A DNA stretch of 64,000 nucleotides from the NCBI GenBank assembly GCA_020443295.1, contig JAGRIJ010000043.1, positions 62,001-126,000 on the forward strand, in the 5' to 3' direction. The notes beneath the pieces were generated by a model, which searched no databases, had not been told where the DNA came from, and was given only the letters and a program-made list of their open reading frames with translations. Position 1 is the first letter of the stretch; each line of letters begins with the position of its first letter. Source of the DNA: Alphaproteobacteria bacterium. Its GTDB lineage: Bacteria > Pseudomonadota > Alphaproteobacteria > Micavibrionales > Micavibrionaceae. Below are positions 1 to 64,000 of the stretch, piece after piece. Both the position numbers and the translations under genes were made by a program.

Positions 1-3000
1 CGCTCATTTCGACATTCAGTTCATCCAGCCCGGTTGCGCCCATCACGCTCCCCATCGGGTCGAAGCCGCCTCCACCCCCGCCGCCCGCAAAGCGCCGCAG
101 GGTCTGGGCGAGCTGGATGGCCTGATAGGGCGATATATCCTTCATGTCTTTCCCGAAGAGAACCTTGGCCAGCACCTCGTCTTCGGGCAAGGCGGGTTCG
201 GATGACATCTTGATGCCTGGTTTGGTTACCGGGCCGGTGAGATTAACCTGCGCCTTAATATCTTCTGCGTCCGTTTCTGCCAGAATGTCGAGGAAGGGAC
301 TGGGCGGGATGGTGCCGGAGAAGCGCAAGTTCGCCTTGGCGAGATCGAATTTCTTGCCGAACTCCTTATAGGTTCCGCGGATGGATTTCATGGTGCCTTC
401 GATCAGGGGCTCTTCCGCCGTGCCGCGTATATCCAGCGATCCGCCGAATTCCGTATCCAGCCCCCAGCCACGCACAAAGAGGCGTTTGGGCATATCAAAG
501 AGGATATCGAGCGCGATTTCGAGCGGCGAGTCGTGCTCATCGACTTTGTCCGCTTCGACGATGTTGACCTGCGGGATCGCGGTCCCGAAATTCTGCGGAA
601 TGTTGACGTTGATGAATTCCGGTTTAATGACGCCGGAGAGCTTGTATTTTTTCCCGGCCCCGCTCATGGAGAGGTCCGCATCGAACTTTCCATCCGCCGT
701 ATGGCTTTTGAGCAGGTGGAGAGATTTCGCGCGGACCTTAAAGTCTGCGGCGGCGTCGGGTTGACCAAATGCATAGGAACCGTTGACTTTCAGGTCGCCC
801 TCTTCCCCGTCCGTTGCGGTGAGTTTGGAGAGCGTCAGGGAATCACGCGTCAAGTCCGCGCGGACGATTATATCGTTCATCGCCACGCCGCTTTGCTTGT
901 CGATGAACTTTCCGTCATCCACGGAAACGGTTCCGGTTATGGCCGGTTGTCCCATCGAACCTGTCAGTGTTCCGGAGGCGCGGATCACCCCCTCGAAGCT
1001 CTGGCCGGGCAGCAGGACGAGCGCCGCCATCTTGTCCCCGCTGAGGTTGGCTTCGAATTTCCCGCTCAGGGGCGTTGCTTCGGTCAGACCGAGTTGATAA
1101 GGCTGCACGGCGAAAGTCAGGGGCAGAGATACGTTTCCGGTTAATGTCTTGATGCCCTCGCCCTTGCCGCTCAGAGTGGCGGCGGCGTTCTTATCCTTAT
1201 AAGAGGCGGCAATATCCAGCGTTACGTCCGGCGCGTTTTCATCGCCCAGTTTCAGCGGGCTGAGGGCGATATCGGCTTTGGCCTCCGGGTTATCCAGCGC
1301 CCCTTTGAGGGCGGCGTCGATATTCATGCTCAGACCTGAAAGCTGCGCGGGCAGTTCCGCCGGAAGGCCGGAGAGCGGGAAATCTTTCGAGGTCAGGGCC
1401 AGATCGAGCGCGGTCTGATCGGCCTTTCCGGTCAGTTTCATTTTGCCGCCGCCCGTTTCGATCAGCGCATTGATATTCTGCGCGGCGGGCGCTCCGGTTT
1501 TCAGGCCGGACAGGTCAGAGCTGGCGGTAAGGGTAAAGGGCTGTTTTGCCGTGCCGTTCGCTGTGGCGTTCAGGGCGTATTCGCTTTCGGTCTTCTGAAC
1601 GATCCTAGCGGTGAGTTTTTCAATCATCGCTTCGCCTGCGTTCAGGCCGGAGAGATTGACTTCGCCGTTATCCGGCCACGGGTTTGTCACATCCGGCAGG
1701 TGCGCCGTCGCGTTGAGTTTTGAGAGGGAGATGGTTTTGTAAATGATATCTTTTACACTCACGTTGGCAGTGATGGATTGTTTATCTTCCTGCGCCGCAA
1801 GGTCCAGTTTTAACTCCGCGCTGCCCTTGATGTCCGTTTGCAGGAGCGGCGCATACGGTTCGAGTGATTTGATCTGAGCGTCTAGACTTCCATGGGCCTT
1901 TGCACCATCGAGAATAATCTTCAGATCACCATGCGCCGTGACCTCCGGGGCGCTCGCCTTGATACCGGACAGCGCGAGCGTGCCGTCTTTAAGCAGGAAC
2001 CCCGTGTTCAGTGTGACGGGCAAGTCCTGATATGTGCTTTTGATATCTACCGCTCCCTCGGGTGCGCCGACATTGCCGAGCATAAGCACTATTTCCGCCG
2101 GGCCAATCTGTTTCTCAGCGGCTTCGGGCATATTGAGTTTTGCCTTGATGTCCGCTGCGATCTTTTCAATAGGGCCGGAGAGGTTTGCGGTTCCTGCGAG
2201 CGTTCCGGGGTGGCCGGGCGCAAAGGTGGACAGATCGGGCACGGCATAATCAGCGGTTATGTCAATTTTCGGGTCTGTGCCGAGATCGGCCATGCCCTGC
2301 CCTTTGAGATGGTAGCCCTTTGCGGTGACCTCAATCTTTTCGAGCGAAAGAGCCGGAGCGGATGCCATCAGATCGCCTTTCAGGGTGATTTTATCCGGCA
2401 GGGGTAGCGTCGCCTCGTCAGGTTGGTCTATGGCCAAAGTCAGATTTGAAATTAATTTATCGGGCTTTAGCAGTACGTCACCCGAAAGCGCGGGCGATAA
2501 AATTAAATCCTGCCCCGTTACCGCTTCGGAGAGATGAAGTTTTTCAATCGAGATATCGGAGAGTACGATGCGCGTGAAATAAATATCAGGAAGTTCGAGG
2601 GGCTCCATCATGGGTACGCCCTGCGGTTTTTCCGGTTTTTGTTTTTGCTCCGGGGTTCGCAGAATATCCATCTCAGCAATATCCAGACCGACGCTCAGGC
2701 GCTTGGCGGCGATTGTCGTTAACCCGATGTGCAGGGTTACGTTTTCGGCCTTGGCGAAGGGGCCTTGTGCATCACTGATTTCCAGATGGTCGAGCGTGAT
2801 GTTTGAAATCAAGCTGTAGCGGAAGCGGTCAAGCTTCACGCTATACCCGCTTTCCTTTAGCGCCGCATTTATCTGAGCCTGCAGCCAGCCCTGCCCGCCT
2901 TCGGAGTTCAGCCAGCCTACCGCCAGCCACAATCCGATCTGCGCGAGGATTGCGAGCAGGACAATAAAGCCGACCAGAAACACCAGAACGCGTTTGGTCC

Positions 3001-3043
3001 GCCGGAATTTTTTCTTTGCGGGTTTGGGTTTTTCCTCTTCCAT
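1..3043 (-). CDS. tamB: TamB-like translocation and assembly module protein (partial, C-terminus beyond left edge)
   Basis: This reading frame starts at the ATG complementary to 3041-3043 and stays open to the left edge, so at least 1014 residues are present and the C-terminus is missing. The N-terminus is a Lys-rich cytoplasmic tail followed by one hydrophobic anchor at about residues 18-45. A long, repetitive, beta-rich AsmA/TamB-type body follows. Near the edge the conserved DUF490 signature LPEDEVLAKVLFGKD is visible, followed by a Gly-rich stretch. TamB spans the periplasm and works with the outer-membrane protein TamA in assembling outer-membrane proteins and moving lipid. The start lies one base after the tamA stop, so the two are co-translated. 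The length, anchor and signature make the family assignment firm. Confidence 0.93.
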   Translation of the reverse strand, partial: MEEEKPKPAKKKFRRTKRVLVFLVGFIVLLAILAQIGLWLAVGWLNSEGGQGWLQAQINAALKESGYSVKLDRFRYSLISNITLDHLEISDAQGPFAKAENVTLHIGLTTIAAKRLSVGLDIAEMDILRTPEQKQKPEKPQGVPMMEPLELPDIYFTRIVLSDISIEKLHLSEAVTGQDLILSPALSGDVLLKPDKLISNLTLAIDQPDEATLPLPDKITLKGDLMASAPALSLEKIEVTAKGYHLKGQGMADLGTDPKIDITADYAVPDLSTFAPGHPGTLAGTANLSGPIEKIAADIKAKLNMPEAAEKQIGPAEIVLMLGNVGAPEGAVDIKSTYQDLPVTLNTGFLLKDGTLALSGIKASAPEVTAHGDLKIILDGAKAHGSLDAQIKSLEPYAPLLQTDIKGSAELKLDLAAQEDKQSITANVSVKDIIYKTISLSKLNATAHLPDVTNPWPDNGEVNLSGLNAGEAMIEKLTARIVQKTESEYALNATANGTAKQPFTLTASSDLSGLKTGAPAAQNINALIETGGGKMKLTGKADQTALDLALTSKDFPLSGLPAELPAQLSGLSMNIDAALKGALDNPEAKADIALSPLKLGDENAPDVTLDIAASYKDKNAAATLSGKGEGIKTLTGNVSLPLTFAVQPYQLGLTEATPLSGKFEANLSGDKMAALVLLPGQSFEGVIRASGTLTGSMGQPAITGTVSVDDGKFIDKQSGVAMNDIIVRADLTRDSLTLSKLTATDGEEGDLKVNGSYAFGQPDAAADFKVRAKSLHLLKSHTADGKFDADLSMSGAGKKYKLSGVIKPEFINVNIPQNFGTAIPQVNIVEADKVDEHDSPLEIALDILFDMPKRLFVRGWGLDTEFGGSLDIRGTAEEPLIEGTMKSIRGTYKEFGKKFDLAKANLRFSGTIPPSPFLDILAETDAEDIKAQVNLTGPVTKPGIKMSSEPALPEDEVLAKVLFGKDMKDISPYQAIQLAQTLRRFAGGGGGGGFDPMGSVMGATGLDELNVEMS

Positions 3044-3044
3044 C

Positions 3045-4844
3045 CTAGAAGGCCTGCCCGATGCTTATATAAACCTGAAAATTTGAATCGACCGTATCTT
3101 TATCCGTCAAAGGCGTGGCGATATCAAAGCGCAGCGGGCCGAAGTCTGTATAGTAGCGGAAACCCAGACCCGCGCCGACCGACAGGTCCGTGACCTCGGG
3201 AGAGATTTTTTCACTGACCTGCCCGGCATCGATGAAGGCGACCATGCCCATCGTGTCGGTGAATTTATAACGGAACTCGGTTGAAAATTCGGTCAGAGAA
3301 CGTCCACCGATGGGGTCGCCGTCCTCTTTCGGTCCGATGTCCTGATACGCGAAGCCGCGCACCGAGCCTCCCCCACCAGAGAAGAAGCGTTCCGTGGCCG
3401 GGATGGAGTCGGAATCCGATCCGGCGATGCTGCCGATATTGACCCGGTTGGCCCAGATCAGAGAGTCAGTGATCGAAAGATAGTGGCTTGCCGAGAGTTG
3501 CATTTTCAGGAACGGGTCCGATTTACCGAATGCGTCCACAAACGGTTCGAGGACCGCACGCGCCTGAAAGCCTTTATGCGGGTCGAGCGTATCGTCGCGA
3601 TTGTCGTAGGTCAGGGAGGACGGGCCGGAGATCAGGCCGAAGGTTTTCTTTTTCCCGCTTTCTTCGTCGATGTTGGTGATCTTGATATCGCTTCCCACGC
3701 TGGCCGTCAGATGATGGCCGAATTGACGGTTTACCCGCAAACCACCGCCGATTCCCAGTTCCTGATACGCGTCGGTATCCAGCCTTTCGATCCCGGCCTT
3801 GAGGGTCAGGCTTTGGTCCTTGCGCATGAAAAACGGCTTGTTCATTTCGAGTTCGAGGCTCTGTTCAAGCAGGGAGAGATTCAAATCGGCGGTCAGCTTT
3901 TCCGCCGCGCCAAAAAAGTTGCGGTGTTCCCAACCCAGAACAAGACCCAGCCCTTCATCGGTATAATAGGTCGCGCCGGCCTTAATCGAGCGTTGCGCGC
4001 GCTCTTTCAGGACCATCGTTACAGGCACAACTCCGCCGGCCGGTACGGTTTCGGGCAAGCTGGCCTCGGCCCTTGAAAACAGACCTGTCCCCAGAAACGC
4101 TTCTCTTGAGGAGTCGATCTTCGTGCGGTCGAAACAGTCGCCCTTTCTCCATTTCACCAGTTTGCGGAGGTAGGACTCCTTGAGTGTTTCCTGCCCTTCG
4201 AACGCGACTTCGCCAAAGGTCGCCTCTTCCGAGGCTTCGATTACCAAAACAACGCTGCCGGTTTTTTCGTTTTTATCCAAAACCACGCGGTTGCGGACTT
4301 TCAGGGAGAAGTAACATTTGCCTTTGGCTATTTCCTGTTGCAGTTCGACCTGCGCCTTAAGGATGGCGGCTGATTCGAGAGCCGTCCCCGGCTTGAGTTC
4401 CAAGCCTTCCAGCAGTGCGGTGTATTCTGGCGGCTCGGCGGTTATACCCGATATTTTATATTGCGGACCCGGGCGGATATTATACATGCCGTTTTTCCCG
4501 GTTGCGTCTTCGCCACCGGCGGCCCTGAGTGTGACAACCGCATCGTAGTAACCTTTCGAATGCGCGGCTTTCAGGACTTCGCCGGTTATCATCTTCTCGG
4601 CGTATTCCTTCTGGCGGAGCCGTTCGTCAGGGTCTTCGGGAAGCTCAATCTGGGCCAGGCGGTTATCAAGGATGGATTGCACGAAAGCTTTCGCCTCTTC
4701 ATCGTCCTGCAATCCTTCAAGGGCATATTTCCCGACGAGGCTGTCAGGGTCTTCCCCGCCCAGAAATGACGGCAGGCCCGGCGTTTTACACCCGACCAAA
4801 GCCCATACGCAGCAACATGCGAGACAGAGTTTAAGAAGTCTCAT
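3045..4844 (-). CDS. tamA: TamA-like outer-membrane Omp85 family protein
   Basis: This is a 599-residue Omp85-family protein. I chose the ATG at 4844, because it gives a signal sequence (MRLLKLCLACCCVWALVGC) ending in a lipobox-like LVGC. The longer upstream extension has no signal-like features. POTRA-type repeats fill roughly residues 100-330. The C-terminal half is a 16-strand-type barrel with the hallmark GSVRGF motif in the loop that plugs the barrel, and it ends in a phenylalanine (IGQAF) as outer-membrane barrels do. The partner tamB starts one base downstream. The lipobox Cys raises the possibility of lipidation, which is unusual for TamA and unproven. A BamA assignment is less likely given the tamB neighbour. 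Confidence 0.9.
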   Translation of the reverse strand: MRLLKLCLACCCVWALVGCKTPGLPSFLGGEDPDSLVGKYALEGLQDDEEAKAFVQSILDNRLAQIELPEDPDERLRQKEYAEKMITGEVLKAAHSKGYYDAVVTLRAAGGEDATGKNGMYNIRPGPQYKISGITAEPPEYTALLEGLELKPGTALESAAILKAQVELQQEIAKGKCYFSLKVRNRVVLDKNEKTGSVVLVIEASEEATFGEVAFEGQETLKESYLRKLVKWRKGDCFDRTKIDSSREAFLGTGLFSRAEASLPETVPAGGVVPVTMVLKERAQRSIKAGATYYTDEGLGLVLGWEHRNFFGAAEKLTADLNLSLLEQSLELEMNKPFFMRKDQSLTLKAGIERLDTDAYQELGIGGGLRVNRQFGHHLTASVGSDIKITNIDEESGKKKTFGLISGPSSLTYDNRDDTLDPHKGFQARAVLEPFVDAFGKSDPFLKMQLSASHYLSITDSLIWANRVNIGSIAGSDSDSIPATERFFSGGGGSVRGFAYQDIGPKEDGDPIGGRSLTEFSTEFRYKFTDTMGMVAFIDAGQVSEKISPEVTDLSVGAGLGFRYYTDFGPLRFDIATPLTDKDTVDSNFQVYISIGQAF

Positions 4845-4915
4845 GCCCGGACAATAAACAGGTACAGGTCTTATTTCCACAAAAGCGCAAATATTTTTGG
4901 AGTTTTTTGGGGATG

Positions 4916-5359
4916 TCAGACGACGAAATCGAGCGGAGGCGGCGATTCGATGGTCGGGATGTGCGATTTGCGGGCTTCGTTGCAGAGATATTGCAGGCTG
5001 GTTGCCGAAAGAATGTCCTGCCATTTTTCAAAACCGTCTTCGACGCGTGATATCAGGATGCGGTCAAACGCGTCAGGGAAATCGGTCTTATCCGTAGCCG
5101 ATTCAAAAAAGCACCCCACTATGTCCTTCAACGTCGTGTTGACGGGGTCGTCCACGAAGTACCCGCCTTTCGGGCCTTTGATTGAAACAATGATCCCCTC
5201 GTTGGAAAGCCGCTGCAGAACAGGCTCCAACGCACGTTCTTTCAGGTCGAAATGTTCAACGATCTCCGCACTGGTCACAGGCCGGTCCTGCCGCCCGTTA
5301 TAGGCGATATAGAAGGCAGCCTTCATGGCCAGTACTACTCTGTCAGGTAAAAATCCCAT
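4916..5359 (-). CDS. Rrf2 family transcriptional regulator, probably of sulfur assimilation
   Basis: This 147-residue protein has the Rrf2 winged-helix fold: an N-terminal recognition region (about residues 1-60) and the wing motif KGPKGGYFVDDP at about 60-75. It lacks the three closely spaced Cys that ligate a cluster in IscR or RirA. Only two isolated Cys are present, so it looks more like a CymR-type, cluster-free regulator. It is divergent from the cysGHJI operon, and the 81-bp intergenic region holds an inverted repeat over the cysG promoter. Control of sulfate reduction in response to cysteine status is my inference. A TTGTAA-N16-TATTAT element would start its own transcript at or next to the ATG, and I see no Shine-Dalgarno, so the message may be leaderless. 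Confidence 0.85.
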   Translation of the reverse strand: MGFLPDRVVLAMKAAFYIAYNGRQDRPVTSAEIVEHFDLKERALEPVLQRLSNEGIIVSIKGPKGGYFVDDPVNTTLKDIVGCFFESATDKTDFPDAFDRILISRVEDGFEKWQDILSATSLQYLCNEARKSHIPTIESPPPLDFVV

Positions 5360-5368
5360 CGCCCATAT

Positions 5369-5389
5369 AATACATAATTTTTTTGTATT
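5369..5389. promoter_or_regulatory. Candidate operator (inverted repeat) between rrf2 and cysG
   Basis: AATACA and TGTATT form 6-bp inverted arms separated by 9 A/T-rich bases. The right arm overlaps the first bases of the -35 box of the cysG promoter, and the whole element sits within the divergent rrf2 promoter. Such a position fits a repressor site for the adjacent Rrf2 protein. The arms are short and the region is AT-rich, so chance is possible. Confidence 0.45.
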
Positions 5390-5416
5390 TACAATATTAA
5401 AATGTTATTTTATAGT
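5388..5416 (+). promoter_or_regulatory. Sigma-70 type promoter of the cysGHJI operon
   Basis: TTTACA at 5388-5393 and TATAGT at 5411-5416 are separated by exactly 17 bp. The cysG ATG I prefer lies 24 bp downstream, with a Shine-Dalgarno-like CTGGAG in between. Spacing and hexamers are good for a housekeeping promoter. Confidence 0.6.
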
Positions 5417-5440
5417 GAACTTTATACTGGAGTGCTTTTT

Positions 5441-6904
5441 ATGGCTTATATCCCGCTGTTTTTGCGGACTTCCGCAGACTTCCCGGTTCTTGTGATCGGG
5501 GGCGGAGCCATTGCTGCCGCCAAAATCGAAGCTTTGGCCGGCGTTGGCACAAAAGCGGATCTTCTTTCAGATACAATCGGAAAGGCGGCCCGTTCCCTGT
5601 GCGATACGCATGGTTTTAAGGCTACGCAAGCTCCCTATCAAGAAGAATTTCTGGAAGGTTACCGAATTGTTGTTGCGGCAACGAACGATAACGCGCTGAA
5701 CGAGCGCATCGCTGCCGATTGCCGGGCTCGCGGGATTATGGTTAATGTTGTTGATAACCCTCCGCTCTGCGATTTTATTTTTCCGGCGCTTATTAGACGC
5801 GGCCCTTTACAGATTGCGATTTCGACCTCTGGAATATCACCCGTTCTGGCCCGGCTGATCAAGCATACTATCGAGCAGGCCGTTCCCGCGCAGTTTGAAA
5901 ACCTGATCCGGTTCATGGACGAGAAAAAATCCGTCCTGCGCAAGTTTTTTACGAATATCCAGCCTCGCCGCCTCTTTTACGAGCAGATCATCCGTGGACC
6001 GATCGCCGAAGAAGTTCTGGAAGGCAATGCGCGGAATGCCGAAGATCTGTTTAATTCGGCGCTTGAGCAGTTTCCAAAAAATAAACAACCCGCCCTTTAT
6101 CTGGTTGGAGCCGGGCCGGGGCATCCTGAACTCATTACGCTGAAGGCGATCCGCCTGCTATCACAAGCTGATGTTATTTTGCATGACCGGCTGATTTCTC
6201 CCGTACTCCTTGAGCAGTATGCGCGCAAAGACGCGCATAAAATCCCTGTCGGCAAGACGCGCGACCATCATCTCAAGAAGCAGGAGGATATTGGCGATCT
6301 GATCGAAAAACACCTGCTTAAAGGCGATATCGTCGTGCGGCTCAAGGGGGGCGATCCGGGCGTTTTTGCCCATGGTGCCGAAGAAATCGAGATTGCGCGG
6401 CGTGTGGGTGCGCCTTACCAGATCGTACCGGGGATCAGCGCAGCCAACGGGTGCGCGGCCTATTCCGGCATTCCTCTGACCGAGCGTGACGGCGCCAAGG
6501 GCGTGCGCTTTATGACGCTTTACACCAAAACCCTCCATCAGGCGGATTTCTGGGAAGGGCTGCGGTATGCACAGAACGAGACTCTCGTCTTTTACATGAG
6601 CACGCCGCATTATGTTTTGCTCTGCGAGAAGCTTCACGAGATTGGCTTCCGCCCGGATACGCCCGTGATGGTCGTCGAGCAGGGCACAACGCCCGAGCAC
6701 CGCGATTACGTTTCAACGCTTTCGCAGTTCGATGTTGATTACGGGGAACACGCGTTCATTTCTCCCAGCCTGATTATTGTTGGCGATGTCGTGCGCTGGC
6801 GCGAGACGAACGGCTGGAAAGAGGCGCCGGAAGACGTGAAATCATATTTCTCCAAGCTCCCGGAGCCCACGGAACAGGATAAAAAGGAACAGGAAAATGC
6901 TTGA
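5441..6904 (+). CDS. cysG: Siroheme synthase (precorrin-2 dehydrogenase/ferrochelatase fused to uroporphyrinogen-III C-methyltransferase)
   Basis: This two-part enzyme makes siroheme, the cofactor of sulfite reductase. Residues 1-210 are the Met8/SirC-like dehydrogenase-chelatase with the NAD-binding motif VIGGGAIAAAK near the N-terminus. Residues 220-470 are the SAM-dependent methyltransferase, with LVGAGPGHPELITLKA, the VRLKGGDPGVF loop and VPGISAANG. The start at 5441 is preferred over 5402 because a CTGGAGTG ribosome site precedes it at proper spacing, giving 487 residues. It overlaps cysH by 8 bp and is the first gene of a tightly coupled cysGHJI operon. The short tail rich in Glu and Lys has no evident function. 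Confidence 0.95.
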   Translation: MAYIPLFLRTSADFPVLVIGGGAIAAAKIEALAGVGTKADLLSDTIGKAARSLCDTHGFKATQAPYQEEFLEGYRIVVAATNDNALNERIAADCRARGIMVNVVDNPPLCDFIFPALIRRGPLQIAISTSGISPVLARLIKHTIEQAVPAQFENLIRFMDEKKSVLRKFFTNIQPRRLFYEQIIRGPIAEEVLEGNARNAEDLFNSALEQFPKNKQPALYLVGAGPGHPELITLKAIRLLSQADVILHDRLISPVLLEQYARKDAHKIPVGKTRDHHLKKQEDIGDLIEKHLLKGDIVVRLKGGDPGVFAHGAEEIEIARRVGAPYQIVPGISAANGCAAYSGIPLTERDGAKGVRFMTLYTKTLHQADFWEGLRYAQNETLVFYMSTPHYVLLCEKLHEIGFRPDTPVMVVEQGTTPEHRDYVSTLSQFDVDYGEHAFISPSLIIVGDVVRWRETNGWKEAPEDVKSYFSKLPEPTEQDKKEQENA

Positions 6905-7661
6905 TCATTCCAGCAGGAAAGAACAGTTTGCCGCCCAGCTTCTGGCGGAACTGACGCCGCTTTCATGGGAGGAGCGGCTGAAAAAACTGACCGGCCATTC
7001 CGGCCAGTCTATCGCTTTTTCAACAAGCTTCAGCCTTGAAGACCAGGCGCTCACGCACACCATTGCCGAGAATACCCTGCCCATCCGGGTCTTTACGATC
7101 GATACGGGGCGCCTGTTCGCGGAAACCTATGAAACCTTTCAGAAGACCCGCGATACGTATTTCGGTGTCGAGATCGAAACCTATTACCCCGATACGCGGT
7201 CGCTGGAAGCCCTTGTAAAAAAGCAAGGCGTGAACGGGTTTTATGAATCCGTGGAAAAGCGCAAATCGTGCTGTTTCGTCCGGAAGGTCGAGCCGCTTAA
7301 CCGCGCCCTGGCCGCGACTGACGTGTGGATCAGCGGGCTGCGCCGCGAACATTCCGATAACCGCGCTGACCTGCCGGTTGTCGAATATGATGCAGGCCGG
7401 GATATTATCAAGGTCTACCCTCTGATCGACCTCTCCGAGGCCGACGTCAGGGCGTATATCCAAAACCATGCCGTCCCTTATAACCCGCTGCATGATCGCG
7501 GCTTCCCTTCCATCGGTTGTGCGCCGTGTACGCGCGCGGTCAATCCGGGCGATCATCCGCGCTCGGGCCGCTGGTGGTGGGAGCAGGAAAACGATCAGGA
7601 ATGCGGTCTGCATATTAAAGACGGCAAGCTCGTCAGGATTAAACAAACCGCCCATGCTTGA
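6897..7661 (+). CDS. cysH: Assimilatory adenylyl-sulfate (APS) reductase, iron-sulfur type
   Basis: This 254-residue member of the PAPS/APS reductase family reduces activated sulfate to sulfite with thiols. It carries both Cys pairs that bind a [4Fe-4S] cluster in APS reductases: Cys125-Cys126 (KSCCFVRK) and Cys208/Cys211 (GCAPCTRA). The nucleophilic Cys236 sits in the ECGLH motif. Enterobacterial PAPS-specific CysH lacks the cluster pairs, so APS is the expected substrate, although some cluster-bearing homologs also use PAPS. An AGGAACAGG ribosome site precedes the ATG. The gene overlaps cysG by 8 bp and cysJ by 8 bp, so translation is coupled throughout the operon. Confidence 0.95.
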   Translation: MLDHSSRKEQFAAQLLAELTPLSWEERLKKLTGHSGQSIAFSTSFSLEDQALTHTIAENTLPIRVFTIDTGRLFAETYETFQKTRDTYFGVEIETYYPDTRSLEALVKKQGVNGFYESVEKRKSCCFVRKVEPLNRALAATDVWISGLRREHSDNRADLPVVEYDAGRDIIKVYPLIDLSEADVRAYIQNHAVPYNPLHDRGFPSIGCAPCTRAVNPGDHPRSGRWWWEQENDQECGLHIKDGKLVRIKQTAHA

Positions 7662-9132
7662 TAAAGACCAGCAACAGCTGCTGCAATCGCTGCTGGACCG
7701 GCTGACGCCGGAACAGAAAATCTGGCTTGCGGGCTATGTTCAAGGCTTGACCGGGCGTCTGCCCGATGCGGCGGGCGCGGCTGTGGCCTCCAACAAGCCG
7801 GAAGTGCATATTTTCTACGCGACTGAAACAGGAAACTCGAAGGCCCTGTCGCTTTCACTGATGAAGGCGCTGAAGGGCGCAGGCTTCAAGGCGAAGAATA
7901 ATCCTGTCAACCGCCTGAAGGCTTCGGATATTCCTAAGAACGGGTTTTCGATCTTTCTGGCCAGCACGCATGGTGAAGGCGATCCGCCGGAAAGCGCGGT
8001 GAAGTTTTTTGAATCCGTGCGCGGCGCGGCAGACGGGAGTCTTTCGGGTCTGCAATTCGCTACACTTGGGCTCGGCGATAAGAGCTATCAGATTTTCTGC
8101 GGCGCGGCGACGGATCTGGAAAAAGAGTTGATCCGTCTTGGCGGCACAGCGTTTCAGGAGATCGCGCTTTTTGATGTCGATTACGCCGCGCATACGCCGA
8201 AATGGGTTTCGCAAACCGTTGACGCGCTGAACACAATTGTCGGCGATACAGGGCCGAGCACTGCGGCCTCTTCCTTTGTTGAAGCGCCGACGGTGCGCAC
8301 AGGGAAAGGGTATACGCGGCTTGAGCCTGTGGCCGGACAGATCAAGCATATCGTTAATCTTAACGATATCGATTCCAACAAGCAGACCTATCATATCGAG
8401 ATTGCTTACGAAGATGAAGTTGCCTATAGCTGCGGGGATGCGGCGGGCATCATTCTGCCGCTTGATGCGGACGGCAAGGAACAGACGCCCCGGCTTTATT
8501 CTATAGCATCCTCCCCGTCTGTGCATGAGAACGAAGTGCATCTTACCGTTGCGCTTTCGACCTATAAGAAAGAGGATGGCAGCATCGGTTACGGCGTGTG
8601 TTCGAAATATCTCGCCGATATGAAAGAGGGCGATGCGCTGCAATTCTACATCCATCAGAACCAGATGTTCCGCCTGCCGCCGGACGATACCGACATTATC
8701 ATGATCGGCCCCGGCACGGGCGTTGCACCGTTCCGCTCTTTCGTTTACGAGCGCTCGGAGCGCAGCGCATCGGGGCGGAACTGGCTGTTCTTCGGGGATC
8801 AACATGCCCATTGCGACTTCCTGTATCAGGCGGAGTGGCAGGAGCATCTGGCCACCGATACGCTGCATAAAATCGATCTGGCTTTCTCCCGCGATTACGA
8901 CCACAAGGTCTATGTTCAGCACAAGATGAAAGAGAGAGCGAAGGAACTCGTCGACTGGATTGAGGGCGGCGCGCGGATTTATGTCTGCGGCGCGAAAGAC
9001 CCGATGAGCCATGATGTCGAGAAAACCCTGATTGAGATTATTTCTGAGCAGAAATCCCTTTCCCCGGACGCGGCAGCGGATTACCTTGCGGATATGGCTG
9101 AAGCGGATCGATACCTGAAGGATGTATATTGA
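7654..9132 (+). CDS. cysJ: Sulfite reductase flavoprotein subunit (compact CysJ-like diflavin reductase)
   Basis: This protein passes NADPH electrons to the CysI hemoprotein. An N-terminal flavodoxin domain (about residues 50-190) has the FMN loop YATETGNS and STHGEGDPPE. An FAD/NADPH ferredoxin-reductase domain follows, with RLYSIASSP, the GPGTGVAPFRSF nucleotide-binding motif and the C-terminal signature RYLKDVY. At 492 residues it is about 100 shorter than E. coli CysJ. The connecting region between the flavodoxin and FAD parts is reduced. I chose the ATG at 7654, which overlaps the cysH end by 8 bp. The upstream in-frame extension is only the cysH sequence read out of frame. Confidence 0.92.
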   Translation: MLDKDQQQLLQSLLDRLTPEQKIWLAGYVQGLTGRLPDAAGAAVASNKPEVHIFYATETGNSKALSLSLMKALKGAGFKAKNNPVNRLKASDIPKNGFSIFLASTHGEGDPPESAVKFFESVRGAADGSLSGLQFATLGLGDKSYQIFCGAATDLEKELIRLGGTAFQEIALFDVDYAAHTPKWVSQTVDALNTIVGDTGPSTAASSFVEAPTVRTGKGYTRLEPVAGQIKHIVNLNDIDSNKQTYHIEIAYEDEVAYSCGDAAGIILPLDADGKEQTPRLYSIASSPSVHENEVHLTVALSTYKKEDGSIGYGVCSKYLADMKEGDALQFYIHQNQMFRLPPDDTDIIMIGPGTGVAPFRSFVYERSERSASGRNWLFFGDQHAHCDFLYQAEWQEHLATDTLHKIDLAFSRDYDHKVYVQHKMKERAKELVDWIEGGARIYVCGAKDPMSHDVEKTLIEIISEQKSLSPDAAADYLADMAEADRYLKDVY

Positions 9133-9133
9133 G

Positions 9134-10810
9134 ATGAGCGACGAGATCAATAAAGACCCGAAAAAGCTTTCTGCCGTCGAAGGTATGAAAACTTCCAGCC
9201 GGGGTCTGCGGGCCGATCTGGCCGAGCAGATGGCCGACCCGGTTACCGGAAACGTCACCGAGACCGGAAAGCAGTTGATCAAGTTCCACGGCTCCTATGT
9301 GCAGGATGACCGCGACCGCCGCGCCGAGCGTGAAGAAAAAAAGCTGGAATGGGCCTACTCCTTCATGATCCGTTTGCGTATTCCCGCCGGGGATATCACG
9401 GCGGACCAGTGGATCGGCTTGCAGGAGTGCTGCGATCAGAATGCGAATGGCACCATGAAGATCACGACGCGCCAGACGATCCAGTATCACGGCGTTGTCA
9501 AGGCGCGGATGAAGCCGACGATGAAGGATTTCGACGTTCTGGGGCTGGATTCGATTGCCGCGTGCGGCGATGTGAACCGCAACGTCATTTCAGGATCGAA
9601 CCCGGCGATCGCCCCTTTCCACGCCGAAGTGCATGAATATGCCGCCGCGATCAGCGAACATCTCCTGCCCAAGACGGGCGCATTCAAGGAAATCTGGCTG
9701 GATGGCGAAAAGCTGGCCGCCGATCAGCCGGGCGAACCCGACCCGCTGTATCAGGACCGCTACCTGCCGCGTAAGTTCAAGATTGCCGTGGCGATCCCGC
9801 CGCATAACGATGTCGATGTGTTTGTTCACGATATCGGGCTGATCGCGATTGGCGAAGGCGATAAATTCGAAGGTTTTAATGTTTCTATCGGCGGCGGGCT
9901 TGGCGCGACGCACGGCAATCCGAAAACCTATCCGCGCCTTGGCAATGTTATCGGTTTTGTGCCTAAGGACAAGGCGCTTGAGACCTGCTGGCAGATTGCC
10001 GCCGTGCAGCGCGACTACGGCAACCGCGAAGACCGGGCGCAGGCGCGGCTGAAATATACGCTGGACCGTCTGAGCGTTGATTTCTTCAAGGGCGAGCTGG
10101 AAAAGCGTCTGGGTTTTTCCTTTGCCCCGGCCCGGCCCGTCTTGTTCACGCACCGGGGCGATCCCTACGGTTGGTTCTCCGATCACACGGGCCAATGGTA
10201 CAACACGGTTTTTGTTGATTGCGGCCGCGTGAAAGATGATGACGGATACAACATCAAATCGGCACTGATGGAAATTGCGCAAAAGCAACTTTGCGCCTTC
10301 CGCTGCACGGCTAATCAGAACGTCATGCTGACCTATGTCGAGGAAAAGAATAAGGCCGAGATTGATGAAATTCTTGCCAGGCACGGCATCACGCAAGGTC
10401 ATTACACCAAGACCAAGGAAGAAGCGATTGCCTGTGTGGCTTTGCCCACCTGCCCGCTTGCCCTCGCGGAAGCGCAGCGTTACCTGCCCGCGTTTGTGGC
10501 CAAGGTCGAAGATCTGCAGCGCAAGCACGGACTGATCGAGGAAGCGATTACCACACGGATTACCGGATGCCCCAACGGATGCGGGCGGCCCTATGTCGCG
10601 GAGATCGGACTGGTCGGCAAAGGGCCGGGACGCTATGTCCTGCGCCTTGGCGGCGATTATCAGGGCGAGCGCCTGAACCGTGTTTATAAAGAAGAAGCGG
10701 ATGAGACGGAAATTCTCGGCGAGCTTGATAAGCTGTTCGGATCGTTCGTTAAAGAGCGTACCAGCGGCGAGACTTTCGGCGATTACGCGAACCGGACGTT
10801 GTTTGGTTAG
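9134..10810 (+). CDS. cysI: Sulfite reductase hemoprotein beta subunit
   Basis: This 558-residue siroheme and [4Fe-4S] enzyme reduces sulfite to sulfide with six electrons from CysJ. The cluster/siroheme cysteines are the C-x5-C motif CVALPTC and the C-x3-C motif in TGCPNGCGRPY in the C-terminal half. The substrate-side motif TTRQTIQYHG lies in the N-terminal half. An alternative ATG at 9122 overlaps cysJ, but the AAGGA site is spaced better for 9134. It is the last gene of the cysGHJI operon, and the next gene is on the other strand, 7 bp away. Confidence 0.95.
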   Translation: MSDEINKDPKKLSAVEGMKTSSRGLRADLAEQMADPVTGNVTETGKQLIKFHGSYVQDDRDRRAEREEKKLEWAYSFMIRLRIPAGDITADQWIGLQECCDQNANGTMKITTRQTIQYHGVVKARMKPTMKDFDVLGLDSIAACGDVNRNVISGSNPAIAPFHAEVHEYAAAISEHLLPKTGAFKEIWLDGEKLAADQPGEPDPLYQDRYLPRKFKIAVAIPPHNDVDVFVHDIGLIAIGEGDKFEGFNVSIGGGLGATHGNPKTYPRLGNVIGFVPKDKALETCWQIAAVQRDYGNREDRAQARLKYTLDRLSVDFFKGELEKRLGFSFAPARPVLFTHRGDPYGWFSDHTGQWYNTVFVDCGRVKDDDGYNIKSALMEIAQKQLCAFRCTANQNVMLTYVEEKNKAEIDEILARHGITQGHYTKTKEEAIACVALPTCPLALAEAQRYLPAFVAKVEDLQRKHGLIEEAITTRITGCPNGCGRPYVAEIGLVGKGPGRYVLRLGGDYQGERLNRVYKEEADETEILGELDKLFGSFVKERTSGETFGDYANRTLFG

Positions 10811-10817
10811 AAATAAC

Positions 10818-11516
10818 TTAAAAAGGTATTTCTTCTTCGAAATCCTCAATTTTTGCGGCTTGCGTTTTTTTGCTACCTGATTGATATGTTATCTGTTTTT
10901 TTTCTTCTACTTTTGGTAAGGCAATTTTTTCTTCTTCTGCTTTTCCTATAGCTTTAAATATCCTTTCGAATTGGCGAATAACTGGCTCTGCTCCATCTCC
11001 AAGAGTTTTCATAGCATATGTGTAGGCACTTCCAAGGCTTTCTATTTTTGTCCTATTTTTATTTACCTCTGTAGCAAAAGCATCCAGTCTTTTAAATAAA
11101 ATTTCTCTTTTTTCTTGTCCTAGTGAATCGAGCTTATCTAATGCCTCTCGAATTAGGCGAATATACCCATGAATTTCTTCACGTATTGCAGGGGTCATCA
11201 CATATGATGGCGTTACAGACTCTTTCTTCTTTTTCAGTGAATTATATCTAGATTTACTCGCAAAAATGCGAATTTTGTTTCGCGCAAGTTGCTGAAACTG
11301 TTCATATTCGTTGTATCCTGTTGGCATTTCTGCTGGAAGTCCTATATCAAGATCGGCTGCTTGTATAAATCCAATGATGTCGCAGAAGTAAGCCTCTTCA
11401 TCAAAATATTCTTGCATATCGTTGTACTCAGTATAAATTTCACGAGCTTTCTTTTCATATATTGGAAAAGCTTCCTCAGGATCATCTGGTAAGGAAAGCA
11501 AAAAATCTTCGTCCAT
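10818..11516 (-). CDS. Hypothetical protein with an SSB-like acidic C-terminal tip
   Basis: I do not recognise this 232-residue protein. It is charged and mostly helical, with a Lys/Arg-rich middle (about residues 75-100) and a probable coiled coil at about 110-190. No membrane segment or signal peptide is visible. The last eight residues, FEEEIPF preceded by Asp, closely resemble the conserved C-terminal tip of bacterial single-stranded DNA-binding proteins (DFDDDIPF in E. coli), which recruits repair and replication proteins. The gene is clearly more AT-rich than the flanking cysI and sulP genes, which suggests acquisition. A TCCTCC-complement ribosome site precedes the ATG. A DNA-metabolism or defence-linked role is speculation. 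Confidence 0.75.
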   Translation of the reverse strand: MDEDFLLSLPDDPEEAFPIYEKKAREIYTEYNDMQEYFDEEAYFCDIIGFIQAADLDIGLPAEMPTGYNEYEQFQQLARNKIRIFASKSRYNSLKKKKESVTPSYVMTPAIREEIHGYIRLIREALDKLDSLGQEKREILFKRLDAFATEVNKNRTKIESLGSAYTYAMKTLGDGAEPVIRQFERIFKAIGKAEEEKIALPKVEEKKQITYQSGSKKTQAAKIEDFEEEIPF

Positions 11517-11535
11517 AATTTCCTCCGCTTACAAA

Positions 11536-13194
11536 TTACGCAGATTCTGTTCCTTGTTCAACAATTAGGGCAGATTTGCTTAGCGCATTCTCGTAATCTT
11601 CGACAAACAGCACACTTTCCCCGAAGCTCAGGCGGGAGAGAATGCCTTGCGGCTGGCGTTGAAGGCCGGAGATGATGACGGTCGTTCCCGACGATTTACA
11701 GATTTTCACGATATTCTCGATCGCCGCCACCCCAGATGTATCCAGAAACGGAACCAGCTTCATGCGGACGATCAGAACTTTGGGCATTTGTCCCATGCGT
11801 TTAAGCGTGTCGATCAAGTCGCCCGATACGCCAAAGAAAATGGGGCCATTGATGCGAAAGACCTCCACGTCTTTAGGCAGGCTGAGGCGTTGGTCTTCAT
11901 CATCCGGGCTTACCCGGCGGGAGGCGATCTCCACGGATTTGCTCATCTGCATCATGAACATCAGGCAGGCCAGCGTTACGCCAACGCCGATGGCAACCGT
12001 CAAATCGACCAGAACCGTCAGCGCGAAGGTCAGGATCATCACCGTTCTGTCGCTTCGCGAAAGCTTGAAGATATGGATGAAGTGTCGGATTTCGCTCATC
12101 CCCCATGCGACCATGAAGAGGATGGCGGCGAGCGCAGCCATAGGAACATATTTCATCACCCCGCTGGCCACCATCATGAAAATCAGCAGGAAAACGGAAT
12201 GCATCATGCCGGCGACCGGGCTTTTCGCGCCGGAGCGGATGTTGGTGGCCGTCCGGGCGATCGCCCCGGTTGCGGGCAGGCCTCCAAAGAGCGCGGAGGC
12301 AACGTTGGCGACGCCCTGCCCCACCAGCTCCTGATTGGAGCGGTGCTTGAAGCCCGTCATCCCGTCCGCGACCACAGCGGAGAGCAGCGCCTCGATCCCC
12401 GCCAGAAAGGCAATGGTGAAGGCGGAGGGCATGATATCCTTGAATTTCTCGAAGCTGAAAGCCGGGAGTTCGGGCATCGGCAGGCCGGAGGGGATATTGG
12501 GGAAGCGAGAACCGATGGTTTCCACCGGAATGCCGAAGAGCGCAACGAGGACCGAAGCGATGACCACGGCGATCAGGTAGCCGGGCAGCTTCGGCGCTTT
12601 TTTGCGCAGGACAATAATCATCCCCAAAGACAATAGCCCCACAATCAGGGTCCAGAGATCGAGCGTATCCATATGTTCGAAATAGCTCAGCCATTTCGGG
12701 ACAAAATCAGCGGGGACCTTGTCGATCCTGAGGCCGAGGAAATCCTTCACCTGGCTAGAGGCGATAATGACCGCAATCCCGGCGGTAAAGCCGGTGACCA
12801 CAGGGTAAGGCACGAATTTAATCATCATGCCCACGCGCGCGTAACCGGCGATAATCAACATGATCCCGGCGGTGAGAGTCGCCAGAAGCAAGCCATCGTA
12901 GCCGTGCGCTGCAATGACATTAAAGACCACGACAACGAACGCGCCCGTCGGGCCGCCGACCTGCACCCGTGAGCCGCCGAAGAAGGAGATCAGGAAGCCC
13001 GCAATGACGGAGGTGACCAGTCCCTTGTCCGGCGAAGCGCCGCTGGCGATCGCCAGCGCCATAGCCAGAGGCAGCGCGACGATGGCCACCGTCAGGCCCG
13101 CGATGAGGTCGCTTTTGAAATCCGCGCGCGTGTAGCCGCTGCTCAGAACGGTAAAAATCTTGGGCGTGAATTGCGGGGATACAGGCCCGGCCAT
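11536..13194 (-). CDS. SulP family anion transporter with STAS domain, likely sulfate importer
   Basis: This inner-membrane SLC26/SulP transporter has about 552 residues. The membrane domain begins with the family signature (AGLTVAIVALPLAMALAIASG) and continues through GGPTGAFVVVV and a long series of hydrophobic helices to about residue 410. A cytoplasmic STAS domain follows, with LVPFLDTSGVAAIENI near its conserved phosphorylation-type loop. I prefer the ATG at 13194; a GTG four codons upstream (13206) is possible. Its position beside the sulfite-reduction genes argues for sulfate. Bicarbonate or other anions cannot be excluded from sequence, as SulP members vary in substrate. Confidence 0.85.
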   Translation of the reverse strand: MAGPVSPQFTPKIFTVLSSGYTRADFKSDLIAGLTVAIVALPLAMALAIASGASPDKGLVTSVIAGFLISFFGGSRVQVGGPTGAFVVVVFNVIAAHGYDGLLLATLTAGIMLIIAGYARVGMMIKFVPYPVVTGFTAGIAVIIASSQVKDFLGLRIDKVPADFVPKWLSYFEHMDTLDLWTLIVGLLSLGMIIVLRKKAPKLPGYLIAVVIASVLVALFGIPVETIGSRFPNIPSGLPMPELPAFSFEKFKDIMPSAFTIAFLAGIEALLSAVVADGMTGFKHRSNQELVGQGVANVASALFGGLPATGAIARTATNIRSGAKSPVAGMMHSVFLLIFMMVASGVMKYVPMAALAAILFMVAWGMSEIRHFIHIFKLSRSDRTVMILTFALTVLVDLTVAIGVGVTLACLMFMMQMSKSVEIASRRVSPDDEDQRLSLPKDVEVFRINGPIFFGVSGDLIDTLKRMGQMPKVLIVRMKLVPFLDTSGVAAIENIVKICKSSGTTVIISGLQRQPQGILSRLSFGESVLFVEDYENALSKSALIVEQGTESA

Positions 13195-13344
13195 CTTTAT
13201 TCTCACGGTTTACGGGGGTTGTCCTGCATCATCCATAGACCCTCGCAGGGGTGGACTTCAAGGGGGGTGATAAAAGAATTTTACGCGCGGCGTTCCGGTG
13301 TTATGCTGCGGGCGGCTTACACATTCATATCAAAGGATTGACGG

Positions 13345-14193
13345 ATGCTCGGAATTATCGGCGGCAGCGGCCTCTATGCGCTCAAGGAACTCGAACTGGT
13401 CAAGGAACACGACATTATGACGCCCTTTGGCAAGCCCTCCGCCCCGGTTACGGAAGGCAAGGTCGGGGCGAATACCGCGTTTTTCCTGCCCCGGCACGGG
13501 CGCAATCATGAGTTTTTACCCTCGGAGGTGAATTACCGCGCAAATATCTACGCGCTCAAAACACTCGGCGTGCGGACGATTTTGAGCGTTTCGGCGTCGG
13601 GATCGCTGCAAGAGGAAATCGCGCCGGGCGATCTTGTGCTGGTCGATCAGTATTTCGATCATACGCGCGGCAAGCGCGAAGCCAGCTTTTTCGGCAAGGG
13701 CGTGACCGCACATATCTCCACGGCGGAACCGGCCTGCCCCGTTCTGACGCAGGATGTCTTAAAGGCCGCCAAAGATATTGGCATCAAGCTTCACTCCGGC
13801 AAGGCGTATGCGTGTGTCGAGGGGCCGCGTCTGGGTTCGAAGGTTGAGAGCCATTTCCTGCGCGGTCCGGCGGGGTGCGATGTTGTGGGCATGACCAATG
13901 TGCCTGAAGCGTTTCTGGCGCGCGAGGCGCAGATGGGGTACGTCACGCTGGCGATCGCCACGGATTACGATTGCTGGCGCGAGGACCCGGACGAGCATGT
14001 GAGCGTCGAGGCGGTGTTCAAGGTTTATTTTGAAAATATCGAGAAGATCAAATCGCTGGTCGTGAAGTTGCTTCAAAACGGGATCAGCGAGACGCCGGAG
14101 AAAATCCGCACGGCGCTCAAGGGCGCGGTGATGACGCCCGACGAGCGTTTGAGCGCCGAGCAGAAGGAATGGCTGGGGGTTTTGCGGAGTTAA
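13345..14193 (+). CDS. mtnP: S-methyl-5'-thioadenosine phosphorylase
   Basis: This 282-residue enzyme cleaves methylthioadenosine with phosphate to adenine and methylthioribose-1-phosphate, the first step of methionine salvage. The N-terminal MLGIIGGSGLY, the phosphate-binding PRHGRNH segment, SASGSLQEEI and MTNVPEAFLAREA are typical of MTA phosphorylases. The purine-site Asp is in ATDYDCW. It stands alone here, divergent from sulP, with no other salvage gene in the window, although the sulfur theme of the neighbourhood fits. Other nucleoside phosphorylases are less likely given the full-length match in motif order. Confidence 0.93.
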   Translation: MLGIIGGSGLYALKELELVKEHDIMTPFGKPSAPVTEGKVGANTAFFLPRHGRNHEFLPSEVNYRANIYALKTLGVRTILSVSASGSLQEEIAPGDLVLVDQYFDHTRGKREASFFGKGVTAHISTAEPACPVLTQDVLKAAKDIGIKLHSGKAYACVEGPRLGSKVESHFLRGPAGCDVVGMTNVPEAFLAREAQMGYVTLAIATDYDCWREDPDEHVSVEAVFKVYFENIEKIKSLVVKLLQNGISETPEKIRTALKGAVMTPDERLSAEQKEWLGVLRS

Positions 14194-14205
14194 GGATAAA
14201 AAAAT

Positions 14206-14556
14206 ATGCTCGAATTTCTAAACATTTTTATCGGGCTTGTGGGTGGCTTCGGAATTGGCTCCTTAATAACAACTTATGTCAAAGAAAATTTTGATAAGAA
14301 GAAATTCATTTATCAGGAAAAATCTGCTGTATACGCGGGATACTTAGAAAGCCTCTCTAATGTAATCTCAGAGGGTAATCACGCAAACAGACAAAAAGTA
14401 GTGTATTGGACGCATAGGTTGCAACTTATTGCACCCAAAGAGATTACTGACTTAGCTAGACAATTTTTTCACAAGGATGCAATAAGCACAAAGTTTTTGG
14501 AAATTAGAGAAAAGTTAGTTTTAGAAATGACTAACGATCTCAATAAGACTATCTAA
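14206..14556 (+). CDS. Small AT-rich hypothetical membrane-anchored protein
   Basis: This 116-residue protein is unrecognised. Residues 1-25 form one hydrophobic segment (FLNIFIGLVGGFGIGSLITTY), so it is probably anchored in the inner membrane with a helical cytoplasmic part. It starts 12 bp after mtnP and could be read through from it. Its base composition is far more AT-rich than mtnP, and a REP-like palindrome follows directly. Both facts point to a recently acquired or lineage-specific gene. Confidence 0.6.
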   Translation: MLEFLNIFIGLVGGFGIGSLITTYVKENFDKKKFIYQEKSAVYAGYLESLSNVISEGNHANRQKVVYWTHRLQLIAPKEITDLARQFFHKDAISTKFLEIREKLVLEMTNDLNKTI

Positions 14557-14573
14557 ACCAAGCGTATAAAGCA

Positions 14574-14640
14574 CCCCTCTCCCCTTAAAGGGGAGAGGGA
14601 CAGAGGGCAAAGCCCGAAAGGGAGAGCGGCCGGCTCTAAA
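14574..14640. repeat. REP-like palindromic intergenic element
   Basis: Two 12-base arms (14575-14586 and 14588-14599, CCCTCTCCCCTT and its complement) flank a single base. They are followed by a second small hairpin (GGGC/GCCC around 14606-14614) and a purine-rich tail. There is no T-run, so a plain intrinsic terminator is unlikely. It lies between two convergent genes, as interspersed REP-type elements often do. No second copy was seen in this window. Confidence 0.5.
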
Positions 14641-14643
14641 ACC

Positions 14644-15384
14644 CTAAGCCGCCTGATCCTGTTTCATCATGTCCGCGACGGAGGCTTCGAGGTCGCGGTA
14701 GTTTTTCGACCAGAGTTCGAACATCTCGCGCCCGCCCTTGTCGGGGAAGATGTCCGGCTCCCCGGCTTCCAGCGCCTTGATGATCGCTTGCGCCGTGTCT
14801 TCCGCGCTGGTCTTTTCCATGTCGATCCCGCGGGCCATGTCGGTGTCGATCGGGCCGGGACAGATGCTGTGAACCGCGATGCCCTGCCCGGCCAATTCGA
14901 TTCTTGCCCCCTGCGTGATGGAAAACAGCGCGGCCTTGGACGCGGAATAACCGCCGAAGGGAGGGAAATTCACAAACGAAGCGATTGAGCAGACATTCGC
15001 GATCGCCGCGGGCTTGTTTTTCTGCAGCACGGGGAGGAAGGCCCGCATAGCGGCGAGCGTGCCGAAATAATTGGTTTTCATGTCGCGCTCGATATCCTCC
15101 ATGGGGGTGGTCACGCCGCTGCCCGAGGTGGCGATGCCGGCATTGTTGATCAGCACCTGCGTATCGGCGGCCTGTTTGACGGCGGCCTCGCGTTGCGCCT
15201 TGCCGTTGATATCCAGCTTGATTTTCACCACGCGCTTATCGCCTAAATCGTCGATCTTCGCCGTGTCGCGGGCGGCGGCATAAACCTTCTTCGCGCCCTG
15301 ATCCAGCGCGGCCTTTACGAGCGCCTTGCCGATGCCGCGGTTTGCGCCGGTGATGAATACAATACGATCTTTAATTTTCGTCAT
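14644..15384 (-). CDS. Short-chain dehydrogenase/reductase (SDR family)
   Basis: This 246-residue classical SDR has the NAD(P)-binding motif TGANRGIG near residue 12, the NNAG motif, a catalytic Ser and the YSASKAAL active-site motif. ICPGPIDTDMA follows near residue 185. A strong ribosome site (AAAAAGGAGA) sits 8 bp before the ATG at 15384, which decides this start over a longer frame. The substrate cannot be deduced. The closest visible neighbours are hypothetical proteins and a convergent mtnP, so context does not help. Confidence 0.85.
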   Translation of the reverse strand: MTKIKDRIVFITGANRGIGKALVKAALDQGAKKVYAAARDTAKIDDLGDKRVVKIKLDINGKAQREAAVKQAADTQVLINNAGIATSGSGVTTPMEDIERDMKTNYFGTLAAMRAFLPVLQKNKPAAIANVCSIASFVNFPPFGGYSASKAALFSITQGARIELAGQGIAVHSICPGPIDTDMARGIDMEKTSAEDTAQAIIKALEAGEPDIFPDKGGREMFELWSKNYRDLEASVADMMKQDQAA

Positions 15385-15492
15385 GAGAAATCTCCTTTTT
15401 TGAAAACGTGGGCAGCGTAGCACAGATTCCTTCCGCACGCCCTTGTTTTCGGTCATGCGCCCGATTTGTCTTTCCTTTGGAGAGGTGAGGGA

Positions 15493-15699
15493 TTACGGGA
15501 GAGGGCCGTCTTGATCCTGGGTCTTTTCGTTTTTCATCCCCGCCGATGGAGCAGGGGCGAGAAGCTGCGGGTTATAGGACAGCGAGATATAAAGGCCAAA
15601 TAGGCCTGCGATCGAAAGCAGGATCAGAATAAGACTTATATTCTCGCTGGTTTCGATCAACGATTCGAGAAAGGTTTTTTCATCGTCGTTTTGCATCAT
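15493..15699 (-). CDS. Small single-pass membrane protein, hypothetical
   Basis: This 68-residue protein has one clear transmembrane helix (ISLILILLSIAGLFGLYISL, about residues 20-40) between an acidic N-terminal part and a Pro-rich tail. The start codon ATG overlaps the TGA stop of the upstream gene (ATGA), so it is translationally coupled to it, and I used that to choose the start. No family is recognised. A partner or accessory role to the upstream membrane protein is an inference from coupling only. Confidence 0.55.
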   Translation of the reverse strand: MMQNDDEKTFLESLIETSENISLILILLSIAGLFGLYISLSYNPQLLAPAPSAGMKNEKTQDQDGPLP

Positions 15700-16220
15700 T
15701 CCCCGGCTTTCATCCTCGCTGACTCCGCGCGTGCCCAAGCGATAATTTCGTCGTTATTGCTGGGATAACTTTGAAAATACCCTTCAAATTTTCCATTCTT
15801 TATCGCCTCCAAAAGGTTTAACGCCGCGATACTCTCCGTTGTGCCGTAATAAGTGTCAAAGGTAATGAATGAACGCCCAATGCGTTCAAAAGAGTTTGAT
15901 CCTTCACAATAAGCCGTACCGGTATACCTTTGACTTTCAATAAGGCTCCGCAAATACGGAATGTCTTCACGGCGCGGCCAGTCGTCTAAAATGCCTAAAA
16001 CAGTAAGATCAGATACCCAATACATCATCTTCATGTATTCCTGCGCACTCAGATGACGCAGATCATCCGCACTGATTTCTCTTCTGAAAAGGCTGTCCTT
16101 ATAGGGAATAATAAACCTGTAAGAAACAGTGAAAAGCGCTACAAAAAACGCCAAGAAAATAGCGATTTCATAAACTTTGAGCTTGTCTTTCTTCGCCTCC
16201 GCCAACCTAATCCCCCACAT
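15696..16220 (-). CDS. Hypothetical protein with an N-terminal membrane anchor
   Basis: This 174-residue protein is unrecognised. One hydrophobic helix near residues 18-40 (IAIFLAFFVALFTVSYRF) would leave a soluble domain of about 130 residues, probably on the periplasmic side. The ATG at 16220 overlaps the stop region of the aldehyde dehydrogenase gene by 14 bp. A TTG three codons further upstream is less likely. It is more AT-rich than the dehydrogenase and is coupled by ATGA overlap to the small membrane protein downstream. The pair may be a two-gene unit. Confidence 0.6.
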   Translation of the reverse strand: MWGIRLAEAKKDKLKVYEIAIFLAFFVALFTVSYRFIIPYKDSLFRREISADDLRHLSAQEYMKMMYWVSDLTVLGILDDWPRREDIPYLRSLIESQRYTGTAYCEGSNSFERIGRSFITFDTYYGTTESIAALNLLEAIKNGKFEGYFQSYPSNNDEIIAWARAESARMKAGE

Positions 16221-17718
16221 TAAACGCAATCCCCTGCGCCAGCGGCAGCTTGTCGGAATAATTGACGGTCGAGGTCACGCGCCGCATATAGGCCTTCCAC
16301 GAATCCGATCCGCTCTCGCGCCCGCCGCCCGTTTCCTTCTCCCCGCCGAACGCGCCGCCGATTTCCGCCCCGCTGGTGCCGATATTCACGTTCGCGATGC
16401 CGCAATCGCTGCCCGCCTCGCAGGTAAACAATTCCGCCTCGCGCAGATCATTCGTGAAAATCGCCGACGACAGGCCCTGCGGCACCGCGTTCTGCCGCGC
16501 GATGGCGTCCTTAAGATCCATATAGGAAAACACATAAAGGACCGGCGCGAAGGTTTCCTCATGCACGTTATCGACCTTGCCCTTCATTTCGACCAGCGCC
16601 GGGTTAACGTAGTAACCCTTCGGGTATTTCTTCGCCAGCGCGCGCCCGCCGCCCGTGACCACCCCGCCCTGCTTTTTCGCGGCTTTCAGCGCTTTCTCCA
16701 TATTCTCATAAGCCTGTTTGTCGATCAGCGGGCCGACCAGCGTTCCGGCCTCCAGCGGGTTGCCGATGGAAAGCTTACCGTAGGCTTTCTTCAAGCGGCC
16801 CACGAATTTGGCGTAGATGGATTTGTGCACAAAAACCCGCCGCGTGGTGGTGCAGCGTTGCCCCGCCGTACCGACCGCGCCGAACACGATGCCCTGAAAC
16901 GCCAGATCGAGGTCTGCGCTGGGCGCGACGATAATTGCGTTATTCCCGCCCAGCTCCAGAATGCTGCGCCCGAAACGCTGGGCCACACGGGGGCCGACAA
17001 TGCGCCCCATCGCGCAGCTTCCGGTCGCGCTAATGACCGGGACGCGTTGATCGTCCACCATCACCGCGCCGATCTCCCGGTCGCCGATCAGAAGCTGCGA
17101 CAGACCGTCGGGCGCGTCCTTGCCGAACCGTTTACAGGCTTCGAGAAAGAGTTTTTGGCAAGCCAACGCTGTGACAGGCGTTTTCTCCGAAGGTTTCCAG
17201 AGAATGCTGTCGCCGCACACCAGCGCAAGCGCCGCATTCCATGCCCACACCGCGACGGGGAAGTTGAACGCGCTGATGATCCCCACCGGCCCGGCGGGAT
17301 GCCAGATTTCACGCATCTTGTGCGCGGGACGCTCGGAGGTAATCGTCAACCCGTAAAGCTGGCGGCTGAGGCCCACCGCGAAGTCGCAGATGTCGATCAT
17401 CTCCTGCACTTCGCCCAGCCCCTCCTGCAAAATCTTGCCGCATTCGAGGGTCACCAGCCTGCCCAGCGGCTCCTTATTCTCGCGCAGGATCTCGCCGTAA
17501 AGCCGCACCAGTTCGCCGCGCCGCGGGGCGGGGACGCTGCGCCACGCCTCGAACGCCTTCACGGATTTGGCGATGATCTTCCCCGCGTCTTTGGCGGTGT
17601 GGGTTTTTATCGAGGCTATCAGGGCACCGTCTATGGGCGAGCATACAGGCAGATCGCCGCCGTTTAAGGCTTTTTTGTCCAGCCCGAGGGCCGAAAAGAT
17701 TTGCTGCGGTGCGGTCAT
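16207..17718 (-). CDS. ALDH7 family aldehyde dehydrogenase, probable alpha-aminoadipate semialdehyde dehydrogenase
   Basis: This 503-residue NAD(P)-dependent dehydrogenase has the ALDH7 (antiquitin/AmaB) signature. The catalytic Cys289 lies in GQRCTTTRR and the general-base Glu255 in LELGGNN. The C-terminal signature FGGEKETGGGRESGSDSWK is typical of enzymes oxidising alpha-aminoadipate semialdehyde (piperideine-6-carboxylate) to 2-aminoadipate in lysine breakdown. The divergent neighbour encodes a 2-oxoadipate dioxygenase/decarboxylase that acts two steps later, which supports this role. Other aldehyde substrates cannot be ruled out by motif alone. Confidence 0.88.
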   Translation of the reverse strand: MTAPQQIFSALGLDKKALNGGDLPVCSPIDGALIASIKTHTAKDAGKIIAKSVKAFEAWRSVPAPRRGELVRLYGEILRENKEPLGRLVTLECGKILQEGLGEVQEMIDICDFAVGLSRQLYGLTITSERPAHKMREIWHPAGPVGIISAFNFPVAVWAWNAALALVCGDSILWKPSEKTPVTALACQKLFLEACKRFGKDAPDGLSQLLIGDREIGAVMVDDQRVPVISATGSCAMGRIVGPRVAQRFGRSILELGGNNAIIVAPSADLDLAFQGIVFGAVGTAGQRCTTTRRVFVHKSIYAKFVGRLKKAYGKLSIGNPLEAGTLVGPLIDKQAYENMEKALKAAKKQGGVVTGGGRALAKKYPKGYYVNPALVEMKGKVDNVHEETFAPVLYVFSYMDLKDAIARQNAVPQGLSSAIFTNDLREAELFTCEAGSDCGIANVNIGTSGAEIGGAFGGEKETGGGRESGSDSWKAYMRRVTSTVNYSDKLPLAQGIAFNVGD

Positions 17719-17819
17719 GACGGGGACTCCTTAAAACTGTGCGAGCGGTTTTGAAAAATGCGGGAATAGTTTATCATGGAGATATTCGCTCCTGAAACCT
17801 GAAAGAGGCTTTTTGACCC

Positions 17820-19211
17820 ATGACCCAAGGCTTTGTTTCCCCCGATGAACTCCGCGCCCGGTTTTCGCGGGCGATGTCCGAGATGTACCGCAAGGAGGTG
17901 CCCGCCTACGGCACGTTGCTGGAGCTCGTGCGGGATGTGAACGAGCGGGTGCTGGCGGAAAACCCCGCGATGCGCAAACAGCTGGAGGAAACGGATAATC
18001 TGGAGCGGATTTCCGAGGAGCGGCACGGGGCGATCCGGGTCGGCAAAGCTACCGAGCTTCAGATGATCTCCCGCGTGTTCGGGGTGATGGGGATGCAGGC
18101 CGTGGGGTATTATGATTTAACCCAAGCGAACGTGCCGGTGCACTCCACCGCCTTTCGCGCCGTGGAGGGGGAGAGCCTGTCGCGCTCGCCGTTCCGGGTG
18201 TTCTGCTCCCTGCTGCGGACCGAACTGATCAAGGACAAGGAGCTTCGAAGCAAGGCCGAAGTTTTGCTGGAATCACGGGACATTTTTTCAGATAGTCTGC
18301 GCGCACTTGTCGAGAAAGCCGAACAGAACGGCGGCCTGAACGAGGCCGATACCCAGGTTTTTATCGCCGAGGCGACGAAGGTCTTTCAGTGGCATGCGGA
18401 CGCCGCGCCGGGTGTTTCGAAAGCGCTTTACATCAAGATGCGGGATGCCGATCCGCGGGTGGCCGATATCACCTGTTTCAAAGGGCCGCATATCAACCAC
18501 CTGACCCCCCGCACGCTGGAGATCGACACCATTCAGCAAGACATGCCCAAGCGCGGGATGAACGCCAAGAACGTAGTCGAGGGGCCGCCTGCTTCCTGCC
18601 CCATATTGTTAAGGCAAACCTCCTTCAAGGCGCTGACCGAGAAGGTCCGGTTCGAAGGCGAGGAAGGCGAGCATACGGCTCGGTTCGGGGAGATTGAGCA
18701 GCGCAGCGCCGCGCTGACCCAAAAGGGCCGCAAGCTTTACGACCAGCTTCTTGCCAAGGTGCTAGAGCAAGAGAAACCCAAGGCCGACGGGTCGAACGCC
18801 GCGGAGTATTATAAAGTGCTGGAAGAGACTTTCCGCGCGTTTCCCTCCGATTACGATGCAATGCGCCGGGAGGGGCTGGCTTACTTTCAGTATTATGTGA
18901 GCGAATCGGGGCACGCTCATCGGGGGAATGCCCCTTCTACCCTCGACGGGCTGATTGAGGCCGGGCTGGTGACCTTTGCGCCTATCGTTTATGAAGATTT
19001 CCTGCCCGTCAGTGCCGCCGGCATCTTTGCATCCAATGCCGCCTCCAAAGACTGGAAGGATGATTTTGAAAGTTCCTCGAAGACCGATTTCGAAGCGGCG
19101 CTGGGGCATGAGGTCCTCGATCCTTTTGCGCTTTACGCGGAGATTGAAAAGATTTCTTTGGTCAAAGTTGCCAAGGCTTTAGGACTCAACACCCTTTCCA
19201 GCGCCACATAA
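17820..19211 (+). CDS. hglS: DUF1338 family 2-oxoadipate dioxygenase/decarboxylase (HglS/YdcJ-like)
   Basis: This 463-residue protein belongs to the DUF1338 family. A characterised member, HglS, converts 2-oxoadipate to D-2-hydroxyglutarate with a non-heme iron. The expected metal ligands are all present: His69 in ERHGAIR, His227 in HINHLTPRT and Glu291 in FGEIEQR. Arg73, which binds the keto acid in the family, is four residues after His69. The divergent gene encodes an ALDH7 enzyme of lysine catabolism, so the pair covers two steps of the 2-aminoadipate route. The aminotransferase between them is not in the window. A GAAAGAGG site precedes the ATG. Confidence 0.9.
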   Translation: MTQGFVSPDELRARFSRAMSEMYRKEVPAYGTLLELVRDVNERVLAENPAMRKQLEETDNLERISEERHGAIRVGKATELQMISRVFGVMGMQAVGYYDLTQANVPVHSTAFRAVEGESLSRSPFRVFCSLLRTELIKDKELRSKAEVLLESRDIFSDSLRALVEKAEQNGGLNEADTQVFIAEATKVFQWHADAAPGVSKALYIKMRDADPRVADITCFKGPHINHLTPRTLEIDTIQQDMPKRGMNAKNVVEGPPASCPILLRQTSFKALTEKVRFEGEEGEHTARFGEIEQRSAALTQKGRKLYDQLLAKVLEQEKPKADGSNAAEYYKVLEETFRAFPSDYDAMRREGLAYFQYYVSESGHAHRGNAPSTLDGLIEAGLVTFAPIVYEDFLPVSAAGIFASNAASKDWKDDFESSSKTDFEAALGHEVLDPFALYAEIEKISLVKVAKALGLNTLSSAT

Positions 19212-19343
19212 TTTTTTCCATAATATGCCTATACCCCCCTGAAAAAAAAGAATAAATTTTTTTCAAAATCAAAAAATGGTTCTTGCGCTTTTTAAAATCT
19301 CAGATAGAGAATTATAGAATGCGAAACAAGAACAGGGGACTAT

Positions 19344-19853
19344 ATGTTAGTGATCAAAGGTTATACGGGACCTGACTCCTATGGCGGGACGGGTCTCTTT
19401 GCTGGTGAAGATATTCCCAAAGGCGCGCTGGTTTGGAAATATGATCCCTCTTTCACCCGCTTTCTAACCGTTAAACAATATTTTTCTTTTCAGCCCGAAG
19501 AACTGCAGCACGTCCAGAGATATTCCTACCCTATCGCTACACTTGATGAGTCTCCTCCTCTTATTGGTTTACTGCTTTGTGCAGATATGAGCCGGTTTTT
19601 TAATCACAGCGACGCCCCGAATATCGGCCGCGTTGATGACCATGATGGAAGTTCGCTCAATATTTCGCTGCAGTCGGACTATGCCTTGAGGGACATTGCG
19701 TACGGAGAGGAACTGACCTGTGATTACATGCAGTGGGATCCGTTTAATATTATTCATAGTCTGGGGATCGTGACGGGAAACTCTTTCCTGATTAACAATC
19801 ACAGCGTTGAATTTCGAAGGCGGGACTCCCTCATGCTCACGGAAAGCTCATGA
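19344..19853 (+). CDS. SET domain protein, putative protein-lysine methyltransferase
   Basis: This 169-residue protein consists almost only of a SET domain. The SAM-binding GGTGLFAGEDIPKGALVW segment is at about residues 14-31, the knot motif DMSRFFNHSDAPN at about 80-93, and RDIAYGEELTCDY near the C-terminus. The NHS and GEELT/Y elements form the cofactor and lysine pocket of SET methyltransferases. Bacterial SET proteins of this size exist in several phyla, and their substrates are mostly unknown. It is a single gene preceded by 132 bp of AT-rich DNA with a possible promoter, and no chromatin-like protein gene is nearby. Confidence 0.85.
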   Translation: MLVIKGYTGPDSYGGTGLFAGEDIPKGALVWKYDPSFTRFLTVKQYFSFQPEELQHVQRYSYPIATLDESPPLIGLLLCADMSRFFNHSDAPNIGRVDDHDGSSLNISLQSDYALRDIAYGEELTCDYMQWDPFNIIHSLGIVTGNSFLINNHSVEFRRRDSLMLTESS

Positions 19854-20046
19854 CCTGTTTGTTTGCGCCTTTACTTTGAATTTTTGTGGCGCATTTTTTA
19901 TTGGCCGTTCCCGGCCCTGAAACTTCCTCCAGGGTTTCAGGGGGAAGGTGGAATGTGCAGAAAACTGAGGAATTTGCTTCCTTTTCCCGGTCGGGCCGGG
20001 CAATTCTTCTTTGCACAAAGGCCCCGGTCCTGCTAAAACCCCCGCC

Positions 20047-21894
20047 ATGTCCGATCTTATTCTCAGTGTTGAAGACGCCGTTGTCATCCTTGGCGGAAAG
20101 CCCTTTTTCGAAGGCCTGACCTTTCATATCCATGCGGGACGCAAGATCGCTCTCGTCGGCAAGAACGGCGCGGGCAAGACCACGCTTATGAACCTGATTA
20201 CAGGAGAACGCGAACTGGATGACGGAACGCGCTGGACCCTGCCAGGCGTCACTACGGGTTATATGCGCCAGCATGTGGAGCCGACGGACCAGAGCGTCAT
20301 GGATTTTGTATTCGAGGGTTTGGCGGAGGGGACCGAGGAGTGGGACAAGACCTATAAAGTCGAGATGGTGATCCAGCCTTTGGGCCTTGATGTGAATGAC
20401 AAGCTGAATACGCTTTCGGGCGGTCAGTTGCGGCGGGCGGCGCTGGCGCGCGCGCTGGTGGAGGAGCCGGATATCCTGCTGTTGGACGAGCCGACCAACC
20501 ATATGGATCTGGAGTTGATCGAATGGCTGGAGCGCTATTTGCAATCCTACCGGGGGGCGGTGCTGTGCGTCTCGCACGACCGGGCGTTCCTTGCCAATAT
20601 CACCGACCGGGTGTTTTGGCTGGACCGGGGGGCGCTGAAGGTCAGCCCGCGCGGGTTCAGGTATTTCGAAGAATGGTCAAAGGAATTGCTGGAGCAGGAA
20701 GGCCGCTCCCTGCAGAATCAGGCCAAGAAGGTCGAGCTTGAGATGGAATGGGCCACACGCGGGGTCAAAGCACGCGTCAAGCGCAATATCAGGCGGCAGG
20801 AACAGGCGTTCGAGGCCCGCGATGCGCTGGAACTGGCGCAAAAGCAATTCCGGCGGATTACCTCCAAGATCGAACTGCCGCCTCTTAAGGCCGAAGAATC
20901 CTCCCAGAATATCGCGGAATTCATGCAGGTCTGTAAAAGCTTTGATACGCCCAAGACGGGCGGCAAGCTCGTTATCCTCGACAAGTTCAACATGCGGATC
21001 AAAAAGGGCGACCGGATCGGCATGATGGGTAAGAACGGATCGGGCAAGACGACGTTTCTGCGGATGATCACGGGCGAGGAAAAGGCCGATAGCGGAAAGG
21101 TTAAGATTTCCAAGGAACTGGCGTTTTCCTATTTCGACCAGAACCGTTCGCAGCTTCAGAACGATAAAACGCTTAAGGAAAATCTCTGCCCGCCGGGGAC
21201 GGATTATCTTGAGGTGCGGGGGAAGATGCGCCATGTGTGCGGGTATCTCAAAGATTTCCTGTTCGACCCGGAAGATGCCTGGCGTTCGGTTGCCACCTTG
21301 TCCGGCGGACAGAAAAACCGCCTGATGCTGGCCAAGGTTCTTGCCAACCCCGGCAGCTTCCTGATCCTCGATGAGCCCACGAACGATCTCGATATGGATA
21401 CGCTCGACATGCTGACCACCGTGCTGCGGACCTATGAGGGCACTATGATCGTCGTCTCGCACGACCGGGATTTTCTGGATCGCACGGTGAACAAAATGCT
21501 GGTGTTCGAGGGGAACGGCGCGGTCGAGGGTATCATCGGCGGGTACAGCGATTACGTGGCGTTCAAGAAGGCGCAAAGCGCGGACGCCCTTCCCCCCGAG
21601 GAAGAGAAAGCCAAGCCCAAAAAGAAAGAGGCCGATGCCCCGTCCCCGAAACAGGCTGGCGCGAAGATGACCTACAAGCTCAAGCATGAGCTGGAACAGC
21701 TTCCGGAAAAAATCGATACGCTGGAGCGGGAACTGACGGAACTGCAACAGGCGATGGAAAATCCGCGTCTTTACATGGAGGACCCGGAGGAGTTCGACCG
21801 CGTCTCCAAGCGTCTGGCCCGCGCGCAGAAGGAACTGGATACCGCCGAAATCCGCTGGCTGGAGCTGGAGGAAATGAGGGAGAACACAGCATAA
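20047..21894 (+). CDS. ABC-F family ATPase, Uup-like
   Basis: This 615-residue protein has two ABC ATPase cassettes and no membrane segments. The first has Walker A GKNGAGKTT, signature LSGGQLRRAAL and Walker B LLLDEPTNHMD. The second has GKNGSGKTT, LSGGQKNRLML and FLILDEPTNDLD. A linker lies between them, and a charged C-terminal coiled coil (about residues 545-610) matches the Uup branch. ABC-F proteins act on ribosomes or, for Uup, are linked to ribosome function and genome stability. I chose the ATG at 20047, where the cassette begins; no clear ribosome site is visible. The 193 bp upstream hold a 9-bp hairpin at 19915-19942 without a T-run. Confidence 0.92.
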   Translation: MSDLILSVEDAVVILGGKPFFEGLTFHIHAGRKIALVGKNGAGKTTLMNLITGERELDDGTRWTLPGVTTGYMRQHVEPTDQSVMDFVFEGLAEGTEEWDKTYKVEMVIQPLGLDVNDKLNTLSGGQLRRAALARALVEEPDILLLDEPTNHMDLELIEWLERYLQSYRGAVLCVSHDRAFLANITDRVFWLDRGALKVSPRGFRYFEEWSKELLEQEGRSLQNQAKKVELEMEWATRGVKARVKRNIRRQEQAFEARDALELAQKQFRRITSKIELPPLKAEESSQNIAEFMQVCKSFDTPKTGGKLVILDKFNMRIKKGDRIGMMGKNGSGKTTFLRMITGEEKADSGKVKISKELAFSYFDQNRSQLQNDKTLKENLCPPGTDYLEVRGKMRHVCGYLKDFLFDPEDAWRSVATLSGGQKNRLMLAKVLANPGSFLILDEPTNDLDMDTLDMLTTVLRTYEGTMIVVSHDRDFLDRTVNKMLVFEGNGAVEGIIGGYSDYVAFKKAQSADALPPEEEKAKPKKKEADAPSPKQAGAKMTYKLKHELEQLPEKIDTLERELTELQQAMENPRLYMEDPEEFDRVSKRLARAQKELDTAEIRWLELEEMRENTA

Positions 21895-21967
21895 TTGATT
21901 TTTGTGTTTTTTCTCTTTAGGATCAATGGGTTCGCTTACCTTTAAACCATAGAAATAAGGAGGAAAT

Positions 21968-23500
21968 GTGAGCAAAAAAATTCAGGACAAGAAGCTTGAA
22001 ACCCGCCATGCCACGCTCAAAGATGTACCGGCCATTCATGCGTTGAGCCAAAAAGTTTACGGACGCATGAGTTTTACTGACAAAATGATTTCGAGCCATA
22101 TTACGACCTTCCCCGAGGGCCAGTTCGTTGCTCTCTACGATGGAAAAATCGTCGGCTATGCCGCGACGTGCATTGTCGAGGAAGAGGCAGCCCTTGGCGA
22201 ACACACGTGGAAGGAAATCTCCGGTGGCGGTTACGGGACACGGCACAATCCCGACGGCGATTTTCTTTATGGTCTTGATGTTAGCGTCGATCCAGACATG
22301 CGCGGAATGCGGATCGGGCAAAGGCTTTATAACATGAGGAAAAAGCTCTGCCTTGATTACGAACTTAAAGGAATTGTTTTCGGCGGGCGGATGCCAAACT
22401 ACGCAAAATATGCGCGCAAGGGCATAGGCCCGGAAGAATATCTGAAGCAGGTGGCCGCAAAAAAAATCCGCGATCCGGTTATCGGTTTCCAGATGCGGAA
22501 CGGATTTGAGCCGCTGGGTATTATCTCCGAATATCTTTCTTTTGACGAAGAGTCAGGCGGGTACGCCGTGCACATGGTATGGCGAAATGTGCTGAGTGCC
22601 GAAAAGGTTAAACAACCTCGCGGGCGCCGGATGGGATCTGTGCGGGTCGCCTGCGTGCAGTTCCAGGTGCGCAAGATCAAAGCGTTCGAGGATTTTATCA
22701 GTCAGGTCGAATATTTCGTTGATATCGCCGCCGATTACCGGGCGGATTTTGTCGTTCTGCCCGAGCTATACACGCTTGCCCTGCTCTCGGCGGAAAAGGA
22801 GAAAATGAACCCGGAGCAGTCCATCCGCAAGATCACGGCCTATACCGAACCCTATATCAAGGCCATGAACCAAATGGCGCTTAAATACAACATCAATATT
22901 ATCGGGGGGTCGCATCCGGCGATGGATGGCAAGGACCTTAAAAATATCTGTTATGTGTTTCTGCGGAACGGCGAGGTTCATCAGCAGCAGAAAATCCAGC
23001 CTACCCCGAACGAACGATACTGGTGGAACATCAAGGGCGGCAACAGGCTCAACGTCATCCAGACGGATTGCGGGCCGATCGGGGTTCTGATCTGTTACGA
23101 CTCCGAGTTTCCTGAACTGGCCCGTCATCTGGCTGATCAGGGTGCGCTCATGCTGTTCGTACCCTACTGCACGGACGAGCGGCAGGGGCATCTTCGTGTG
23201 AGATATTGTTCGCAGGCGCGTGCGGTAGAAAACCAGTTTTATGTCGTTACGGCTGGAGTCGTCGGAAATATTCCTGACGTCGAGAACATGGATATCCATT
23301 ACGCGCAGAGCGGGATTTTTACCCCCTGCGATTTTCCTTTCGCGCGGGACGGGGTTGCGGCCGAAGCCTCGCCGAATACAGAAACGATCATCTTTGCGGA
23401 CCTGAATATCAACGATCTGCTGCTGGCGCGCAAATCCGGCACGGTGCAGAATTTCCGCGACCGGCGCTTTGATCTCTACGAGGTGAAGTGGCTGAAGTGA
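21968..23500 (+). CDS. Bifunctional GNAT acetyltransferase and carbon-nitrogen hydrolase (nitrilase family)
   Basis: This 510-residue fusion has an N-terminal GNAT domain (about residues 10-210; VSVDPDMRGMRIGQRL is the acetyl-CoA motif). A C-terminal nitrilase-superfamily amidase follows (about 225-505). The amidase triad is present: Glu266 in VVLPELY, Lys342 in QQKIQPTPNE and Cys376 in LICYDSEFPE. The start is a GTG, decided by the strong AAGGAGG site 4 bp upstream. Such fusions are a known arrangement in proteobacteria, but their substrates are not established. One guess is coupled acylation and deamidation of a small amine. The flanking genes do not form an obvious operon with it. Confidence 0.9.
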   Translation: MSKKIQDKKLETRHATLKDVPAIHALSQKVYGRMSFTDKMISSHITTFPEGQFVALYDGKIVGYAATCIVEEEAALGEHTWKEISGGGYGTRHNPDGDFLYGLDVSVDPDMRGMRIGQRLYNMRKKLCLDYELKGIVFGGRMPNYAKYARKGIGPEEYLKQVAAKKIRDPVIGFQMRNGFEPLGIISEYLSFDEESGGYAVHMVWRNVLSAEKVKQPRGRRMGSVRVACVQFQVRKIKAFEDFISQVEYFVDIAADYRADFVVLPELYTLALLSAEKEKMNPEQSIRKITAYTEPYIKAMNQMALKYNINIIGGSHPAMDGKDLKNICYVFLRNGEVHQQQKIQPTPNERYWWNIKGGNRLNVIQTDCGPIGVLICYDSEFPELARHLADQGALMLFVPYCTDERQGHLRVRYCSQARAVENQFYVVTAGVVGNIPDVENMDIHYAQSGIFTPCDFPFARDGVAAEASPNTETIIFADLNINDLLLARKSGTVQNFRDRRFDLYEVKWLK

Positions 23501-23508
23501 TGTATATT

Positions 23509-25182
23509 TCAAGCCGCTTTCGCCAGCAGGCCGTTATGCATCCATTTGCCGAACCAGCCCTGCACATCGGCCATGAGGTCTTCATCCTCCCCGTCTTCGG
23601 GCAGGGCTGCGGCCAAGGCCTCGCCTACCGGGACGCCCGCGAAGAGGGAGCTTAGGATCATATATTCGCGTTCCTCAAGATCGAGGCGCCAGAGCTGATC
23701 CTCATGACGGTAGATTGCCAGAAAGCTGGGGCGCTTTTGCGGGGCGGCGGGATTTTCCTCATCCAGAAACCGCTGATAGTATTCGTTCACGGGATAGGAA
23801 AAGGCGAAGAGTTTCAGCGCCTCGCGCGGCTTGAGTTTCAGGTCCATGAATTTTTCCGGATCAAGCCCGGCGAAGTCTTCGGGGATTAACGCCTGCGTTT
23901 CCGTTTCATCCGCAATCCGCGTAAGTTCGGTTTCAAGGATGGAGAGTTCATAGGCGAAAGGGTCGGCGTGCTGCTTGACCCATTCCGGGAATTTTCTGTT
24001 ATAGCGCGCGACGTTGAAATGGGTGGAGGGCGTAGCCTCGATGAATTCGTCGATCAGAACGTTGAATTTTTTTGTGCCGAGATAGTCTTTCAACGCGTCG
24101 TAGTCCATCGCCACGATGTCAAAGAGGCGGTAGCGGTAGCCGTTGATGTAAGCCTGAATCTGGTCCTGGGGAGAGAAATCCGGCTTCGGGATAATGCGTT
24201 CGTCCGGGTGCATGAGTTCGCCGTCGCCTTCGAGGATGGCATTCTGCATGTCTTCCATTTCGTCAGAAAGCGGCGTTAAACGTTCGGAGGGGCGGATGTT
24301 ATCGCGGAAGGATTTGAAAGTCGGGATCGGCACCGGTCCTTCGCTGGCTATCGCCCATTTTCTTGCCTTTTCAACCTCGGCCAGAACGACCGGGAAATCG
24401 GGGATTTTATCATCCCATTCGACCATGGTGCTGATCTCTCCCGCCTTGCTGATGACATAGCGGTAGAGCGACCAGACCTCGTCGATGACGTAATCGTCAT
24501 GCGTGTCGATAATGTGCGTGCCCTTGTTCGTATGTCCCGCGAGGTGAATCTGCGCCACGCGATCCAGCGGCAGCGCATCGATATAGGTTTTCGGGTCCCA
24601 GCGGTGGTTATAGCAACTGACGTAGATGTTGTTCACGTCGAGCAGAAGGCCGCAGCCGGACTCCTCCGCCATGCGGGCAATGAATTCCCACTCGCTCATG
24701 GTCGAGCAGGTGAATTCGAGATAGGTTGAGGGGTTTTCCAGCACGATGGGGCGCTCCAGAACATCCTGCACCTGCTTGATGCGGGAAACGATATGTTTGA
24801 GCGCCTCCTCCGTATAGGGAACTGGCAGGAGGTCGTGCGTATTCTTGTGCGCCGTGCCGGTCCAGCACAGATGGTCGGATATCCAGGGGGGATTCACCCA
24901 TGAGGCCAGTTTTTTGAGCTTTTGCAGGTATTCTGAATTGAGCGGGTCCACCGTGCCGACGGACAGCGAGACACCATGCATCACTACCGGGTAGTCTGCC
25001 AGAATTTTTTCAAGCATGCGGACGGGACGGCCATCCGTGTCCATATAATTTTCGGAGATGATCTCAAACCAGTTGATCTCCGGCTTGTGCTCGAAAATAT
25101 AAGGATAATGGGACGGGCGCAGGCCCATCCCATATCCGATTCTCTCAAAAGGAGACTTAGTCGTTGTAGCGGTTGTTGTCAT
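23509..25182 (-). CDS. MNIO (DUF692) peptide-modifying oxidase fused to a DUF2063 partner domain
   Basis: The N-terminal part (about residues 10-280) is a multinuclear non-heme iron oxidase of the DUF692/MbnB/BufB family. Its metal-site motifs are all visible: His69 (MHGVSLS), SDH at 102-104, Glu149 in LENPSTY, Asp182 in LLDVNN, His213 and His217 in HLAGH, His228 and Glu255 in EWDDKIP. The C-terminal part (about 335-550) is a DUF2063-type domain, normally a separate protein (BufC/HvfC) that presents the precursor peptide. MNIO enzymes oxidise Cys residues in RiPP precursors. The gene overlaps the end of the Cys-rich precursor gene by 26 nt and so is co-translated with it. No good ribosome site precedes the ATG. 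Confidence 0.93.
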   Translation of the reverse strand: MTTTATTTKSPFERIGYGMGLRPSHYPYIFEHKPEINWFEIISENYMDTDGRPVRMLEKILADYPVVMHGVSLSVGTVDPLNSEYLQKLKKLASWVNPPWISDHLCWTGTAHKNTHDLLPVPYTEEALKHIVSRIKQVQDVLERPIVLENPSTYLEFTCSTMSEWEFIARMAEESGCGLLLDVNNIYVSCYNHRWDPKTYIDALPLDRVAQIHLAGHTNKGTHIIDTHDDYVIDEVWSLYRYVISKAGEISTMVEWDDKIPDFPVVLAEVEKARKWAIASEGPVPIPTFKSFRDNIRPSERLTPLSDEMEDMQNAILEGDGELMHPDERIIPKPDFSPQDQIQAYINGYRYRLFDIVAMDYDALKDYLGTKKFNVLIDEFIEATPSTHFNVARYNRKFPEWVKQHADPFAYELSILETELTRIADETETQALIPEDFAGLDPEKFMDLKLKPREALKLFAFSYPVNEYYQRFLDEENPAAPQKRPSFLAIYRHEDQLWRLDLEEREYMILSSLFAGVPVGEALAAALPEDGEDEDLMADVQGWFGKWMHNGLLAKAA

Positions 25183-25534
25183 TGTGTCCGCTGCACTTTG
25201 CCTTGTTTTCGCAAGATGCTTTGCCCTGACAGCTCGACTTGGCCTGACATGAAGATTTTGCCTGACAGCTCGACTTCGTCTGACAGGAAGACTTGCCGTG
25301 ACAGGATGCCTTGCTGGAGCAAGAGCTTCCGCCTGTGGGCTTATCCGCGTTTTTACAGCTCATTTTGCTGTTGCATCCGCTTGCGCTGCAGCCGTTGCAG
25401 CCGTTGCTGCCGGAGCCTGCAAATGCCGGAGACGCAGAGAATGCGCCAACGGCGAGCATTCCTGCAAGCGCCACGGTTGCCAGTTTCTTGTTCACCTTGG
25501 CTCTCTTTGCCTCTTTCTTGACAGTTTTGGTCAT
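25157..25534 (-). CDS. Secreted Cys-repeat RiPP precursor, bufferin-like (precursor 1)
   Basis: This 125-residue peptide has a basic N-terminus and a Sec signal peptide ending near AFA (about residue 39). A low-complexity mature part with 12 Cys follows. After GCNGCSASGC come repeats of the form SC-x-x-K-S/A, with successive Cys mostly six residues apart (for example SCQAKSSC). The tail NDNNRYND is Cys-free. Together with the overlapping MNIO-DUF2063 gene this has the design of bufferin-type RiPPs, periplasmic peptides whose Cys are oxidised to bind copper in studied cases. The metal and the modification here are unproven. A GAAGGA ribosome site precedes the ATG, and an ECF-type promoter lies 59 bp upstream. 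Confidence 0.88.
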   Translation of the reverse strand: MTKTVKKEAKRAKVNKKLATVALAGMLAVGAFSASPAFAGSGSNGCNGCSASGCNSKMSCKNADKPTGGSSCSSKASCHGKSSCQTKSSCQAKSSCQAKSSCQGKASCENKAKCSGHNDNNRYND

Positions 25535-25592
25535 CAGTTTTTTCCTTCGTTAAAAAGTGATCAGTGTAAATTGCTTTACGATTTCGATTTGA

Positions 25593-25618
25593 TTCGTACG
25601 CATCGGAGCACAGGTTAC
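25593..25618 (-). promoter_or_regulatory. Candidate ECF-sigma promoter of precursor 1 and the MNIO gene
   Basis: Read on the minus strand, GTAACC (25618-25613) is followed after exactly 16 bp by CGAA (25596-25593). The same arrangement stands in front of precursor 2 at nearly the same distance from the start codon. A GTAACC-N16-CGAA element is, as I recall, the one reported for the heavy-metal-responsive sigma factor F of Caulobacter. That recollection should be checked. Confidence 0.65.
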
Positions 25619-25631
25619 ACGTTTTTTCAGA

Positions 25632-25669
25632 CAAAAAACAGAGACCCCGCAACAAAGCGCGGGGTCTCT
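25632..25669 (-). terminator. Intrinsic terminator downstream of precursor 2
   Basis: A perfect 11-bp stem (25640-25650 with 25659-25669, AGAGACCCCGC arms) with an 8-base loop is followed on the minus strand by GTTTTTT. It lies just after the stop of precursor 2 and upstream of the precursor 1 promoter, so the two precursors belong to separate transcription units. Confidence 0.85.
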
Positions 25670-25689
25670 TTATGTTATGACAATCAAAT

Positions 25690-26055
25690 TTATTCGTTGC
25701 CGTCCGGGTCTTCAACCGGGGTTTCGTCTTCAGTTTTTCCTTCACAGGAGGCCTTGCCCTGACAGGAGGCCTTGCCTTCTTCTTCAGTATTACCCTTGCA
25801 AGAGGCTTTTGCCTGACAGGAGGTTTTGCCCTCTTCCGGGGTTGCGGTTTCTTCGGCCTTGCCCTCGCATGAGGATTTGCCCTGGCAAGAACTGGCTTCG
25901 GCCTTGGGGTTGCAACCGTTGGCACTGCAACCGCTTGCCGCGGTGTCCGCCGCGAAGGTTTTCGTTGCGGTGAACGTGCCCGCCGCCATCAGACCGGCAA
26001 GCGCCACGGTTGCCAGCTTCTTGTTCAATTTCGATTTTTTGTCAGTGATTTTCAT
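25690..26055 (-). CDS. Secreted Cys-repeat RiPP precursor, bufferin-like (precursor 2)
   Basis: This 121-residue peptide is a paralog of precursor 1. The two share the leader NKKLATVALAG within a Sec signal peptide and the opening of the mature part (GCSANGCN against GCSASGCN). It has 8 Cys. Six of them are grouped in three pairs of form SC-x4-SC (SCQGKSSC, SCQAKASC, SCQGKASC), separated by Glu- and Thr-rich acidic linkers. The C-terminus is acidic (EDPDGNE). It has no modifying enzyme in its own transcription unit and presumably uses the neighbouring MNIO. An AGGGAC ribosome site precedes the ATG. Confidence 0.87.
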   Translation of the reverse strand: MKITDKKSKLNKKLATVALAGLMAAGTFTATKTFAADTAASGCSANGCNPKAEASSCQGKSSCEGKAEETATPEEGKTSCQAKASCKGNTEEEGKASCQGKASCEGKTEDETPVEDPDGNE

Positions 26056-26090
26056 CAGTCAGTCCCTTTTTAGTAAATTAAGATCCATGA

Positions 26091-26109
26091 AAAATTGACG
26101 ATCAATTTT
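26091..26109. promoter_or_regulatory. Perfect inverted repeat in the leader of precursor 2
   Basis: AAAATTGA and TCAATTTT are perfect 8-bp arms around the three bases CGA. The element lies between the candidate ECF promoter (8 bp from its -10) and the precursor 2 start codon. It could be an operator, or an AT-rich mRNA hairpin. No equivalent is present upstream of precursor 1. Confidence 0.4.
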
Positions 26110-26116
26110 CAGTACT

Positions 26117-26142
26117 TTCGAAATTACCCTTTTTTTCGTTAC
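26117..26142 (-). promoter_or_regulatory. Candidate ECF-sigma promoter of precursor 2
   Basis: On the minus strand GTAACG (26142-26137) and CGAA (26120-26117) are 16 bp apart, with the -10 element 62 bp before the ATG. Precursor 1 has GTAACC-N16-CGAA with 59 bp. The agreement in sequence, spacer and position argues that both are recognised by the same alternative sigma factor. Confidence 0.62.
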
Positions 26143-26151
26143 AGGAAAGCA

Positions 26152-26188
26152 TAGAAAAATTCCGGCCCCCCGATTTTAGGGGGCCGGA
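26152..26188 (-). terminator. Intrinsic terminator of the sigma/VWA operon
   Basis: A 10-bp perfect GC-rich stem (TCCGGCCCCC at 26161-26170 with 26179-26188) and an 8-base loop are followed on the minus strand by ATTTTTCT. It lies about 50 bp past the VWA gene stop and insulates it from the precursor promoters. Confidence 0.8.
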
Positions 26189-26235
26189 CCGTGATAACAC
26201 TTATTTATTACTTTAACGGCTTTCTAATATATAGC

Positions 26236-28698
26236 CTATTGGCGATGCTCAAAGGCCTTGGCAAGGCGGACGAGATTGATGAACTCTGTGCGATAGCCGA
26301 ATTCGTCAGCTCCCTTGCCGTCCTGAGCGAGGGCGATGACGTTATCAAGCGTGTAGTCCGCCATATTCACCTCTCCCCGCAAAATCTGGCCGAAAGCGGC
26401 TACAGCGACGGCAAAACGCGTATCGTCACTTGCCGAGGCCGGACAGGAGTCCGCGGGGCCGCATTCGATCTTTTGCAGGGCACGCTGATCGGCCGCCGTG
26501 ACCGGGCGGGTGATCAGGTGGCTCGTGTTTTCATTCGGCAGTTTGTAGCGAATCTTGAGGAAGGCGTATTCGTTCGCGAAGGGCGAGTCGGACGCCGTTT
26601 CCTCGATGGCCGGTTTCGCGGCGTCTTTCTGCGCGTAGCGGAGGTCATCCACGGTCCGTGCCGAAGCGCTGCCGACAGGAACGAATTCATAGATCGCGGT
26701 GACGGTGTGGCCCGCCCCCATATCGCCCGCATCGACCTTATCGTTATTAAAGTCTTCGCGGTTGAGGTGGCGCGTTTCATAGCCGATCAGACGGTATTCG
26801 GCGATCTTGGCCGTATTGAACTCTATCTGGAACTTTACGTCCTTGGCGATGGGGAACAGGGTTGAGCTTGCCTCATCGAGCAGAACTTTGCGCGCCTCGC
26901 TGAGCGTATCGATGTAGGCGGCGACGCCGTTACCGTTCTGCGCCAATGCCTGCATCAGGTCGTCGTTATAGTTGCCCTGCCCGAAACCAAGTACGGAAAG
27001 GAAGATTCCCGTCTCGCGCTTTTTGGCGACGTAATCCTTGAGCTGGTCGCGGTTGGTGATGCCGACGTTGAAATCGCCGTCGGTGGCGAGAATCACGCGG
27101 TTGACCGCTTCCTTGTTGAAGTTCTGCTCGGCCAGATTGTACGCCAGCTCGATCCCGGCCCCCCCGGCGGTCGATCCTCCGGCCTGCAGGTTATCAAGGG
27201 CGTTATAAATCGTGGAGCGCTCGGAAACCTTGGTGGGAGCCAGTACCGTTCCGGCCGCGCCCGCATAGACCACGATGGAGACCGTATCATCCGGCTGCAG
27301 GCTGTCGAGCAACAGTTTCATAGAGTTTTTCAGCAAAGGCAGCTTGTCCGGCGAATCCATGGAGCCGGACACGTCGAGCAGGAAGACAAGGTTGCTGTGC
27401 GGTTTTTCACCGGTGATCTCGTAGCCCTTGATGCCGATCTGCATCAGCTTGCGGCCTTGCGTCCACGGGGAATCGACAATCGTCACTGTCGGCTGGAAGG
27501 GTTCTTCGCGGCTTTCGGGTACGGGATAATTGTAATGGAAATAGTTGACCATTTCCTCAATCCGCACCGATTGAGCCGGAGGCAAGCGACCATTGTTCAG
27601 TTCGCGGCGCATGAAGCTGTAGCTGGCCGTATCCACATCCGATGAGAAGGTGGAGACCGGCTCTTCCTGTGCGACTTTGAAGCTGTTGGGCTTGTATTCC
27701 GGGAAACGGTCGCGGCCCTGCTCCTGATAATAGGGGCGCGGGTAATAGTCGGGCGGCGGGACAGGCACGGGCACCGGCTGCGGGTACGGATAAGGCTCGG
27801 GATAGATTACATTGCTTTGCCCGGCATAGCCCGGCGTTGTCGCGGCAGGAGCGCTCATGTCCTTATCTGCCATTTCGGCCCGGGGTGTTGTTTCCTTAGC
27901 TGTCTTATTTTTCAGGCTTGGAAAATAAAAACCCTTAGCGTTTGTATCAGTTGCGGAATTCTGCGCAGGTGCCGAACTGCCCTCTGCTTGGCTCTTCTTC
28001 AATTCAGCGACAGCCATACCTTCATCAGTCTTTGCTCTTGCGGCTGGATACTGATCAGATGTCGGCGCCTTCGGCTGTTCCGCATCCGCTCTGGACTCTT
28101 GTGCCAGTTGAAGACGGTCGGAGGGTGCTTCAATGGGGACAGGTATAGTGGAATTGCTCGATATGATCGCGCGTTCCATATCCTCCTCATTGGCTTCTTC
28201 AACCGCCTGAACATAAGCCGGAGAAGCTTCAGCCGTTCCGGGCGGGGTTGTTAACTCGGCAGGAGCTACTGCTGCTTGCTTGTTTTCATCTTTTCCGAAA
28301 AATCCAGAGAAATCCGGAAGGCTTGCTATTGAATAAGTCCTGTTTTCTGCTATGGAGCTAAAATTGTTTACTCCACCCCCACCGGTTGGCAAGCGCTCGG
28401 CGATGTTATTTTCACTAAAATTACCGTTAACCAGCAAAAGCGCTAGAGCCGTTGCAGCCACTCCTCCAAAAATCAGACCTTTCTTATTCATTTTCATATC
28501 CTTACTCCCTCTATCAGGCGTTGATCTGCCGATAAGACGGGAGAGGAACGAGGTTCCTTGGGCGGATTTTTGAGATTTTTCGTTCTGATGGGCCTTAAAT
28601 TCGGCCACGGCGAGGTTGACCGCCCGTTTTTGCGCGTTTTCGTCGACGGGCGGGACCTCGATATCGTCCATTATTTTCTTCAGCGCGGACTCATCCAT
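26236..28698 (-). CDS. YfbK-like von Willebrand factor A domain protein with anti-sigma-like N-terminus
   Basis: This protein has 820 residues. The first 65 (starting MDESALKKIMDDIEVPPVD) form a short cytoplasmic part, followed by one membrane helix (GLIFGGVAATALALLL). A long low-complexity linker rich in Pro and Ala then includes several PYPYPQPVPVPVPP-like runs. A YfbK-type N-terminal domain, a VWA domain with the metal-binding DVSGS motif at about residue 440, and a C-terminal DUF3520-like region complete it. The start overlaps the stop of the ECF sigma gene by 8 bp. Coupling plus the N-terminal layout suggest that it restrains the sigma factor and senses something in the periplasm. That role is inferred. 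VWA domains bind protein ligands through Mg. Confidence 0.85.
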   Translation of the reverse strand: MDESALKKIMDDIEVPPVDENAQKRAVNLAVAEFKAHQNEKSQKSAQGTSFLSRLIGRSTPDRGSKDMKMNKKGLIFGGVAATALALLLVNGNFSENNIAERLPTGGGGVNNFSSIAENRTYSIASLPDFSGFFGKDENKQAAVAPAELTTPPGTAEASPAYVQAVEEANEEDMERAIISSNSTIPVPIEAPSDRLQLAQESRADAEQPKAPTSDQYPAARAKTDEGMAVAELKKSQAEGSSAPAQNSATDTNAKGFYFPSLKNKTAKETTPRAEMADKDMSAPAATTPGYAGQSNVIYPEPYPYPQPVPVPVPPPDYYPRPYYQEQGRDRFPEYKPNSFKVAQEEPVSTFSSDVDTASYSFMRRELNNGRLPPAQSVRIEEMVNYFHYNYPVPESREEPFQPTVTIVDSPWTQGRKLMQIGIKGYEITGEKPHSNLVFLLDVSGSMDSPDKLPLLKNSMKLLLDSLQPDDTVSIVVYAGAAGTVLAPTKVSERSTIYNALDNLQAGGSTAGGAGIELAYNLAEQNFNKEAVNRVILATDGDFNVGITNRDQLKDYVAKKRETGIFLSVLGFGQGNYNDDLMQALAQNGNGVAAYIDTLSEARKVLLDEASSTLFPIAKDVKFQIEFNTAKIAEYRLIGYETRHLNREDFNNDKVDAGDMGAGHTVTAIYEFVPVGSASARTVDDLRYAQKDAAKPAIEETASDSPFANEYAFLKIRYKLPNENTSHLITRPVTAADQRALQKIECGPADSCPASASDDTRFAVAVAAFGQILRGEVNMADYTLDNVIALAQDGKGADEFGYRTEFINLVRLAKAFEHRQ

Positions 28699-29233
28699 AT
28701 TTCTTCTCCTTGCCGAAGAGGCTTTCCAGCTTCTTGCGGGCCTCATGGATGCGCCATGAGACGGTGCTTTCCTTAACCTCCAGAATCTGTGCGGCTTCCT
28801 TGTGCGATAGTCCCTCGCCTACGACCAGAAGCAGCGCCTCCTTCTCCCCTTCAGGGAGGGTCTGGATCTGCGCCCAGACCTGCTGCATGAGGATTTTGTC
28901 GTCGGGCGCGCTTTCCTCGGCTTTTATATTCGCGGCCTGCTCCATGTCGGTTGCGGGGTGGCGGTTCTGGGACTTGAACCAATCCTTGGCCGTGTTGATC
29001 ACGAGACGGTAAAGCCATGACGTGAAAGCCGAGTCATGACGGAAGGAATCCATGCCGCGGGCAAGCTTGATACAGGCTTCCTGCGTTATATCCTCTGCCG
29101 CTGTTCTGTCCCCGCACCATTTAAAGGCCATTTTGAACATAACCCTGTAATACTGGTTTGCCAGCGCCTCGAACGCGGCTGCATCACCGGTCTGCGCCCG
29201 TTTGATCAGCTCTGTGTTCTCAGCGTCCGGCAT
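28691..29233 (-). CDS. ECF-type RNA polymerase sigma factor
   Basis: This 180-residue sigma-70 family protein has region 2 at about residues 25-90 (the AEDITQEACIKL and SWLYRLVINTAKDW segments). Region 4 is at about 115-175 (LPEGEKEALLLVV, then LSHKEAAQILEVKESTVSWRIHEARKKL). There is no region 1.1 or 3, as in ECF factors. It is co-translated with the VWA membrane protein, a likely regulator. I found no GTAAC-N16-CGAA element in front of this gene, so there is no sign that it autoregulates through the promoter type seen at the precursor genes. Confidence 0.92.
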   Translation of the reverse strand: MPDAENTELIKRAQTGDAAAFEALANQYYRVMFKMAFKWCGDRTAAEDITQEACIKLARGMDSFRHDSAFTSWLYRLVINTAKDWFKSQNRHPATDMEQAANIKAEESAPDDKILMQQVWAQIQTLPEGEKEALLLVVGEGLSHKEAAQILEVKESTVSWRIHEARKKLESLFGKEKKYG

Positions 29234-29391
29234 TCACTCTTAACCATGTCCAGGGAACGACTTTCCCTATCCTATAACAATAGGACGTCCTGTACAGGAG
29301 AAAACTTGGAAAAATTTATCGAATTTGCGGGGTTGTTTTTTTGCAGGCGGGTGAGAGAATGCAGGCTTCAATTTTTCAGGAACCTCTTGCT

Positions 29392-30627
29392 ATGACGGAC
29401 CGTCGGGATTTCACGTTTGCTTTTGTTCTGGCGTTTTCGTGTCTTCCCCTGATTTCAGTACTTTTGCCCCGTTTCATGACGTTTTGCCCGTCTTTGCTGG
29501 GGCTGGGTTTTTATCTTTACCTGATTGCCGTCCGCAAGGAGAGCGTTCCCCTGAACCGCGCCTATCTCCTGATCTCTTTAGGTATCGGTTTTTTGTGTGT
29601 CTTTAGCTCCGCGTTTTCCTCCCACCCCGGAGCGGTTCTTGAAAAGGCCGGGCTCACGACACTCCTGATCGCCAGCGGCGTTTTTCTTCTGGCGGTGTGC
29701 AGGCACCTTGATCCCCGGAGCCTGCGGTGCCATGCTTGGATTTTCCCGGCCTTCCTGATTCTTGCGACCGCTGTTGCGATTTTTGAACTTTCCCTGAACA
29801 TGCCGATCTATCGAATCATTCATGAGGCGAACCCTACGAGGCGGCTGAATACTTCCGTTATGAACCGGGGGGCCGTGAATATCGTCTTGTGTTCGTTTTT
29901 TGCCCTGTCCTGCTTATGGCAGTGGGACGGCAAGAAAGAATGGCGCATCGGCCTTGGCATTGCCTTGTTCGTCACGATCGCGCTTATGCTCGGCCTTTCC
30001 CAGGTACAGGCCGCGCAACTGGCGCTCGGTGCCGGGCTGGTCTTTTATTTCCTTTATCCTGCAGGCTGGAAGCCGGGCTATGCTATCTTTGCCGTTCTGC
30101 TATGCGCCCTGCTCCTTGCAACCCCGTGGATGGCGCACTGGCTTTTTACGGGCTTTGCCGCAGATCTACAGTCCGTCGCCTGGCTTAAAAGCGGCTATGC
30201 CGGAGCGCGCCTTGAAATCTGGGATTTCTCGAGCCGTTATGCCCTGCAAAGCCCGCTTACCGGGCACGGGATGGATGGAACCCGTTATGTCGAGTCGTTC
30301 GATCATGCACGGCTTTATCATAAAGAAGACAGCGTGCTTCACCCGCATAACTTTGCCGTTCAGCTCTGGGTGGATTTCGGCCTTATTGGAGCGGCAAGCG
30401 GTTGCGCTCTTCTGGTTTATATTCTCTTTCAGATCCGGAGATGCGGGCCTTCGTTAGCGCGCGCCTCTCTTACAACTTTCTTTCTTACCCTCCTTGTTGC
30501 CGCACTTTCTTATGGAATGTGGCAGAGTCACTGGATCGGCGTTTTGATCTATCTTGTTGCAGTGCAACAATTTTTTTCTTCTTTTCAGCCCGATTCATCA
30601 GAAGCGCATAATATTAGGCAAGCATAA
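29392..30627 (+). CDS. O-antigen ligase (Wzy_C/WaaL-like) family membrane protein
   Basis: This is a polytopic inner-membrane protein of about 411 residues with roughly ten to twelve hydrophobic helices. It has a large periplasmic loop at about residues 245-330 containing HPHNFAVQLWVDFGLIG, the conserved His motif of the O-antigen ligase/polymerase superfamily. Such proteins join polysaccharide chains to lipid A core or other acceptors. I prefer the ATG at 29392, with a CAGGAA site at suitable spacing; 29359 is an alternative. No other surface-polysaccharide gene is adjacent, and ugd and three acyltransferases lie elsewhere in the window. Ligase and polymerase functions cannot be told apart by sequence. 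Confidence 0.8.
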   Translation: MTDRRDFTFAFVLAFSCLPLISVLLPRFMTFCPSLLGLGFYLYLIAVRKESVPLNRAYLLISLGIGFLCVFSSAFSSHPGAVLEKAGLTTLLIASGVFLLAVCRHLDPRSLRCHAWIFPAFLILATAVAIFELSLNMPIYRIIHEANPTRRLNTSVMNRGAVNIVLCSFFALSCLWQWDGKKEWRIGLGIALFVTIALMLGLSQVQAAQLALGAGLVFYFLYPAGWKPGYAIFAVLLCALLLATPWMAHWLFTGFAADLQSVAWLKSGYAGARLEIWDFSSRYALQSPLTGHGMDGTRYVESFDHARLYHKEDSVLHPHNFAVQLWVDFGLIGAASGCALLVYILFQIRRCGPSLARASLTTFFLTLLVAALSYGMWQSHWIGVLIYLVAVQQFFSSFQPDSSEAHNIRQA

Positions 30628-31026
30628 TATACGAATATTTTTTGTACTTTCTGCTATCATTAATTCATTACGGAAAATTGTTATGAAATATCAGGGGTTT
30701 GCTCTTCTGGAGATTTGACTCATAAACTCCTTTATATTCAATAGTTTGAATGTTAGTTCCGGTTTTGAAAAAATTTTTTTAAAAAGTTTGCAAATCACAA
30801 AAAAAGAGCGTAGTTTTCTTTTGTGCCGCACATAAGATTTTAAAAAAATATAAGCGGAACATGGTGTTACACAGGGGGAGCCCGTCCGAGTTTTGTCCGT
30901 AGTGACATAAATAATTCAGGTCATACGACGTATTCCCTAAAATGTAATTGGATGAACTAGTTATTTTATTTACATAATATTAACTTTTGGGAGATACCCT
31001 CTCCGTTAGTATAGTTTCTAGCGTGT
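30628..31026. other. AT-rich intergenic region, no gene seen
   Basis: About 400 bp, strongly AT-rich with several A and T runs, lie between the O-antigen ligase-like gene and a hypothetical gene. I saw no ORF worth calling, no tRNA shape and no strong terminator. It presumably holds the promoter of the downstream gene, but no convincing -35/-10 pair could be fixed. Confidence 0.4.
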
Positions 31027-32415
31027 GTGGGTTATATAGTGACTGAAGTGGTTGCTGGAGTAACAAATCTAGCCGTTGCTGATGACGAGGAATCCGGCCT
31101 CGAGCGTGATGAGGGTACGGGTTACGGCGCAGACGGCTATCCTGACTCAGGAGCTGATGACTCCGAGGTTGATCACACCCACGATTTTGCCTCACCCTTA
31201 TCCAGACAAGGAACGACCGTCTTCAATTACAGCCAGAGAGCCCGGATGGAGGGTGACGGCGGTAATGTCAGCGAGATCGGCTACACTATTTTCAATCCTG
31301 TCGCTCCCCAGGATCTTGACGGTTCCAAAAAACGGGAAGAAGAGGCGAACGAGTATCTGCGCCTTACGCTTGCCCAATACGAGGCGCAACGTCTGGCCGA
31401 AATGCAGGCGCGCTTGGCGGAATTGGAAAAAGAAATCAAAGAACTGACCCTTAAAGTTCAAGCTTTTGATGTGGCTTTTGACCTTGGGGACGATGCCGAT
31501 CTTAATGATAATACTCTGAACGGGCTGGCCAAACGGAACAAGTTCCGGCAGGCCCTTATTGATGCCGGAATCGACCCGAACCAATATTTCCGTGAAGACG
31601 GTACGGTCGATCAGGAGAAATGGGCCCACGACCGTCTGCAGAGATGGAATGATGAAAGGGAGCGGCTCGCCGAACAATTGCGCCAGGACTATATAAAAGC
31701 AGACCGCCTTCGTCAGGAGATCAGGGCCCGGCAGGAGCAGAATGCTTCCGTAGCCGAAGCACGGGCGGGCGGGGACTCTGCCGCCGCTGCCGAATATCAA
31801 AGAATTGCGTCTACCGCGGAAGGAGCACAAAGCCTTTCGGACGGGCTTATTGGCTCTGCAAACTCCCTTACTCAGAGTGAAAAAGTTGATGCCCTTATGG
31901 CTCTGTCGCCACAAGAAGGGGCCGGGCCTATTGACAGCGAGGTCGCAACGAATGTTGCCTCCCTGGATAGTGATGCGGATGTCAATGCCCTGCTGGCCGG
32001 AATAGACGGTGTTACTGTTTCTGCACCTGATACAACCACTCAGGTTGCCGCCGAAGCTCCGCTGCCGGAGACCGTTCACCAGTTTCTTCAGCCTGCCATA
32101 GATCTTCTCCCGGAAGGGACAAAGCTTCTGCCCATACCGGACGCAAATTTCATAGACCTTATTCGCCAGACCGAGCAGCTTGAACAACAGCTTACGGGCA
32201 GCCGCAATAATGGGTCCTTTGCCGCAGAGTTAGGGATGGAGGATCTTTCCGGCGGGATCAAGCCGATTTCAGCAAGCTTTGCCAGCGCCGCCAGCGGCGA
32301 GAGTGTTCCCGTTCAGGTGGCCAGCGCCGAGGCTACTTACACAACCGAAGAGGACCGCACCCTGGCCATTAACACCGGAACCAGCGGATCCGGAGGCATG
32401 AGCGCCAAAGTGTAA
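31027..32415 (+). CDS. Hypothetical acidic coiled-coil protein
   Basis: This 462-residue protein is unrecognised. It is acidic at the N-terminus (many Asp and Glu in the first 60 residues). A strong heptad-like coiled coil is predicted by eye at about residues 105-145, and a second charged helical stretch at about 200-250. The C-terminal third is low-complexity and rich in Ala and Ser. No signal peptide or membrane helix is present. The start is a GTG at 31027, with another GTG at 31039. Neither has a good ribosome site, so the exact start is uncertain. A bidirectional terminator follows. A structural or scaffold role is only a guess from composition. Confidence 0.65.
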   Translation: MGYIVTEVVAGVTNLAVADDEESGLERDEGTGYGADGYPDSGADDSEVDHTHDFASPLSRQGTTVFNYSQRARMEGDGGNVSEIGYTIFNPVAPQDLDGSKKREEEANEYLRLTLAQYEAQRLAEMQARLAELEKEIKELTLKVQAFDVAFDLGDDADLNDNTLNGLAKRNKFRQALIDAGIDPNQYFREDGTVDQEKWAHDRLQRWNDERERLAEQLRQDYIKADRLRQEIRARQEQNASVAEARAGGDSAAAAEYQRIASTAEGAQSLSDGLIGSANSLTQSEKVDALMALSPQEGAGPIDSEVATNVASLDSDADVNALLAGIDGVTVSAPDTTTQVAAEAPLPETVHQFLQPAIDLLPEGTKLLPIPDANFIDLIRQTEQLEQQLTGSRNNGSFAAELGMEDLSGGIKPISASFASAASGESVPVQVASAEATYTTEEDRTLAINTGTSGSGGMSAKV

Positions 32416-32434
32416 TCTTTGGTTTTGCCGTTTT

Positions 32435-32466
32435 AAAAAAAAGCCCGATTGTTCATCGGGCTTTTT
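32435..32466. terminator. Bidirectional intrinsic terminator
   Basis: The stem AAGCCCGAT/ATCGGGCTT (32441-32449 and 32455-32463), with a 5-base loop, is flanked by an A-run on the left and a T-run on the right. It can therefore stop transcription from both convergent genes at 31027-32415 and 32487-33266. Confidence 0.85.
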
Positions 32467-32486
32467 GCGGTCAAATTATATCTGAC

Positions 32487-33266
32487 TTAAAAATCGGGAT
32501 TAAACGGAGCAACCGCCAATTCTGTTTGGTTGGTTCCCGCACCGCCGCCGGTGTCTGTATCTCCACTTCCACCGCCTATCATATCTCCTGATCCGCGACC
32601 GCTTTTTCCGGTCGTGTCGGTTTGGGCGAGCATGGCTGCCGTTGCTATCGAAGCACGCTGCGCAAAGTGGTCCCTTTGGATTCCTTCCATCATCGCGGTC
32701 AAAATTTCCTGACGGGTATATGTGTTTTCTGGTACTTCCAAGTCCGGGAAGGGGACGCCATCCAGAACAACCGTAAATCCATAAGGTGAGGGCGTGGTCG
32801 CATTCACTGGCGATCTTACGATCATCGTAATCGGCAGATTATGAGGCGATCTGGAAAATTCAGTTGCAATCCTGTGAATCGCGAGGGTCGTTTCCTGATC
32901 CAGATAGGAAATAATGGCAATTCGATTTTGCCTAGAACTTGCAAAGGCCACGGCCCGCGCTACGATAACCTTTTCAGCTTCCGTGTAGGGTGTGCCGTCC
33001 TTTTTTCTTAAATTGCCGGTAAAATCGGCAATACGAATAGGAGTCGCCACAGCCTCTACACCTTGCCCCGGAACGATTTCAGGGGCAGCCACAGTGTCAG
33101 GCGCCAGAGTCGAATGGTTTATAGAGGCCACCAGTTCGGTTGCTTCCGGGAGATCCTGCGCCTGAGCCGCATTTCCCGTGGAGTCTGCCACACCGGGGCT
33201 AATCGTTAATAACCCTGCCAATCCCAGTGCAGCCAGTGTACTCGCTGTCGATCTTTTTTCAGACAT
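32487..33266 (-). CDS. Hypothetical secreted protein
   Basis: This 259-residue protein has a Sec-type signal peptide (hydrophobic LAALGLAGLLTISPG, then polar residues). The central part (about residues 80-200) is a mixed alpha/beta domain that I do not recognise. The last 40 residues are Gly/Ser/Thr/Asp-rich (SGRGSGDMIGGGSGDTDTGG) and probably disordered. The ATG at 33266 is chosen for its AAAGGGAC site. It converges with the coiled-coil protein gene across a shared terminator. No enzymatic motif is visible. Confidence 0.65.
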   Translation of the reverse strand: MSEKRSTASTLAALGLAGLLTISPGVADSTGNAAQAQDLPEATELVASINHSTLAPDTVAAPEIVPGQGVEAVATPIRIADFTGNLRKKDGTPYTEAEKVIVARAVAFASSRQNRIAIISYLDQETTLAIHRIATEFSRSPHNLPITMIVRSPVNATTPSPYGFTVVLDGVPFPDLEVPENTYTRQEILTAMMEGIQRDHFAQRASIATAAMLAQTDTTGKSGRGSGDMIGGGSGDTDTGGGAGTNQTELAVAPFNPDF

Positions 33267-33409
33267 GATTGTCCCTTTCAAAATAATTTAACAAAAATAT
33301 TCTGTGGTACTTTTTATAACCTATTGAAAACAATAAAGCAAATATTGTAACAAAAGCGGCTGCAAAGCCAGAAAGGCCGTTTTTTATCTTATTTTTCGAA
33401 TATAGCCGA

Positions 33410-34117
33410 CTATTTCATGTTCCGGAGTTTTTTCCTGACATCCTCCGGCAAATCCTTCGGCAACTCCTTCTTGACCGGCGGGTCGCGATCCCGGCTGTTC
33501 AGACAGGTTATACCCATCTTGACCGCGAAATCGACGGCATCGTCATAGGACCCTTCCGCCTTTGAGTAGACCTGCTCCACAAGGAAAACCGCGGGTCCCT
33601 CCACTTTTTCAAGCGTGGTTCCCTTTACGTTCAGCTTCTTATGTTCATATTTTGAGATTAATGACTCTTTAGACCTGCCACTCTTTACAGCCTTTAGAGC
33701 ATCCAGAGTGACCTCGTTAATTCCGCTGCAGGATTCGTAAATCACGATCTGCTCGGCTTCGCGCTCTTCGTTTCTGTCGGCCTTGGCCTTTTTCCCGCAT
33801 TCCTGATAATTTTCAAGCGTATCGGTGTAAAACCGGGTTAAGCCTTTTTTGCCTATATCGTCATAGACATTTTGCACCAGAGGCCTGATTATTTTCATTT
33901 TCGTGAGTTCCTGAGGGTCTTTCCCGTTCTTGTAAAGATCCGCCATCGCCACGTTGAACGACGCCCGTTTTGCGCAACCGCGCTTGGTGTCGGGAAAAGC
34001 CGAGCCCTCTATATCTATTTCCTTGAATTCATCTACCCCCTGCGCCAGAGCCGGAGTGCTGAGAAAGGGCTGGATGGCAAAAGAAAGCAAGAAAGCTAAA
34101 ATTATGAATGTCCGCAT
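33410..34117 (-). CDS. Hypothetical secreted protein with conserved Cys
   Basis: This 235-residue protein has a signal peptide (MRTFIILAFLLSFAIQPF then ALAQG). The mature part is charged and helical, with four Cys and a Lys-rich C-terminus with two Pro-rich turns (RDPPVKKELPKDLPEDV). It is separated from the upstream cysQ operon by 137 bp and shares the strand of the secreted protein gene downstream. No family is recognised, and nothing visible indicates an enzyme. Confidence 0.65.
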   Translation of the reverse strand: MRTFIILAFLLSFAIQPFLSTPALAQGVDEFKEIDIEGSAFPDTKRGCAKRASFNVAMADLYKNGKDPQELTKMKIIRPLVQNVYDDIGKKGLTRFYTDTLENYQECGKKAKADRNEEREAEQIVIYESCSGINEVTLDALKAVKSGRSKESLISKYEHKKLNVKGTTLEKVEGPAVFLVEQVYSKAEGSYDDAVDFAVKMGITCLNSRDRDPPVKKELPKDLPEDVRKKLRNMK

Positions 34118-34254
34118 CGCTATTACGATCCTTAACTGACCAGAGGGTCTTTACATCCTACATTTAAAAGACGTCAATTAACAGAGTGTCATTTTAGCAG
34201 GGGAAAAGGCCCGGAAACAAAAAAAAACTGCCCTAAACCCTTAAATGCGGGTTT

Positions 34255-35079
34255 TTATTCGAAAAAACCGAGGGGAGCGGCAATAAATTCGGGATTCAGG
34301 AAACGCGGATCAGCACCGCCGTAGATCAAGGGCTTACCCGATAGATCCCTGATGATTCCCCCCGCTGCGCGCAGAACCGCGTCGCCTGCCGCGGTATCCC
34401 ACTCGCTGGTGGGGCCAAAGCGGGGGTACAGGTCGGCTTTGCCTGCTGCGATCACGCAGATTTTAAGAGAGCTTCCGCGCTTGACGACTTTTTCAACCTT
34501 ATATTCGCTCAAATACTGATCGAGACGCTGGGCACTACCGTGGCTTTTGCTGGCGACGACAGTCAGGCCTTCCTTCGGCGGGCGGCGCACGTGGATCTCT
34601 TTTTCCTTGTCCGTGTCTTCCACCCAGCGAACTGCCTTGCAGTTTCCGTTATCCTCAGTATACCCGGCATAGAGTTCCCCGACTGCCGGGGCGTACACCA
34701 CGCCCATTACGGGCTCGCCTTTGTATATAAGGGCGATATTCACCGTGTAGTCGCCACGGCCCGATATGAATTCCTTCGTCCCATCCAGCGGATCGACCAG
34801 CCAGAAATACTCATGGCCCGAAAGGTCGGGCTTGTGGCCTGCGGCACTGGCTTCCTCCCCGATCATCGGGATGCCGGGCAGCATCTCTTCGAGTTTTTCC
34901 TGAATCAGTTTTTCAGCTTCCTGATCGGCGAGGGTCACGGGGGAGCCGTCCGCCTTGGCTTCCGCGCCTTCATATCCGGTTTCGTCAAAATAATCGAGGG
35001 TAATTTCCCCGGCTTCCAACGCGATCCGGCGCACCATGTTGCAGAGCGCCGCGCGATGGAGCAGCAGCTTAGACGACAT
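34255..35079 (-). CDS. cysQ: 3'(2'),5'-bisphosphate nucleotidase CysQ
   Basis: This 274-residue Mg-dependent phosphatase of the inositol-monophosphatase superfamily removes the 3'-phosphate from PAP (and PAPS). The metal-binding motifs are GEEASAAG (about residue 75), [15 protein letters not shown] (about 95) and the C-terminal [16 protein letters not shown]. The ATG at 35079 overlaps the end of cysNC by 11 bp, which supports this start over a longer frame. PAP is the by-product of sulfotransferases and PAPS reductase. Its linkage to CysNC means the cell makes and uses PAPS. Confidence 0.93.
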
Positions 35080-37054
35080 AATCGAGAACCTGTTCCTTGT
35101 CTTTCCCGTCATCGGACAGATCACCCAGAGCAACCTGCCGTTCGATGTAGGCGACAATCTGTTCCACGCAGGTTTCGACATCCTGCCGGGCGGTATCGAT
35201 GATCATTTCGGGGTTTTCCGGTTTTTCATAGGGCGAGTCGATCCCCGTGAAGTCCTTGATCTCCCCTGCCCGCGCCTTTTTATACAGGCCTTTCGGGTCG
35301 CGCTTTTCGCAGATATCGAGATCAGCGGCGAGATAGAGTTCGTTGTATTTTTCTCCTGCGGCTGCGCGTGCGCGTCTGCGGTCAGCGCGATACGGCGAGA
35401 TGAAGGCGGAGAGAACGATCAGCCCGGCATCGGCCATCAGCGCCGCCACGTGGCCGATCCGGCGGATATTTTCCGAGCGGTCCTTTGGCGAGAACCCCAG
35501 ATCGCGGTTCAGGCCGTGGCGGATGTTATCGCCGTCCAGCACATAAGTGGAAAAGCCTTTTTCAAAAAGCGCCTTTTCAACGGCCATTGCCAAGGTCGAT
35601 TTGCCCGACCCTGAAAGACCGGTAAACCAGAAGACCCCGCCGCGGTGTCCTGCGCGCTTGGCACGAACATCGTGGTTCAGGAGGTGTTCAACCTTATGGA
35701 TGTTTTCCGATTTGGGCGCCTTGCGGCGGCGCTGGTCGGCGTAGCCTTCCATGCTGATGACACCGCCGCCCGCGATATCGTAGCCCTGATACATGACGAT
35801 GCGGCCCAGACGTTCGTTGTCGGAGTACGGATCGATCGGCAGAAGATCGCGGGCACGCAGCGTGACTTCGGCCACGGTGTTGCGCTTGACCTCGCTTTTA
35901 TCCGACTGATCGGCGAGATCCTGCGTGTCGATGACCTTGTCGATGGATTGCACGGTGACCATGGCTTCGTGCGAACCAAAACGGATCTTGTACGAGTTTC
36001 CGACCTTGAGCGGCTTCTGCGAGAGCCAGAAGATGCTGGCGCGGAAAACGTTAGAGAGCATCGGCGGATTCTTGGTGTGCGATCCGATATGACCGCGCTC
36101 GACAAAAAGACGCTGATCGAGCGTAATGCCGATGGCTTCGCCGGGGCGGGCTTCGACCTTGTCGTCATCTTCCGGCCAGACTTCTAACGAGGTAACCGTC
36201 GCTTCCTCGTTGCCGGGGGAGAACATCAGGCGGTCGCCCTTTCTCAAGATCCCGCTTTCAACGCGGCCGACGATAATGCGCTTGCCCTGAAAGCGGTATA
36301 CGTCCTGCACCGGGAAACGGAGCGGGCGGGAAACGGGAAGGGCTGCGTTTTCAAAACTGTCCAGTACTTCGATCAAGGTTTTTCCCGAATACCAGCCCAT
36401 CGATTCGCCACGGCTTGCGATCATGTCGCCGTTGCGGGCGGAAATGGGGATGATAAAACGCGGGGTCACGCCGATGGACCCCAGATATTCACGAACCTCG
36501 CGCGAAACGTTCTCGAAGGCCTCGGTGTCATGATTGACCAGATCCATCTTGTTTATGACCACGGCAATCTGCTGCAGTCCCAAAAGATGAAGCAAGTAAG
36601 CATGGCGGCGGGTCTGTTCCTGCACGCCTTCAGCGCCATCGACCACGAGGATCGCAGCATCGGCGGCGGCGGCACCGGAGATCATGTTCTTCAGGAACTC
36701 GCGGTGGCCCGGCGCGTCGATAATGACGTAATCGCGGTTGTCGGTGGAGAACCAGATTTGCGTGGAATCGATGGTTACGGCCTGGTCGCGCTCGGCCTGA
36801 AACGCATCGAGGACGAAGGACCATTCCACCACATCGGTGCCGCGGCGCTTACAGATGGCCTCGATCTCCTCGACCTTGCCTTCGGGCAGGGAGTCGGTGT
36901 CATAAAGCAGCCGTCCGATCAGGGTCGATTTCCCATGATCGACGTGGCCGACAATGACGACGCGCAGCTGCTGCTTGCCCGTGCTTTGTTTACGTTTTGC
37001 TTTGTCCTGTTTCACAATCTTAATTGCCGGTTCCGCACTCATTTTCTTGCTCAT
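35069..37054 (-). CDS. cysNC: Bifunctional sulfate adenylyltransferase subunit 1 / APS kinase
   Basis: This 661-residue fusion has two parts. The N-terminal GTPase subunit of ATP sulfurylase (about residues 28-450) has [14 protein letters not shown] and NKMD motifs. The C-terminal APS kinase (about 470-655) has the P-loop GLSGSGKST near 479-487, followed by [17 protein letters not shown] and [23 protein letters not shown]. CysN with CysD makes APS from sulfate and ATP driven by GTP, and the kinase half makes PAPS. It lies between a GIY-YIG gene and cysQ in one directional cluster. Both halves keep their catalytic motifs. Confidence 0.96.
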
Positions 37055-37070
37055 TATCTACTATGTACTA

Positions 37071-37475
37071 CTAAGCCGCTTTTTCGATTTTTCTAACGTT
37101 ATGCAATGTGGGAATGTTTTGGACTAGATAAGTTTCAAGAGCCGAGGCCATGTAAGGTTCTTTTTCCAAAACTATGTGCAAAATAATGTCTTCCCTATCA
37201 ATCTTTTCTGTCAGCTTATTTTTTCTATAAAGCCAATAGTGAAGACGGCTACCTGTACTTATTTCACTCATCCCAATGTATTTAACGTTTTTCCCAGTGG
37301 GGTCAAAAAAGCAATAAACGCCCCCATGTCTTTCAAAGCGAGCCCAACATTCGCTTTGATTTTCTTGTCCTTCATTTAATTCATGGACATAATGCAGATG
37401 GAATTCCGCATTTATCTTATGTTTATTTGTAAAGCGCGCTACCTCAGTAATAATTAGCGATAAATTTTCCAGCAT
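37071..37475 (-). CDS. GIY-YIG family nuclease-like protein inserted between cysD and cysNC
   Basis: This 134-residue protein has the two halves of the GIY-YIG core, GGVYCFFD and KYIGMS, ten residues apart between the two Tyr. A conserved Arg follows in GSRLHYW, and the candidate catalytic Glu is in ALETYLVQ. That is the layout of a single-domain GIY-YIG endonuclease. The N-terminal 45 residues are unassigned. It starts 10 bp after the cysD stop, with a GAGG site provided by the cysD end, and ends 16 bp before cysNC, so it is translated as part of the operon. It is markedly AT-rich compared with both neighbours, a sign of insertion. Function in sulfur metabolism is not implied by the fold. 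Confidence 0.75.
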   Translation of the reverse strand: MLENLSLIITEVARFTNKHKINAEFHLHYVHELNEGQENQSECWARFERHGGVYCFFDPTGKNVKYIGMSEISTGSRLHYWLYRKNKLTEKIDREDIILHIVLEKEPYMASALETYLVQNIPTLHNVRKIEKAA

Positions 37476-37485
37476 TCGCTTTACC

Positions 37486-38307
37486 TCACATATAGCCCGC
37501 CGCTCTCAAGCGCTCAAAGCTGTCTTCGGTTTCCTTGTCCATCGAGCGGCCTGCGCGTTCGGAGGTGTTGGTCGTCTCCAGTTCGTGGATGATTTCCTCG
37601 ATATTCGATGCCGGGCTTTCGACGGGGAAGGTGATGTTTTTCTCGCCGAGCGAGCGGTAACGCATCATCTTGCCGGTCTTTTTGTCCTTGCGCGCGAAAT
37701 AAAGTTCGCAGCAGGGAATGTTTTCGCGCTGGGTGTAGCGCCAGATATCCAGCTCGGTCCAGTGCAGGATCGGGTGGATGCGCAGGTGCGCGCCTTCGGG
37801 GAACTCGGTTTTGTACTGATCCCAGAATTCGGGCGGCTGGTCCTTGAAGTCCCAGTTGCCGTCGATGGTGCGGGGGGAGAAGACGCGCTCCTTGGCGCGC
37901 AAGCCCTGCTCGTCCCGCCTGATCCCGGCGATCACGCCCTTGAAATTGTGTTCGCGCAGGAGCGATTTCAAACCTTCTGTCTTGCGCATGGCCGAACGGG
38001 TGGCGGGGGGAAGGGTCTGGTCCATATCCTCTTCGGGCGGGCACATATGGTTGATGCAGTTCAGGTCCCACTCTTTAATCAGGTTGTCGCGGAAGTCGTA
38101 AACTTCCTGCATTTCCATGCCGGTATCGAGCAGGACCAGCGGAAAAGGCACGCGCCCCAGAAACGCCTTGCGCACCAGCCAGAGCAGAGCCGTGGAGTCC
38201 TTACCGATGGACCAGAGCATGCACATCGGGTCCACGCGGTTATAGGCTTCGCGGATGATATAAATGCTCTTGGCTTCGAGCTCGTCGAGATACTTATACA
38301 CTTTCAA
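37486..38307 (-). CDS. cysD: Sulfate adenylyltransferase subunit 2
   Basis: This 273-residue PP-loop ATP-pyrophosphatase-type subunit adenylylates sulfate together with CysN. The PP-loop is WSIGKDSTALLWL near residue 33. The family segments VPFPLVLLDTGMEMQEVYDFRD, GIRRDEQGLRAKERVFSPR and LHWTELDIWRYTQRENIP are intact. It starts 28 bp after ugd and is followed by the GIY-YIG gene and then cysNC. Confidence 0.96.
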   Translation of the reverse strand: MKVYKYLDELEAKSIYIIREAYNRVDPMCMLWSIGKDSTALLWLVRKAFLGRVPFPLVLLDTGMEMQEVYDFRDNLIKEWDLNCINHMCPPEEDMDQTLPPATRSAMRKTEGLKSLLREHNFKGVIAGIRRDEQGLRAKERVFSPRTIDGNWDFKDQPPEFWDQYKTEFPEGAHLRIHPILHWTELDIWRYTQRENIPCCELYFARKDKKTGKMMRYRSLGEKNITFPVESPASNIEEIIHELETTNTSERAGRSMDKETEDSFERLRAAGYM

Positions 38308-38335
38308 CCCCTTAACTGGTGTTTTATGCTGCGTC

Positions 38336-39691
38336 TTAAGCGTTGGATACCTTTTTCAGGGCCACTTCCTGCTCCGGGCACACTTCTTTACGCCCAATCG
38401 AAACGTAATGGAAGTTATTTTCTTGCATTTCCGGGATTTTGTAGATGTTCCGCAGGTCTACGATGCAGCGGCTTTTCATGCTTTCTCCCAGACGTTTGAG
38501 ATCAAGGGCCCGGAATTCGTTCCATTCGGTGATAATCACCAGAGCATCGGCGTCTTCGGCCACTTCATAAGGGTTTTTGCCCCACTGGACGTCCTCGATC
38601 ATCGTCTTGGCGTGGTTCATGGCTTCAGGATCATAAGCGGCGATGCCGGCCCCGGCCTGCTGAAGGATCGGGATGATCGTCAGGGACGGTGCGTCGCGCA
38701 TGTCATCGGTGTTGGGTTTGAAGGAAACGCCCAGAATTCCGATTTTCATGCCCCTGACGTTTCCGCCGACCGCCTCGATGATCTTGTCCGCCATCTTGGC
38801 CTTGCGGTCTTCGTTCACAGCGACGACCGTTTCGACGATCCGCTGCGGCGCACTGAACTTTTGCCCGGCGCGGGCCAATGCCAGCGTATCCTTCGGGAAG
38901 CACGATCCGCCATAGCCGGGTCCGGCGTGCAGGAACTTGCCGCCGATCCGCCCGTCAAGGCCGATGCCCTTGGCGACCTGCTGCACGTCCGCGCCGACCT
39001 TTTCACAGAGATCGGCCACTTCGTTGATGAAGGTGATCTTGGTCGCCAGGAAGGCGTTGGCGGCGTATTTGATGACTTCCGCCGTTTCGCGGCTGGTGAA
39101 GAGGATCGGCGTCTCGTTGAGGTTCAGGGGACGGTAAATTTCGCGCATCACATCCTGCGCTTTTTGAGACGTTACACCCACGACAACGCGGTCGGGACGC
39201 ATGAAATCCTCGATCGCCGCACCTTCGCGGAGAAATTCCGGGTTGGAGGCCACGTCGAAATCCACGTCCGGGCGCTCCTCGCGGATGATCCGTTCGACTT
39301 CCTCCCCTGTTCCGACCGGAACGGTGGATTTGTTCACGATCACCGTGTAGGCGCTGATATTCCGGGCGATTTCCCGCGCAGCATCATAAACATAGGAGAG
39401 ATCGGCATCGCGGCCATAGCGGCGCGAAGGGGTGCCTACCGCGATAAAGACGGCCTGCGCGCTTTCCACCGCGGTTTTGATATCGGTGGTGAATTCGATG
39501 CGTCCTGCTTCGATCTGCCGCCCGAGCAAGTCTTCCAGACCGGGTTCGTAAATCGGAATTTTGCCTTCTTTAAGGGCCTCGACCTTTTCGGAGTCCTTGT
39601 CCACACAAACCACGGTATGCCCAAACTCCGCAAAACACGTCCCTGAGACCAGACCGACATATCCCGTTCCTACCATTGCTATGCGCATCAT
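38336..39691 (-). CDS. ugd: UDP-glucose 6-dehydrogenase
   Basis: This 451-residue NAD-dependent enzyme oxidises UDP-glucose to UDP-glucuronate in two steps. The Rossmann motif is GTGYVGLVSGTCFAEFGH at the N-terminus. The catalytic Cys lies in GPGYGGSCFPKDTLAL. GTPSRRYGRDADLSYV and the central helix segment KYAANAFLATKITFINE also match the family. It starts the directional cluster that continues into cysD, 28 bp downstream. Two ATGs three bases apart are equally possible. Its product feeds capsule or lipopolysaccharide glucuronosylation, and its linkage to PAPS-making genes is notable. Confidence 0.95.
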   Translation of the reverse strand: MMRIAMVGTGYVGLVSGTCFAEFGHTVVCVDKDSEKVEALKEGKIPIYEPGLEDLLGRQIEAGRIEFTTDIKTAVESAQAVFIAVGTPSRRYGRDADLSYVYDAAREIARNISAYTVIVNKSTVPVGTGEEVERIIREERPDVDFDVASNPEFLREGAAIEDFMRPDRVVVGVTSQKAQDVMREIYRPLNLNETPILFTSRETAEVIKYAANAFLATKITFINEVADLCEKVGADVQQVAKGIGLDGRIGGKFLHAGPGYGGSCFPKDTLALARAGQKFSAPQRIVETVVAVNEDRKAKMADKIIEAVGGNVRGMKIGILGVSFKPNTDDMRDAPSLTIIPILQQAGAGIAAYDPEAMNHAKTMIEDVQWGKNPYEVAEDADALVIITEWNEFRALDLKRLGESMKSRCIVDLRNIYKIPEMQENNFHYVSIGRKEVCPEQEVALKKVSNA

Positions 39692-39876
39692 TTCATCCTT
39701 GTTTTGAAGTTCTTATCTGCTCTTCCGTATTACGCCTGCCGCCTGAACCCCGCGAACCTAAACTATTTTGAGGATCAAGAAAACAAATAAATGGCTCATT
39801 TTAAGGGGTTTAAACCGGTTTTTAACCCTCTATTGGCTAAAATTAAGGTCGAAAGTCGGCATTTTTTCAAAAACCG

Positions 39877-39906
39877 TTGCAAAGCGGCTGACACTTTGCC
39901 TATGAT
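39877..39906 (+). promoter_or_regulatory. Candidate sigma-70 promoter upstream of the SapC-family gene
   Basis: TTGCAA (39877-39882) and TATGAT (39901-39906) are separated by 18 bp, and the start codon lies 49 bp further on. Fair match only. Confidence 0.4.
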
Positions 39907-39955
39907 CCCTGAAACATAATGAACCCAATTCAAATATTGTACCAAAGGAAACCTT

Positions 39956-40768
39956 ATGGCCAAGCCTGATGGAAAATCTGAGAAAAAGTCCGCTGAAAAA
40001 CAGGACGGAGGCTCGGCACAACCCCCTGCCGCCAATCTTCCCTTGTTTTATGGCCATCCCGAACCGCTGGATGCAAAGAAGCACTCGGAGCTGTCCCTGA
40101 AGCGCAATTTCGGTTTCGAATTCAGCAACACCGCCAATGCGGTTCCTGTTAACCTGATCGAAATGGCGCAGGTTGCCGAGGCCTATCCCATCGCTTTCAG
40201 CCCTGATGGAAATGCAACTCCCGTTGCAATTCTGGGTCTGCGCGACAATGAAAATCTGTTTGTTGATTCGCGCGGCCAGTGGCACAAGAATACCTATATC
40301 CCGGCCTATATTCGCCGTTATCCGTTTATTTTTTCTGAAATGCCCAGCAAAGACCAGTTGACGCTGTGCGTCGACCTGAGCGACGAAGTGGTCGAGAAAG
40401 GTTCGGACCGCCCGTTTTTTGAAGAGGACGGCTCCCCGAGCCAGCTCTCCAAAGATGCGCTTGAATTCTGCAAATCCTATCATGCCGCCGCCCAACAAAC
40501 TCTGGCTTTCAGCAAAGCGCTGGTCGAGAAGGATCTGCTCGTCGATCCGCGCGGGGTCCGCATCGAGCTGCCCGGAAACCGTGTGATCAATTTCTCCGGG
40601 TTCCGAATCATTGACCAGAAAAAACTGGACGCTCTGGATGAGAAGACCTTTCTTGAATGGCGCAAAAACGGCTGGCTGCCCTATATTTATGCGCATCTCT
40701 TCTCCGGTTCAAAATGGCATCTGCTGAGCCAGCTTCTCAGCGAACGTCTTGAAAAAGAAGCGGCTTAA
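39956..40768 (+). CDS. SapC family protein
   Basis: This 270-residue protein matches the SapC-like family. An N-terminal disordered Lys/Ala/Pro-rich tail of about 28 residues is followed by the family core, including LPLFYGHPEPLD, AYPIAFSPDG, NTYIPAYIRRYPFIFSE and the C-terminal NGWLPYIYAHLFSG. The family is named after a gene linked to S-layer secretion in Campylobacter, but the biochemical role of members in alphaproteobacteria is not settled. It has no signal peptide. A ribosome site AAAGGAAA precedes the ATG. Confidence 0.85.
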   Translation: MAKPDGKSEKKSAEKQDGGSAQPPAANLPLFYGHPEPLDAKKHSELSLKRNFGFEFSNTANAVPVNLIEMAQVAEAYPIAFSPDGNATPVAILGLRDNENLFVDSRGQWHKNTYIPAYIRRYPFIFSEMPSKDQLTLCVDLSDEVVEKGSDRPFFEEDGSPSQLSKDALEFCKSYHAAAQQTLAFSKALVEKDLLVDPRGVRIELPGNRVINFSGFRIIDQKKLDALDEKTFLEWRKNGWLPYIYAHLFSGSKWHLLSQLLSERLEKEAA

Positions 40769-40914
40769 TTGTCCTGCATTTCCTGAATCTTAGTTTTTTC
40801 TTTTCACTTCCCACTTACAGAAGCTGTGGATGCTTTGCCGCAATGGATTGATCCGTTTGCGGTTCACATGCTACCGCTTAATTATTGTCGGATATTCAAA
40901 AGAGGGTCGTCGCA

Positions 40915-41478
40915 ATGGCAAAAGTAGGAGCGCAAAGAGCCGCTGTCCTGACAGGGAAGTCAAAATCCACTATCCAGAGAGCCATGAACAGCGGAAAGCT
41001 GTCATATTCTCTGGATCAGAATGACAGAAGGGTCATCGACGTTTCAGAGCTGGAACGTGTTTTCGGGATCAAGCCTGAAAGTCTTCAAGCCGGGGGGGCA
41101 TCTGCGCCGAGCAGCAGTCCTGTTAACAGTGATATTGAAAAAGAGCGTCTGGCGCTTGAAATCAAACTGCTGGAATTGCGGCTTGAAAATGCACAGGAGC
41201 AAATCGAGGATCTTCGCGGTCAGCGCGATAAATGGGAAAATCAGGCCAATCAGGTCCTTCTGACGACCCAGCATACTCATAAGCAGATTGAAGATCTGCG
41301 GGCCGAGATTCGTGAGATGGACGAGAAAATCAAGCCCAAACGCAACGCTGCGCAGGGTTCGAGCGAAAAAAGCAGTTCTGCGCAGTCCGTTAAGAAAATC
41401 TCAGCCGGCAATCAGAACGCCAATACCAACAACAGCCCTGCTTCCCGTTTCATGTTCTGGAAGAAAGCCAAGGCTTAA
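40915..41478 (+). CDS. Putative DNA-binding HTH protein with C-terminal coiled coil
   Basis: This 187-residue protein has a small MerR/excisionase-like helix-turn-helix at about residues 5-48 (AAVLTGKSKSTIQRAMNSGK, then a wing and VIDVSELERVFG). A long coiled coil with repeated Glu and Leu follows at about 70-145, then an Asn/Ser-rich tail ending in FMFWKKAKA. I prefer the ATG at 40915 with an AGAGGG site over a TTG start ten codons upstream. Similar HTH plus coiled-coil proteins occur on plasmids and are annotated as replication- or entry-exclusion-associated. No other plasmid gene is seen here, so that link is weak. Confidence 0.65.
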   Translation: MAKVGAQRAAVLTGKSKSTIQRAMNSGKLSYSLDQNDRRVIDVSELERVFGIKPESLQAGGASAPSSSPVNSDIEKERLALEIKLLELRLENAQEQIEDLRGQRDKWENQANQVLLTTQHTHKQIEDLRAEIREMDEKIKPKRNAAQGSSEKSSSAQSVKKISAGNQNANTNNSPASRFMFWKKAKA

Positions 41479-41569
41479 GTCCTTTATTTTCAAGTATCCG
41501 TTGGTTTCAGGCTCCCTAAAGTGCTATAATTCTCGTTGACTGGGTTTTGGCGTTTGGAGCTATGTCTTG

Positions 41570-42439
41570 ATGCGTTTTAGTCTTCTCATCTTTGGGTTCC
41601 TTTTTTTCTTCTGCGCTGTTTTTCCTGTGCAGGCACAGGATCTTGCATCAGATCTTTCGAGTGAAACCAGCGCAGGGGACGATCCCTCCCATTCCGATAC
41701 CCAACAGTCTGATAAGAGCAATAAAGTTTCGAGCGCTAAAGATCGGGAGAGCAAAGCCGACACGTCTGGGGGCGTGGATATCGGCAAGGCGACAGACAAA
41801 CAGATCGACGAAGCCCAGCGTTTTTACAAAGCGTGTAAAAATAACGAGGAACTCAGCGCCGAGCATGATTGCCGGTGTCTGGCGGGAGAGTTTCTGGTTG
41901 CCCGGATGAAGCGCGGAGATGATGCCTCTTATAAACGGGTTTTTGCCGATGTCCGAGCTCTTTGTCTGGTCGATCCGAAAGCCAAGAAGAATCTTGGTAA
42001 TCAGGACAGTGCCGGACTTGGCGATGAGTACACCGAAGCCCAGGTCAAAGAGGCACAGGGTGTTTATCTGTGGTGCAAGAATGACTCCTTCATGCCCATT
42101 TATTATGACTGCAAGTGCATGGCCGGAGAATTTATAGAGAAGCGGAGAGAAATGGGCCGTATTCCCAACCGCGATCATGTTCTCTCAAAACTGAAAGGAA
42201 CATGCCTGAACAGCACCGAAATGGCCGGATATCTTTATAGCGACTGTATCAAAAAACCCGGTCAGCTGCCTTTAAGGACCAAGGACCCCAAAAAGTTTTG
42301 CGAATGCTATGCTAATGAATTCGCCAAAGGGTTCTCAACGCTGGAAGGGACGGATGTTTCCATGAATGCGACAAGCGCCCTTGCCGGGATGGCCATGAAC
42401 AAATGCCAAAACGAGCAGAGAACGTTCACGCTTAACTGA
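41570..42439 (+). CDS. Secreted protein with three copies of a four-Cys motif
   Basis: This 289-residue protein has a signal peptide cleaved near AQA (residue 23). A disordered Ser/Asp/Lys-rich region follows to about residue 75. The rest is three copies of one motif of four Cys: Cys89-Cys101-x-Cys103-Cys132, Cys169-Cys181-x-Cys183-Cys212, and Cys226-Cys244-x-Cys246-Cys279. The first two share exact spacing and the segment DCxCxAGEF. I do not recognise the family. Paired Cys in the periplasm suggest disulfides or metal or heme binding, but there is no CxxCH. The ATG at 41570 is preferred over a TTG one codon earlier. Confidence 0.75.
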   Translation: MRFSLLIFGFLFFFCAVFPVQAQDLASDLSSETSAGDDPSHSDTQQSDKSNKVSSAKDRESKADTSGGVDIGKATDKQIDEAQRFYKACKNNEELSAEHDCRCLAGEFLVARMKRGDDASYKRVFADVRALCLVDPKAKKNLGNQDSAGLGDEYTEAQVKEAQGVYLWCKNDSFMPIYYDCKCMAGEFIEKRREMGRIPNRDHVLSKLKGTCLNSTEMAGYLYSDCIKKPGQLPLRTKDPKKFCECYANEFAKGFSTLEGTDVSMNATSALAGMAMNKCQNEQRTFTLN

Positions 42440-42445
42440 TTTTGC

Positions 42446-44029
42446 TTAAATGTCAGCAAATATCTGTCCGGGCCAAAGGAGCCCGGAGAGTTTTGCCGTC
42501 TGCGTTTTTGAAACGCTTTGTTCGTATTTGTGGAGATGGGCCGCACCTGCAAGGGTCCCGAAGGCTTTCAAATACGGAACGGACGCGTAACCGAGAGAAT
42601 CGAAATTCTTTGTCTTGCCCATATCCAGAATTTTATCCGTTGCATCGAGGAGAGTCTTGCGATGCTCCTCCGGTACGCGACCTTTCACGTTCTGGATATA
42701 TTCTCCGGCGGTTTTGGCTTCATCATGGACGATCTTGCGGAAAACAAGATCGGCGGCCTGAATGCCGTTCGTCCCTTCATAGATCGGCAGGATGCGCGCA
42801 TCGCGGTAGAGTTGAGCGATGCCTGTTTCCTCTATAAAGCCCATGCCGCCGAAAACCTGGAGCGCCGCGGACGTGACCTCGCAGGCCATGTCGGTGCACC
42901 AGGCCTTGACGATCGGGGTCAGAAGCTCAACTTTTTTCTGGGCGTCTTCCGCGCCTTCGGCCGCATGATCGAGCGCGAGCGCCGCTTCAAGCGTCAGCGC
43001 CCTGCCCGCAATGATTTTTGCTTTCATGGTTTCGAGCATCCGGCGGATATCGGCATGTTTTGCGATGACAACGCGCTCCCCGGTTGCGGGGGATTTTCCC
43101 TGTACGCGCTCGTTGGCGTAGGCGAGCGCTTTCTGATAGGCGCGTTCGGCAATCGCCACGCCCTGAAGCCCAACGGAGAGGCGTGCGTTATTCATCATGG
43201 TGAACATATATTTCAGGCCCATATTCTCCTGCCCGATCAGGGTGCCGACGGCTCCATCGAATTCCATGGTGCAGGTCGGGGAAGCGTGAATGCCCAGCTT
43301 ATGCTCCAGCCCGATACAGGTGACGGCGTTACGCGTTCCGTCATCGAGAAATTTGGGCACAATGAAGAGCGAGATTCCCTTCACGTCTTCGGGAGCGTCA
43401 GGCGTGCGGGCGAGAACGAGATGGATGATGTTCTCCGCCATGTCGTGCTCGCCGTAGGTGATGAAAATCTTCTGGCCGCTGATCTTATAAGTGCCGTCCG
43501 CCTGCTTTTCCGCTTTCGTGCGAATGAGGCCGAGGTCCGAGCCGGCCTGCGGCTCGGTGAGGTTCATGGTGCCGGTCCACTTTCCTGCAATGAGTCTGGG
43601 CAGGTATTTTTGTTTCTGTCCGTTCGAACCGTGCAGCGAAATCGCCTCGACCGACCCCTGATTGAGCAGCGGGCACAGGCCGAAAGACATGTTGGCCCCC
43701 TGCCACATTTCCTGGATGCAGAAAGCCAGCGCCCATGGCAAGCCCTGTCCGCCATATTCAGGATCGAAGGGCACGGCGTTCCAGCCGCCCTCGCAATATT
43801 GCCTGTAGGCTTCCTTAAAGCCGGGGGCCGTGGTGACCGCGCCGTTTTCAAGTTTTGCGCCGGCCTTGTCGCCGGAATGGTTCAGGGGGGCGAGGACTTC
43901 CGAGGCCAGCTTTGCCGCCTCCTCCAGCACTGACCGGGCCGTGTCACGGTCGATCTCCGGGTGCTCAAAACCCAGCACGTCATAGAGAAGGAGCAGCATT
44001 TCATCGACAGGAGGGGTGTAGTCACTCAT
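42446..44029 (-). CDS. Acyl-CoA dehydrogenase
   Basis: This 527-residue FAD enzyme oxidises an acyl-CoA to the enoyl-CoA. The FAD and substrate segments are MNLTEPQAGSDLGLIRTKA, the middle beta domain containing GISLFIVPKF, and the active-site region ILPIYEGTNGIQAADLVF with the candidate catalytic Glu in YEGTNG. The extra C-terminal portion of about 100 residues resembles the subgroup with an added C-terminal domain, which includes FadE5-like and methylmercaptopropionyl-CoA-type enzymes. Chain length and substrate cannot be fixed. The ATG at 44029 has an AAGGGC site and is preferred to a GTG 10 codons earlier. It converges with the Cys-repeat protein gene, 6 bp away. Confidence 0.9.
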   Translation of the reverse strand: MSDYTPPVDEMLLLLYDVLGFEHPEIDRDTARSVLEEAAKLASEVLAPLNHSGDKAGAKLENGAVTTAPGFKEAYRQYCEGGWNAVPFDPEYGGQGLPWALAFCIQEMWQGANMSFGLCPLLNQGSVEAISLHGSNGQKQKYLPRLIAGKWTGTMNLTEPQAGSDLGLIRTKAEKQADGTYKISGQKIFITYGEHDMAENIIHLVLARTPDAPEDVKGISLFIVPKFLDDGTRNAVTCIGLEHKLGIHASPTCTMEFDGAVGTLIGQENMGLKYMFTMMNNARLSVGLQGVAIAERAYQKALAYANERVQGKSPATGERVVIAKHADIRRMLETMKAKIIAGRALTLEAALALDHAAEGAEDAQKKVELLTPIVKAWCTDMACEVTSAALQVFGGMGFIEETGIAQLYRDARILPIYEGTNGIQAADLVFRKIVHDEAKTAGEYIQNVKGRVPEEHRKTLLDATDKILDMGKTKNFDSLGYASVPYLKAFGTLAGAAHLHKYEQSVSKTQTAKLSGLLWPGQIFADI

Positions 44030-44122
44030 GTTCAGCCCTTGTTTTTTCGTCTTTGGCACAGGTGTTGCAGATCATTTCCATAGAACACCGCGTAGCCTGA
44101 TTGCCTCTTACTTGAGTATGAC

Positions 44123-45130
44123 ATGAACGGATTAACAAATGTAATACAAAACAAGGATTTAACGGCCCTCACCCACAAGGCGCCGCAGCAAATCGTCAAT
44201 GCGATTGCGGAGGCGAGCGACCATACGGGGGTGAATTTTGCCTATCTGGTGCAACAGGCGCAGGCCGAAAGTAATTTTAACCCTCAGGCGAAAGCCTCTA
44301 CGAGTAGCGCTAGCGGACTTTATCAGTTTATCGAACGAACGTGGCTGGCAATGATTAAGGAACATGGCGACGAATACGGGCTGGGAGATCTGGCCGAGAA
44401 GATCGATTCGCACTACCGGGTGAAGGACCGGCAGGCGCGTCAGGAGATTCTTGCCCTGCGGAACGATCCCGTGGTTTCGGCACAGATGGCCGCAGAGTTT
44501 GCGATGGAAAACAAGCAGGTTCTGAACAAGCTCTGGGGCGGAGATGTCGGCCCTACGGAGCTTTACCTCGCGCATTTCCTCGGCTCCGGGGCGGCAGCCT
44601 CTTTCCTGAAGGCGCGGGATGAAAACCCGCTGACCCCGGCGGCGGACCTGTTTCCGCGCCCGGCGCGGGCCAATCGCGGCGTCTTTTACGATCCGAACAC
44701 CGGAAAGCCGCGCACGCTGGAGCAGGTTTACCAGTTTTTCGACCAGAAATTCCAGATCAAGGACGGCGCGCCCGATCCCTCGACCTTTGCCATCGCCCAG
44801 AACGAGCCGAGCGCGCCCAACACGACCAATTCCCTCTACCCGCAGGAGCACCCCGCCAAGCCGTATGCGCCTTCCGGGCGTCTTTACGATTTCCACGAAT
44901 TTACTGCCCTGCACAGCAAGGGAGCGATTGTTCCGCCCATTCCCTATCAATCGGCAAATCAACAAAAGGGCGATAGCGTGTTTCGCGGCAAGCAGATCCC
45001 GCAGCAACCGTTTTTCAGCCTGATGGCCAACCCGGTGGATTTGATGCTGCTGAGCCAGTCGGACCTGAATCCGGCCCCGCAGGATGCCAAGGAGCAGGGC
45101 CAAGGTGACAAAAGCCGCCTGAACGGCTAA
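44123..45130 (+). CDS. Lytic transglycosylase (SLT domain) protein
   Basis: This 335-residue protein has an SLT-type domain at about residues 20-165. The candidate catalytic Glu49 lies in QQAQAESNFNP, the motif ASGLYQFIERTW follows, and the aromatic-Leu segment TELYLAHFLGSGAAASFLKA completes it. No signal peptide is seen, so export would be by another route or with a partner. The C-terminal 150 residues are Pro/Gln-rich and unassigned. Enzymes of this type cleave the MurNAc-GlcNAc bond of peptidoglycan. The methyltransferase gene follows after 11 bp. Confidence 0.85.
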   Translation: MNGLTNVIQNKDLTALTHKAPQQIVNAIAEASDHTGVNFAYLVQQAQAESNFNPQAKASTSSASGLYQFIERTWLAMIKEHGDEYGLGDLAEKIDSHYRVKDRQARQEILALRNDPVVSAQMAAEFAMENKQVLNKLWGGDVGPTELYLAHFLGSGAAASFLKARDENPLTPAADLFPRPARANRGVFYDPNTGKPRTLEQVYQFFDQKFQIKDGAPDPSTFAIAQNEPSAPNTTNSLYPQEHPAKPYAPSGRLYDFHEFTALHSKGAIVPPIPYQSANQQKGDSVFRGKQIPQQPFFSLMANPVDLMLLSQSDLNPAPQDAKEQGQGDKSRLNG

Positions 45131-45141
45131 AACTTCCCCTT

Positions 45142-45867
45142 ATGAACGACGATCACGAGCCGATTACCGTGCTGAACAAGCGCGTTTTGCTGCACCAGCC
45201 CGCGAACGGGTTCCGCACCTCGCTGGACAGCGTGATGCTGGCGGCGGCCTGCACGGTTAAAAGCGGGCAGAGCGTGCTGGATCTGGGCTGCGGGGTCGGC
45301 AGCGCTGGCTTATGCGTGGCGGCGCGGGTGAAGGGGATCGTGCTCTCGGGCATCGACATACAGGCCGATCACGTCGCACTGGCGGAAAAAAATGCCGCGC
45401 TGAACACGATTGCCGCCACTTTTGCCTGCGCGGATATAAGGGACTACGAAGGCGCACCACAGGATCATGTGATCGCCAATCCGCCCTTTTCCGAAGCGGG
45501 AAAGCATACGCCCTCCCCTTCTTCTTCCAAAGCTTTGGCGCGGGGGCATATCGAGGAGGATCTGAACCTCAAGGACTGGATTGATGCGGGGTTCCGGAAT
45601 CTTAAAAACGGCGGCTCGCTGAACGTCATTCACATGGCCGGGGAAACGCATACGATCATTCAGGCTCTGGGCAAGCGGTTCGGCGCGGTGGAGATTTTCC
45701 CGCTCTGGCCGCGCGCGGGGGTGGCGGCCAAGCGCGTGATCCTGCGGGCGATCCGCAACCGCAAGACGCCGACCGTAATCCGTCCGGGCCTTGTCCTGCA
45801 CGAGGCGGACGGGGCGTATACGCAGGCGGCGGAGAGGGTGCTGCGGGATGGGGCGGGGTTGTTTTAA
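45142..45867 (+). CDS. SAM-dependent N6-adenine methyltransferase, TrmN6-like
   Basis: This 241-residue Rossmann methyltransferase has motif I VLDLGCGVGSAGLC (about residue 45), GIDIQADHVALA, and the catalytic NPPF motif (ANPPFSEAG) at about residue 113. It resembles the tRNA1(Val) adenine-37 N6 methyltransferase family and related RNA methyltransferases. Which RNA and which base it modifies cannot be told from sequence. It follows the lytic transglycosylase gene by 11 bp, so the two may be co-transcribed, although a functional link is not obvious. Confidence 0.82.
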   Translation: MNDDHEPITVLNKRVLLHQPANGFRTSLDSVMLAAACTVKSGQSVLDLGCGVGSAGLCVAARVKGIVLSGIDIQADHVALAEKNAALNTIAATFACADIRDYEGAPQDHVIANPPFSEAGKHTPSPSSSKALARGHIEEDLNLKDWIDAGFRNLKNGGSLNVIHMAGETHTIIQALGKRFGAVEIFPLWPRAGVAAKRVILRAIRNRKTPTVIRPGLVLHEADGAYTQAAERVLRDGAGLF

Positions 45868-45869
45868 TT

Positions 45870-46325
45870 ATGGGCCAGTTAGAAATTAGAGCCGAAATTA
45901 AAAGAGCAAAACGGGTTTTACTCGGCGTTTTCCTTTTTTTGGTTTTGGATATTTTGAGCATGTGCGCCACAAAATATTACGACCTTAAGCTTACCGTACG
46001 TGTTATTGCTCGTGAATTTCTTGGAGAGAAAAATTTCAGGATTGAAAGCCAATCTATTGATGTTATCGGTATTTCTGATTATGGGCAGTGGCACCTTGTC
46101 CTAAGCAATAATGTGGATCTCGCCAAAATCGAGGAAAAATTGTTTAAGGGTGGCTTTCGCCCTCCTTCCGAAAATAAAGGGTTAAAATGTTACTACAATG
46201 GTGATCTCTGGCTTGAGCGCGGATCATGTCCGGCGGAGTCAAGAAATCGTGGATCGCCATGCTGGGTTACAATCTGTTTAAAGGATGGCGACAAAAATGT
46301 TTTTATTGATGTTTCAGCAGAATAA
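45870..46325 (+). CDS. AT-rich hypothetical membrane-anchored protein
   Basis: This 151-residue protein has one N-terminal hydrophobic helix (VLLGVFLFLVLDILSMC, about residues 16-33), followed by a soluble domain with five Cys. It begins two bases after the methyltransferase stop and is far more AT-rich than the genes on both sides. No family is recognised. The composition and lack of a clear ribosome site suggest a recent or poorly expressed insertion. Confidence 0.55.
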   Translation: MGQLEIRAEIKRAKRVLLGVFLFLVLDILSMCATKYYDLKLTVRVIAREFLGEKNFRIESQSIDVIGISDYGQWHLVLSNNVDLAKIEEKLFKGGFRPPSENKGLKCYYNGDLWLERGSCPAESRNRGSPCWVTICLKDGDKNVFIDVSAE

Positions 46326-46361
46326 AGTGCACTAACTAATATTTTGAAAGGTCAAATTATC

Positions 46362-47243
46362 ATGTGCGCTCGAAAAGCCCTTCAGAAAACCCGTGCGGCG
46401 CTGGCAAAAACGCCGGTGGTCGGGAAATGGTTTACTCCGAAGCCGAAGGTTTCCGTGCTGCGGCTGGCGGGGGTGATCCGCGATACGAGCCTTGGCGGGC
46501 GCGAGGGAATTTCTCATGCCCGGTTTTCAGAGCTGATCGAAAAGGCGTTCAAGAAAGAGCCTTTATCCGCGCTTGCGCTGGTGATTAACAGCCCCGGCGG
46601 GTCCGGCGCGCAGAGCGCGTTGATCGCCGGGCAGATCCGCGCACTGGCGGAGGAGAAACAGGTTCCCGTTCTGGCGTTCGTCGAGGACGTGGCGGCGAGC
46701 GGCGGGTACTGGCTGGCCTGCGCGGCGGACGAGATTTATGCGCAGCGCATGTCCATCGTCGGATCTGTGGGCGTTATTTCCGCCTCTTTCGGGCTGAAGG
46801 ACCTGATCGAGAAGGCCGGGGTGGAGCGGCGCATCCACACGGCGGGGAAGGATAAATCGTTCCTCGACCCGTTCGTTGATGAGAAGGCTGGCGACGTCAA
46901 GCGCCTTGGCGAAATACAAAAAGACATGCATGGAGTTTTCAAGGACTGGGTGCGTTCGCGGCGCGGAGAAAAACTCAAGGGCGCGGATAAGGATCTGTTC
47001 GAGGGCGCATTCTGGACGGGCGGCGGCGCGCTTGAAAACGGGTTTATCGACGGGTTCGGCGAAATGCGCGCGGTGTGCCGGGAGCGCTTTGGAAAGGAAG
47101 TTAAATTCATCGAACTTTCCGCGTCGAAGAAATGGTGGTCGGGCCTGATGCGGTTCGGCGGGGGCGGGGTGAGGGCTTCCCTGCCCGATGATGTTATGGA
47201 TGCGATCGAGGCGCGGGCTTTTCTTGCGCGTTACGGGCTTTAG
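46362..47243 (+). CDS. S49 family serine peptidase (SppA/SohB-like)
   Basis: This 293-residue ClpP-fold peptidase has the catalytic Ser113 in DVAASGGYWLACAAD and the Lys general base in AGKDKS, most likely Lys165 (Lys163 is also near). SPGGSGAQSA and VGSVGVISASFGL are typical of the family. Members degrade signal peptides or membrane-released fragments in or at the inner membrane. No clear N-terminal membrane helix is visible here, unlike full SppA. The ATG at 46362 has a GAAAGGTC site. Confidence 0.88.
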   Translation: MCARKALQKTRAALAKTPVVGKWFTPKPKVSVLRLAGVIRDTSLGGREGISHARFSELIEKAFKKEPLSALALVINSPGGSGAQSALIAGQIRALAEEKQVPVLAFVEDVAASGGYWLACAADEIYAQRMSIVGSVGVISASFGLKDLIEKAGVERRIHTAGKDKSFLDPFVDEKAGDVKRLGEIQKDMHGVFKDWVRSRRGEKLKGADKDLFEGAFWTGGGALENGFIDGFGEMRAVCRERFGKEVKFIELSASKKWWSGLMRFGGGGVRASLPDDVMDAIEARAFLARYGL

Positions 47244-47261
47244 GTTTTTGGCTCATAAAAC

Positions 47262-48449
47262 TCAAGCTCTTTTCCTGTTCTTATAAGGCGCCCAGGTTTT
47301 TTTCAGGTTTGAAATTGGTTTTTCTATATAGTCGTAACTTAAACCCGCAATAATGAAAGCCAAAGCAATCCCGAGGAAAAGCAGGATGAAATGGAGCAGC
47401 CAAAAATTTGCGACTCCTCTAGCCGCCAAAAGGTTTCTAAGAGCAATCTGAACCAGATGGCTATATATATAGAGACCATAACTGATGTCCCCTGCTCTCT
47501 GTACGATACTGTGTTTAAGGAAAGTATGGATCTTTCCCTCGTTCGCGGGGACGATCAGAGCAGCCGTCAGAAAGAAAGAAATCAGCATTGTAAGAGGTAC
47601 AATTACTGCGGATAGCCCCTCAAAGAAATTTTCTGTGGCTGCAGTCGCCAGAAGATAGGCTAAGGTCAGGATGCTCAGAACTAAGATTGAGAAAGGCCCA
47701 AAGTTGTTAATTTTGACTAACTTTTCAGGGGTGTTTTTTTTCATTACGGCCAGAACTGCTCCCATAAACAATGCATCCATTCTTGTTGGGGTTGAGGTAT
47801 AAGCCGGGACCCAATGCCACTCATACGTCATATAAATCCTCAGGCCCGCGGAAAAGGCGGCGAGGCTTATAAGAAGCGTTACAAAAACGCGATAAGAAAT
47901 TCTTTTATAAAGAAACAGGAAAAGAGCAGGCCAGACGATATAAAACTGTTGCTCGACCGCGAGCGACCATAAATGTGTAAACCATGTCAGGTTCGAGTGA
48001 GCGGAGACAAAATTATGAATATCAAAGAAGACGACCCAGTTACTGACGTAGAGAATATGATAAACAAATACCTGAAGAAGGTTATACTCCCCCTTAATCT
48101 GCCCAAACATAACCAGAAGTAAAAAAATAGCAACCAGACCGAAATAATAAAGCGGAAGTATGCGCAAAGCCCGCCGGATGTAGAATTTTTTCAATCCTGA
48201 CGGCTCATCTTTCGTATCGATGAGGATCCCTGTAATCAGAAAACCAGAAATCACAAAAAACAACGTGACGCCGGATGAGCCGATCCATGCAATGTCAGTA
48301 TAAATTTGCGTCAAGGTATTTGGTGTCGAAGCCGTTGAGGCCAGTTCCGCCGCGTGCAGCCATATTACCATCGTGGCAGCAACCGCCCTTAGGCCGTTCA
48401 GTTCCTGATAGCGCCTTCCGACAACAATATTACTGTCTTGCTCAGCCAT
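47262..48449 (-). CDS. Acyltransferase family 3 membrane protein (OafA/YrhL-like)
   Basis: This is a polytopic membrane protein of 395 residues with about ten helices. The acyltransferase-3 signature is present: LNGLRAVAATMVIWLHA near residue 17, VTLFFVISGFLITGIL, the RRALRILPLYYFG segment and LWSLAVEQQFYIVWPALF. Such enzymes add O-acyl groups to surface polysaccharides or lipids. It stands alone next to glyS. It is similar in type to the two acyltransferases near 55 kb but not their close copy. Confidence 0.88.
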   Translation of the reverse strand: MAEQDSNIVVGRRYQELNGLRAVAATMVIWLHAAELASTASTPNTLTQIYTDIAWIGSSGVTLFFVISGFLITGILIDTKDEPSGLKKFYIRRALRILPLYYFGLVAIFLLLVMFGQIKGEYNLLQVFVYHILYVSNWVVFFDIHNFVSAHSNLTWFTHLWSLAVEQQFYIVWPALFLFLYKRISYRVFVTLLISLAAFSAGLRIYMTYEWHWVPAYTSTPTRMDALFMGAVLAVMKKNTPEKLVKINNFGPFSILVLSILTLAYLLATAATENFFEGLSAVIVPLTMLISFFLTAALIVPANEGKIHTFLKHSIVQRAGDISYGLYIYSHLVQIALRNLLAARGVANFWLLHFILLFLGIALAFIIAGLSYDYIEKPISNLKKTWAPYKNRKRA

Positions 48450-48471
48450 TTATGAATTTCTGCTTCTTTCA

Positions 48472-49995
<1,524 letters not shown>

Positions 49996-50146
49996 TCATT
50001 ATTACTTTGCTTATGGAACGCATCCCCGGTTCAAGGCAGAAGCGTGACCGCGGCCATCATGACGTGAAACTCCTCATAAAACAAGAGGTTGAGAAGAGTC
50101 TGACTCTTAAATAGCCGCATCAGTAGGACGCAACGAATTATTTTTT

Positions 50147-50182
50147 CAAAATCGGAACTATCTTCTCCAAAATCGGAACTAT
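50147..50182. repeat. Two 15-bp direct repeats upstream of a small gene
   Basis: The sequence CAAAATCGGAACTAT occurs at 50147-50161 and again at 50168-50182. The repeats start 21 bp apart, which is two helical turns. They lie in the region between glyS and the small gene at 50355, about 120 bp upstream of a consensus promoter. Regulatory sites are possible. The intergenic region 49996-50354 shows no other gene. Confidence 0.5.
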
Positions 50183-50304
50183 GTAGTATTTTACTGTAGT
50201 TATCTGGCTATTTACTGCTTGCTATATTTAAGTATTAAATCATTTTTATGTGTTTTACTGTAATTTGAAAGTATATTTTCTTAAAAGAAATACATGCTTT
50301 TTTC

Positions 50305-50331
50305 TTGACAATGTTATCTTTTTTTTATAAT
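50305..50331 (+). promoter_or_regulatory. Consensus -35/-10 promoter of the small gene (copy 1)
   Basis: Perfect TTGACA (50305-50310) and TATAAT (50326-50331) are present, but with a T-rich spacer of only 15 bp, shorter than the usual 17. The start codon lies 24 bp downstream, with an AAGGAG site. Confidence 0.6.
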
Positions 50332-50354
50332 CTGTAATCATCAAGGAGCTAAAC

Positions 50355-50657
50355 ATGGCTACACAAGAAACCTTCGGACCCACACAAGATATCAACCCGG
50401 TAGCGGGTAACCTTGGGGCTCCCGGCACTGCTGGCCGTCCGTTTTTCAGAAACCTCAATATGCAGGCTCAGGCCTCCAGGGGGCAGAGACGCCTCGGCGG
50501 AGGGGATCTTTCGGGCCTTGCAAAGAGAATGACAACGGATGGCGGTTTTAAGGCGACATCAGAAGTCGGGGTCGTACGCGGAATTGGCCTTGGCGGTCTG
50601 GCCATTAATTTCAGTGATGTTCTTGCTACATTAAATAAAGAGTTAGACTACGGATAA
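50355..50657 (+). CDS. Small lineage-specific protein, copy 1 of a duplicated cassette
   Basis: This 100-residue protein is unrecognised. It is Gly-rich and basic in its middle part, with the motif QDINPVAGNLG near residue 11 that recurs in the product of the second copy at 51 kb. It has an excellent ribosome site (AAGGAG) and a consensus promoter. A 64-bp terminator repeat follows. There is no signal peptide and no membrane helix. Length and composition would allow a small DNA- or RNA-associated or regulatory protein, but nothing fixes that. Confidence 0.7.
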   Translation: MATQETFGPTQDINPVAGNLGAPGTAGRPFFRNLNMQAQASRGQRRLGGGDLSGLAKRMTTDGGFKATSEVGVVRGIGLGGLAINFSDVLATLNKELDYG

Positions 50658-50727
50658 GCGGCGGTGTGTGAGCAAAAGCGAGCGAGTTGAACGAGGAAGA
50701 CTAAAATTAAAAAGAGAAATGAGGCAT

Positions 50728-50791
50728 AAACAGCCTTTGATGTTGGGGGAAAGGGGCGTCCGAGCGGGTTCGGCGCCTTTTTCATTTGCGG
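50728..50791 (+). terminator. 64-bp terminator repeat, copy 1
   Basis: This sequence is identical to 51323-51386. Within it, GGCG-T-CCGA (50755-50763) pairs with TCGGCGCC (50770-50777) around a 6-base loop and a single bulged T, followed by TTTTT. That is a good intrinsic terminator on the plus strand, lying downstream of the small gene at 50355. Confidence 0.85.
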
Positions 50792-50960
50792 TAAAAAAAT
50801 TTCGTTTTTGAGATTAATTTTACCGATATCAGAACCACAATAATAATTGTTGTGTTTTTTGTTAACTATATTTTGTTTTTATTTAAGCAAAAAACTCTTA
50901 TTTACTTTTTAATTGCTTTCCTGTTTTTCTAATTACTTATTTTTTTTAAATAGCAAATAT

Positions 50961-50987
50961 TTGCTTTTTTGTTTCTTTTTTTATAGA
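50961..50987 (+). promoter_or_regulatory. Weak promoter of small gene copy 2
   Basis: TTGCTT (50961-50966) and TATAGA (50982-50987) are 15 bp apart with a T-rich spacer, matching the layout of the copy 1 promoter with weaker hexamers. The stretch 50792-50989 is otherwise AT-rich and empty. Confidence 0.4.
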
Positions 50988-50989
50988 AT

Positions 50990-51301
50990 ATGTTCATGAG
51001 TATGGATGTTATCGAACATGGCCCTTCGCGGTCCTTTCAGGATATCAACCCCGTTGCCGGCGGCTTGGGGAGGAGAGCGTCGGCTACGCGTATCTTTCAG
51101 ATAAATTTTCGCGCGCAAAGCCAGGAAGATCGCGGACGCAAAGCCGATCAGGAGCATCATGACTTTTGCAATCTTCTTCAATGCCTGTCCAATTTTGAGC
51201 AGTCGGAAGAGATTGCTTTCGCAAATATAGGAGATTTTGTCGGGGCCGCGCTTTTCGGGCTGGGTCACGACGAGCATGAGCATGCGTATGCTCATGACTA
51301 G
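50990..51301 (+). CDS. Small protein, divergent copy 2 of the duplicated cassette
   Basis: This 103-residue reading frame shares with copy 1 the block QDINPVAGGLG and the following RxF..N..AQ...RG pattern. Its second half is unlike copy 1 and ends in a His/Asp-rich tail (GHDEHEHAYAHD). No ribosome site is visible, and the promoter-like element would start transcription close to the first ATGs, so the frame may be leaderless or a decaying copy. ATGs at 50996 and 51002 are alternatives. An overlapping antisense frame of similar length exists, but the shared motif and the terminator direction favour the plus strand. Confidence 0.45.
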   Translation: MFMSMDVIEHGPSRSFQDINPVAGGLGRRASATRIFQINFRAQSQEDRGRKADQEHHDFCNLLQCLSNFEQSEEIAFANIGDFVGAALFGLGHDEHEHAYAHD

Positions 51302-51322
51302 GTGAGTAGAGATAATCAGGCG

Positions 51323-51386
51323 AAACAGCCTTTGATGTTGGGGGAAAGGGGCGTCCGAGCGGGTTCGGCGCCTTTTTCATTTGCGG
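51323..51386 (+). terminator. 64-bp terminator repeat, copy 2
   Basis: This is an exact copy of 50728-50791 shifted by 595 bp, including the bulged GGCG-CCGA stem (51350-51372) and T-run. It follows copy 2 of the small gene, so gene and terminator were duplicated together. It ends 13 bp before the convergent protease gene. Confidence 0.85.
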
Positions 51387-51399
51387 CAAATTTCAAGAC

Positions 51400-52824
51400 T
51401 CAGCGGATGAGGATTTTATTGACGCGCCCGTTGCTGAGGATGACAAGTGCATATCCTTGCGGTGACGGCGTTCCGAGCGCCTTCATGACGTCCGTTACTT
51501 TTTTAATCTTTGTCCCGTTAATTTCCAGCAGGATGTCCCCCGGGGAAACCACACGCATCCGCATGGCCTGGGGCACTTTCGTGACGATTACACCCTCTTC
51601 CGGCTGGCTGATATCAAAGTCAACGGAAACAGCGGGGTTCAGGTTCGCGATGGTAACCCCATTGAGCATATGACGGCCCTTGAGAATTGTTTCCTGGCGC
51701 GGCGGATCGTCAGGAGGCGCAAGCGCCGGAACCTCCAGAGCCTGTGTTTTTCCTTCACGGAGGATTTCAAATTTCGCTTTTTCCCCGACCGGGACCGTCG
51801 CCATGCGGAATTTAATTTCCGCCGCATCGCGAATCGGATGTCCGTTCACCGAAATCACCGCATCCCCGATCTTTGCCCCGGCGTTAAGCAAGGGACTGGC
51901 GGAGTGCATTTGGGAAATCAGGGCACCGCCCGGACGAGGCAGGCCCAGACTGGTTGCGATTTCAGGAGTTATCGTTTGCATATCCGCACCCAGCCACGGG
52001 CGCACCACGCCGCTATTCCCTGTCTGACCGTTCTTTTCAGCCGCGACAATCGTAGTCACCATTTCAGAGGGGATCGCGAACCCTATTCCCAGAGACCCGC
52101 CGCTGCGGGAAAAGATCGCCGTGTTGATGCCGACGACCCCGCCGTCCATGGCTACGAGCGGGCCCCCCGAGTTTCCGGGGTTTATGGCGGCATCTGTCTG
52201 GATGAAGAAGTTGAAGTCGTTAATATTGAGAGAGGAGCGTCCCTGCGCAGAGACTATCCCGCTGGTGACTGTCTGACCGACCCCGAAAGGATTCCCGATA
52301 GCCAGAACAAGATCCCCTACTTCCAGGGATTCGCTGGGCTTTAATGTTACGAACGGCAGAGACTCCTTGCCGGGATCGATCCTCAGCAATGCCAGATCGG
52401 AGGCTTTATCGACCAGAGCCAGCTTTGCCGGGAATTCCCGGCCATCCGCCAGGACCACAACGATTTCCGTGGCCGCCTCGATGACGTGCGCATTGGTTAC
52501 CACGAGTCCATCGGCGTGCAAAATTACGCCTGAACCGAGCGAGGCTTCGAGATGCTGGCGCATGGGCAGGTTATTCATAAAAAACTGGCGGAAGAGCGGA
52601 TCGGTCAGAAAAGGACTGTTTACCGGCGACACTACGACGCGCTTGGTATAAATATTTACGACCGCAGGCATCACTTTTTTGACCAGCGGCGCAAAAGACA
52701 GCTGGAGCTGCTGTTGCGTCTGGGGAACGTTGCCCTGCAGAGGCTGCGCCTGTGCATACGCTGATGGAACCAAGAAAACCGAAACCAGCAAGGCTGGTAT
52801 GAGGATAAGAATTCTGTTAAGCAT
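51400..52824 (-). CDS. DegP/HtrA-like periplasmic serine protease with two PDZ domains
   Basis: This 474-residue protein has a signal peptide ending at AYAQA (about residue 25). A trypsin-like protease domain carries the triad His113 (VVTNAHVIE), Asp143 (KASDLALL) and Ser219 (NPGNSGGPL). Two PDZ domains follow, at about residues 285-375 and 380-470 (GRVNKILI at the end). HtrA proteases degrade or refold damaged envelope proteins. The ATG at 52824 is preferred because the signal peptide follows directly. It is divergent from panB. Confidence 0.94.
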   Translation of the reverse strand: MLNRILILIPALLVSVFLVPSAYAQAQPLQGNVPQTQQQLQLSFAPLVKKVMPAVVNIYTKRVVVSPVNSPFLTDPLFRQFFMNNLPMRQHLEASLGSGVILHADGLVVTNAHVIEAATEIVVVLADGREFPAKLALVDKASDLALLRIDPGKESLPFVTLKPSESLEVGDLVLAIGNPFGVGQTVTSGIVSAQGRSSLNINDFNFFIQTDAAINPGNSGGPLVAMDGGVVGINTAIFSRSGGSLGIGFAIPSEMVTTIVAAEKNGQTGNSGVVRPWLGADMQTITPEIATSLGLPRPGGALISQMHSASPLLNAGAKIGDAVISVNGHPIRDAAEIKFRMATVPVGEKAKFEILREGKTQALEVPALAPPDDPPRQETILKGRHMLNGVTIANLNPAVSVDFDISQPEEGVIVTKVPQAMRMRVVSPGDILLEINGTKIKKVTDVMKALGTPSPQGYALVILSNGRVNKILIR

Positions 52825-52905
52825 AGCGGTGATGTATAAAACAGCTTTCGGGCCGTTGCAAGGGTCCCTTAGAAAAGATAGCTTAATCATAGACTTACGT
52901 AACAA

Positions 52906-53745
52906 ATGCCAGAACAAATTTTACCAGACAGGCTTACAATCGCGTCGATCCGGGCATGGAAAAACGCCCGCGCGCCTCTTGTGTGCCTGACCGCCTATAC
53001 CGCCCCGATGGCGCAGATTCTTGACCCCCATTGCGATATCCTGCTGGTGGGGGATTCTATCGGTATGGCGCTTTACGGCATGGATAATACGCTGGGCGTT
53101 ACGCTGGAGACCATGATCGCCCACGGGCGCGCCGTGATGTCAAAGGCCCGGACAGCCTGTGTCCTGATCGATATGCCTTACGGCACTTATGAGGATACAC
53201 CGCAGCAAGCTTATGAGAGCGCCCGGAGGCTTCTCATTGAAACCGGGTGTGACGGGGTGAAGCTTGAAGGCGGGCACGAGATGGCCGAGACGATCAGATA
53301 TCTGGCTGCCAAGGATATTCCGGTGATGGCGCATATCGGCCTCAAGCCGCAATCCGTCGTAAAAGAGGGCGGGTATAAAATCAAGGGAAAAACGGGGGAG
53401 GAAGCCGAAGCGCTGATGGAGGACGCAAAAGCTGTCGAGGCGGCGGGCGCGTTTGCTCTTCTGATCGAGGGCACGGTCGAACCGGTTGCGCGGGCCATCA
53501 CCCAAAGCGTTGACATTCCCACGATAGGCATCGGAGCCTCCCCGGCCTGTGACGGGCAGATTTTGGTAACGGAGGATATGCTGGGCCTGATCACCGACCA
53601 TACTCCGAAATTCGTGAAAAAATACGTGAACCTCGCCGAGGAAATCACAAAAGCCGTAGAAACCTATGCGGCAGACGTGCGTTCACGTGCGTTTCCTGAC
53701 GAGAGCCATACCTACGGTTCAGCGAAAAAAGCCAAGGCACAGTAA
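52906..53745 (+). CDS. panB: 3-methyl-2-oxobutanoate hydroxymethyltransferase
   Basis: This 279-residue enzyme transfers a hydroxymethyl group from methylene-THF to 2-oxoisovalerate, giving ketopantoate for pantothenate and CoA. The Mg-binding and active-site segments are LTAYTAPMAQILD, LLVGDSIGMALYG, DMPYGTYED, GVKLEGGHEM, MAHIGLKPQSV and GIGASPACDGQILV. It overlaps nothing upstream and ends directly before panC, so the two form an operon. Confidence 0.96.
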   Translation: MPEQILPDRLTIASIRAWKNARAPLVCLTAYTAPMAQILDPHCDILLVGDSIGMALYGMDNTLGVTLETMIAHGRAVMSKARTACVLIDMPYGTYEDTPQQAYESARRLLIETGCDGVKLEGGHEMAETIRYLAAKDIPVMAHIGLKPQSVVKEGGYKIKGKTGEEAEALMEDAKAVEAAGAFALLIEGTVEPVARAITQSVDIPTIGIGASPACDGQILVTEDMLGLITDHTPKFVKKYVNLAEEITKAVETYAADVRSRAFPDESHTYGSAKKAKAQ

Positions 53746-54546
53746 ATGAAAAGCGTCCATACACGGGATGGCGTGCAAGAGCTGGTTGCCGAAGCACGCA
53801 AAGGCGGGAAAACCATCGGCTTCGTTCCAACCATGGGCGCCCTGCACGAGGGGCATCTGTCGCTGGTCCGGATCGCCAGACGCGAAGCGGGGTGCGTGGT
53901 GGTGAGCATTTTTGTCAATCCTACCCAATTTGCACCGCACGAAGATTTCAGCGCTTATCCGCGAACAGAAGAGAAAGATCTTTCCCTTCTGGAACCCGAG
54001 GGGGCGGATATCGTTTTCCTTCCGACTGCCGCGGAACTTTACCCGGACGGATTTGGTGCCGCCCTTGCTCCCGGCCCCGCCGCGCAGGGGCTGGAAACCG
54101 ATTTCCGTCCGCATTTTTTCGGGGGCGTGGTCAATGTCGTCAGCCGTCTTTTTCATGCCGTCAAACCGGATATTGCTGTCTTCGGAGAGAAGGATTTTCA
54201 GCAATTGCAGGTTATCCGCGAGATGGTTGAGAAGCTTCATCAACCCATCAAGATTATCGGCGGTCCCATTATCCGGGATGAGTACGGGCTCGCACTTTCA
54301 TCGCGGAATGCTTACCTCAACCCGGAAGAGCTTCTGATCGCAAGAACGCTGAACCGCGTGTTGTTCGATGCCGCGGATGCCATGCGCAAAGGCGGAAAAG
54401 CTGAAGATGTTTGCCGAGAAGCGCGGTTCAGACTCCTGAAAAACGGATTTGATAACGCCGATTACGTCGAGGTACGGTGGGATCGGATTCTTGCGGCCGT
54501 GTGGGTGGGACGGACGCGGCTGATTGATAATGTTGCTATTGGTTAA
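53746..54546 (+). CDS. panC: Pantothenate synthetase
   Basis: This 266-residue enzyme condenses pantoate with beta-alanine using ATP. The nucleotidyltransferase motif PTMGALHEGHLSL (HxGH) is near residue 28, followed by FVNPTQFAPHEDF, FFGGVVNVVSRLF, VFGEKDFQQLQVI and SSRNAYL. The ATG follows the panB stop immediately (no gap). The C-terminal dimerisation part is slightly shorter than in E. coli. Its 3' end overlaps the convergent acyltransferase gene by 11 bp. Confidence 0.96.
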   Translation: MKSVHTRDGVQELVAEARKGGKTIGFVPTMGALHEGHLSLVRIARREAGCVVVSIFVNPTQFAPHEDFSAYPRTEEKDLSLLEPEGADIVFLPTAAELYPDGFGAALAPGPAAQGLETDFRPHFFGGVVNVVSRLFHAVKPDIAVFGEKDFQQLQVIREMVEKLHQPIKIIGGPIIRDEYGLALSSRNAYLNPEELLIARTLNRVLFDAADAMRKGGKAEDVCREARFRLLKNGFDNADYVEVRWDRILAAVWVGRTRLIDNVAIG

Positions 54547-55645
54547 TTCTCTGACTCGTTTCCTTTACAAACTTTTTGCATATCCACGACCGCCACGGTT
54601 TTTCAAAGTACACATAAATGTAGTAAGAGGCAAAAAAAGTAAGGATAAACGAGATAGTGCCCGTAATATATAATGTTGTATCAAAGACTTTTGATCCATC
54701 CATCGCACGCATCATCACAGGTATAAACAAAATATCTATCAGTATAAAATGTACCATATAGAGCGAGTAGGAGGCTTCGCCCCAAAATACCAAGATCTTT
54801 TTTTCCAGTGCTCCTTTTTTATTCTGCCTAGACAAATCAGCTACGATTAAGATGAGGAGCCCATACATCAGGACAATCACAACGTTCGGGACATTCATAA
54901 CAAACGCAATAGCCAGTGCCCACAGCAGCAAATGAAATAATTGCCTCGCGCAGGTAAAGCTGTATTTACGACCCAGTAAATAGAACCCTATACCCATTGT
55001 AAACTCTGGAAGAATTCTTATAAATCCGTGGGTAGTGAGTTCAAAAAAAGGCTTGTTAATCGACTCAAAAAAAATGCTGAGAGTAATAATTGTTACATAA
55101 GAGAGCGTAATTGTTATTAATGGTCCTCTTTTCACAACCCATCCCGCAAGCAAAGGAAAAAGCATATATGCAATCCATTCAGCACTTATGGACCATGAGG
55201 GGTTGTTAAAGCATGTATATTTATTGAGCCCCCAAGCATTCATCATCAGGAGCGACAAAATAAAGCAGGAGAAACTGTCTCCGTGGTCAAAGCCGACCCT
55301 AAACAAAAGGATGGTTGTGGCTGTTGTGGAGGCGGAAAGGATTAGTGTTAGTAAATGGGTAGGGTAAATCCGGGCAAATCTTTTTATACAGAAATTCCGA
55401 AAAGAAAAGCGCTCTTCTTCTAAGGAAGAAATATAACTATGAGCAAGAATGAAACCACTCAGAATAAAGAAAAAATCCACCCCAAGATAAAATCTACCTA
55501 AAAAGGTTATCATTATCGTTTTTGATTCCATAATGTAATGGAAAATTACAACTGCCAAAGCAGCAAAAAAGCGTAAGGATGTCAGACCTCTTATGTCTTT
55601 AGGATAAGGTTTTTGCGCGGGCTCGAACAATTTCAAGAGGTTCAT
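54536..55645 (-). CDS. Acyltransferase family 3 membrane protein, paralog A
   Basis: This is a polytopic protein of 369 residues. It shares with its neighbour the start LTSLRFFAALAVVIFHY, LGVDFFFILSGFILAHSY, KRFARIYPTHLLTL and NPSWSISAEWIAY, all typical of acyltransferase-3 enzymes that acylate surface glycans. The ATG at 55645 is preferred over a TTG two codons earlier. It is AT-rich relative to panC. It is about half identical by eye in its first 170 residues to paralog B, so the pair arose by duplication. Confidence 0.88.
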   Translation of the reverse strand: MNLLKLFEPAQKPYPKDIRGLTSLRFFAALAVVIFHYIMESKTIMITFLGRFYLGVDFFFILSGFILAHSYISSLEEERFSFRNFCIKRFARIYPTHLLTLILSASTTATTILLFRVGFDHGDSFSCFILSLLMMNAWGLNKYTCFNNPSWSISAEWIAYMLFPLLAGWVVKRGPLITITLSYVTIITLSIFFESINKPFFELTTHGFIRILPEFTMGIGFYLLGRKYSFTCARQLFHLLLWALAIAFVMNVPNVVIVLMYGLLILIVADLSRQNKKGALEKKILVFWGEASYSLYMVHFILIDILFIPVMMRAMDGSKVFDTTLYITGTISFILTFFASYYIYVYFEKPWRSWICKKFVKETSQRINQ

Positions 55646-55787
55646 AGGCAATAAACTTACAGCATATTATGAATTATTGGTTTTCTTAAATCATAGACTA
55701 TCTATAGAAAACCAAAACATACAGGGGGGGGAAGCGCTTCTTAGTGGCATTTATTTGAATTTTGTTTCTTATTTTGAGATCGTTACT

Positions 55788-56882
55788 TTATTTCCGTATA
55801 AATTTTCGACATATCCAAAAACGTACAGGGCGCTCAAAATAAGCATACGTAAAGTGAGATAACAGTAGTGATAGAAATAAAGCAACAGGCCATGATGCGA
55901 AAAACCATATATCGAACATTTTTGAGCCGTCGAACTTACGCATCAAGACAATCACCGGGAATGACTCCCATATAATATAGTGAAGCATGTAGAGCGCATA
56001 AGAAGCCTCGCCCCAGTAAACCATAATGTACTGATCTAAAAAGGTTTTTATTTCTTTACGGGCCATATCGGCGACCGTAAAAATTATCCCACCTAACAGA
56101 AACACTATTACTGCATCGTTAATATTCAGGCTTAAGCACGCAACGATGCCTGCGATTAAGATAACTAGAAATGCTTTTGCAGATACTTTCAAAGTATATT
56201 TTCGGCCCAATTGATACAAACCCATACCAAGAGCAAATTCAGGAGTGATGCGAGCAAAGCCAAGTGTTGTTAATTCCGTAAGTTGCTTGCCTAAAAAAGT
56301 AAAAAGAACAAACAAGATAAGAAACCCCAATGAAGACAAAGATATAACTGTCCAAGGGCTTTTTTTTACGGCCCAGCCGGCCAGCAGAGGAAATAAAAGG
56401 TATGCGAACCATTCAGCGCTAATAGACCAGGACGGATCATCGAAACATAAATGGGGATACATCCCCCATGCTTGCAACAAGACGAGACTGTAGAAGAAGC
56501 ACTTCACTGAGTCTCCCGGATCAAAATAGTACCCTTTTAACACATAGATCGTGGTCAGAGTGGTTAAGGCGGATCCCATAAGGGTGACAATATGAACAGG
56601 ATATATGCGCGCCAAGCGTTTAATATAAAAGTTTTTCGCAGAAAATGACCCTTTTTCGATCGGTTGTATGTAACTATGGGTAAGGATAAAGCCACTTAAG
56701 ATGAAGAAAAAGTCGACTCCCAGATAAAGCCGCCCCCAAAACGCCTCCCGCAGCGTATCTACCTCGTAGATAAAATGAAACACAACAATCGCCAGCGCTG
56801 CAAAAAAGCGCAGCGAGGTTAAACCTCTTATGTTTTTTGGGAAGGGAACCGACGTGGGCTTGAGAAGGCCAAAGATGCGCAT
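55788..56882 (-). CDS. Acyltransferase family 3 membrane protein, paralog B
   Basis: This 364-residue membrane protein has the same layout and motifs as paralog A, for example GLTSLRFFAALAIVVFHF, LYLGVDFFFILSGFILTHSY, KRLARIYPVHIVTL and PSWSISAEWFAYLLFPLL. The two are transcribed in the same direction with a 142-bp gap that shows no gene. Different acceptor glycans or acyl donors are possible. Specificity is not readable. Confidence 0.88.
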   Translation of the reverse strand: MRIFGLLKPTSVPFPKNIRGLTSLRFFAALAIVVFHFIYEVDTLREAFWGRLYLGVDFFFILSGFILTHSYIQPIEKGSFSAKNFYIKRLARIYPVHIVTLMGSALTTLTTIYVLKGYYFDPGDSVKCFFYSLVLLQAWGMYPHLCFDDPSWSISAEWFAYLLFPLLAGWAVKKSPWTVISLSSLGFLILFVLFTFLGKQLTELTTLGFARITPEFALGMGLYQLGRKYTLKVSAKAFLVILIAGIVACLSLNINDAVIVFLLGGIIFTVADMARKEIKTFLDQYIMVYWGEASYALYMLHYIIWESFPVIVLMRKFDGSKMFDIWFFASWPVALFLSLLLSHFTYAYFERPVRFWICRKFIRK

Positions 56883-56949
56883 GTCATGTTGTCATTGTGT
56901 TATATAAAAAGAAGATTCTATCTGCTTTAAAGACATTTATATACAAAAC

Positions 56950-56972
56950 AAAACGGCCTTCTCGGCCGTTTT
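56950..56972 (-). terminator. Terminator at the end of the ribosomal operon
   Basis: AAAACGGCC (56950-56958) pairs with GGCCGTTTT (56964-56972) around a 5-base loop. On the minus strand the stem ends in GTTTTGTTTTG. It lies 33 bp past the rplQ stop. Confidence 0.8.
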
Positions 56973-57004
56973 ATACTTTTATATTTAAGAGCATAAACGC
57001 TTTG

Positions 57005-57454
57005 TCACGCCGCGTCTTTATCATCGATAAATTCATCGTCGAACTGGCTGGGGCCGGAATCCTTGCCTTTGGCTTCCGGGTCACGGTCGACGAGTTCGAT
57101 AACGGCCATCGGGGCCGCGTCACCATAACGGAAGCCCGCTTTCAGGACGCGGGTGTAGCCGCCGGGGCGGTCTTCGTAGCGTTCTGCCAGAACCTCGAAG
57201 AGTTTTTTGACCTGTTCTTCATCGCGCAGAACTGCCACTGCCTGACGGCGCTTGGCGAGGGTTACCTTCGGGTTTGCAGCAGCCTGCTTACCCATTGTGA
57301 TCAGCTTTTCAACGTAGGGCTTCAGCTCCTTTGCTTTCGGCAGGGTGGTCACGATCTGCTCATGCTTGATCAGAGCGGCGGCCATATTGGCCAGCATTGC
57401 CTTGCGGTGACTGCTGGTGCGGTTGAGCTTGCGCTGTTTCAATCCGTGTCTCAT
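57005..57454 (-). CDS. rplQ: Ribosomal protein L17
   Basis: This is a 149-residue L17 of the large subunit. The N-terminus [20 protein letters not shown] and the following RNA-binding core are characteristic. An acidic C-terminal extension of about 30 residues ([11 protein letters not shown]) is longer than in E. coli and probably disordered. It is the last gene of the cluster, with a terminator after it and rpoA 185 bp upstream. That gap shows no gene. Confidence 0.97.
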
Positions 57455-57639
57455 TTACTTTTTCCTTTCTTCCTGCCGTATTTTTCCGGCTGCTGCGGCC
57501 CTGCCCGGTTATGGACAAGAACCATTTCATTTCCCTCTGCCACTTGCTTTTTCATACCGTTCTGCAGTCGGGGCGGACATCACGTCCTTTTACTTATCGC
57601 CGAGGCCGAACCCATGCGGTGCGGCCCGGGCGAAAATCT

Positions 57640-58659
57640 TTAGAATTGCTGCTCATCGATCTTGCGGACGAGGTCTTCAATATTTTCCGGCGGCCAGCCC
57701 TCGACCTGCATGCCCAGATGCAGACCGAACATCGCCAGCACTTCCTTGATTTCATTCAAGGACTTGCGGCCGAAGTTCGGGGTGCGGAGCATATCGCTCT
57801 CGGTTTTCTGAACGAGGTCGCCGATGTAGATAATATTGTCGTTCTTGAGACAGTTTGCACTGCGGACCGACAGTTCCAGCTCTTCGACTTTCTTGAGCAG
57901 GTTGCGGTTGAAGGGCAGTTCTTCCTCTTCGGACTTTTCCTTGACTTCCTGAGGTTCTTCGAAATTGACGAAGACCTGAAGCTGATCCTGAAGAATGCGA
58001 GCGGCAAATGCCACGGAATCTTCAGGGCTGATCACGCCGTTGGTTTCAACGGAGAGGGTCAGCTTGTCGTAGTCGGTAATCTGACCCACGCGGGTGTCGG
58101 TCACTTCATAAGTGACCTTGCGCACAGGCGAGAAAACGCTGTCGATCGGGATCAGACCCACAGGAGCTTCTTCCGGACGGTTCTGAGCCGCAGGACGATA
58201 GCCTTTACCGGTGTTAACGGTCATTTCCATGTTCAGTTTCGCGCCCTTATCCAGCGTGCAGATAATCAGGTCCGGATTCATGATTTCGATATCGGCCCCG
58301 GCCTCAATCTGCGCAGCGGTCACTTCACAGGGACCTTCCGCAGCCAGACGCATTCTTTTCGGGCCTTCGGAGTGCATGCGGACGCTCAGCGCCTTCAGGT
58401 TCAGGATGATGTCAGTGACATCCTCGCGCACGCCCTCGATGGAGGAGAATTCGTGCAGAACGCCCTCAATCTGGACCGCCGTGACAGCCGCGCCCTGAAG
58501 GGACGACAGCAGGATCCGGCGCAACGCGTTTCCGAGGGTCAGACCAAAACCCCGTTCCAGAGGCTCAGCAACAACCACTCCCGTATTGGGCTGGCGGCTC
58601 GGCTTGACTTCGAGCTTCGCGGGTTTAATCAGTTCTTGCCAGTTTTTCTGTATCAACAT
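57640..58659 (-). CDS. rpoA: RNA polymerase alpha subunit
   Basis: This is a 339-residue alpha subunit. The N-terminal dimerisation and assembly domain (to about residue 235) includes [30 protein letters not shown] linker follows, then the C-terminal DNA-binding domain (about 260-325) with the segments [15 protein letters not shown] and [21 protein letters not shown]. Its place between rpsK and rplQ without rpsD matches many alphaproteobacteria. Confidence 0.98.
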
Positions 58660-58733
58660 GTGTCTACTGCTCTTTCATCTCAAGTACTGTTTGATTCAAA
58701 AATGCGCAATCCCTGCCTATGCAGCAGAGGAGA

Positions 58734-59117
58734 TTACACGCGGCGTCTTTTGGGCGGGCGGCAGCCGTTATGCGGAACGGGAGTGACGTCCTGAATCGAC
58801 TTGATCAGGAAGCCAACCATCTGCAAAGCCCGCAGAGCCGATTCACGGCCCGAACCGGGACCTTTTACGAGAACCTCAAGTTCCTTCATGCCGTGTTCCT
58901 GTGCCTTGCGGCCCGCGTCCTCGGCAGCCATCTGCGCCGCGTAAGGCGTGGATTTCCGGGAGCCCTTGAAGCCCATCGTTCCTGCAGACGACCAAGAAAC
59001 AACGTTGCCTTGGGCATCGCTGATCGTGATGATCGTATTGTTGAACGTGGAGTTTACGTGCGCCACGCCGGAGACGATATTTTTGCGTTCTTTTCTTTTA
59101 GTTCTAGGTGCAGCCAT
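58734..59117 (-). CDS. rpsK: Ribosomal protein S11
   Basis: This is a 127-residue S11 of the small-subunit platform. [41 protein letters not shown] and the Arg-rich C-terminus [11 protein letters not shown] are diagnostic. The gene starts 11 bp after rpsM. Confidence 0.98.
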
Positions 59118-59128
59118 TGTCCCTCTCC

Positions 59129-59509
59129 TTACTTCGTCGCCATTTTCTTGCCGGCGATGGGTTTAGCCGGGCCCTTGCGCGTGCGCGCATTGGTAATGGT
59201 CCGCTGGCCGCGTACAGGCAAGCCCGCACGGTGGCGAAGGCCACGGTAACAGCGCATATCCATCAGGCGCTTGATATTCATAGAAATTTCGCGACGGAGA
59301 TCCCCTTCAATCTTGTATCCGCCCTTTTCAATTTCGGTCCGGATTTTATTCAGGGTGTCCTCGTCGGCCTGCCCCATGCGCTGTTGCACATCGATGCCCA
59401 GCTTTTCGCAGATCTTGAAGGCGGTGGTGACACCAATGCCATGAATATAGGTCAGGGCAATGGGAATACGTTTATTGTCGGGTACGTTCACCCCAGCAAT
59501 ACGTGCCAT
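59129..59509 (-). CDS. rpsM: Ribosomal protein S13
   Basis: This is a 126-residue S13 of the small-subunit head. [26 protein letters not shown] and the C-terminal [15 protein letters not shown] with a Lys/Arg tail are typical. The ATG at 59509 is chosen because an AAAGGA site precedes it; the ATG five codons earlier is part of that leader. A strong promoter lies about 170 bp upstream, so it likely heads a separate rpsM-rpsK-rpoA-rplQ unit. Confidence 0.97.
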
Positions 59510-59675
59510 GTGTTTTCCTTTCAAATTTTCCGAATCAGGGCTTTTGCCCCTCTTCTGTCCAAACCGTTTACGGCTCTGTGCGTTAAACTTTCACCGCGCC
59601 GGTTTGTAAACCTGGTTTTCACTGACGTCCGGCTGCTTTGAGGCAGGCGTGCGCCCCCCTTTTCAGGGATGCCGC

Positions 59676-59703
59676 ATTATAGGAATTCGCAAGGAGACGT
59701 CAA
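59676..59703 (-). promoter_or_regulatory. Sigma-70 promoter of the rpsM-rpsK-rpoA-rplQ unit
   Basis: On the minus strand TTGACG (59703-59698) and TATAAT (59681-59676) are separated by 16 bp. A leader of about 160 bases follows to the rpsM start. The leader has small inverted repeats that could serve feedback control, but none is clear enough to name. Confidence 0.7.
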
Positions 59704-59781
59704 CATAATTTATCAGGAAAAACTGATTTTCGAGCTGTTTTTGCTTCTTTTTGACTCGATTCCGGGCCGATTGACCCCAGA

Positions 59782-60660
59782 TCACGCGTCCGGGAGGCTT
59801 CTGGCGTAGGTTGCCCCATCCTCGCGTACGAAGCCCCGGTGCATTCCGGCGCACCGGTAATCGAGGCGGATATCGCCCTGTTTGTTAATTGCGATCAGGC
59901 CGCCCCAGCCCCCTGCATCCTTAATTCCATCAAGAACCGTCGCCGTCGCCGATTCGAGAGTCTGCCCCTTATACGCACAGAGCGCACGCACATCGTACGC
60001 GGCCACCGCACGCATAAAGTATTCCCCGAAACCGGTGGTCGATATGGCCAGATCCCGGTCGGCCCAAGTTGCCGCGCCGATAATGGGCGAATCCCCTACC
60101 CGGCCCGCCTTCTTGCCCACGAGACCGCCTGTGGAGGTAGCGGCGGCCAGATTGCCGTCACGGTCCAGGGCGAGAGCGCCGACCGTCCCATGGCTTCCTG
60201 AGGCTTTTGGGACCTGCGATTCCGTATGGGAGGGTGTGAAATAAGCCTGAGGATCTTTTAGGCGCTCGATCCCGCATTCGTCAATGAAACGCTCAGCCCC
60301 TGTTCCCGCCAGCAGGACATGGGGGGTTTTCTCCATCACCGCCCGCGCGGCCAGAACCGGGTTTTTGACGCCCCGGACTGCGGCAATTGCTCCCGCTTTT
60401 GCGTTTTCCCCGTCCATCAGGGACGCATCCAGCTCATAATCGCCTTCTGAATTGGGTCCGGCCCCTTTTCCGGCAATGTAAAGCCCGGAATCCTCCATCC
60501 CAACAACCGCTTCGATTACCGCATCCAGAGCGGCCTGTCCGCCCTTAAGGTTCCGCCATGCCGATTTGAGAAGGGTTTCAAGAAAGGCCGTATGTTCTGT
60601 GTAATCCTGCGGTTTCTGAAAGGCTCCGCCATGGAGAGCAAGAATAAATTTGTCGCTCAC
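59782..60660 (-). CDS. iaaA: Isoaspartyl peptidase / type III L-asparaginase
   Basis: This 292-residue Ntn-hydrolase is a plant-type asparaginase. The nucleophile Thr159, exposed by autocleavage, lies in SHGTVGALALD. The N-terminal ALHGGAF, STGGLVGKKAGRVGDSPIIGA (substrate and oxyanion region) and TTGFGEYFMRA match the family. Members cleave isoaspartyl dipeptides and asparagine. It lies between adk and rpsM, 12 bp after adk, where alphaproteobacteria normally have adk next to rpsM. The insertion appears to have been accommodated by a separate downstream promoter. Confidence 0.93.
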   Translation of the reverse strand: MSDKFILALHGGAFQKPQDYTEHTAFLETLLKSAWRNLKGGQAALDAVIEAVVGMEDSGLYIAGKGAGPNSEGDYELDASLMDGENAKAGAIAAVRGVKNPVLAARAVMEKTPHVLLAGTGAERFIDECGIERLKDPQAYFTPSHTESQVPKASGSHGTVGALALDRDGNLAAATSTGGLVGKKAGRVGDSPIIGAATWADRDLAISTTGFGEYFMRAVAAYDVRALCAYKGQTLESATATVLDGIKDAGGWGGLIAINKQGDIRLDYRCAGMHRGFVREDGATYARSLPDA

Positions 60661-60672
60661 GAGAGACTTTCC

Positions 60673-61260
60673 TTAGTGCTTTTTGGGCGGCTCGATCCCC
60701 AGGATCGATTCGATTTTAGCGCTGACTTCCTCAATCGGCTGCATTCCATCAATCTTGCGCAATAGATCCCTTTCTTCAAAATACGGGAGAACGGGCGCTG
60801 TTTTCGCGCGGTATTCGTTCAGCCGCTTTTTCAGCACATCCTCATTATCGTCGGAGCGCGCACCACCCGTTTCTGCAGCGCGGGTGCGGATGCGGTCGAT
60901 CAGGGCGTTTTCATCCACCTCCAGCACGAGGACATGATCGACCTTGCGGGCCATATGGCGGAGCATGTCATCGAGCGCCTTTGCCTGCGGCACCGTGCGG
61001 GGAAAGCCATCGAGGACGAATCCGTTTTCGCAATCGGGTTCGCTGACGCAATTCCCGATCAGTTCGATCATAATGTCATCGGAAACCAGTTGTCCTGCAT
61101 CCATAATCGATTTCAGCTTCAGTCCCAGTTCAGACTGGCTGGCCACTTCGGCGCGCAGCATATCTCCCGTCGAGAGATGTCTGAGTCCATAAATTTCCTG
61201 TAACCTTGCGGCCTGCGTTCCCTTTCCAGCGCCCGGCGGGCCGAAAATGATGACGTTCAT
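60673..61260 (-). CDS. adk: Adenylate kinase
   Basis: This 195-residue enzyme interconverts ATP, ADP and AMP. The P-loop is [11 protein letters not shown] near residue 7, with [11 protein letters not shown] and [13 protein letters not shown] following. The LID is short and lacks the Cys of zinc-containing types, as in many alphaproteobacteria. It follows secY by 52 bp. Confidence 0.97.
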
Positions 61261-61312
61261 AACTCCCTGTCTCCTTTAATTTGCCGTCAGTTGGTTTTTA
61301 AGCACTATCCCG

Positions 61313-62671
61313 TTATCTGCGTCTTCGCCCCGTGGTCGCTCCGCGCAGTTTTGCCTTTTTGATGAGTCCTTCATACTGGTGGGCGATGAGATGGGAGTGG
61401 ATTTGCGCCACCGTATCCATAGTCACGCTGACCACGATGAGAAGGCTGGTTCCGCCAAAATAAAACGGCATGCTGTATTGCGAGATCATGAATTCGGGCA
61501 GCAGGCAGATGAAGACGAGATATAGTGCGCCGATGCTGGTAATGCGCGTGAGAACATAATCAAAATAATCCGCCGTGTTTTTTCCCGGACGCATTCCGGG
61601 GACAAAGCCGCCGTATTTACGGAGCGTTTCGGCATTTTCCTCAGGGTTGAATACAATCGCCGTGTAAAAGAAGGCAAAGAAAATAATCAATGTGCCATAA
61701 AGAGCCATGTAGACGGGTTGCCCGTGAGCGAGGTAGCGCTGAACATCCGCCCAGAAATCACCGCCGTTAACGCCCGCGAATTTAATGATGGTCAGGGGCA
61801 ACAGCAGAAGCGAGGATGCGAAGATCGGCGGGATAACGCCCGACGTATTCAGTTTAAGCGGAATGTGGTTGGTTTCACCGCCTGTAAGTTTGTTCCCAAC
61901 CTGTCGTTTGGGGTACTGAACCACGATACGACGCTGAGCGCGCTCCATGAACACGATCAGGCCGATCACTCCCACCACCATGAGAGTCAGTAAAAGCAAC
62001 ACGCCCGGACTGATGGTCCCCTGACGCCCCAATTCGAGAGTCCTGGCTATCGCCCGCGGCAGGTTGGCGACAATCCCCGCAAAAATGATCAGCGAGGTTC
62101 CGTTGCCCACGCCCCGCTGGGTGATCTGCTCGCCCAGCCACATCAAAAAGATTGTGCCGCCCACAATCGTGATGACCGTGGACAAGCGGAAAAACATTCC
62201 CGGCTCAAGGACCGCCGAACCGTTCTGGCCCTGCATCGATTCCAGACCGATCGCGAGACCGTATGCCTGTACCGAAGCAAGAAGAACCGTCAAATAGCGG
62301 GTGTACTGGTTGATTTTCATCCGGCCCAGTTCGCCTTCCTTTTTCAGTTCCTCCAAGCTTTTGAAGAGGGACGAGGCCAACTGCATGATAATGGAGGCCG
62401 AAATGTAGGGCATGATGTTCAGGGCAAAAATGGTCATCCGCTGGAGCGCACCCCCGGAAAACATGTTAAACATGTCGAGAATGCCGCCGCCTTTTTGCTT
62501 GAAAATTTCTTCCCACACCCTGATATCTATGCCCGGTATAGGAATATAGGTCCCCAGCCGGTAAACCAGAAGGGCGCCCATGACAAAATAAATCCTTTTT
62601 TTTAGTTCCGTGGCTTTTGCAAGCGCACCCCAGTTTGCGTTACGCGCGAGTTGCTCGGCGGCCGATGCCAT
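61313..62671 (-). CDS. secY: Preprotein translocase subunit SecY
   Basis: This 452-residue channel protein has ten membrane helices. GTYIPIPGIDIRVWEEIF (after helix 1), GGALQRMTIFALNIMPYISASIIMQ, the cytoplasmic loop with VPKRQ-like QYPKRQVGN, and the C-terminal KLRGATTGRRRR are typical. Directly upstream are the DUF922-like genes and not rplO, so the spc operon is interrupted here. A weak TTGTCT-N17-TATGAC pair lies in the 121 bp before the start. Confidence 0.97.
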   Translation of the reverse strand: MASAAEQLARNANWGALAKATELKKRIYFVMGALLVYRLGTYIPIPGIDIRVWEEIFKQKGGGILDMFNMFSGGALQRMTIFALNIMPYISASIIMQLASSLFKSLEELKKEGELGRMKINQYTRYLTVLLASVQAYGLAIGLESMQGQNGSAVLEPGMFFRLSTVITIVGGTIFLMWLGEQITQRGVGNGTSLIIFAGIVANLPRAIARTLELGRQGTISPGVLLLLTLMVVGVIGLIVFMERAQRRIVVQYPKRQVGNKLTGGETNHIPLKLNTSGVIPPIFASSLLLLPLTIIKFAGVNGGDFWADVQRYLAHGQPVYMALYGTLIIFFAFFYTAIVFNPEENAETLRKYGGFVPGMRPGKNTADYFDYVLTRITSIGALYLVFICLLPEFMISQYSMPFYFGGTSLLIVVSVTMDTVAQIHSHLIAHQYEGLIKKAKLRGATTGRRRR

Positions 62672-62792
62672 CGTTTGCTCTCTTTCTTTTGTCCTTAAAT
62701 CAGTCCATCAGTCATAATGAAAAGAGTCTTCGGAGACAAGAGCGGAATCACAGTCCGGATGTTTCATTTAACGGGGATTTGCCGGGCGGTTC

Positions 62793-63488
62793 TTATTTTT
62801 TGGGCTTGTCTTTAAGCTTTTGTTCCCATTTGCGGCATTTTCCGGCTACACGCTTATATTCCGCCGGGCTGTCTATCTTCTGCTGGGTTTCCTGCAGTTC
62901 CCGCATGATTTTCTGGAAATATGCGTTAATTTTCACCTGAACGTAGTTCACGAGCTGGTGCTGAACCTCTGAGACTTTGTCCTTAGAGACCGGGCGGGTC
63001 GATGGAATTGTACTCGCGATTTCACGCAGTTTTTTCTTTATATCGTTGATATGTTTGAGATGAAAGTTCCGGAGCGCATCAATATGCTTTTGTTCGTGGT
63101 AGAGAACTTCACTGTATTCACAACTTCCTTCCTCGAAATTGCTGGCCACGTGAATCTGTGGCTTTGCGACGAAGGTTGCCGTTAGCTCCTGCATCACGAC
63201 ACAATAGCCGCCCGGAAAAGGGGACACTTCAAATCCGGTGTTATAATTGGCCTCAATTTCGCCTCCGCCCAGCCCCAGAATCTGGCCGCCGCCGACCGTC
63301 GGCTTATGGCCCATTTGCCATTCAGTCATATCCGCTGCGGACTTGGTCCGAAGAATCCGGGTCCCTTCAATCCATGATTTTACGCTGGTCAGCGGACGTG
63401 AAACCGGGCAGTCGTTTGCGCGAGCTGCCGGGGTATAAATACATAATACGGCAGTGATTATTGCCAGTGCGAAAAGTGAGTTTTTCAC
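62793..63488 (-). CDS. Secreted DUF922-like putative metalloprotease
   Basis: This 231-residue protein begins at a GTG chosen for the strong GGAGG site 9 bp upstream; an ATG 11 codons earlier is an alternative. A signal peptide (KNSLFALAIITAVLCIYTPAARA) is followed by a mixed domain. Its key element is SEVLYHEQKHIDALRNFH, a zinc-metalloprotease-like HExKH motif as in DUF922 proteins, with further His after it. The C-terminus is charged and helical. Enzyme activity is not proven for this family. It lies in tandem with a similar gene. Confidence 0.72.
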   Translation of the reverse strand: MKNSLFALAIITAVLCIYTPAARANDCPVSRPLTSVKSWIEGTRILRTKSAADMTEWQMGHKPTVGGGQILGLGGGEIEANYNTGFEVSPFPGGYCVVMQELTATFVAKPQIHVASNFEEGSCEYSEVLYHEQKHIDALRNFHLKHINDIKKKLREIASTIPSTRPVSKDKVSEVQHQLVNYVQVKINAYFQKIMRELQETQQKIDSPAEYKRVAGKCRKWEQKLKDKPKK

Positions 63489-63549
63489 TGAAACAATCCT
63501 CCTCGATCCGCTTATGTTCATAACAGAAGATTATTCAGAGGAAGCGATC

Positions 63550-64000
63550 TCAATAGTCCCCGTATGTCGGCAAGTTCCCGATGCCCCCGTCTTCCGAGTC
63601 ATCGCTGCCATCATCGTCACCGCCACCATCATCGCCGCCGGAATCGTCGCCTCCTTCATCGTCAGCGGTCTCAAAACCGGACTTATCATAGGCGGTGATA
63701 TGGTAGTCCTGCCAGTTATCGCAACGGGTGGGAACGAGCCTGTATTCCAGCGGGTCGTCTACCTTGGCCTGTCGCCGAATGAGGACAGGAATCGCTTTTT
63801 CTTCCATATATTTTTCAAGATTGGCTTTAATAATATTTACAACCGCCTGTTGGGCCGCCGGAACCTGTTTTTCCCCCACCGGCGGAGAGGCCGGGATTTT
63901 GCTTGCTATGCTGTGCATTTCCCTGCGCAGGAGCGGTGTGAATTCCTTTTGCCAGTCCTGGGTCACCTTCACATGCTTTTTCTCATGTTTGAGAATTTCC
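63550..64000 (-). CDS. DUF922-like protein, paralog (partial, N-terminus beyond right edge)
   Basis: The reading frame is open to the right edge, where it continues as EILKHEKKHVKVTQDW. Thus the HEKKH motif is present close to the edge, and the true start lies outside the window. The downstream part parallels the gene at 62793: an amphipathic helix, a conserved Cys near the end and the same spacing. The tail is Asp/Gly-rich (GGDDSGGDDGGGDDDG) and acidic, unlike its neighbour. The two genes are 61 bp apart and arose by tandem duplication. Confidence 0.7.
   Translation of the reverse strand, partial: EILKHEKKHVKVTQDWQKEFTPLLRREMHSIASKIPASPPVGEKQVPAAQQAVVNIIKANLEKYMEEKAIPVLIRRQAKVDDPLEYRLVPTRCDNWQDYHITAYDKSGFETADDEGGDDSGGDDGGGDDDGSDDSEDGGIGNLPTYGDY

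Follow-up and report, generated by a model that had tools for sequence, protein, structure and literature searches.

Predicted SigF-type promoters in front of two cysteine-rich precursor genes beside an MNIO-DUF2063 maturase in Micavibrionaceae

The window analyzed here, a stretch of 64,000 nucleotides from a genome of the family Micavibrionaceae (Alphaproteobacteria), encompasses, on its minus strand, a gene for a 557-aa maturase (23509..25182) and, upstream of it, two genes for cysteine-rich precursors. In the maturase, the MNIO domain (residues 17-276; PF05114, E 4e-110) is fused to a DUF2063 partner domain (residues 311-402 and beyond; PF09836, E 2e-11, over the cut-off); the protein scores 377.6 bits against NF050167 MNIO_BufB (cut-off 310), that is, it is of the BufB type, and is the only MNIO recovered in a search of the window genome. 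The same fusion recurs in several related genera and at L095 and L099, two loci of other alphaproteobacteria; wherever the locus was examined, the precursors are of the repeat type. Precursor 1 (25157..25534; 125 aa, 12 cysteines), the gene of which shares 26 bp with the start of that for the maturase, contains a signal peptide and KxSCxx repeats. Precursor 2 (25690..26055; 121 aa, signal peptide, 8 cysteines) is a paralogue with 42% identity to precursor 1 that lacks the C-terminal SGHND..RYND tail of the latter. The repeats conform to K-[AS]-S-C-[QE]-[GA]. Profile searches retrieved no Pfam or NCBIfam family for precursor 1; neither precursor matches DUF2282 (PF10048), the mark of Buf1, and neither contains the EGKCG repeats that define the Buf_EGKCG/oxazolin type.

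Each precursor gene is preceded by a sequence resembling an extracytoplasmic function (ECF) sigma factor promoter. The first, P1, is GTAACC-N16-CGAA at 25593-25618 of the minus strand (GTAACCTGTGCTCCGATGCGTACGAA), with the putative -35 box GTAACC at 25613-25618 and the putative -10 box CGAA at 25593-25596; it is conserved in two related genomes, G005 and G043. The second, P2, is GTAACG-N16-CGAA at 26117-26142, also on the minus strand (GTAACGAAAAAAAGGGTAATTTCGAA), with the corresponding boxes at 26137-26142 and 26117-26120. At both sites, the -35 box reads TGTAAC when extended by one base. The last base of CGAA lies 59 bp from the ATG of precursor 1 at 25534 (58 bases in between) and 62 bp from that of precursor 2 at 26055 (61 bases in between), and transcription would be expected to start at about 25585-25588 and 26109-26112, respectively. 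In these respects, namely, sequence, spacer, strand, and distance, the two elements are exactly as originally predicted. Each sits just downstream of a hairpin resembling an intrinsic terminator, one of 11 pairs with a T-rich tail (26161..26188, minus strand) between a YfbK-type gene and P2, and the other of 12 pairs with a T-rich tail (25640..25669, minus strand) between precursor 2 and P1. Thus, each precursor gene seems to open a separate transcription unit, and this accounts for there being two promoters. At the expected 5' end of the precursor 2 transcript, there is, additionally, a short hairpin-forming repeat, AAATTGA ... TCAATTT (26088-26110, minus strand), which also occurs in G043 and G005, and which lies just after the element in L031 and L032.

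The original prediction held that the agreement between the two elements was unlikely by chance. For the number of matches in the window, this does not stand: in shuffled versions of the window, with spacers of 15-17, a mean of 0.93 matches was obtained, and 27 of 100 shuffles contained at least two; with two mismatches allowed, there were 90 matches in the window versus 93 expected. The match count was therefore discarded as proof, and the argument from agreement needed evidence from outside the window. The matched position and the conservation of the elements, however, bear the claim out.

For this purpose, we used 54 maturase loci from 50 related genomes, which were selected by the enzyme rather than by the element. 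The element is present upstream of the maturase gene and on the same strand in 43 of these loci (spacer N16 in 34 and N15 in 9), although, the genomes being related, these counts do not represent independent events; a T precedes the element in 41 of the 43. On the opposite strand, none of the 54 upstream regions contains the element, and same-strand matches with any other spacer between 10 and 24 are equally missing. Of 719 other word pairs obtained by permutation, none occurs at more than 4 loci (mean, 0.45). Lack of enrichment upstream of related precursor genes had been named beforehand as the outcome that would speak against the promoters; instead, enrichment is strong (43 of 54 versus at most 4). 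When 30 family genomes are represented by one maturase locus each, the element is found with N16 on the same strand in 19, and in 24 when N15 is included (opposite strand, 0). The 11 loci without a perfect element include 1 that is cut short and 3 in which it occurs with a single mismatch. Alignment of four promoter regions from three species of the window genus shows GTAAC and CGAA to be invariant and the spacer to be divergent.

Beyond the family, 8 of 80 named maturase loci from many phyla contain the element, all of them in records of Alphaproteobacteria, Rickettsiales, Hyphomicrobium, or Rhodospirillaceae. The Caulobacter loci among these named matches (L133 and L143) lack it, and hence the published Caulobacter consensus, rather than Caulobacter DNA, served as the control. 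On the coding strand, L091, L095, and L096 contain matches toward the end of the maturase gene; these fall in a conserved protein motif and are probably coincidental. Loss of sigF in G031, considered as an explanation for the element-less locus L035, was rejected because the gene is merely cut by a contig end; sigF of G018 likewise lies at a contig end.

The Caulobacter consensus given in the original prediction proved right: the sigma-F element there is GTAACC-N16-CGAA, with transcription starts determined by 5' RACE (PMC3511200). The window genome encodes a single sigF-nrsF pair (an ECF16 sigma factor and a DUF1109 anti-sigma factor), which is located on another contig, unlinked to the operon. 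The sigF gene (G000:C45:2566-3132; 188 aa) overlaps nrsF by 4 bp, and the product of this adjoining gene matches PF06532 over the cut-off. SigF orthologues share 87% identity in G005, 77% in G043, and 63% in G004. In 27 of 28 NrsF homologues, including that of the window genome, two cysteines are located 50 residues apart, the same spacing as between C131 and C181 of Caulobacter NrsF (PMC3511200) and between C129 and C179 of the Bradyrhizobium anti-sigma factor (PMC3420878). Among 99 genomes, NrsF was detected in 41 of 50 with an MNIO versus 25 of 49 without one (Fisher p = 0.001, not corrected for relatedness). The presence of NrsF was not informative as a predictor of the element locus by locus, too few loci lacking either; in G017 and G089, genome searches detected the element and no NrsF, perhaps due to incomplete assembly.

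At two of the loci in other alphaproteobacteria, the regulator and the operon are adjacent. In L095 and L099, sigF-nrsF adjoins the orthologous operon with the fused MNIO; the element is found before the precursor gene and before sigF in L095, and before the precursor gene and a secreted msrB, which lies between the operon and sigF, in L099. In the window genome, a search of the region upstream of sigF detected no element, as in nearly all family members examined. The element precedes sigF itself in Caulobacter (PMC3511200) and the sigF-type gene of Bradyrhizobium (PMC3420878), as it does in L095. Such autoregulation is not a strict requirement of ECF16 systems. The sigF-nrsF pair of the window genome (L029:2566-3244, minus strand) begins approximately 35 bp after a tRNA-Pro gene and may be transcribed together with it or from an undetected promoter.

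Taken together, the enrichment in the family, the presence of the sigF-nrsF pair in the genome, and its linkage to the operon in two others support the proposal that one stress-responsive ECF sigma factor controls both units, with the refinement that this would be an unlinked SigF of the ECF16 type. Judging from these comparisons, both elements most likely represent the -35 and -10 boxes of promoters recognized by the SigF orthologue that is encoded, along with NrsF, elsewhere in the genome (probability, about 0.9).

Another ECF sigma factor is encoded much closer, at 28691-29233 on the minus strand, with a YfbK-type partner (both within 26236-29233). The partner combines an anti-sigma-like N-terminus, one apparent membrane segment, and von Willebrand domains. 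Because this gene lies on the same strand 2.5-3 kb upstream of the precursors, and its place is kept in three species of the genus, it could itself drive both units; shared or convergent specificity would then account for the similarity to the SigF consensus. We consider this very unlikely: the protein is only about 20% identical to SigF; the conserved block in its own upstream region is a different one, in which GTAAC-N16-CGAA does not occur; and G004 and G055 lack the gene in the flanks even though the operon and the element persist there (with a spacer of 15 in G055). The block upstream of the local ECF gene, about 45 bp long and almost invariant in three species, holds an inverted repeat, TCCTATTGTTATAGGA, a candidate autoregulatory site of this factor. 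The local ECF is a different sigma factor and probably not the driver of the precursor genes, for which SigF remains the preferred choice.

A genome-wide scan for TGTAAC-N15/16-CGAA yielded 11 matches in the window genome, whereas the reversed pattern gave 4. Matches positioned as promoters lie before the two precursor genes, a gene for a DUF2282 precursor, one for a secreted MsrB, and one for a secreted AhpC/TSA-like redoxin; in sister species, genes of these same kinds carry the element. Less exact matches are located before genes for a pirin and a thioredoxin; copies of the element that fall within coding sequences at other places in the genome were put down to chance. Across 29 family genomes, the element precedes relatives of MsrB in 14, with no case on the opposite strand and no more than 3 for any other permuted word, and it precedes the redoxin in 5. 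The putative regulon follows the ECF16 pattern of methionine sulfoxide repair, to which bufferins are added as in Caulobacter.

Alternatively, the conserved word might act as an operator, or as an element of the RNA, instead of as a promoter. Around the CGAA box in some members of the family (L043, L050, L052, L053, L293, L300, L302, and others), there is an inverted repeat with arms that are variable in sequence and yet complementary, for example, ATATACCCCTT-TGCGAATT-AAGGGGTATAT in L053. Centers of inverted repeats are over-represented at the CGAA box compared to the neighboring positions; the repeat is weak or absent at both window sites, and it is not a leader hairpin because its left arm is situated before the point at which transcription is expected to begin. 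Binding of SigF is not by itself sufficient to explain this repeat. Nevertheless, an operator or RNA element appears hardly credible, given the strict spacing of 15-16, the strand bias of 43 to 0, the identity of the word to an experimentally mapped promoter class (PMC3511200, PMC8315932, and PMC3420878), and its presence before unrelated genes of kinds known from ECF16 regulons (msrB, redoxin).

The DUF2282 bufferin precursor gene (G000:C7:6089-6436; L219:2090-2437) has a SigF-type promoter 56 bp before the gene. On one contig of the window genome, the gene order is ribF, DUF2282 precursor, lspA, and in G043, ribF, DUF2282 precursor, MNIO, DUF2063, lspA; G005 matches G043 up to the contig end. 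By this comparison, the MNIO and DUF2063 genes beside the precursor have been lost contiguously, with the SigF-type promoter retained. Either the fused enzyme would act on the orphan precursor in trans, or the gene is a relic. An extended scheme, in which the two KxSC-repeat proteins and the DUF2282 protein, although of unrelated classes, belong to one SigF regulon, a single fused MNIO-DUF2063 enzyme matures all three precursors, one of them in trans, and metal buffering is coupled to periplasmic methionine and thiol repair, is tentative and, in our estimation, rather unlikely in full.

In the mechanism that we propose, SigF binding, the positions of the transcription starts, switching by NrsF, and the modification of the precursors and their role with metals are all modeled on Caulobacter, Bradyrhizobium, and Brucella. 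In unstressed cells, NrsF, a six-helix membrane protein, would hold SigF; stress, sensed via the two conserved cysteines of NrsF, would release it. Free SigF would then start transcription from P1, which would drive precursor 1 together with the fused MNIO-DUF2063 maturase, and from P2, which would drive precursor 2 in a separate unit with a terminator of its own, as well as transcription of the unlinked DUF2282 bufferin precursor, secreted MsrB, and secreted redoxin genes. The precursors would be exported, their cysteines modified by the MNIO enzyme, and the products would bind copper or a similar soft metal.

With the element located before the secreted MsrB and secreted redoxin genes, oxidants may act as inducers in addition to metals. 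SigF could drive both units in response chiefly to an oxidant (peroxide, singlet oxygen, or hypochlorite), the peptides then belonging to a response to oxidative damage; this possibility does not conflict with the promoter assignment and has a substantial, if lesser, chance of being correct. The two repair enzymes in the regulon fit this possibility, as do the ECF16 systems of Bradyrhizobium and Brucella, for which the inducers are hypochlorite, peroxide, or reactive oxygen species (PMC3420878, PMC8315932). By contrast, Caulobacter SigF is induced by dichromate and cadmium, with no transcriptional response to peroxide (PMC3511200), and bufferins are reported to promote growth under copper stress (PMC12452194).

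The closest known counterpart is SigF-NrsF of Caulobacter (PMC3511200), with a regulon that consists mainly of bufferin operons, namely, two DUF2282-DUF692-DUF2063 operons, along with the sulfite oxidase-like gene YedY. Common to both are the GTAACC-N16-CGAA promoter over an operon of a precursor, DUF692 (MNIO), and DUF2063, an NrsF with two conserved cysteines, and a periplasmic methionine sulfoxide or sulfur redox gene in the regulon. Unlike in Caulobacter, the window precursors are of the repeat type rather than DUF2282 and are separately promoted, MNIO and DUF2063 form one protein, sigF-nrsF lies apart from the operon and is not preceded by the element, and the redox functions are MsrB and a redoxin instead of YedY.

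The ECF16 systems BcrS-AbcS of Brucella (PMC8315932) and EcfF-OsrA of Bradyrhizobium (PMC3420878) share the promoter word, which is written (T/C)GTAAC-N17-CGAA for the former and GTAAC(g,a)-N14-15-(c,t)CG(t,a) for the latter, the DUF1109 anti-sigma factor, and methionine sulfoxide reductase targets, Msr genes being shared among ECF16 regulons (PMC8315932); however, in the passages searched, no MNIO or bufferin targets are named and DUF692 goes unmentioned.

Bufferin and captophorin clusters (PMC12452194, PMC13097082) have the same arrangement, in which a cysteine-rich precursor with a signal peptide is immediately followed by a BufB-type MNIO and a DUF2063 domain, and both tandem and stand-alone precursors are known. 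However, the window precursors are neither Buf1 (DUF2282) nor EGKCG-repeat proteins, the sigma factor and NrsF genes in the survey accompany Buf1 but not Buf2 clusters whereas the SigF-type promoters here precede repeat-type precursors, and the MNIO-DUF2063 fusion does not figure in the passages of the survey consulted.

The kinds of promoter and regulon described here are already known; the new features are the pair of unclassified KxSC-repeat precursors with separate promoters, the fused MNIO-DUF2063 enzyme, and the orphaned DUF2282 precursor. The orphan was found via the promoter word, so that this pattern provides a simple search for unrecognized precursors. SigF control of MNIO-modified metal-binding peptides, which is experimental in Caulobacter, extends, by comparative genomics, across an uncultured alphaproteobacterial family and would reach a precursor class without a family model, with one promoter word tying metal-binding peptides to oxidative-repair enzymes.

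What the first reader, a model, noticed from the sequence alone, without database searches (positions are those of the whole stretch)
50305..51386. Duplicated cassette of promoter, small gene and terminator
Two units, each with a promoter-like element with a 15-bp T-rich spacer, a gene of about 100 codons sharing QDINPVAG-LG, and an identical 64-bp terminator, stand in tandem. The coding parts have diverged strongly while the terminators are identical. That is odd for one simple duplication and suggests gene conversion, or a mobile or functional terminator element. The products are unknown.
Basis: partly seen in the sequence, partly recalled or inferred. Interest (0 to 1): 0.62.

Follow-up and report, generated by a model that had tools for sequence, protein, structure and literature searches.

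The report
Small-gene slot with conserved RNA tail
Two old, fast-changing copies of a small gene in a Micavibrio-type bacterium each end in the same conserved RNA tail, which was probably copied recently from one to the other and looks like the last piece of a hairpin RNA rather than a plain stop signal.

Summary
In detail: two tandem small genes, 49% alike over 37 aa, each followed by the same 64-mer (68 bp with one mismatch). No other copy was found in the genome. Homologues place it in a Micavibrio-like family. The slot between glyRS and degP/panB carries one or two small genes in 28 of 29 adjacent loci read. The proteins match no family and are hardly recognisable between genera; within the window's genus they are under purifying selection. 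Both units date from before the split from the nearest relative, which has both genes but one 64-mer, so the identical tails came later (copying or gene conversion). The 64-mer is more than a terminator. It is hairpin (AGGC/GCCU), invariant linker UUUGANNUUKGGG, then a covarying terminator, found at this locus in 14 genomes of three genera. In some relatives hairpin plus linker recur upstream without a terminator, inside a hairpin array. Upstream, two CGRRACTAT boxes 21 bp apart sit about 202-211 bp before most start codons. Best reading: a lineage-specific small-protein mRNA with a functional 3'-UTR RNA, organised like ccaF1-CcsR of Rhodobacter but not homologous by the tests made. Target and activity are unknown. 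Csr-type, mobile-element and plain-terminator readings fail tests.

The parts
50152..50182 (+). two direct CGGAACTAT boxes, 21 bp apart, about 202 bp before the ATG of unit 1; putative operator or upstream activating site
   Evidence: single occurrence in the genome; 21 is the best of 13 spacings tried in 13 of 16 upstream regions (one of them a tie), boxes at 201-211 bp from the ATG in 12 of those 13
50290..50331 (+). promoter of unit 1: ATACATGCTTTTTTC upstream tract, -35 TTGACA, -10 TATAAT (15-bp spacer) or TAATCT (17-bp spacer)
   Evidence: conserved in the alignment with G001, G002, G006; not above chance in the consensus scan
50355..50657 (+). unit 1 small protein gene, 100 aa, no known family
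   Evidence: orthologues in G001 and G002; third codon positions differ most (0.73 vs 0.39 and 0.29 against G001a); no Pfam, NCBIfam, PHROG or PADLOC match
50721..50793 (+). 3' element of unit 1: hairpin AGGC/GCCU, linker UUUGAUGUUGGGGGAAA, intrinsic terminator
50811..50840 (+). degenerate copy of the two boxes before unit 2
   Evidence: aligned with the box region (10 of 18 matches at spacing 21, not better than other spacings); clear in the relative G001b (15 of 18)
50961..50989 (+). putative promoter of unit 2 (TTGCTT, 17 bp, TAGAAT)
   Evidence: position by alignment with relatives; weak by consensus
50990..51301 (+). unit 2 small protein gene, 100-103 aa, paralogue of unit 1
   Evidence: closest to G001b (43.5 bits) rather than to unit 1 (23.5 bits); codon-position differences 0.46/0.38/0.62 against G001b
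51317..51388 (+). 3' element of unit 2, identical to that of unit 1 over 64 bp; ends just before the stop of the convergent degP
48472..49995 (-). glycyl-tRNA synthetase gene, left border of the slot
   Evidence: name from knowledge; homologue mapped in 87 of 104 family genomes
51400..52917 (-). DegP/HtrA-type protease gene, right border of the slot (panB follows at 52906-53745)
   Evidence: names from knowledge; homologues mapped beside the slot

Best explanation
The two units are old tandem copies of a small-protein gene restricted to Micavibrio-like bacteria, sitting in a conserved slot between glyRS and degP. Each is transcribed from its own promoter; a pair of 21-bp-spaced boxes about 200 bp upstream probably binds a dedicated regulator. 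The shared 64-mer is the last module of a structured 3'-UTR RNA: short hairpin, single-stranded conserved linker, intrinsic terminator. It is most likely a functional RNA (a 3'-UTR-derived sRNA or the RNA half of a dual-function transcript) whose exposed linker UUUGA(A/G/U)(G/A/U)UU(G/U)GGG binds a partner RNA or protein. Hfq is a candidate chaperone. The two tails are identical because one was recently copied onto the other, by gene conversion or short duplicative copying, in the window's lineage. Shown by sequence: paralogy and its age relative to G001, single-locus occurrence, cross-genus conservation, covarying terminator stem, repeated modules in relatives, fixed box-to-ATG distance. Inferred: transcription, processing, binding partner, regulator and function of the protein.
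For: Gene duplication is older than the tails: unit 1 pairs with G001a (73.9 bits), unit 2 with G001b (43.5), unit 1 with unit 2 only 23.5. The nearest relative G001 has both genes but only one 64-mer match. Between the two tails there are 3 changes in 70 positions, all in the first ten; at four other columns both agree with each other against G001, one of them unique among 12 sequences. Cross-genus conservation: DNA matches to the 64-mer in G001, G002, G006 and G029 at the same locus. The model made from six sequences found it in 14 of 104 family genomes at E <= 0.01; 11 are at this locus, three weak ones elsewhere. G121, G123 and G124 carry the motif too, below threshold. Linker: 14 invariant columns, AGCCTTTGA..TT.GGG, over 12 sequences. 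Terminator stem: 98.1% of cells paired, 10 cells with changes on both sides against 2.9 in shuffles. Modules without terminator: G055 has three GAGGC/GCCTTTGAAGTTGGG modules, only the last with a terminator; G121 and G127 have two. Hfq in 13 of 13 genomes tested. The carriers form one clade in the DegP tree (85/87). Boxes.
Against: No transcript data. A search of the own genome for complements of the linker gave 9 hits, two of them the element itself, against 8 for the control, so no target signal. The 5' hairpin's 3' arm never varies, so that hairpin has no covariation support. Hairpin arrays occur only in relatives; the window's units keep one module. The panB tree does not group the carriers (4 changes). 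A strong terminator under selection and copied by chance would explain the window alone.
Confidence: 0.55

Rival explanations
1. Only an efficient intrinsic terminator, kept by selection because the small gene faces degP head-on, and copied once between neighbours; the linker is part of terminator function.
For: A perfect terminator with covarying stem. Other genera (g7, g10, g11, g25) end the same slot with an ordinary GGCGC/GCGCC-type terminator.
Against: The linker and the 5' hairpin arm are more conserved than the terminator stem and recur upstream without any terminator in G055, G121 and G127.
Confidence: 0.25
2. The string of hairpins is an mRNA stability or processing element that sets the level of the small protein and does nothing in trans.
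For: It always follows a small ORF; A-rich linkers and Hfq are present; no trans target signal.
Against: Hardly explains an invariant linker sequence across three genera, rather than any hairpin.
Confidence: 0.25
3. The tails are identical by strong purifying selection on both since the old duplication, without recent copying.
For: The element is strongly conserved between genera.
Against: Both tails share four columns against the G001 element, one unique among 12, and G001's second unit has no copy.
Confidence: 0.15
4. A CsrB-type sponge RNA that sequesters a CsrA/RsmA protein.
For: Repeated hairpins; Rfam CsrC appears below threshold (17.1 and 15.9 bits).
Against: No CsrA gene in 13 of 13 genomes; GGA is depleted, 31 against 51.9 expected; Rfam gathering score is 61.
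Confidence: 0.02
5. A mobile or dispersed repeat (REP-like) that landed twice.
For: Two identical copies 595 bp apart.
Against: No further copy in the genome; strong matches in relatives only at this locus.
Confidence: 0.02

Closest known systems
ccaF1-CcsR1-4 locus of Rhodobacter sphaeroides (passages in PMC8625941; 'cuckoo RNA' family known only from a reference title, and recall)
   Same: Alphaproteobacterial gene for a small protein whose 3' UTR carries homologous sRNAs; the paper says they are processed from the ccaF1 mRNA.
   Different: The proteins here match no family, DUF1127 included; the CCUCCUCCC motif (recalled) does not occur in the window; only relatives have tandem modules; no processing or transcript data.
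Dual-function RNAs such as VcdRP of Vibrio cholerae (abstract and outline of PMC8672173)
   Same: One transcript with a small protein and a separate conserved RNA part.
   Different: The ORF here is about 100 aa, not 29; the candidate pairing stretch is G-rich and has no target found.
CsrB/CsrC/Rsm sponge RNAs (Rfam RF00084)
   Same: Series of short hairpins with repeated words between them.
   Different: No CsrA in 13 genomes, GGA depleted, score far below gathering.
Ordinary intrinsic terminators
   Same: GC-rich stem with U tract.
   Different: Conserved hairpin and linker 5' of it, repeated without terminator in relatives.

Membership tests
3'-UTR-derived sRNA (CcsR-like organisation) | conserved RNA in the 3' UTR of a small-protein gene, ending in an intrinsic terminator | tested here: met
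3'-UTR-derived sRNA (CcsR-like organisation) | stable processed RNA in cells | not testable with these tools
   no transcript data
CcsR/cuckoo RNAs | upstream gene encodes a DUF1127 protein | tested here: not met
   no Pfam match for either window protein or for seven relatives, apart from one sub-threshold match to another family
CcsR/cuckoo RNAs | CCUCCUCCC loop motif (recalled) | tested here: not met
   0 matches in the window
Dual-function RNA | ORF under purifying selection | tested here: met
   third positions differ most; dN 0.44-0.60, dS 4.7 for u2/G001b and not computable (-1, read as saturated) for the two other pairs
Dual-function RNA | RNA part base-pairs with targets | tested here: inconclusive
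   7 non-self hits against 8 in the control
CsrB/RsmZ sponge | CsrA protein in the genome | tested here: not met
   0 of 13 genomes; the control rings in 3 of 14 named genomes
CsrB/RsmZ sponge | enriched GGA motifs | tested here: not met
   31 observed, 51.9 expected
Mobile / REP-like element | dispersed copies | tested here: not met
   2 copies only, both here
Intrinsic terminator | stable GC stem followed by a U tract | tested here: met
Type III toxin-antitoxin RNA | RNA repeats upstream of a ToxN-type nuclease gene (recalled) | tested here: not met
   RNA lies downstream of the ORF; next genes are degP or panB homologues

The most novel reading that the evidence does not exclude
A so far undescribed modular RNA, a string of short hairpins carrying the linker GCCUUUGARRUUGGG, is the conserved product of this locus in one clade of Micavibrio-like bacteria. 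The small protein before it is free to turn over beyond recognition, and tails of paralogous copies are homogenised, so that the RNA rather than the protein defines the gene.
Probability: 0.3. Interest if true: 0.7.

Novelty: new variant of a known kind. Interest (0 to 1): 0.5.

Why it matters
It points to an RNA element absent from Rfam at gathering thresholds in the window (in ten loci only sub-threshold matches), attached to a hypervariable small-protein gene at a fixed site in a Micavibrio-like lineage. Two literature searches, for Micavibrio with small RNA and for Micavibrio aeruginosavorus with transcriptome, listed no paper on such an element by title or abstract start (listings only). 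It also gives a clean case in which a non-coding tail outlives and is homogenised over coding parts that diverge.

Tried and rejected
Csr-type sponge: no CsrA, GGA depleted. Mobile element: no other copies. Known protein family: Pfam, NCBIfam, PHROGs, PADLOC give only chance-level matches. Relatives outside the family: none in plasmids, phages, viral contigs or the genome-contig scan. The viral scan used a three-row alignment whose second row began two codons before its ATG. Trans target of the linker: no signal. Regulon of the boxes: no second site; a looser pattern gave 6 hits against 13 in the control. Structure: the AlphaFold model of unit 1 from a three-row alignment has mean pLDDT 51.5, so no fold search was made.

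Homology between genera of the small proteins: a leave-one-genus-out profile test, first three residues removed, gave 10 of 43 proteins above all 100 shuffled copies (about 0.4 expected). A first run with the residues kept gave more, biased by the start. Common descent is likely but thin: 22 of 43 do not reach the best 6%.

A sense ORF of 45 aa or more is weak evidence alone: 21 of the 30 intervals also hold an antisense ORF that long (my count). The longest sense ORF beats the longest antisense one in 25 of 29. Unit 2 itself is overlapped by a 104-aa antisense ORF. The last 3' module of G123 was left out of alignment A5 because its arms differ.

Full report
Observation. Both units exist as described. 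ORF 1 is 50355-50657 and ORF 2 is 50990-51301. The tails are 50728-50795 and 51323-51390, one mismatch in 68, none in 64. The genome (2.56 Mb, 87 contigs) has no other full copy, and the two proteins find only each other in it. In unit 1 the promoter reads as TTGACA-15-TATAAT, but the alignment with relatives favours a normal 17-18-bp spacing. The consensus scan alone finds neither promoter.

Where it lies. The nearest relatives of the window are two genomes of the same genus, G001 and G002, and other genera of one family. I therefore call the family Micavibrio-like; this is inferred. Two further exact pattern hits, in KSB1 and Bacteroidales records, are about what chance gives in 257 Gb (own estimate, about one).

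The slot. A glyRS N-terminal query matched 87 of 104 family genomes. I fetched upstream regions of 60 of these and added nine loci fetched by the RNA model and the window, 70 stretches in all. In 30, glyRS and a degP or panB homologue lie in the same stretch. In one (G017) they are 2.7 kb apart and I leave it out. Of the remaining 29, 28 have one or more small ORFs pointing from glyRS to degP. The script counted 27 of these; the ORF of G108 was missed because its longest reading starts inside glyRS. In G107 the interval is 98 bp and empty. Genera: g1, g2, g6, g7, g10, g11, g25, g28, g29, g32. The proteins are 48-233 aa in my list of 43, and phmmer links them almost only within genera. A leave-one-genus-out profile puts 10 of 43 above all 100 shuffles, so a common origin is likely but not firmly shown.

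The genes are real in the window's genus. Codon-position differences are 0.39/0.29/0.73 (u1/G001a), 0.44/0.32/0.67 (G001a/G002) and 0.46/0.38/0.62 (u2/G001b). dN is 0.44-0.60; dS is 4.7 for u2/G001b and not computable for the other two, which I read as saturation.

Age of the duplication against age of the tails. Unit 1 pairs with G001a and unit 2 with G001b; unit 1 and unit 2 are far less alike. So the gene doubled before the two species parted. G001 has one 64-mer, after its first gene; G002 has one gene and one tail. The two tails of the window differ at 3 of 70 aligned positions, all in the 5' hairpin, and share four columns against G001, one of them found in no other of the 12 sequences. 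The simplest account is recent copying from unit 1 to unit 2, or conversion between them. The evidence is a handful of sites.

What the tail is. Single-strand folding of six homologues gives the same form each time: a short hairpin, an unpaired linker, a strong terminator (z from -2.5 to -5.6). Across 12 sequences of three genera AGCCTTTGA..TT.GGG is invariant, while the terminator stem changes with compensation: 10 cells changed on both sides against 2.9 in shuffles; slid versions have 0 to 4. That alignment was fitted to a model of the stem, which leans towards it. The model made from six sequences recovers 14 of 104 family genomes at E <= 0.01; 11 are this locus, and G035, G043 and G052 are weak matches elsewhere. 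Read directly, G121, G123 and G124 have the motif at the locus too, making 14 genomes: three of g1, one of g5, ten of g28. Over 69 sources (the window and 68 locus stretches) no strong match falls outside these.

Arrays. In relatives the 3' UTR is a string of short hairpins with A-rich spacers. G055 has three GAGGC..GCCTTTGAAGTTGGG modules, G127 two, G121 two before its contig ends, G123 two. Only the last carries a terminator. Words such as GTTGAA (15 against 1.3 expected) and CCTTTG (19 against 0.2) are enriched; the sequences are homologous, so this measures conservation as well as repetition. Rfam has nothing above gathering score in the window and only sub-threshold matches in ten loci. 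Carriers form one clade in the DegP tree (85/87) but not in the weaker panB tree.

Control region. Two boxes of the type CGRRACTAT stand 21 bp apart. In 13 of 16 upstream regions 21 is the best spacing (in G126 tied with another). In 12 of these 13 the boxes lie 201-211 bp before the ATG; in G001b it is 183 bp. Window unit 2, G127 and G129 do not show it. The distance to glyRS varies, by my reading of the same stretches about 145 to 281 bp, so the boxes go with the small gene. They are single in the genome.

Mechanism. I think a regulator acting at the boxes drives a short mRNA for a small, probably flexible protein (model pLDDT 51.5), and that its 3' end is or becomes a functional RNA whose linker meets a partner. 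Hfq is present in 13 of 13 genomes, CsrA in none. No target was found. Organisation resembles ccaF1-CcsR1-4 of Rhodobacter sphaeroides, where PMC8625941 (passages) states that the sRNAs come from the 3' UTR of a small-protein mRNA. It is not a member of that family by the two features tested.

Limits. No expression data; one module only in the window's units; the start of unit 2 is uncertain; the named relatives are metagenome-assembled genomes; 27 of the 87 glyRS matches were not read from the glyRS side, though some of those loci were read through the RNA model.

Noticed in passing
50981-51295 (-): A 104-aa antisense ORF covers nearly all of unit 2; the codon-position pattern favours the sense gene.
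   Followed up: partly
54536-56882 (-): Two neighbouring acyltransferase-like membrane protein genes (371 and 364 aa) that look like tandem paralogues; a third acyltransferase-like gene lies at 47262-48449 (names from knowledge).
   Followed up: no
25220-25836: Clustered tandem repeats with the word CCTGACAG and a 54-bp unit.
   Followed up: no
63607-63664: 15-bp tandem repeat GCCATCATCGTCACC, 3.9 copies.
   Followed up: no
L046 736-931 (G121): The contig ends inside the hairpin array, so the array there may be longer than seen.
   Followed up: no
L085 (G107): The only adjacent glyRS-degP interval read that is empty (98 bp), a natural deletion or the state before insertion.
   Followed up: no
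L051/L052 (G011, G134): Two tandem small ORFs in g10 that pair between species by position, another old tandem pair in the same slot.
   Followed up: partly
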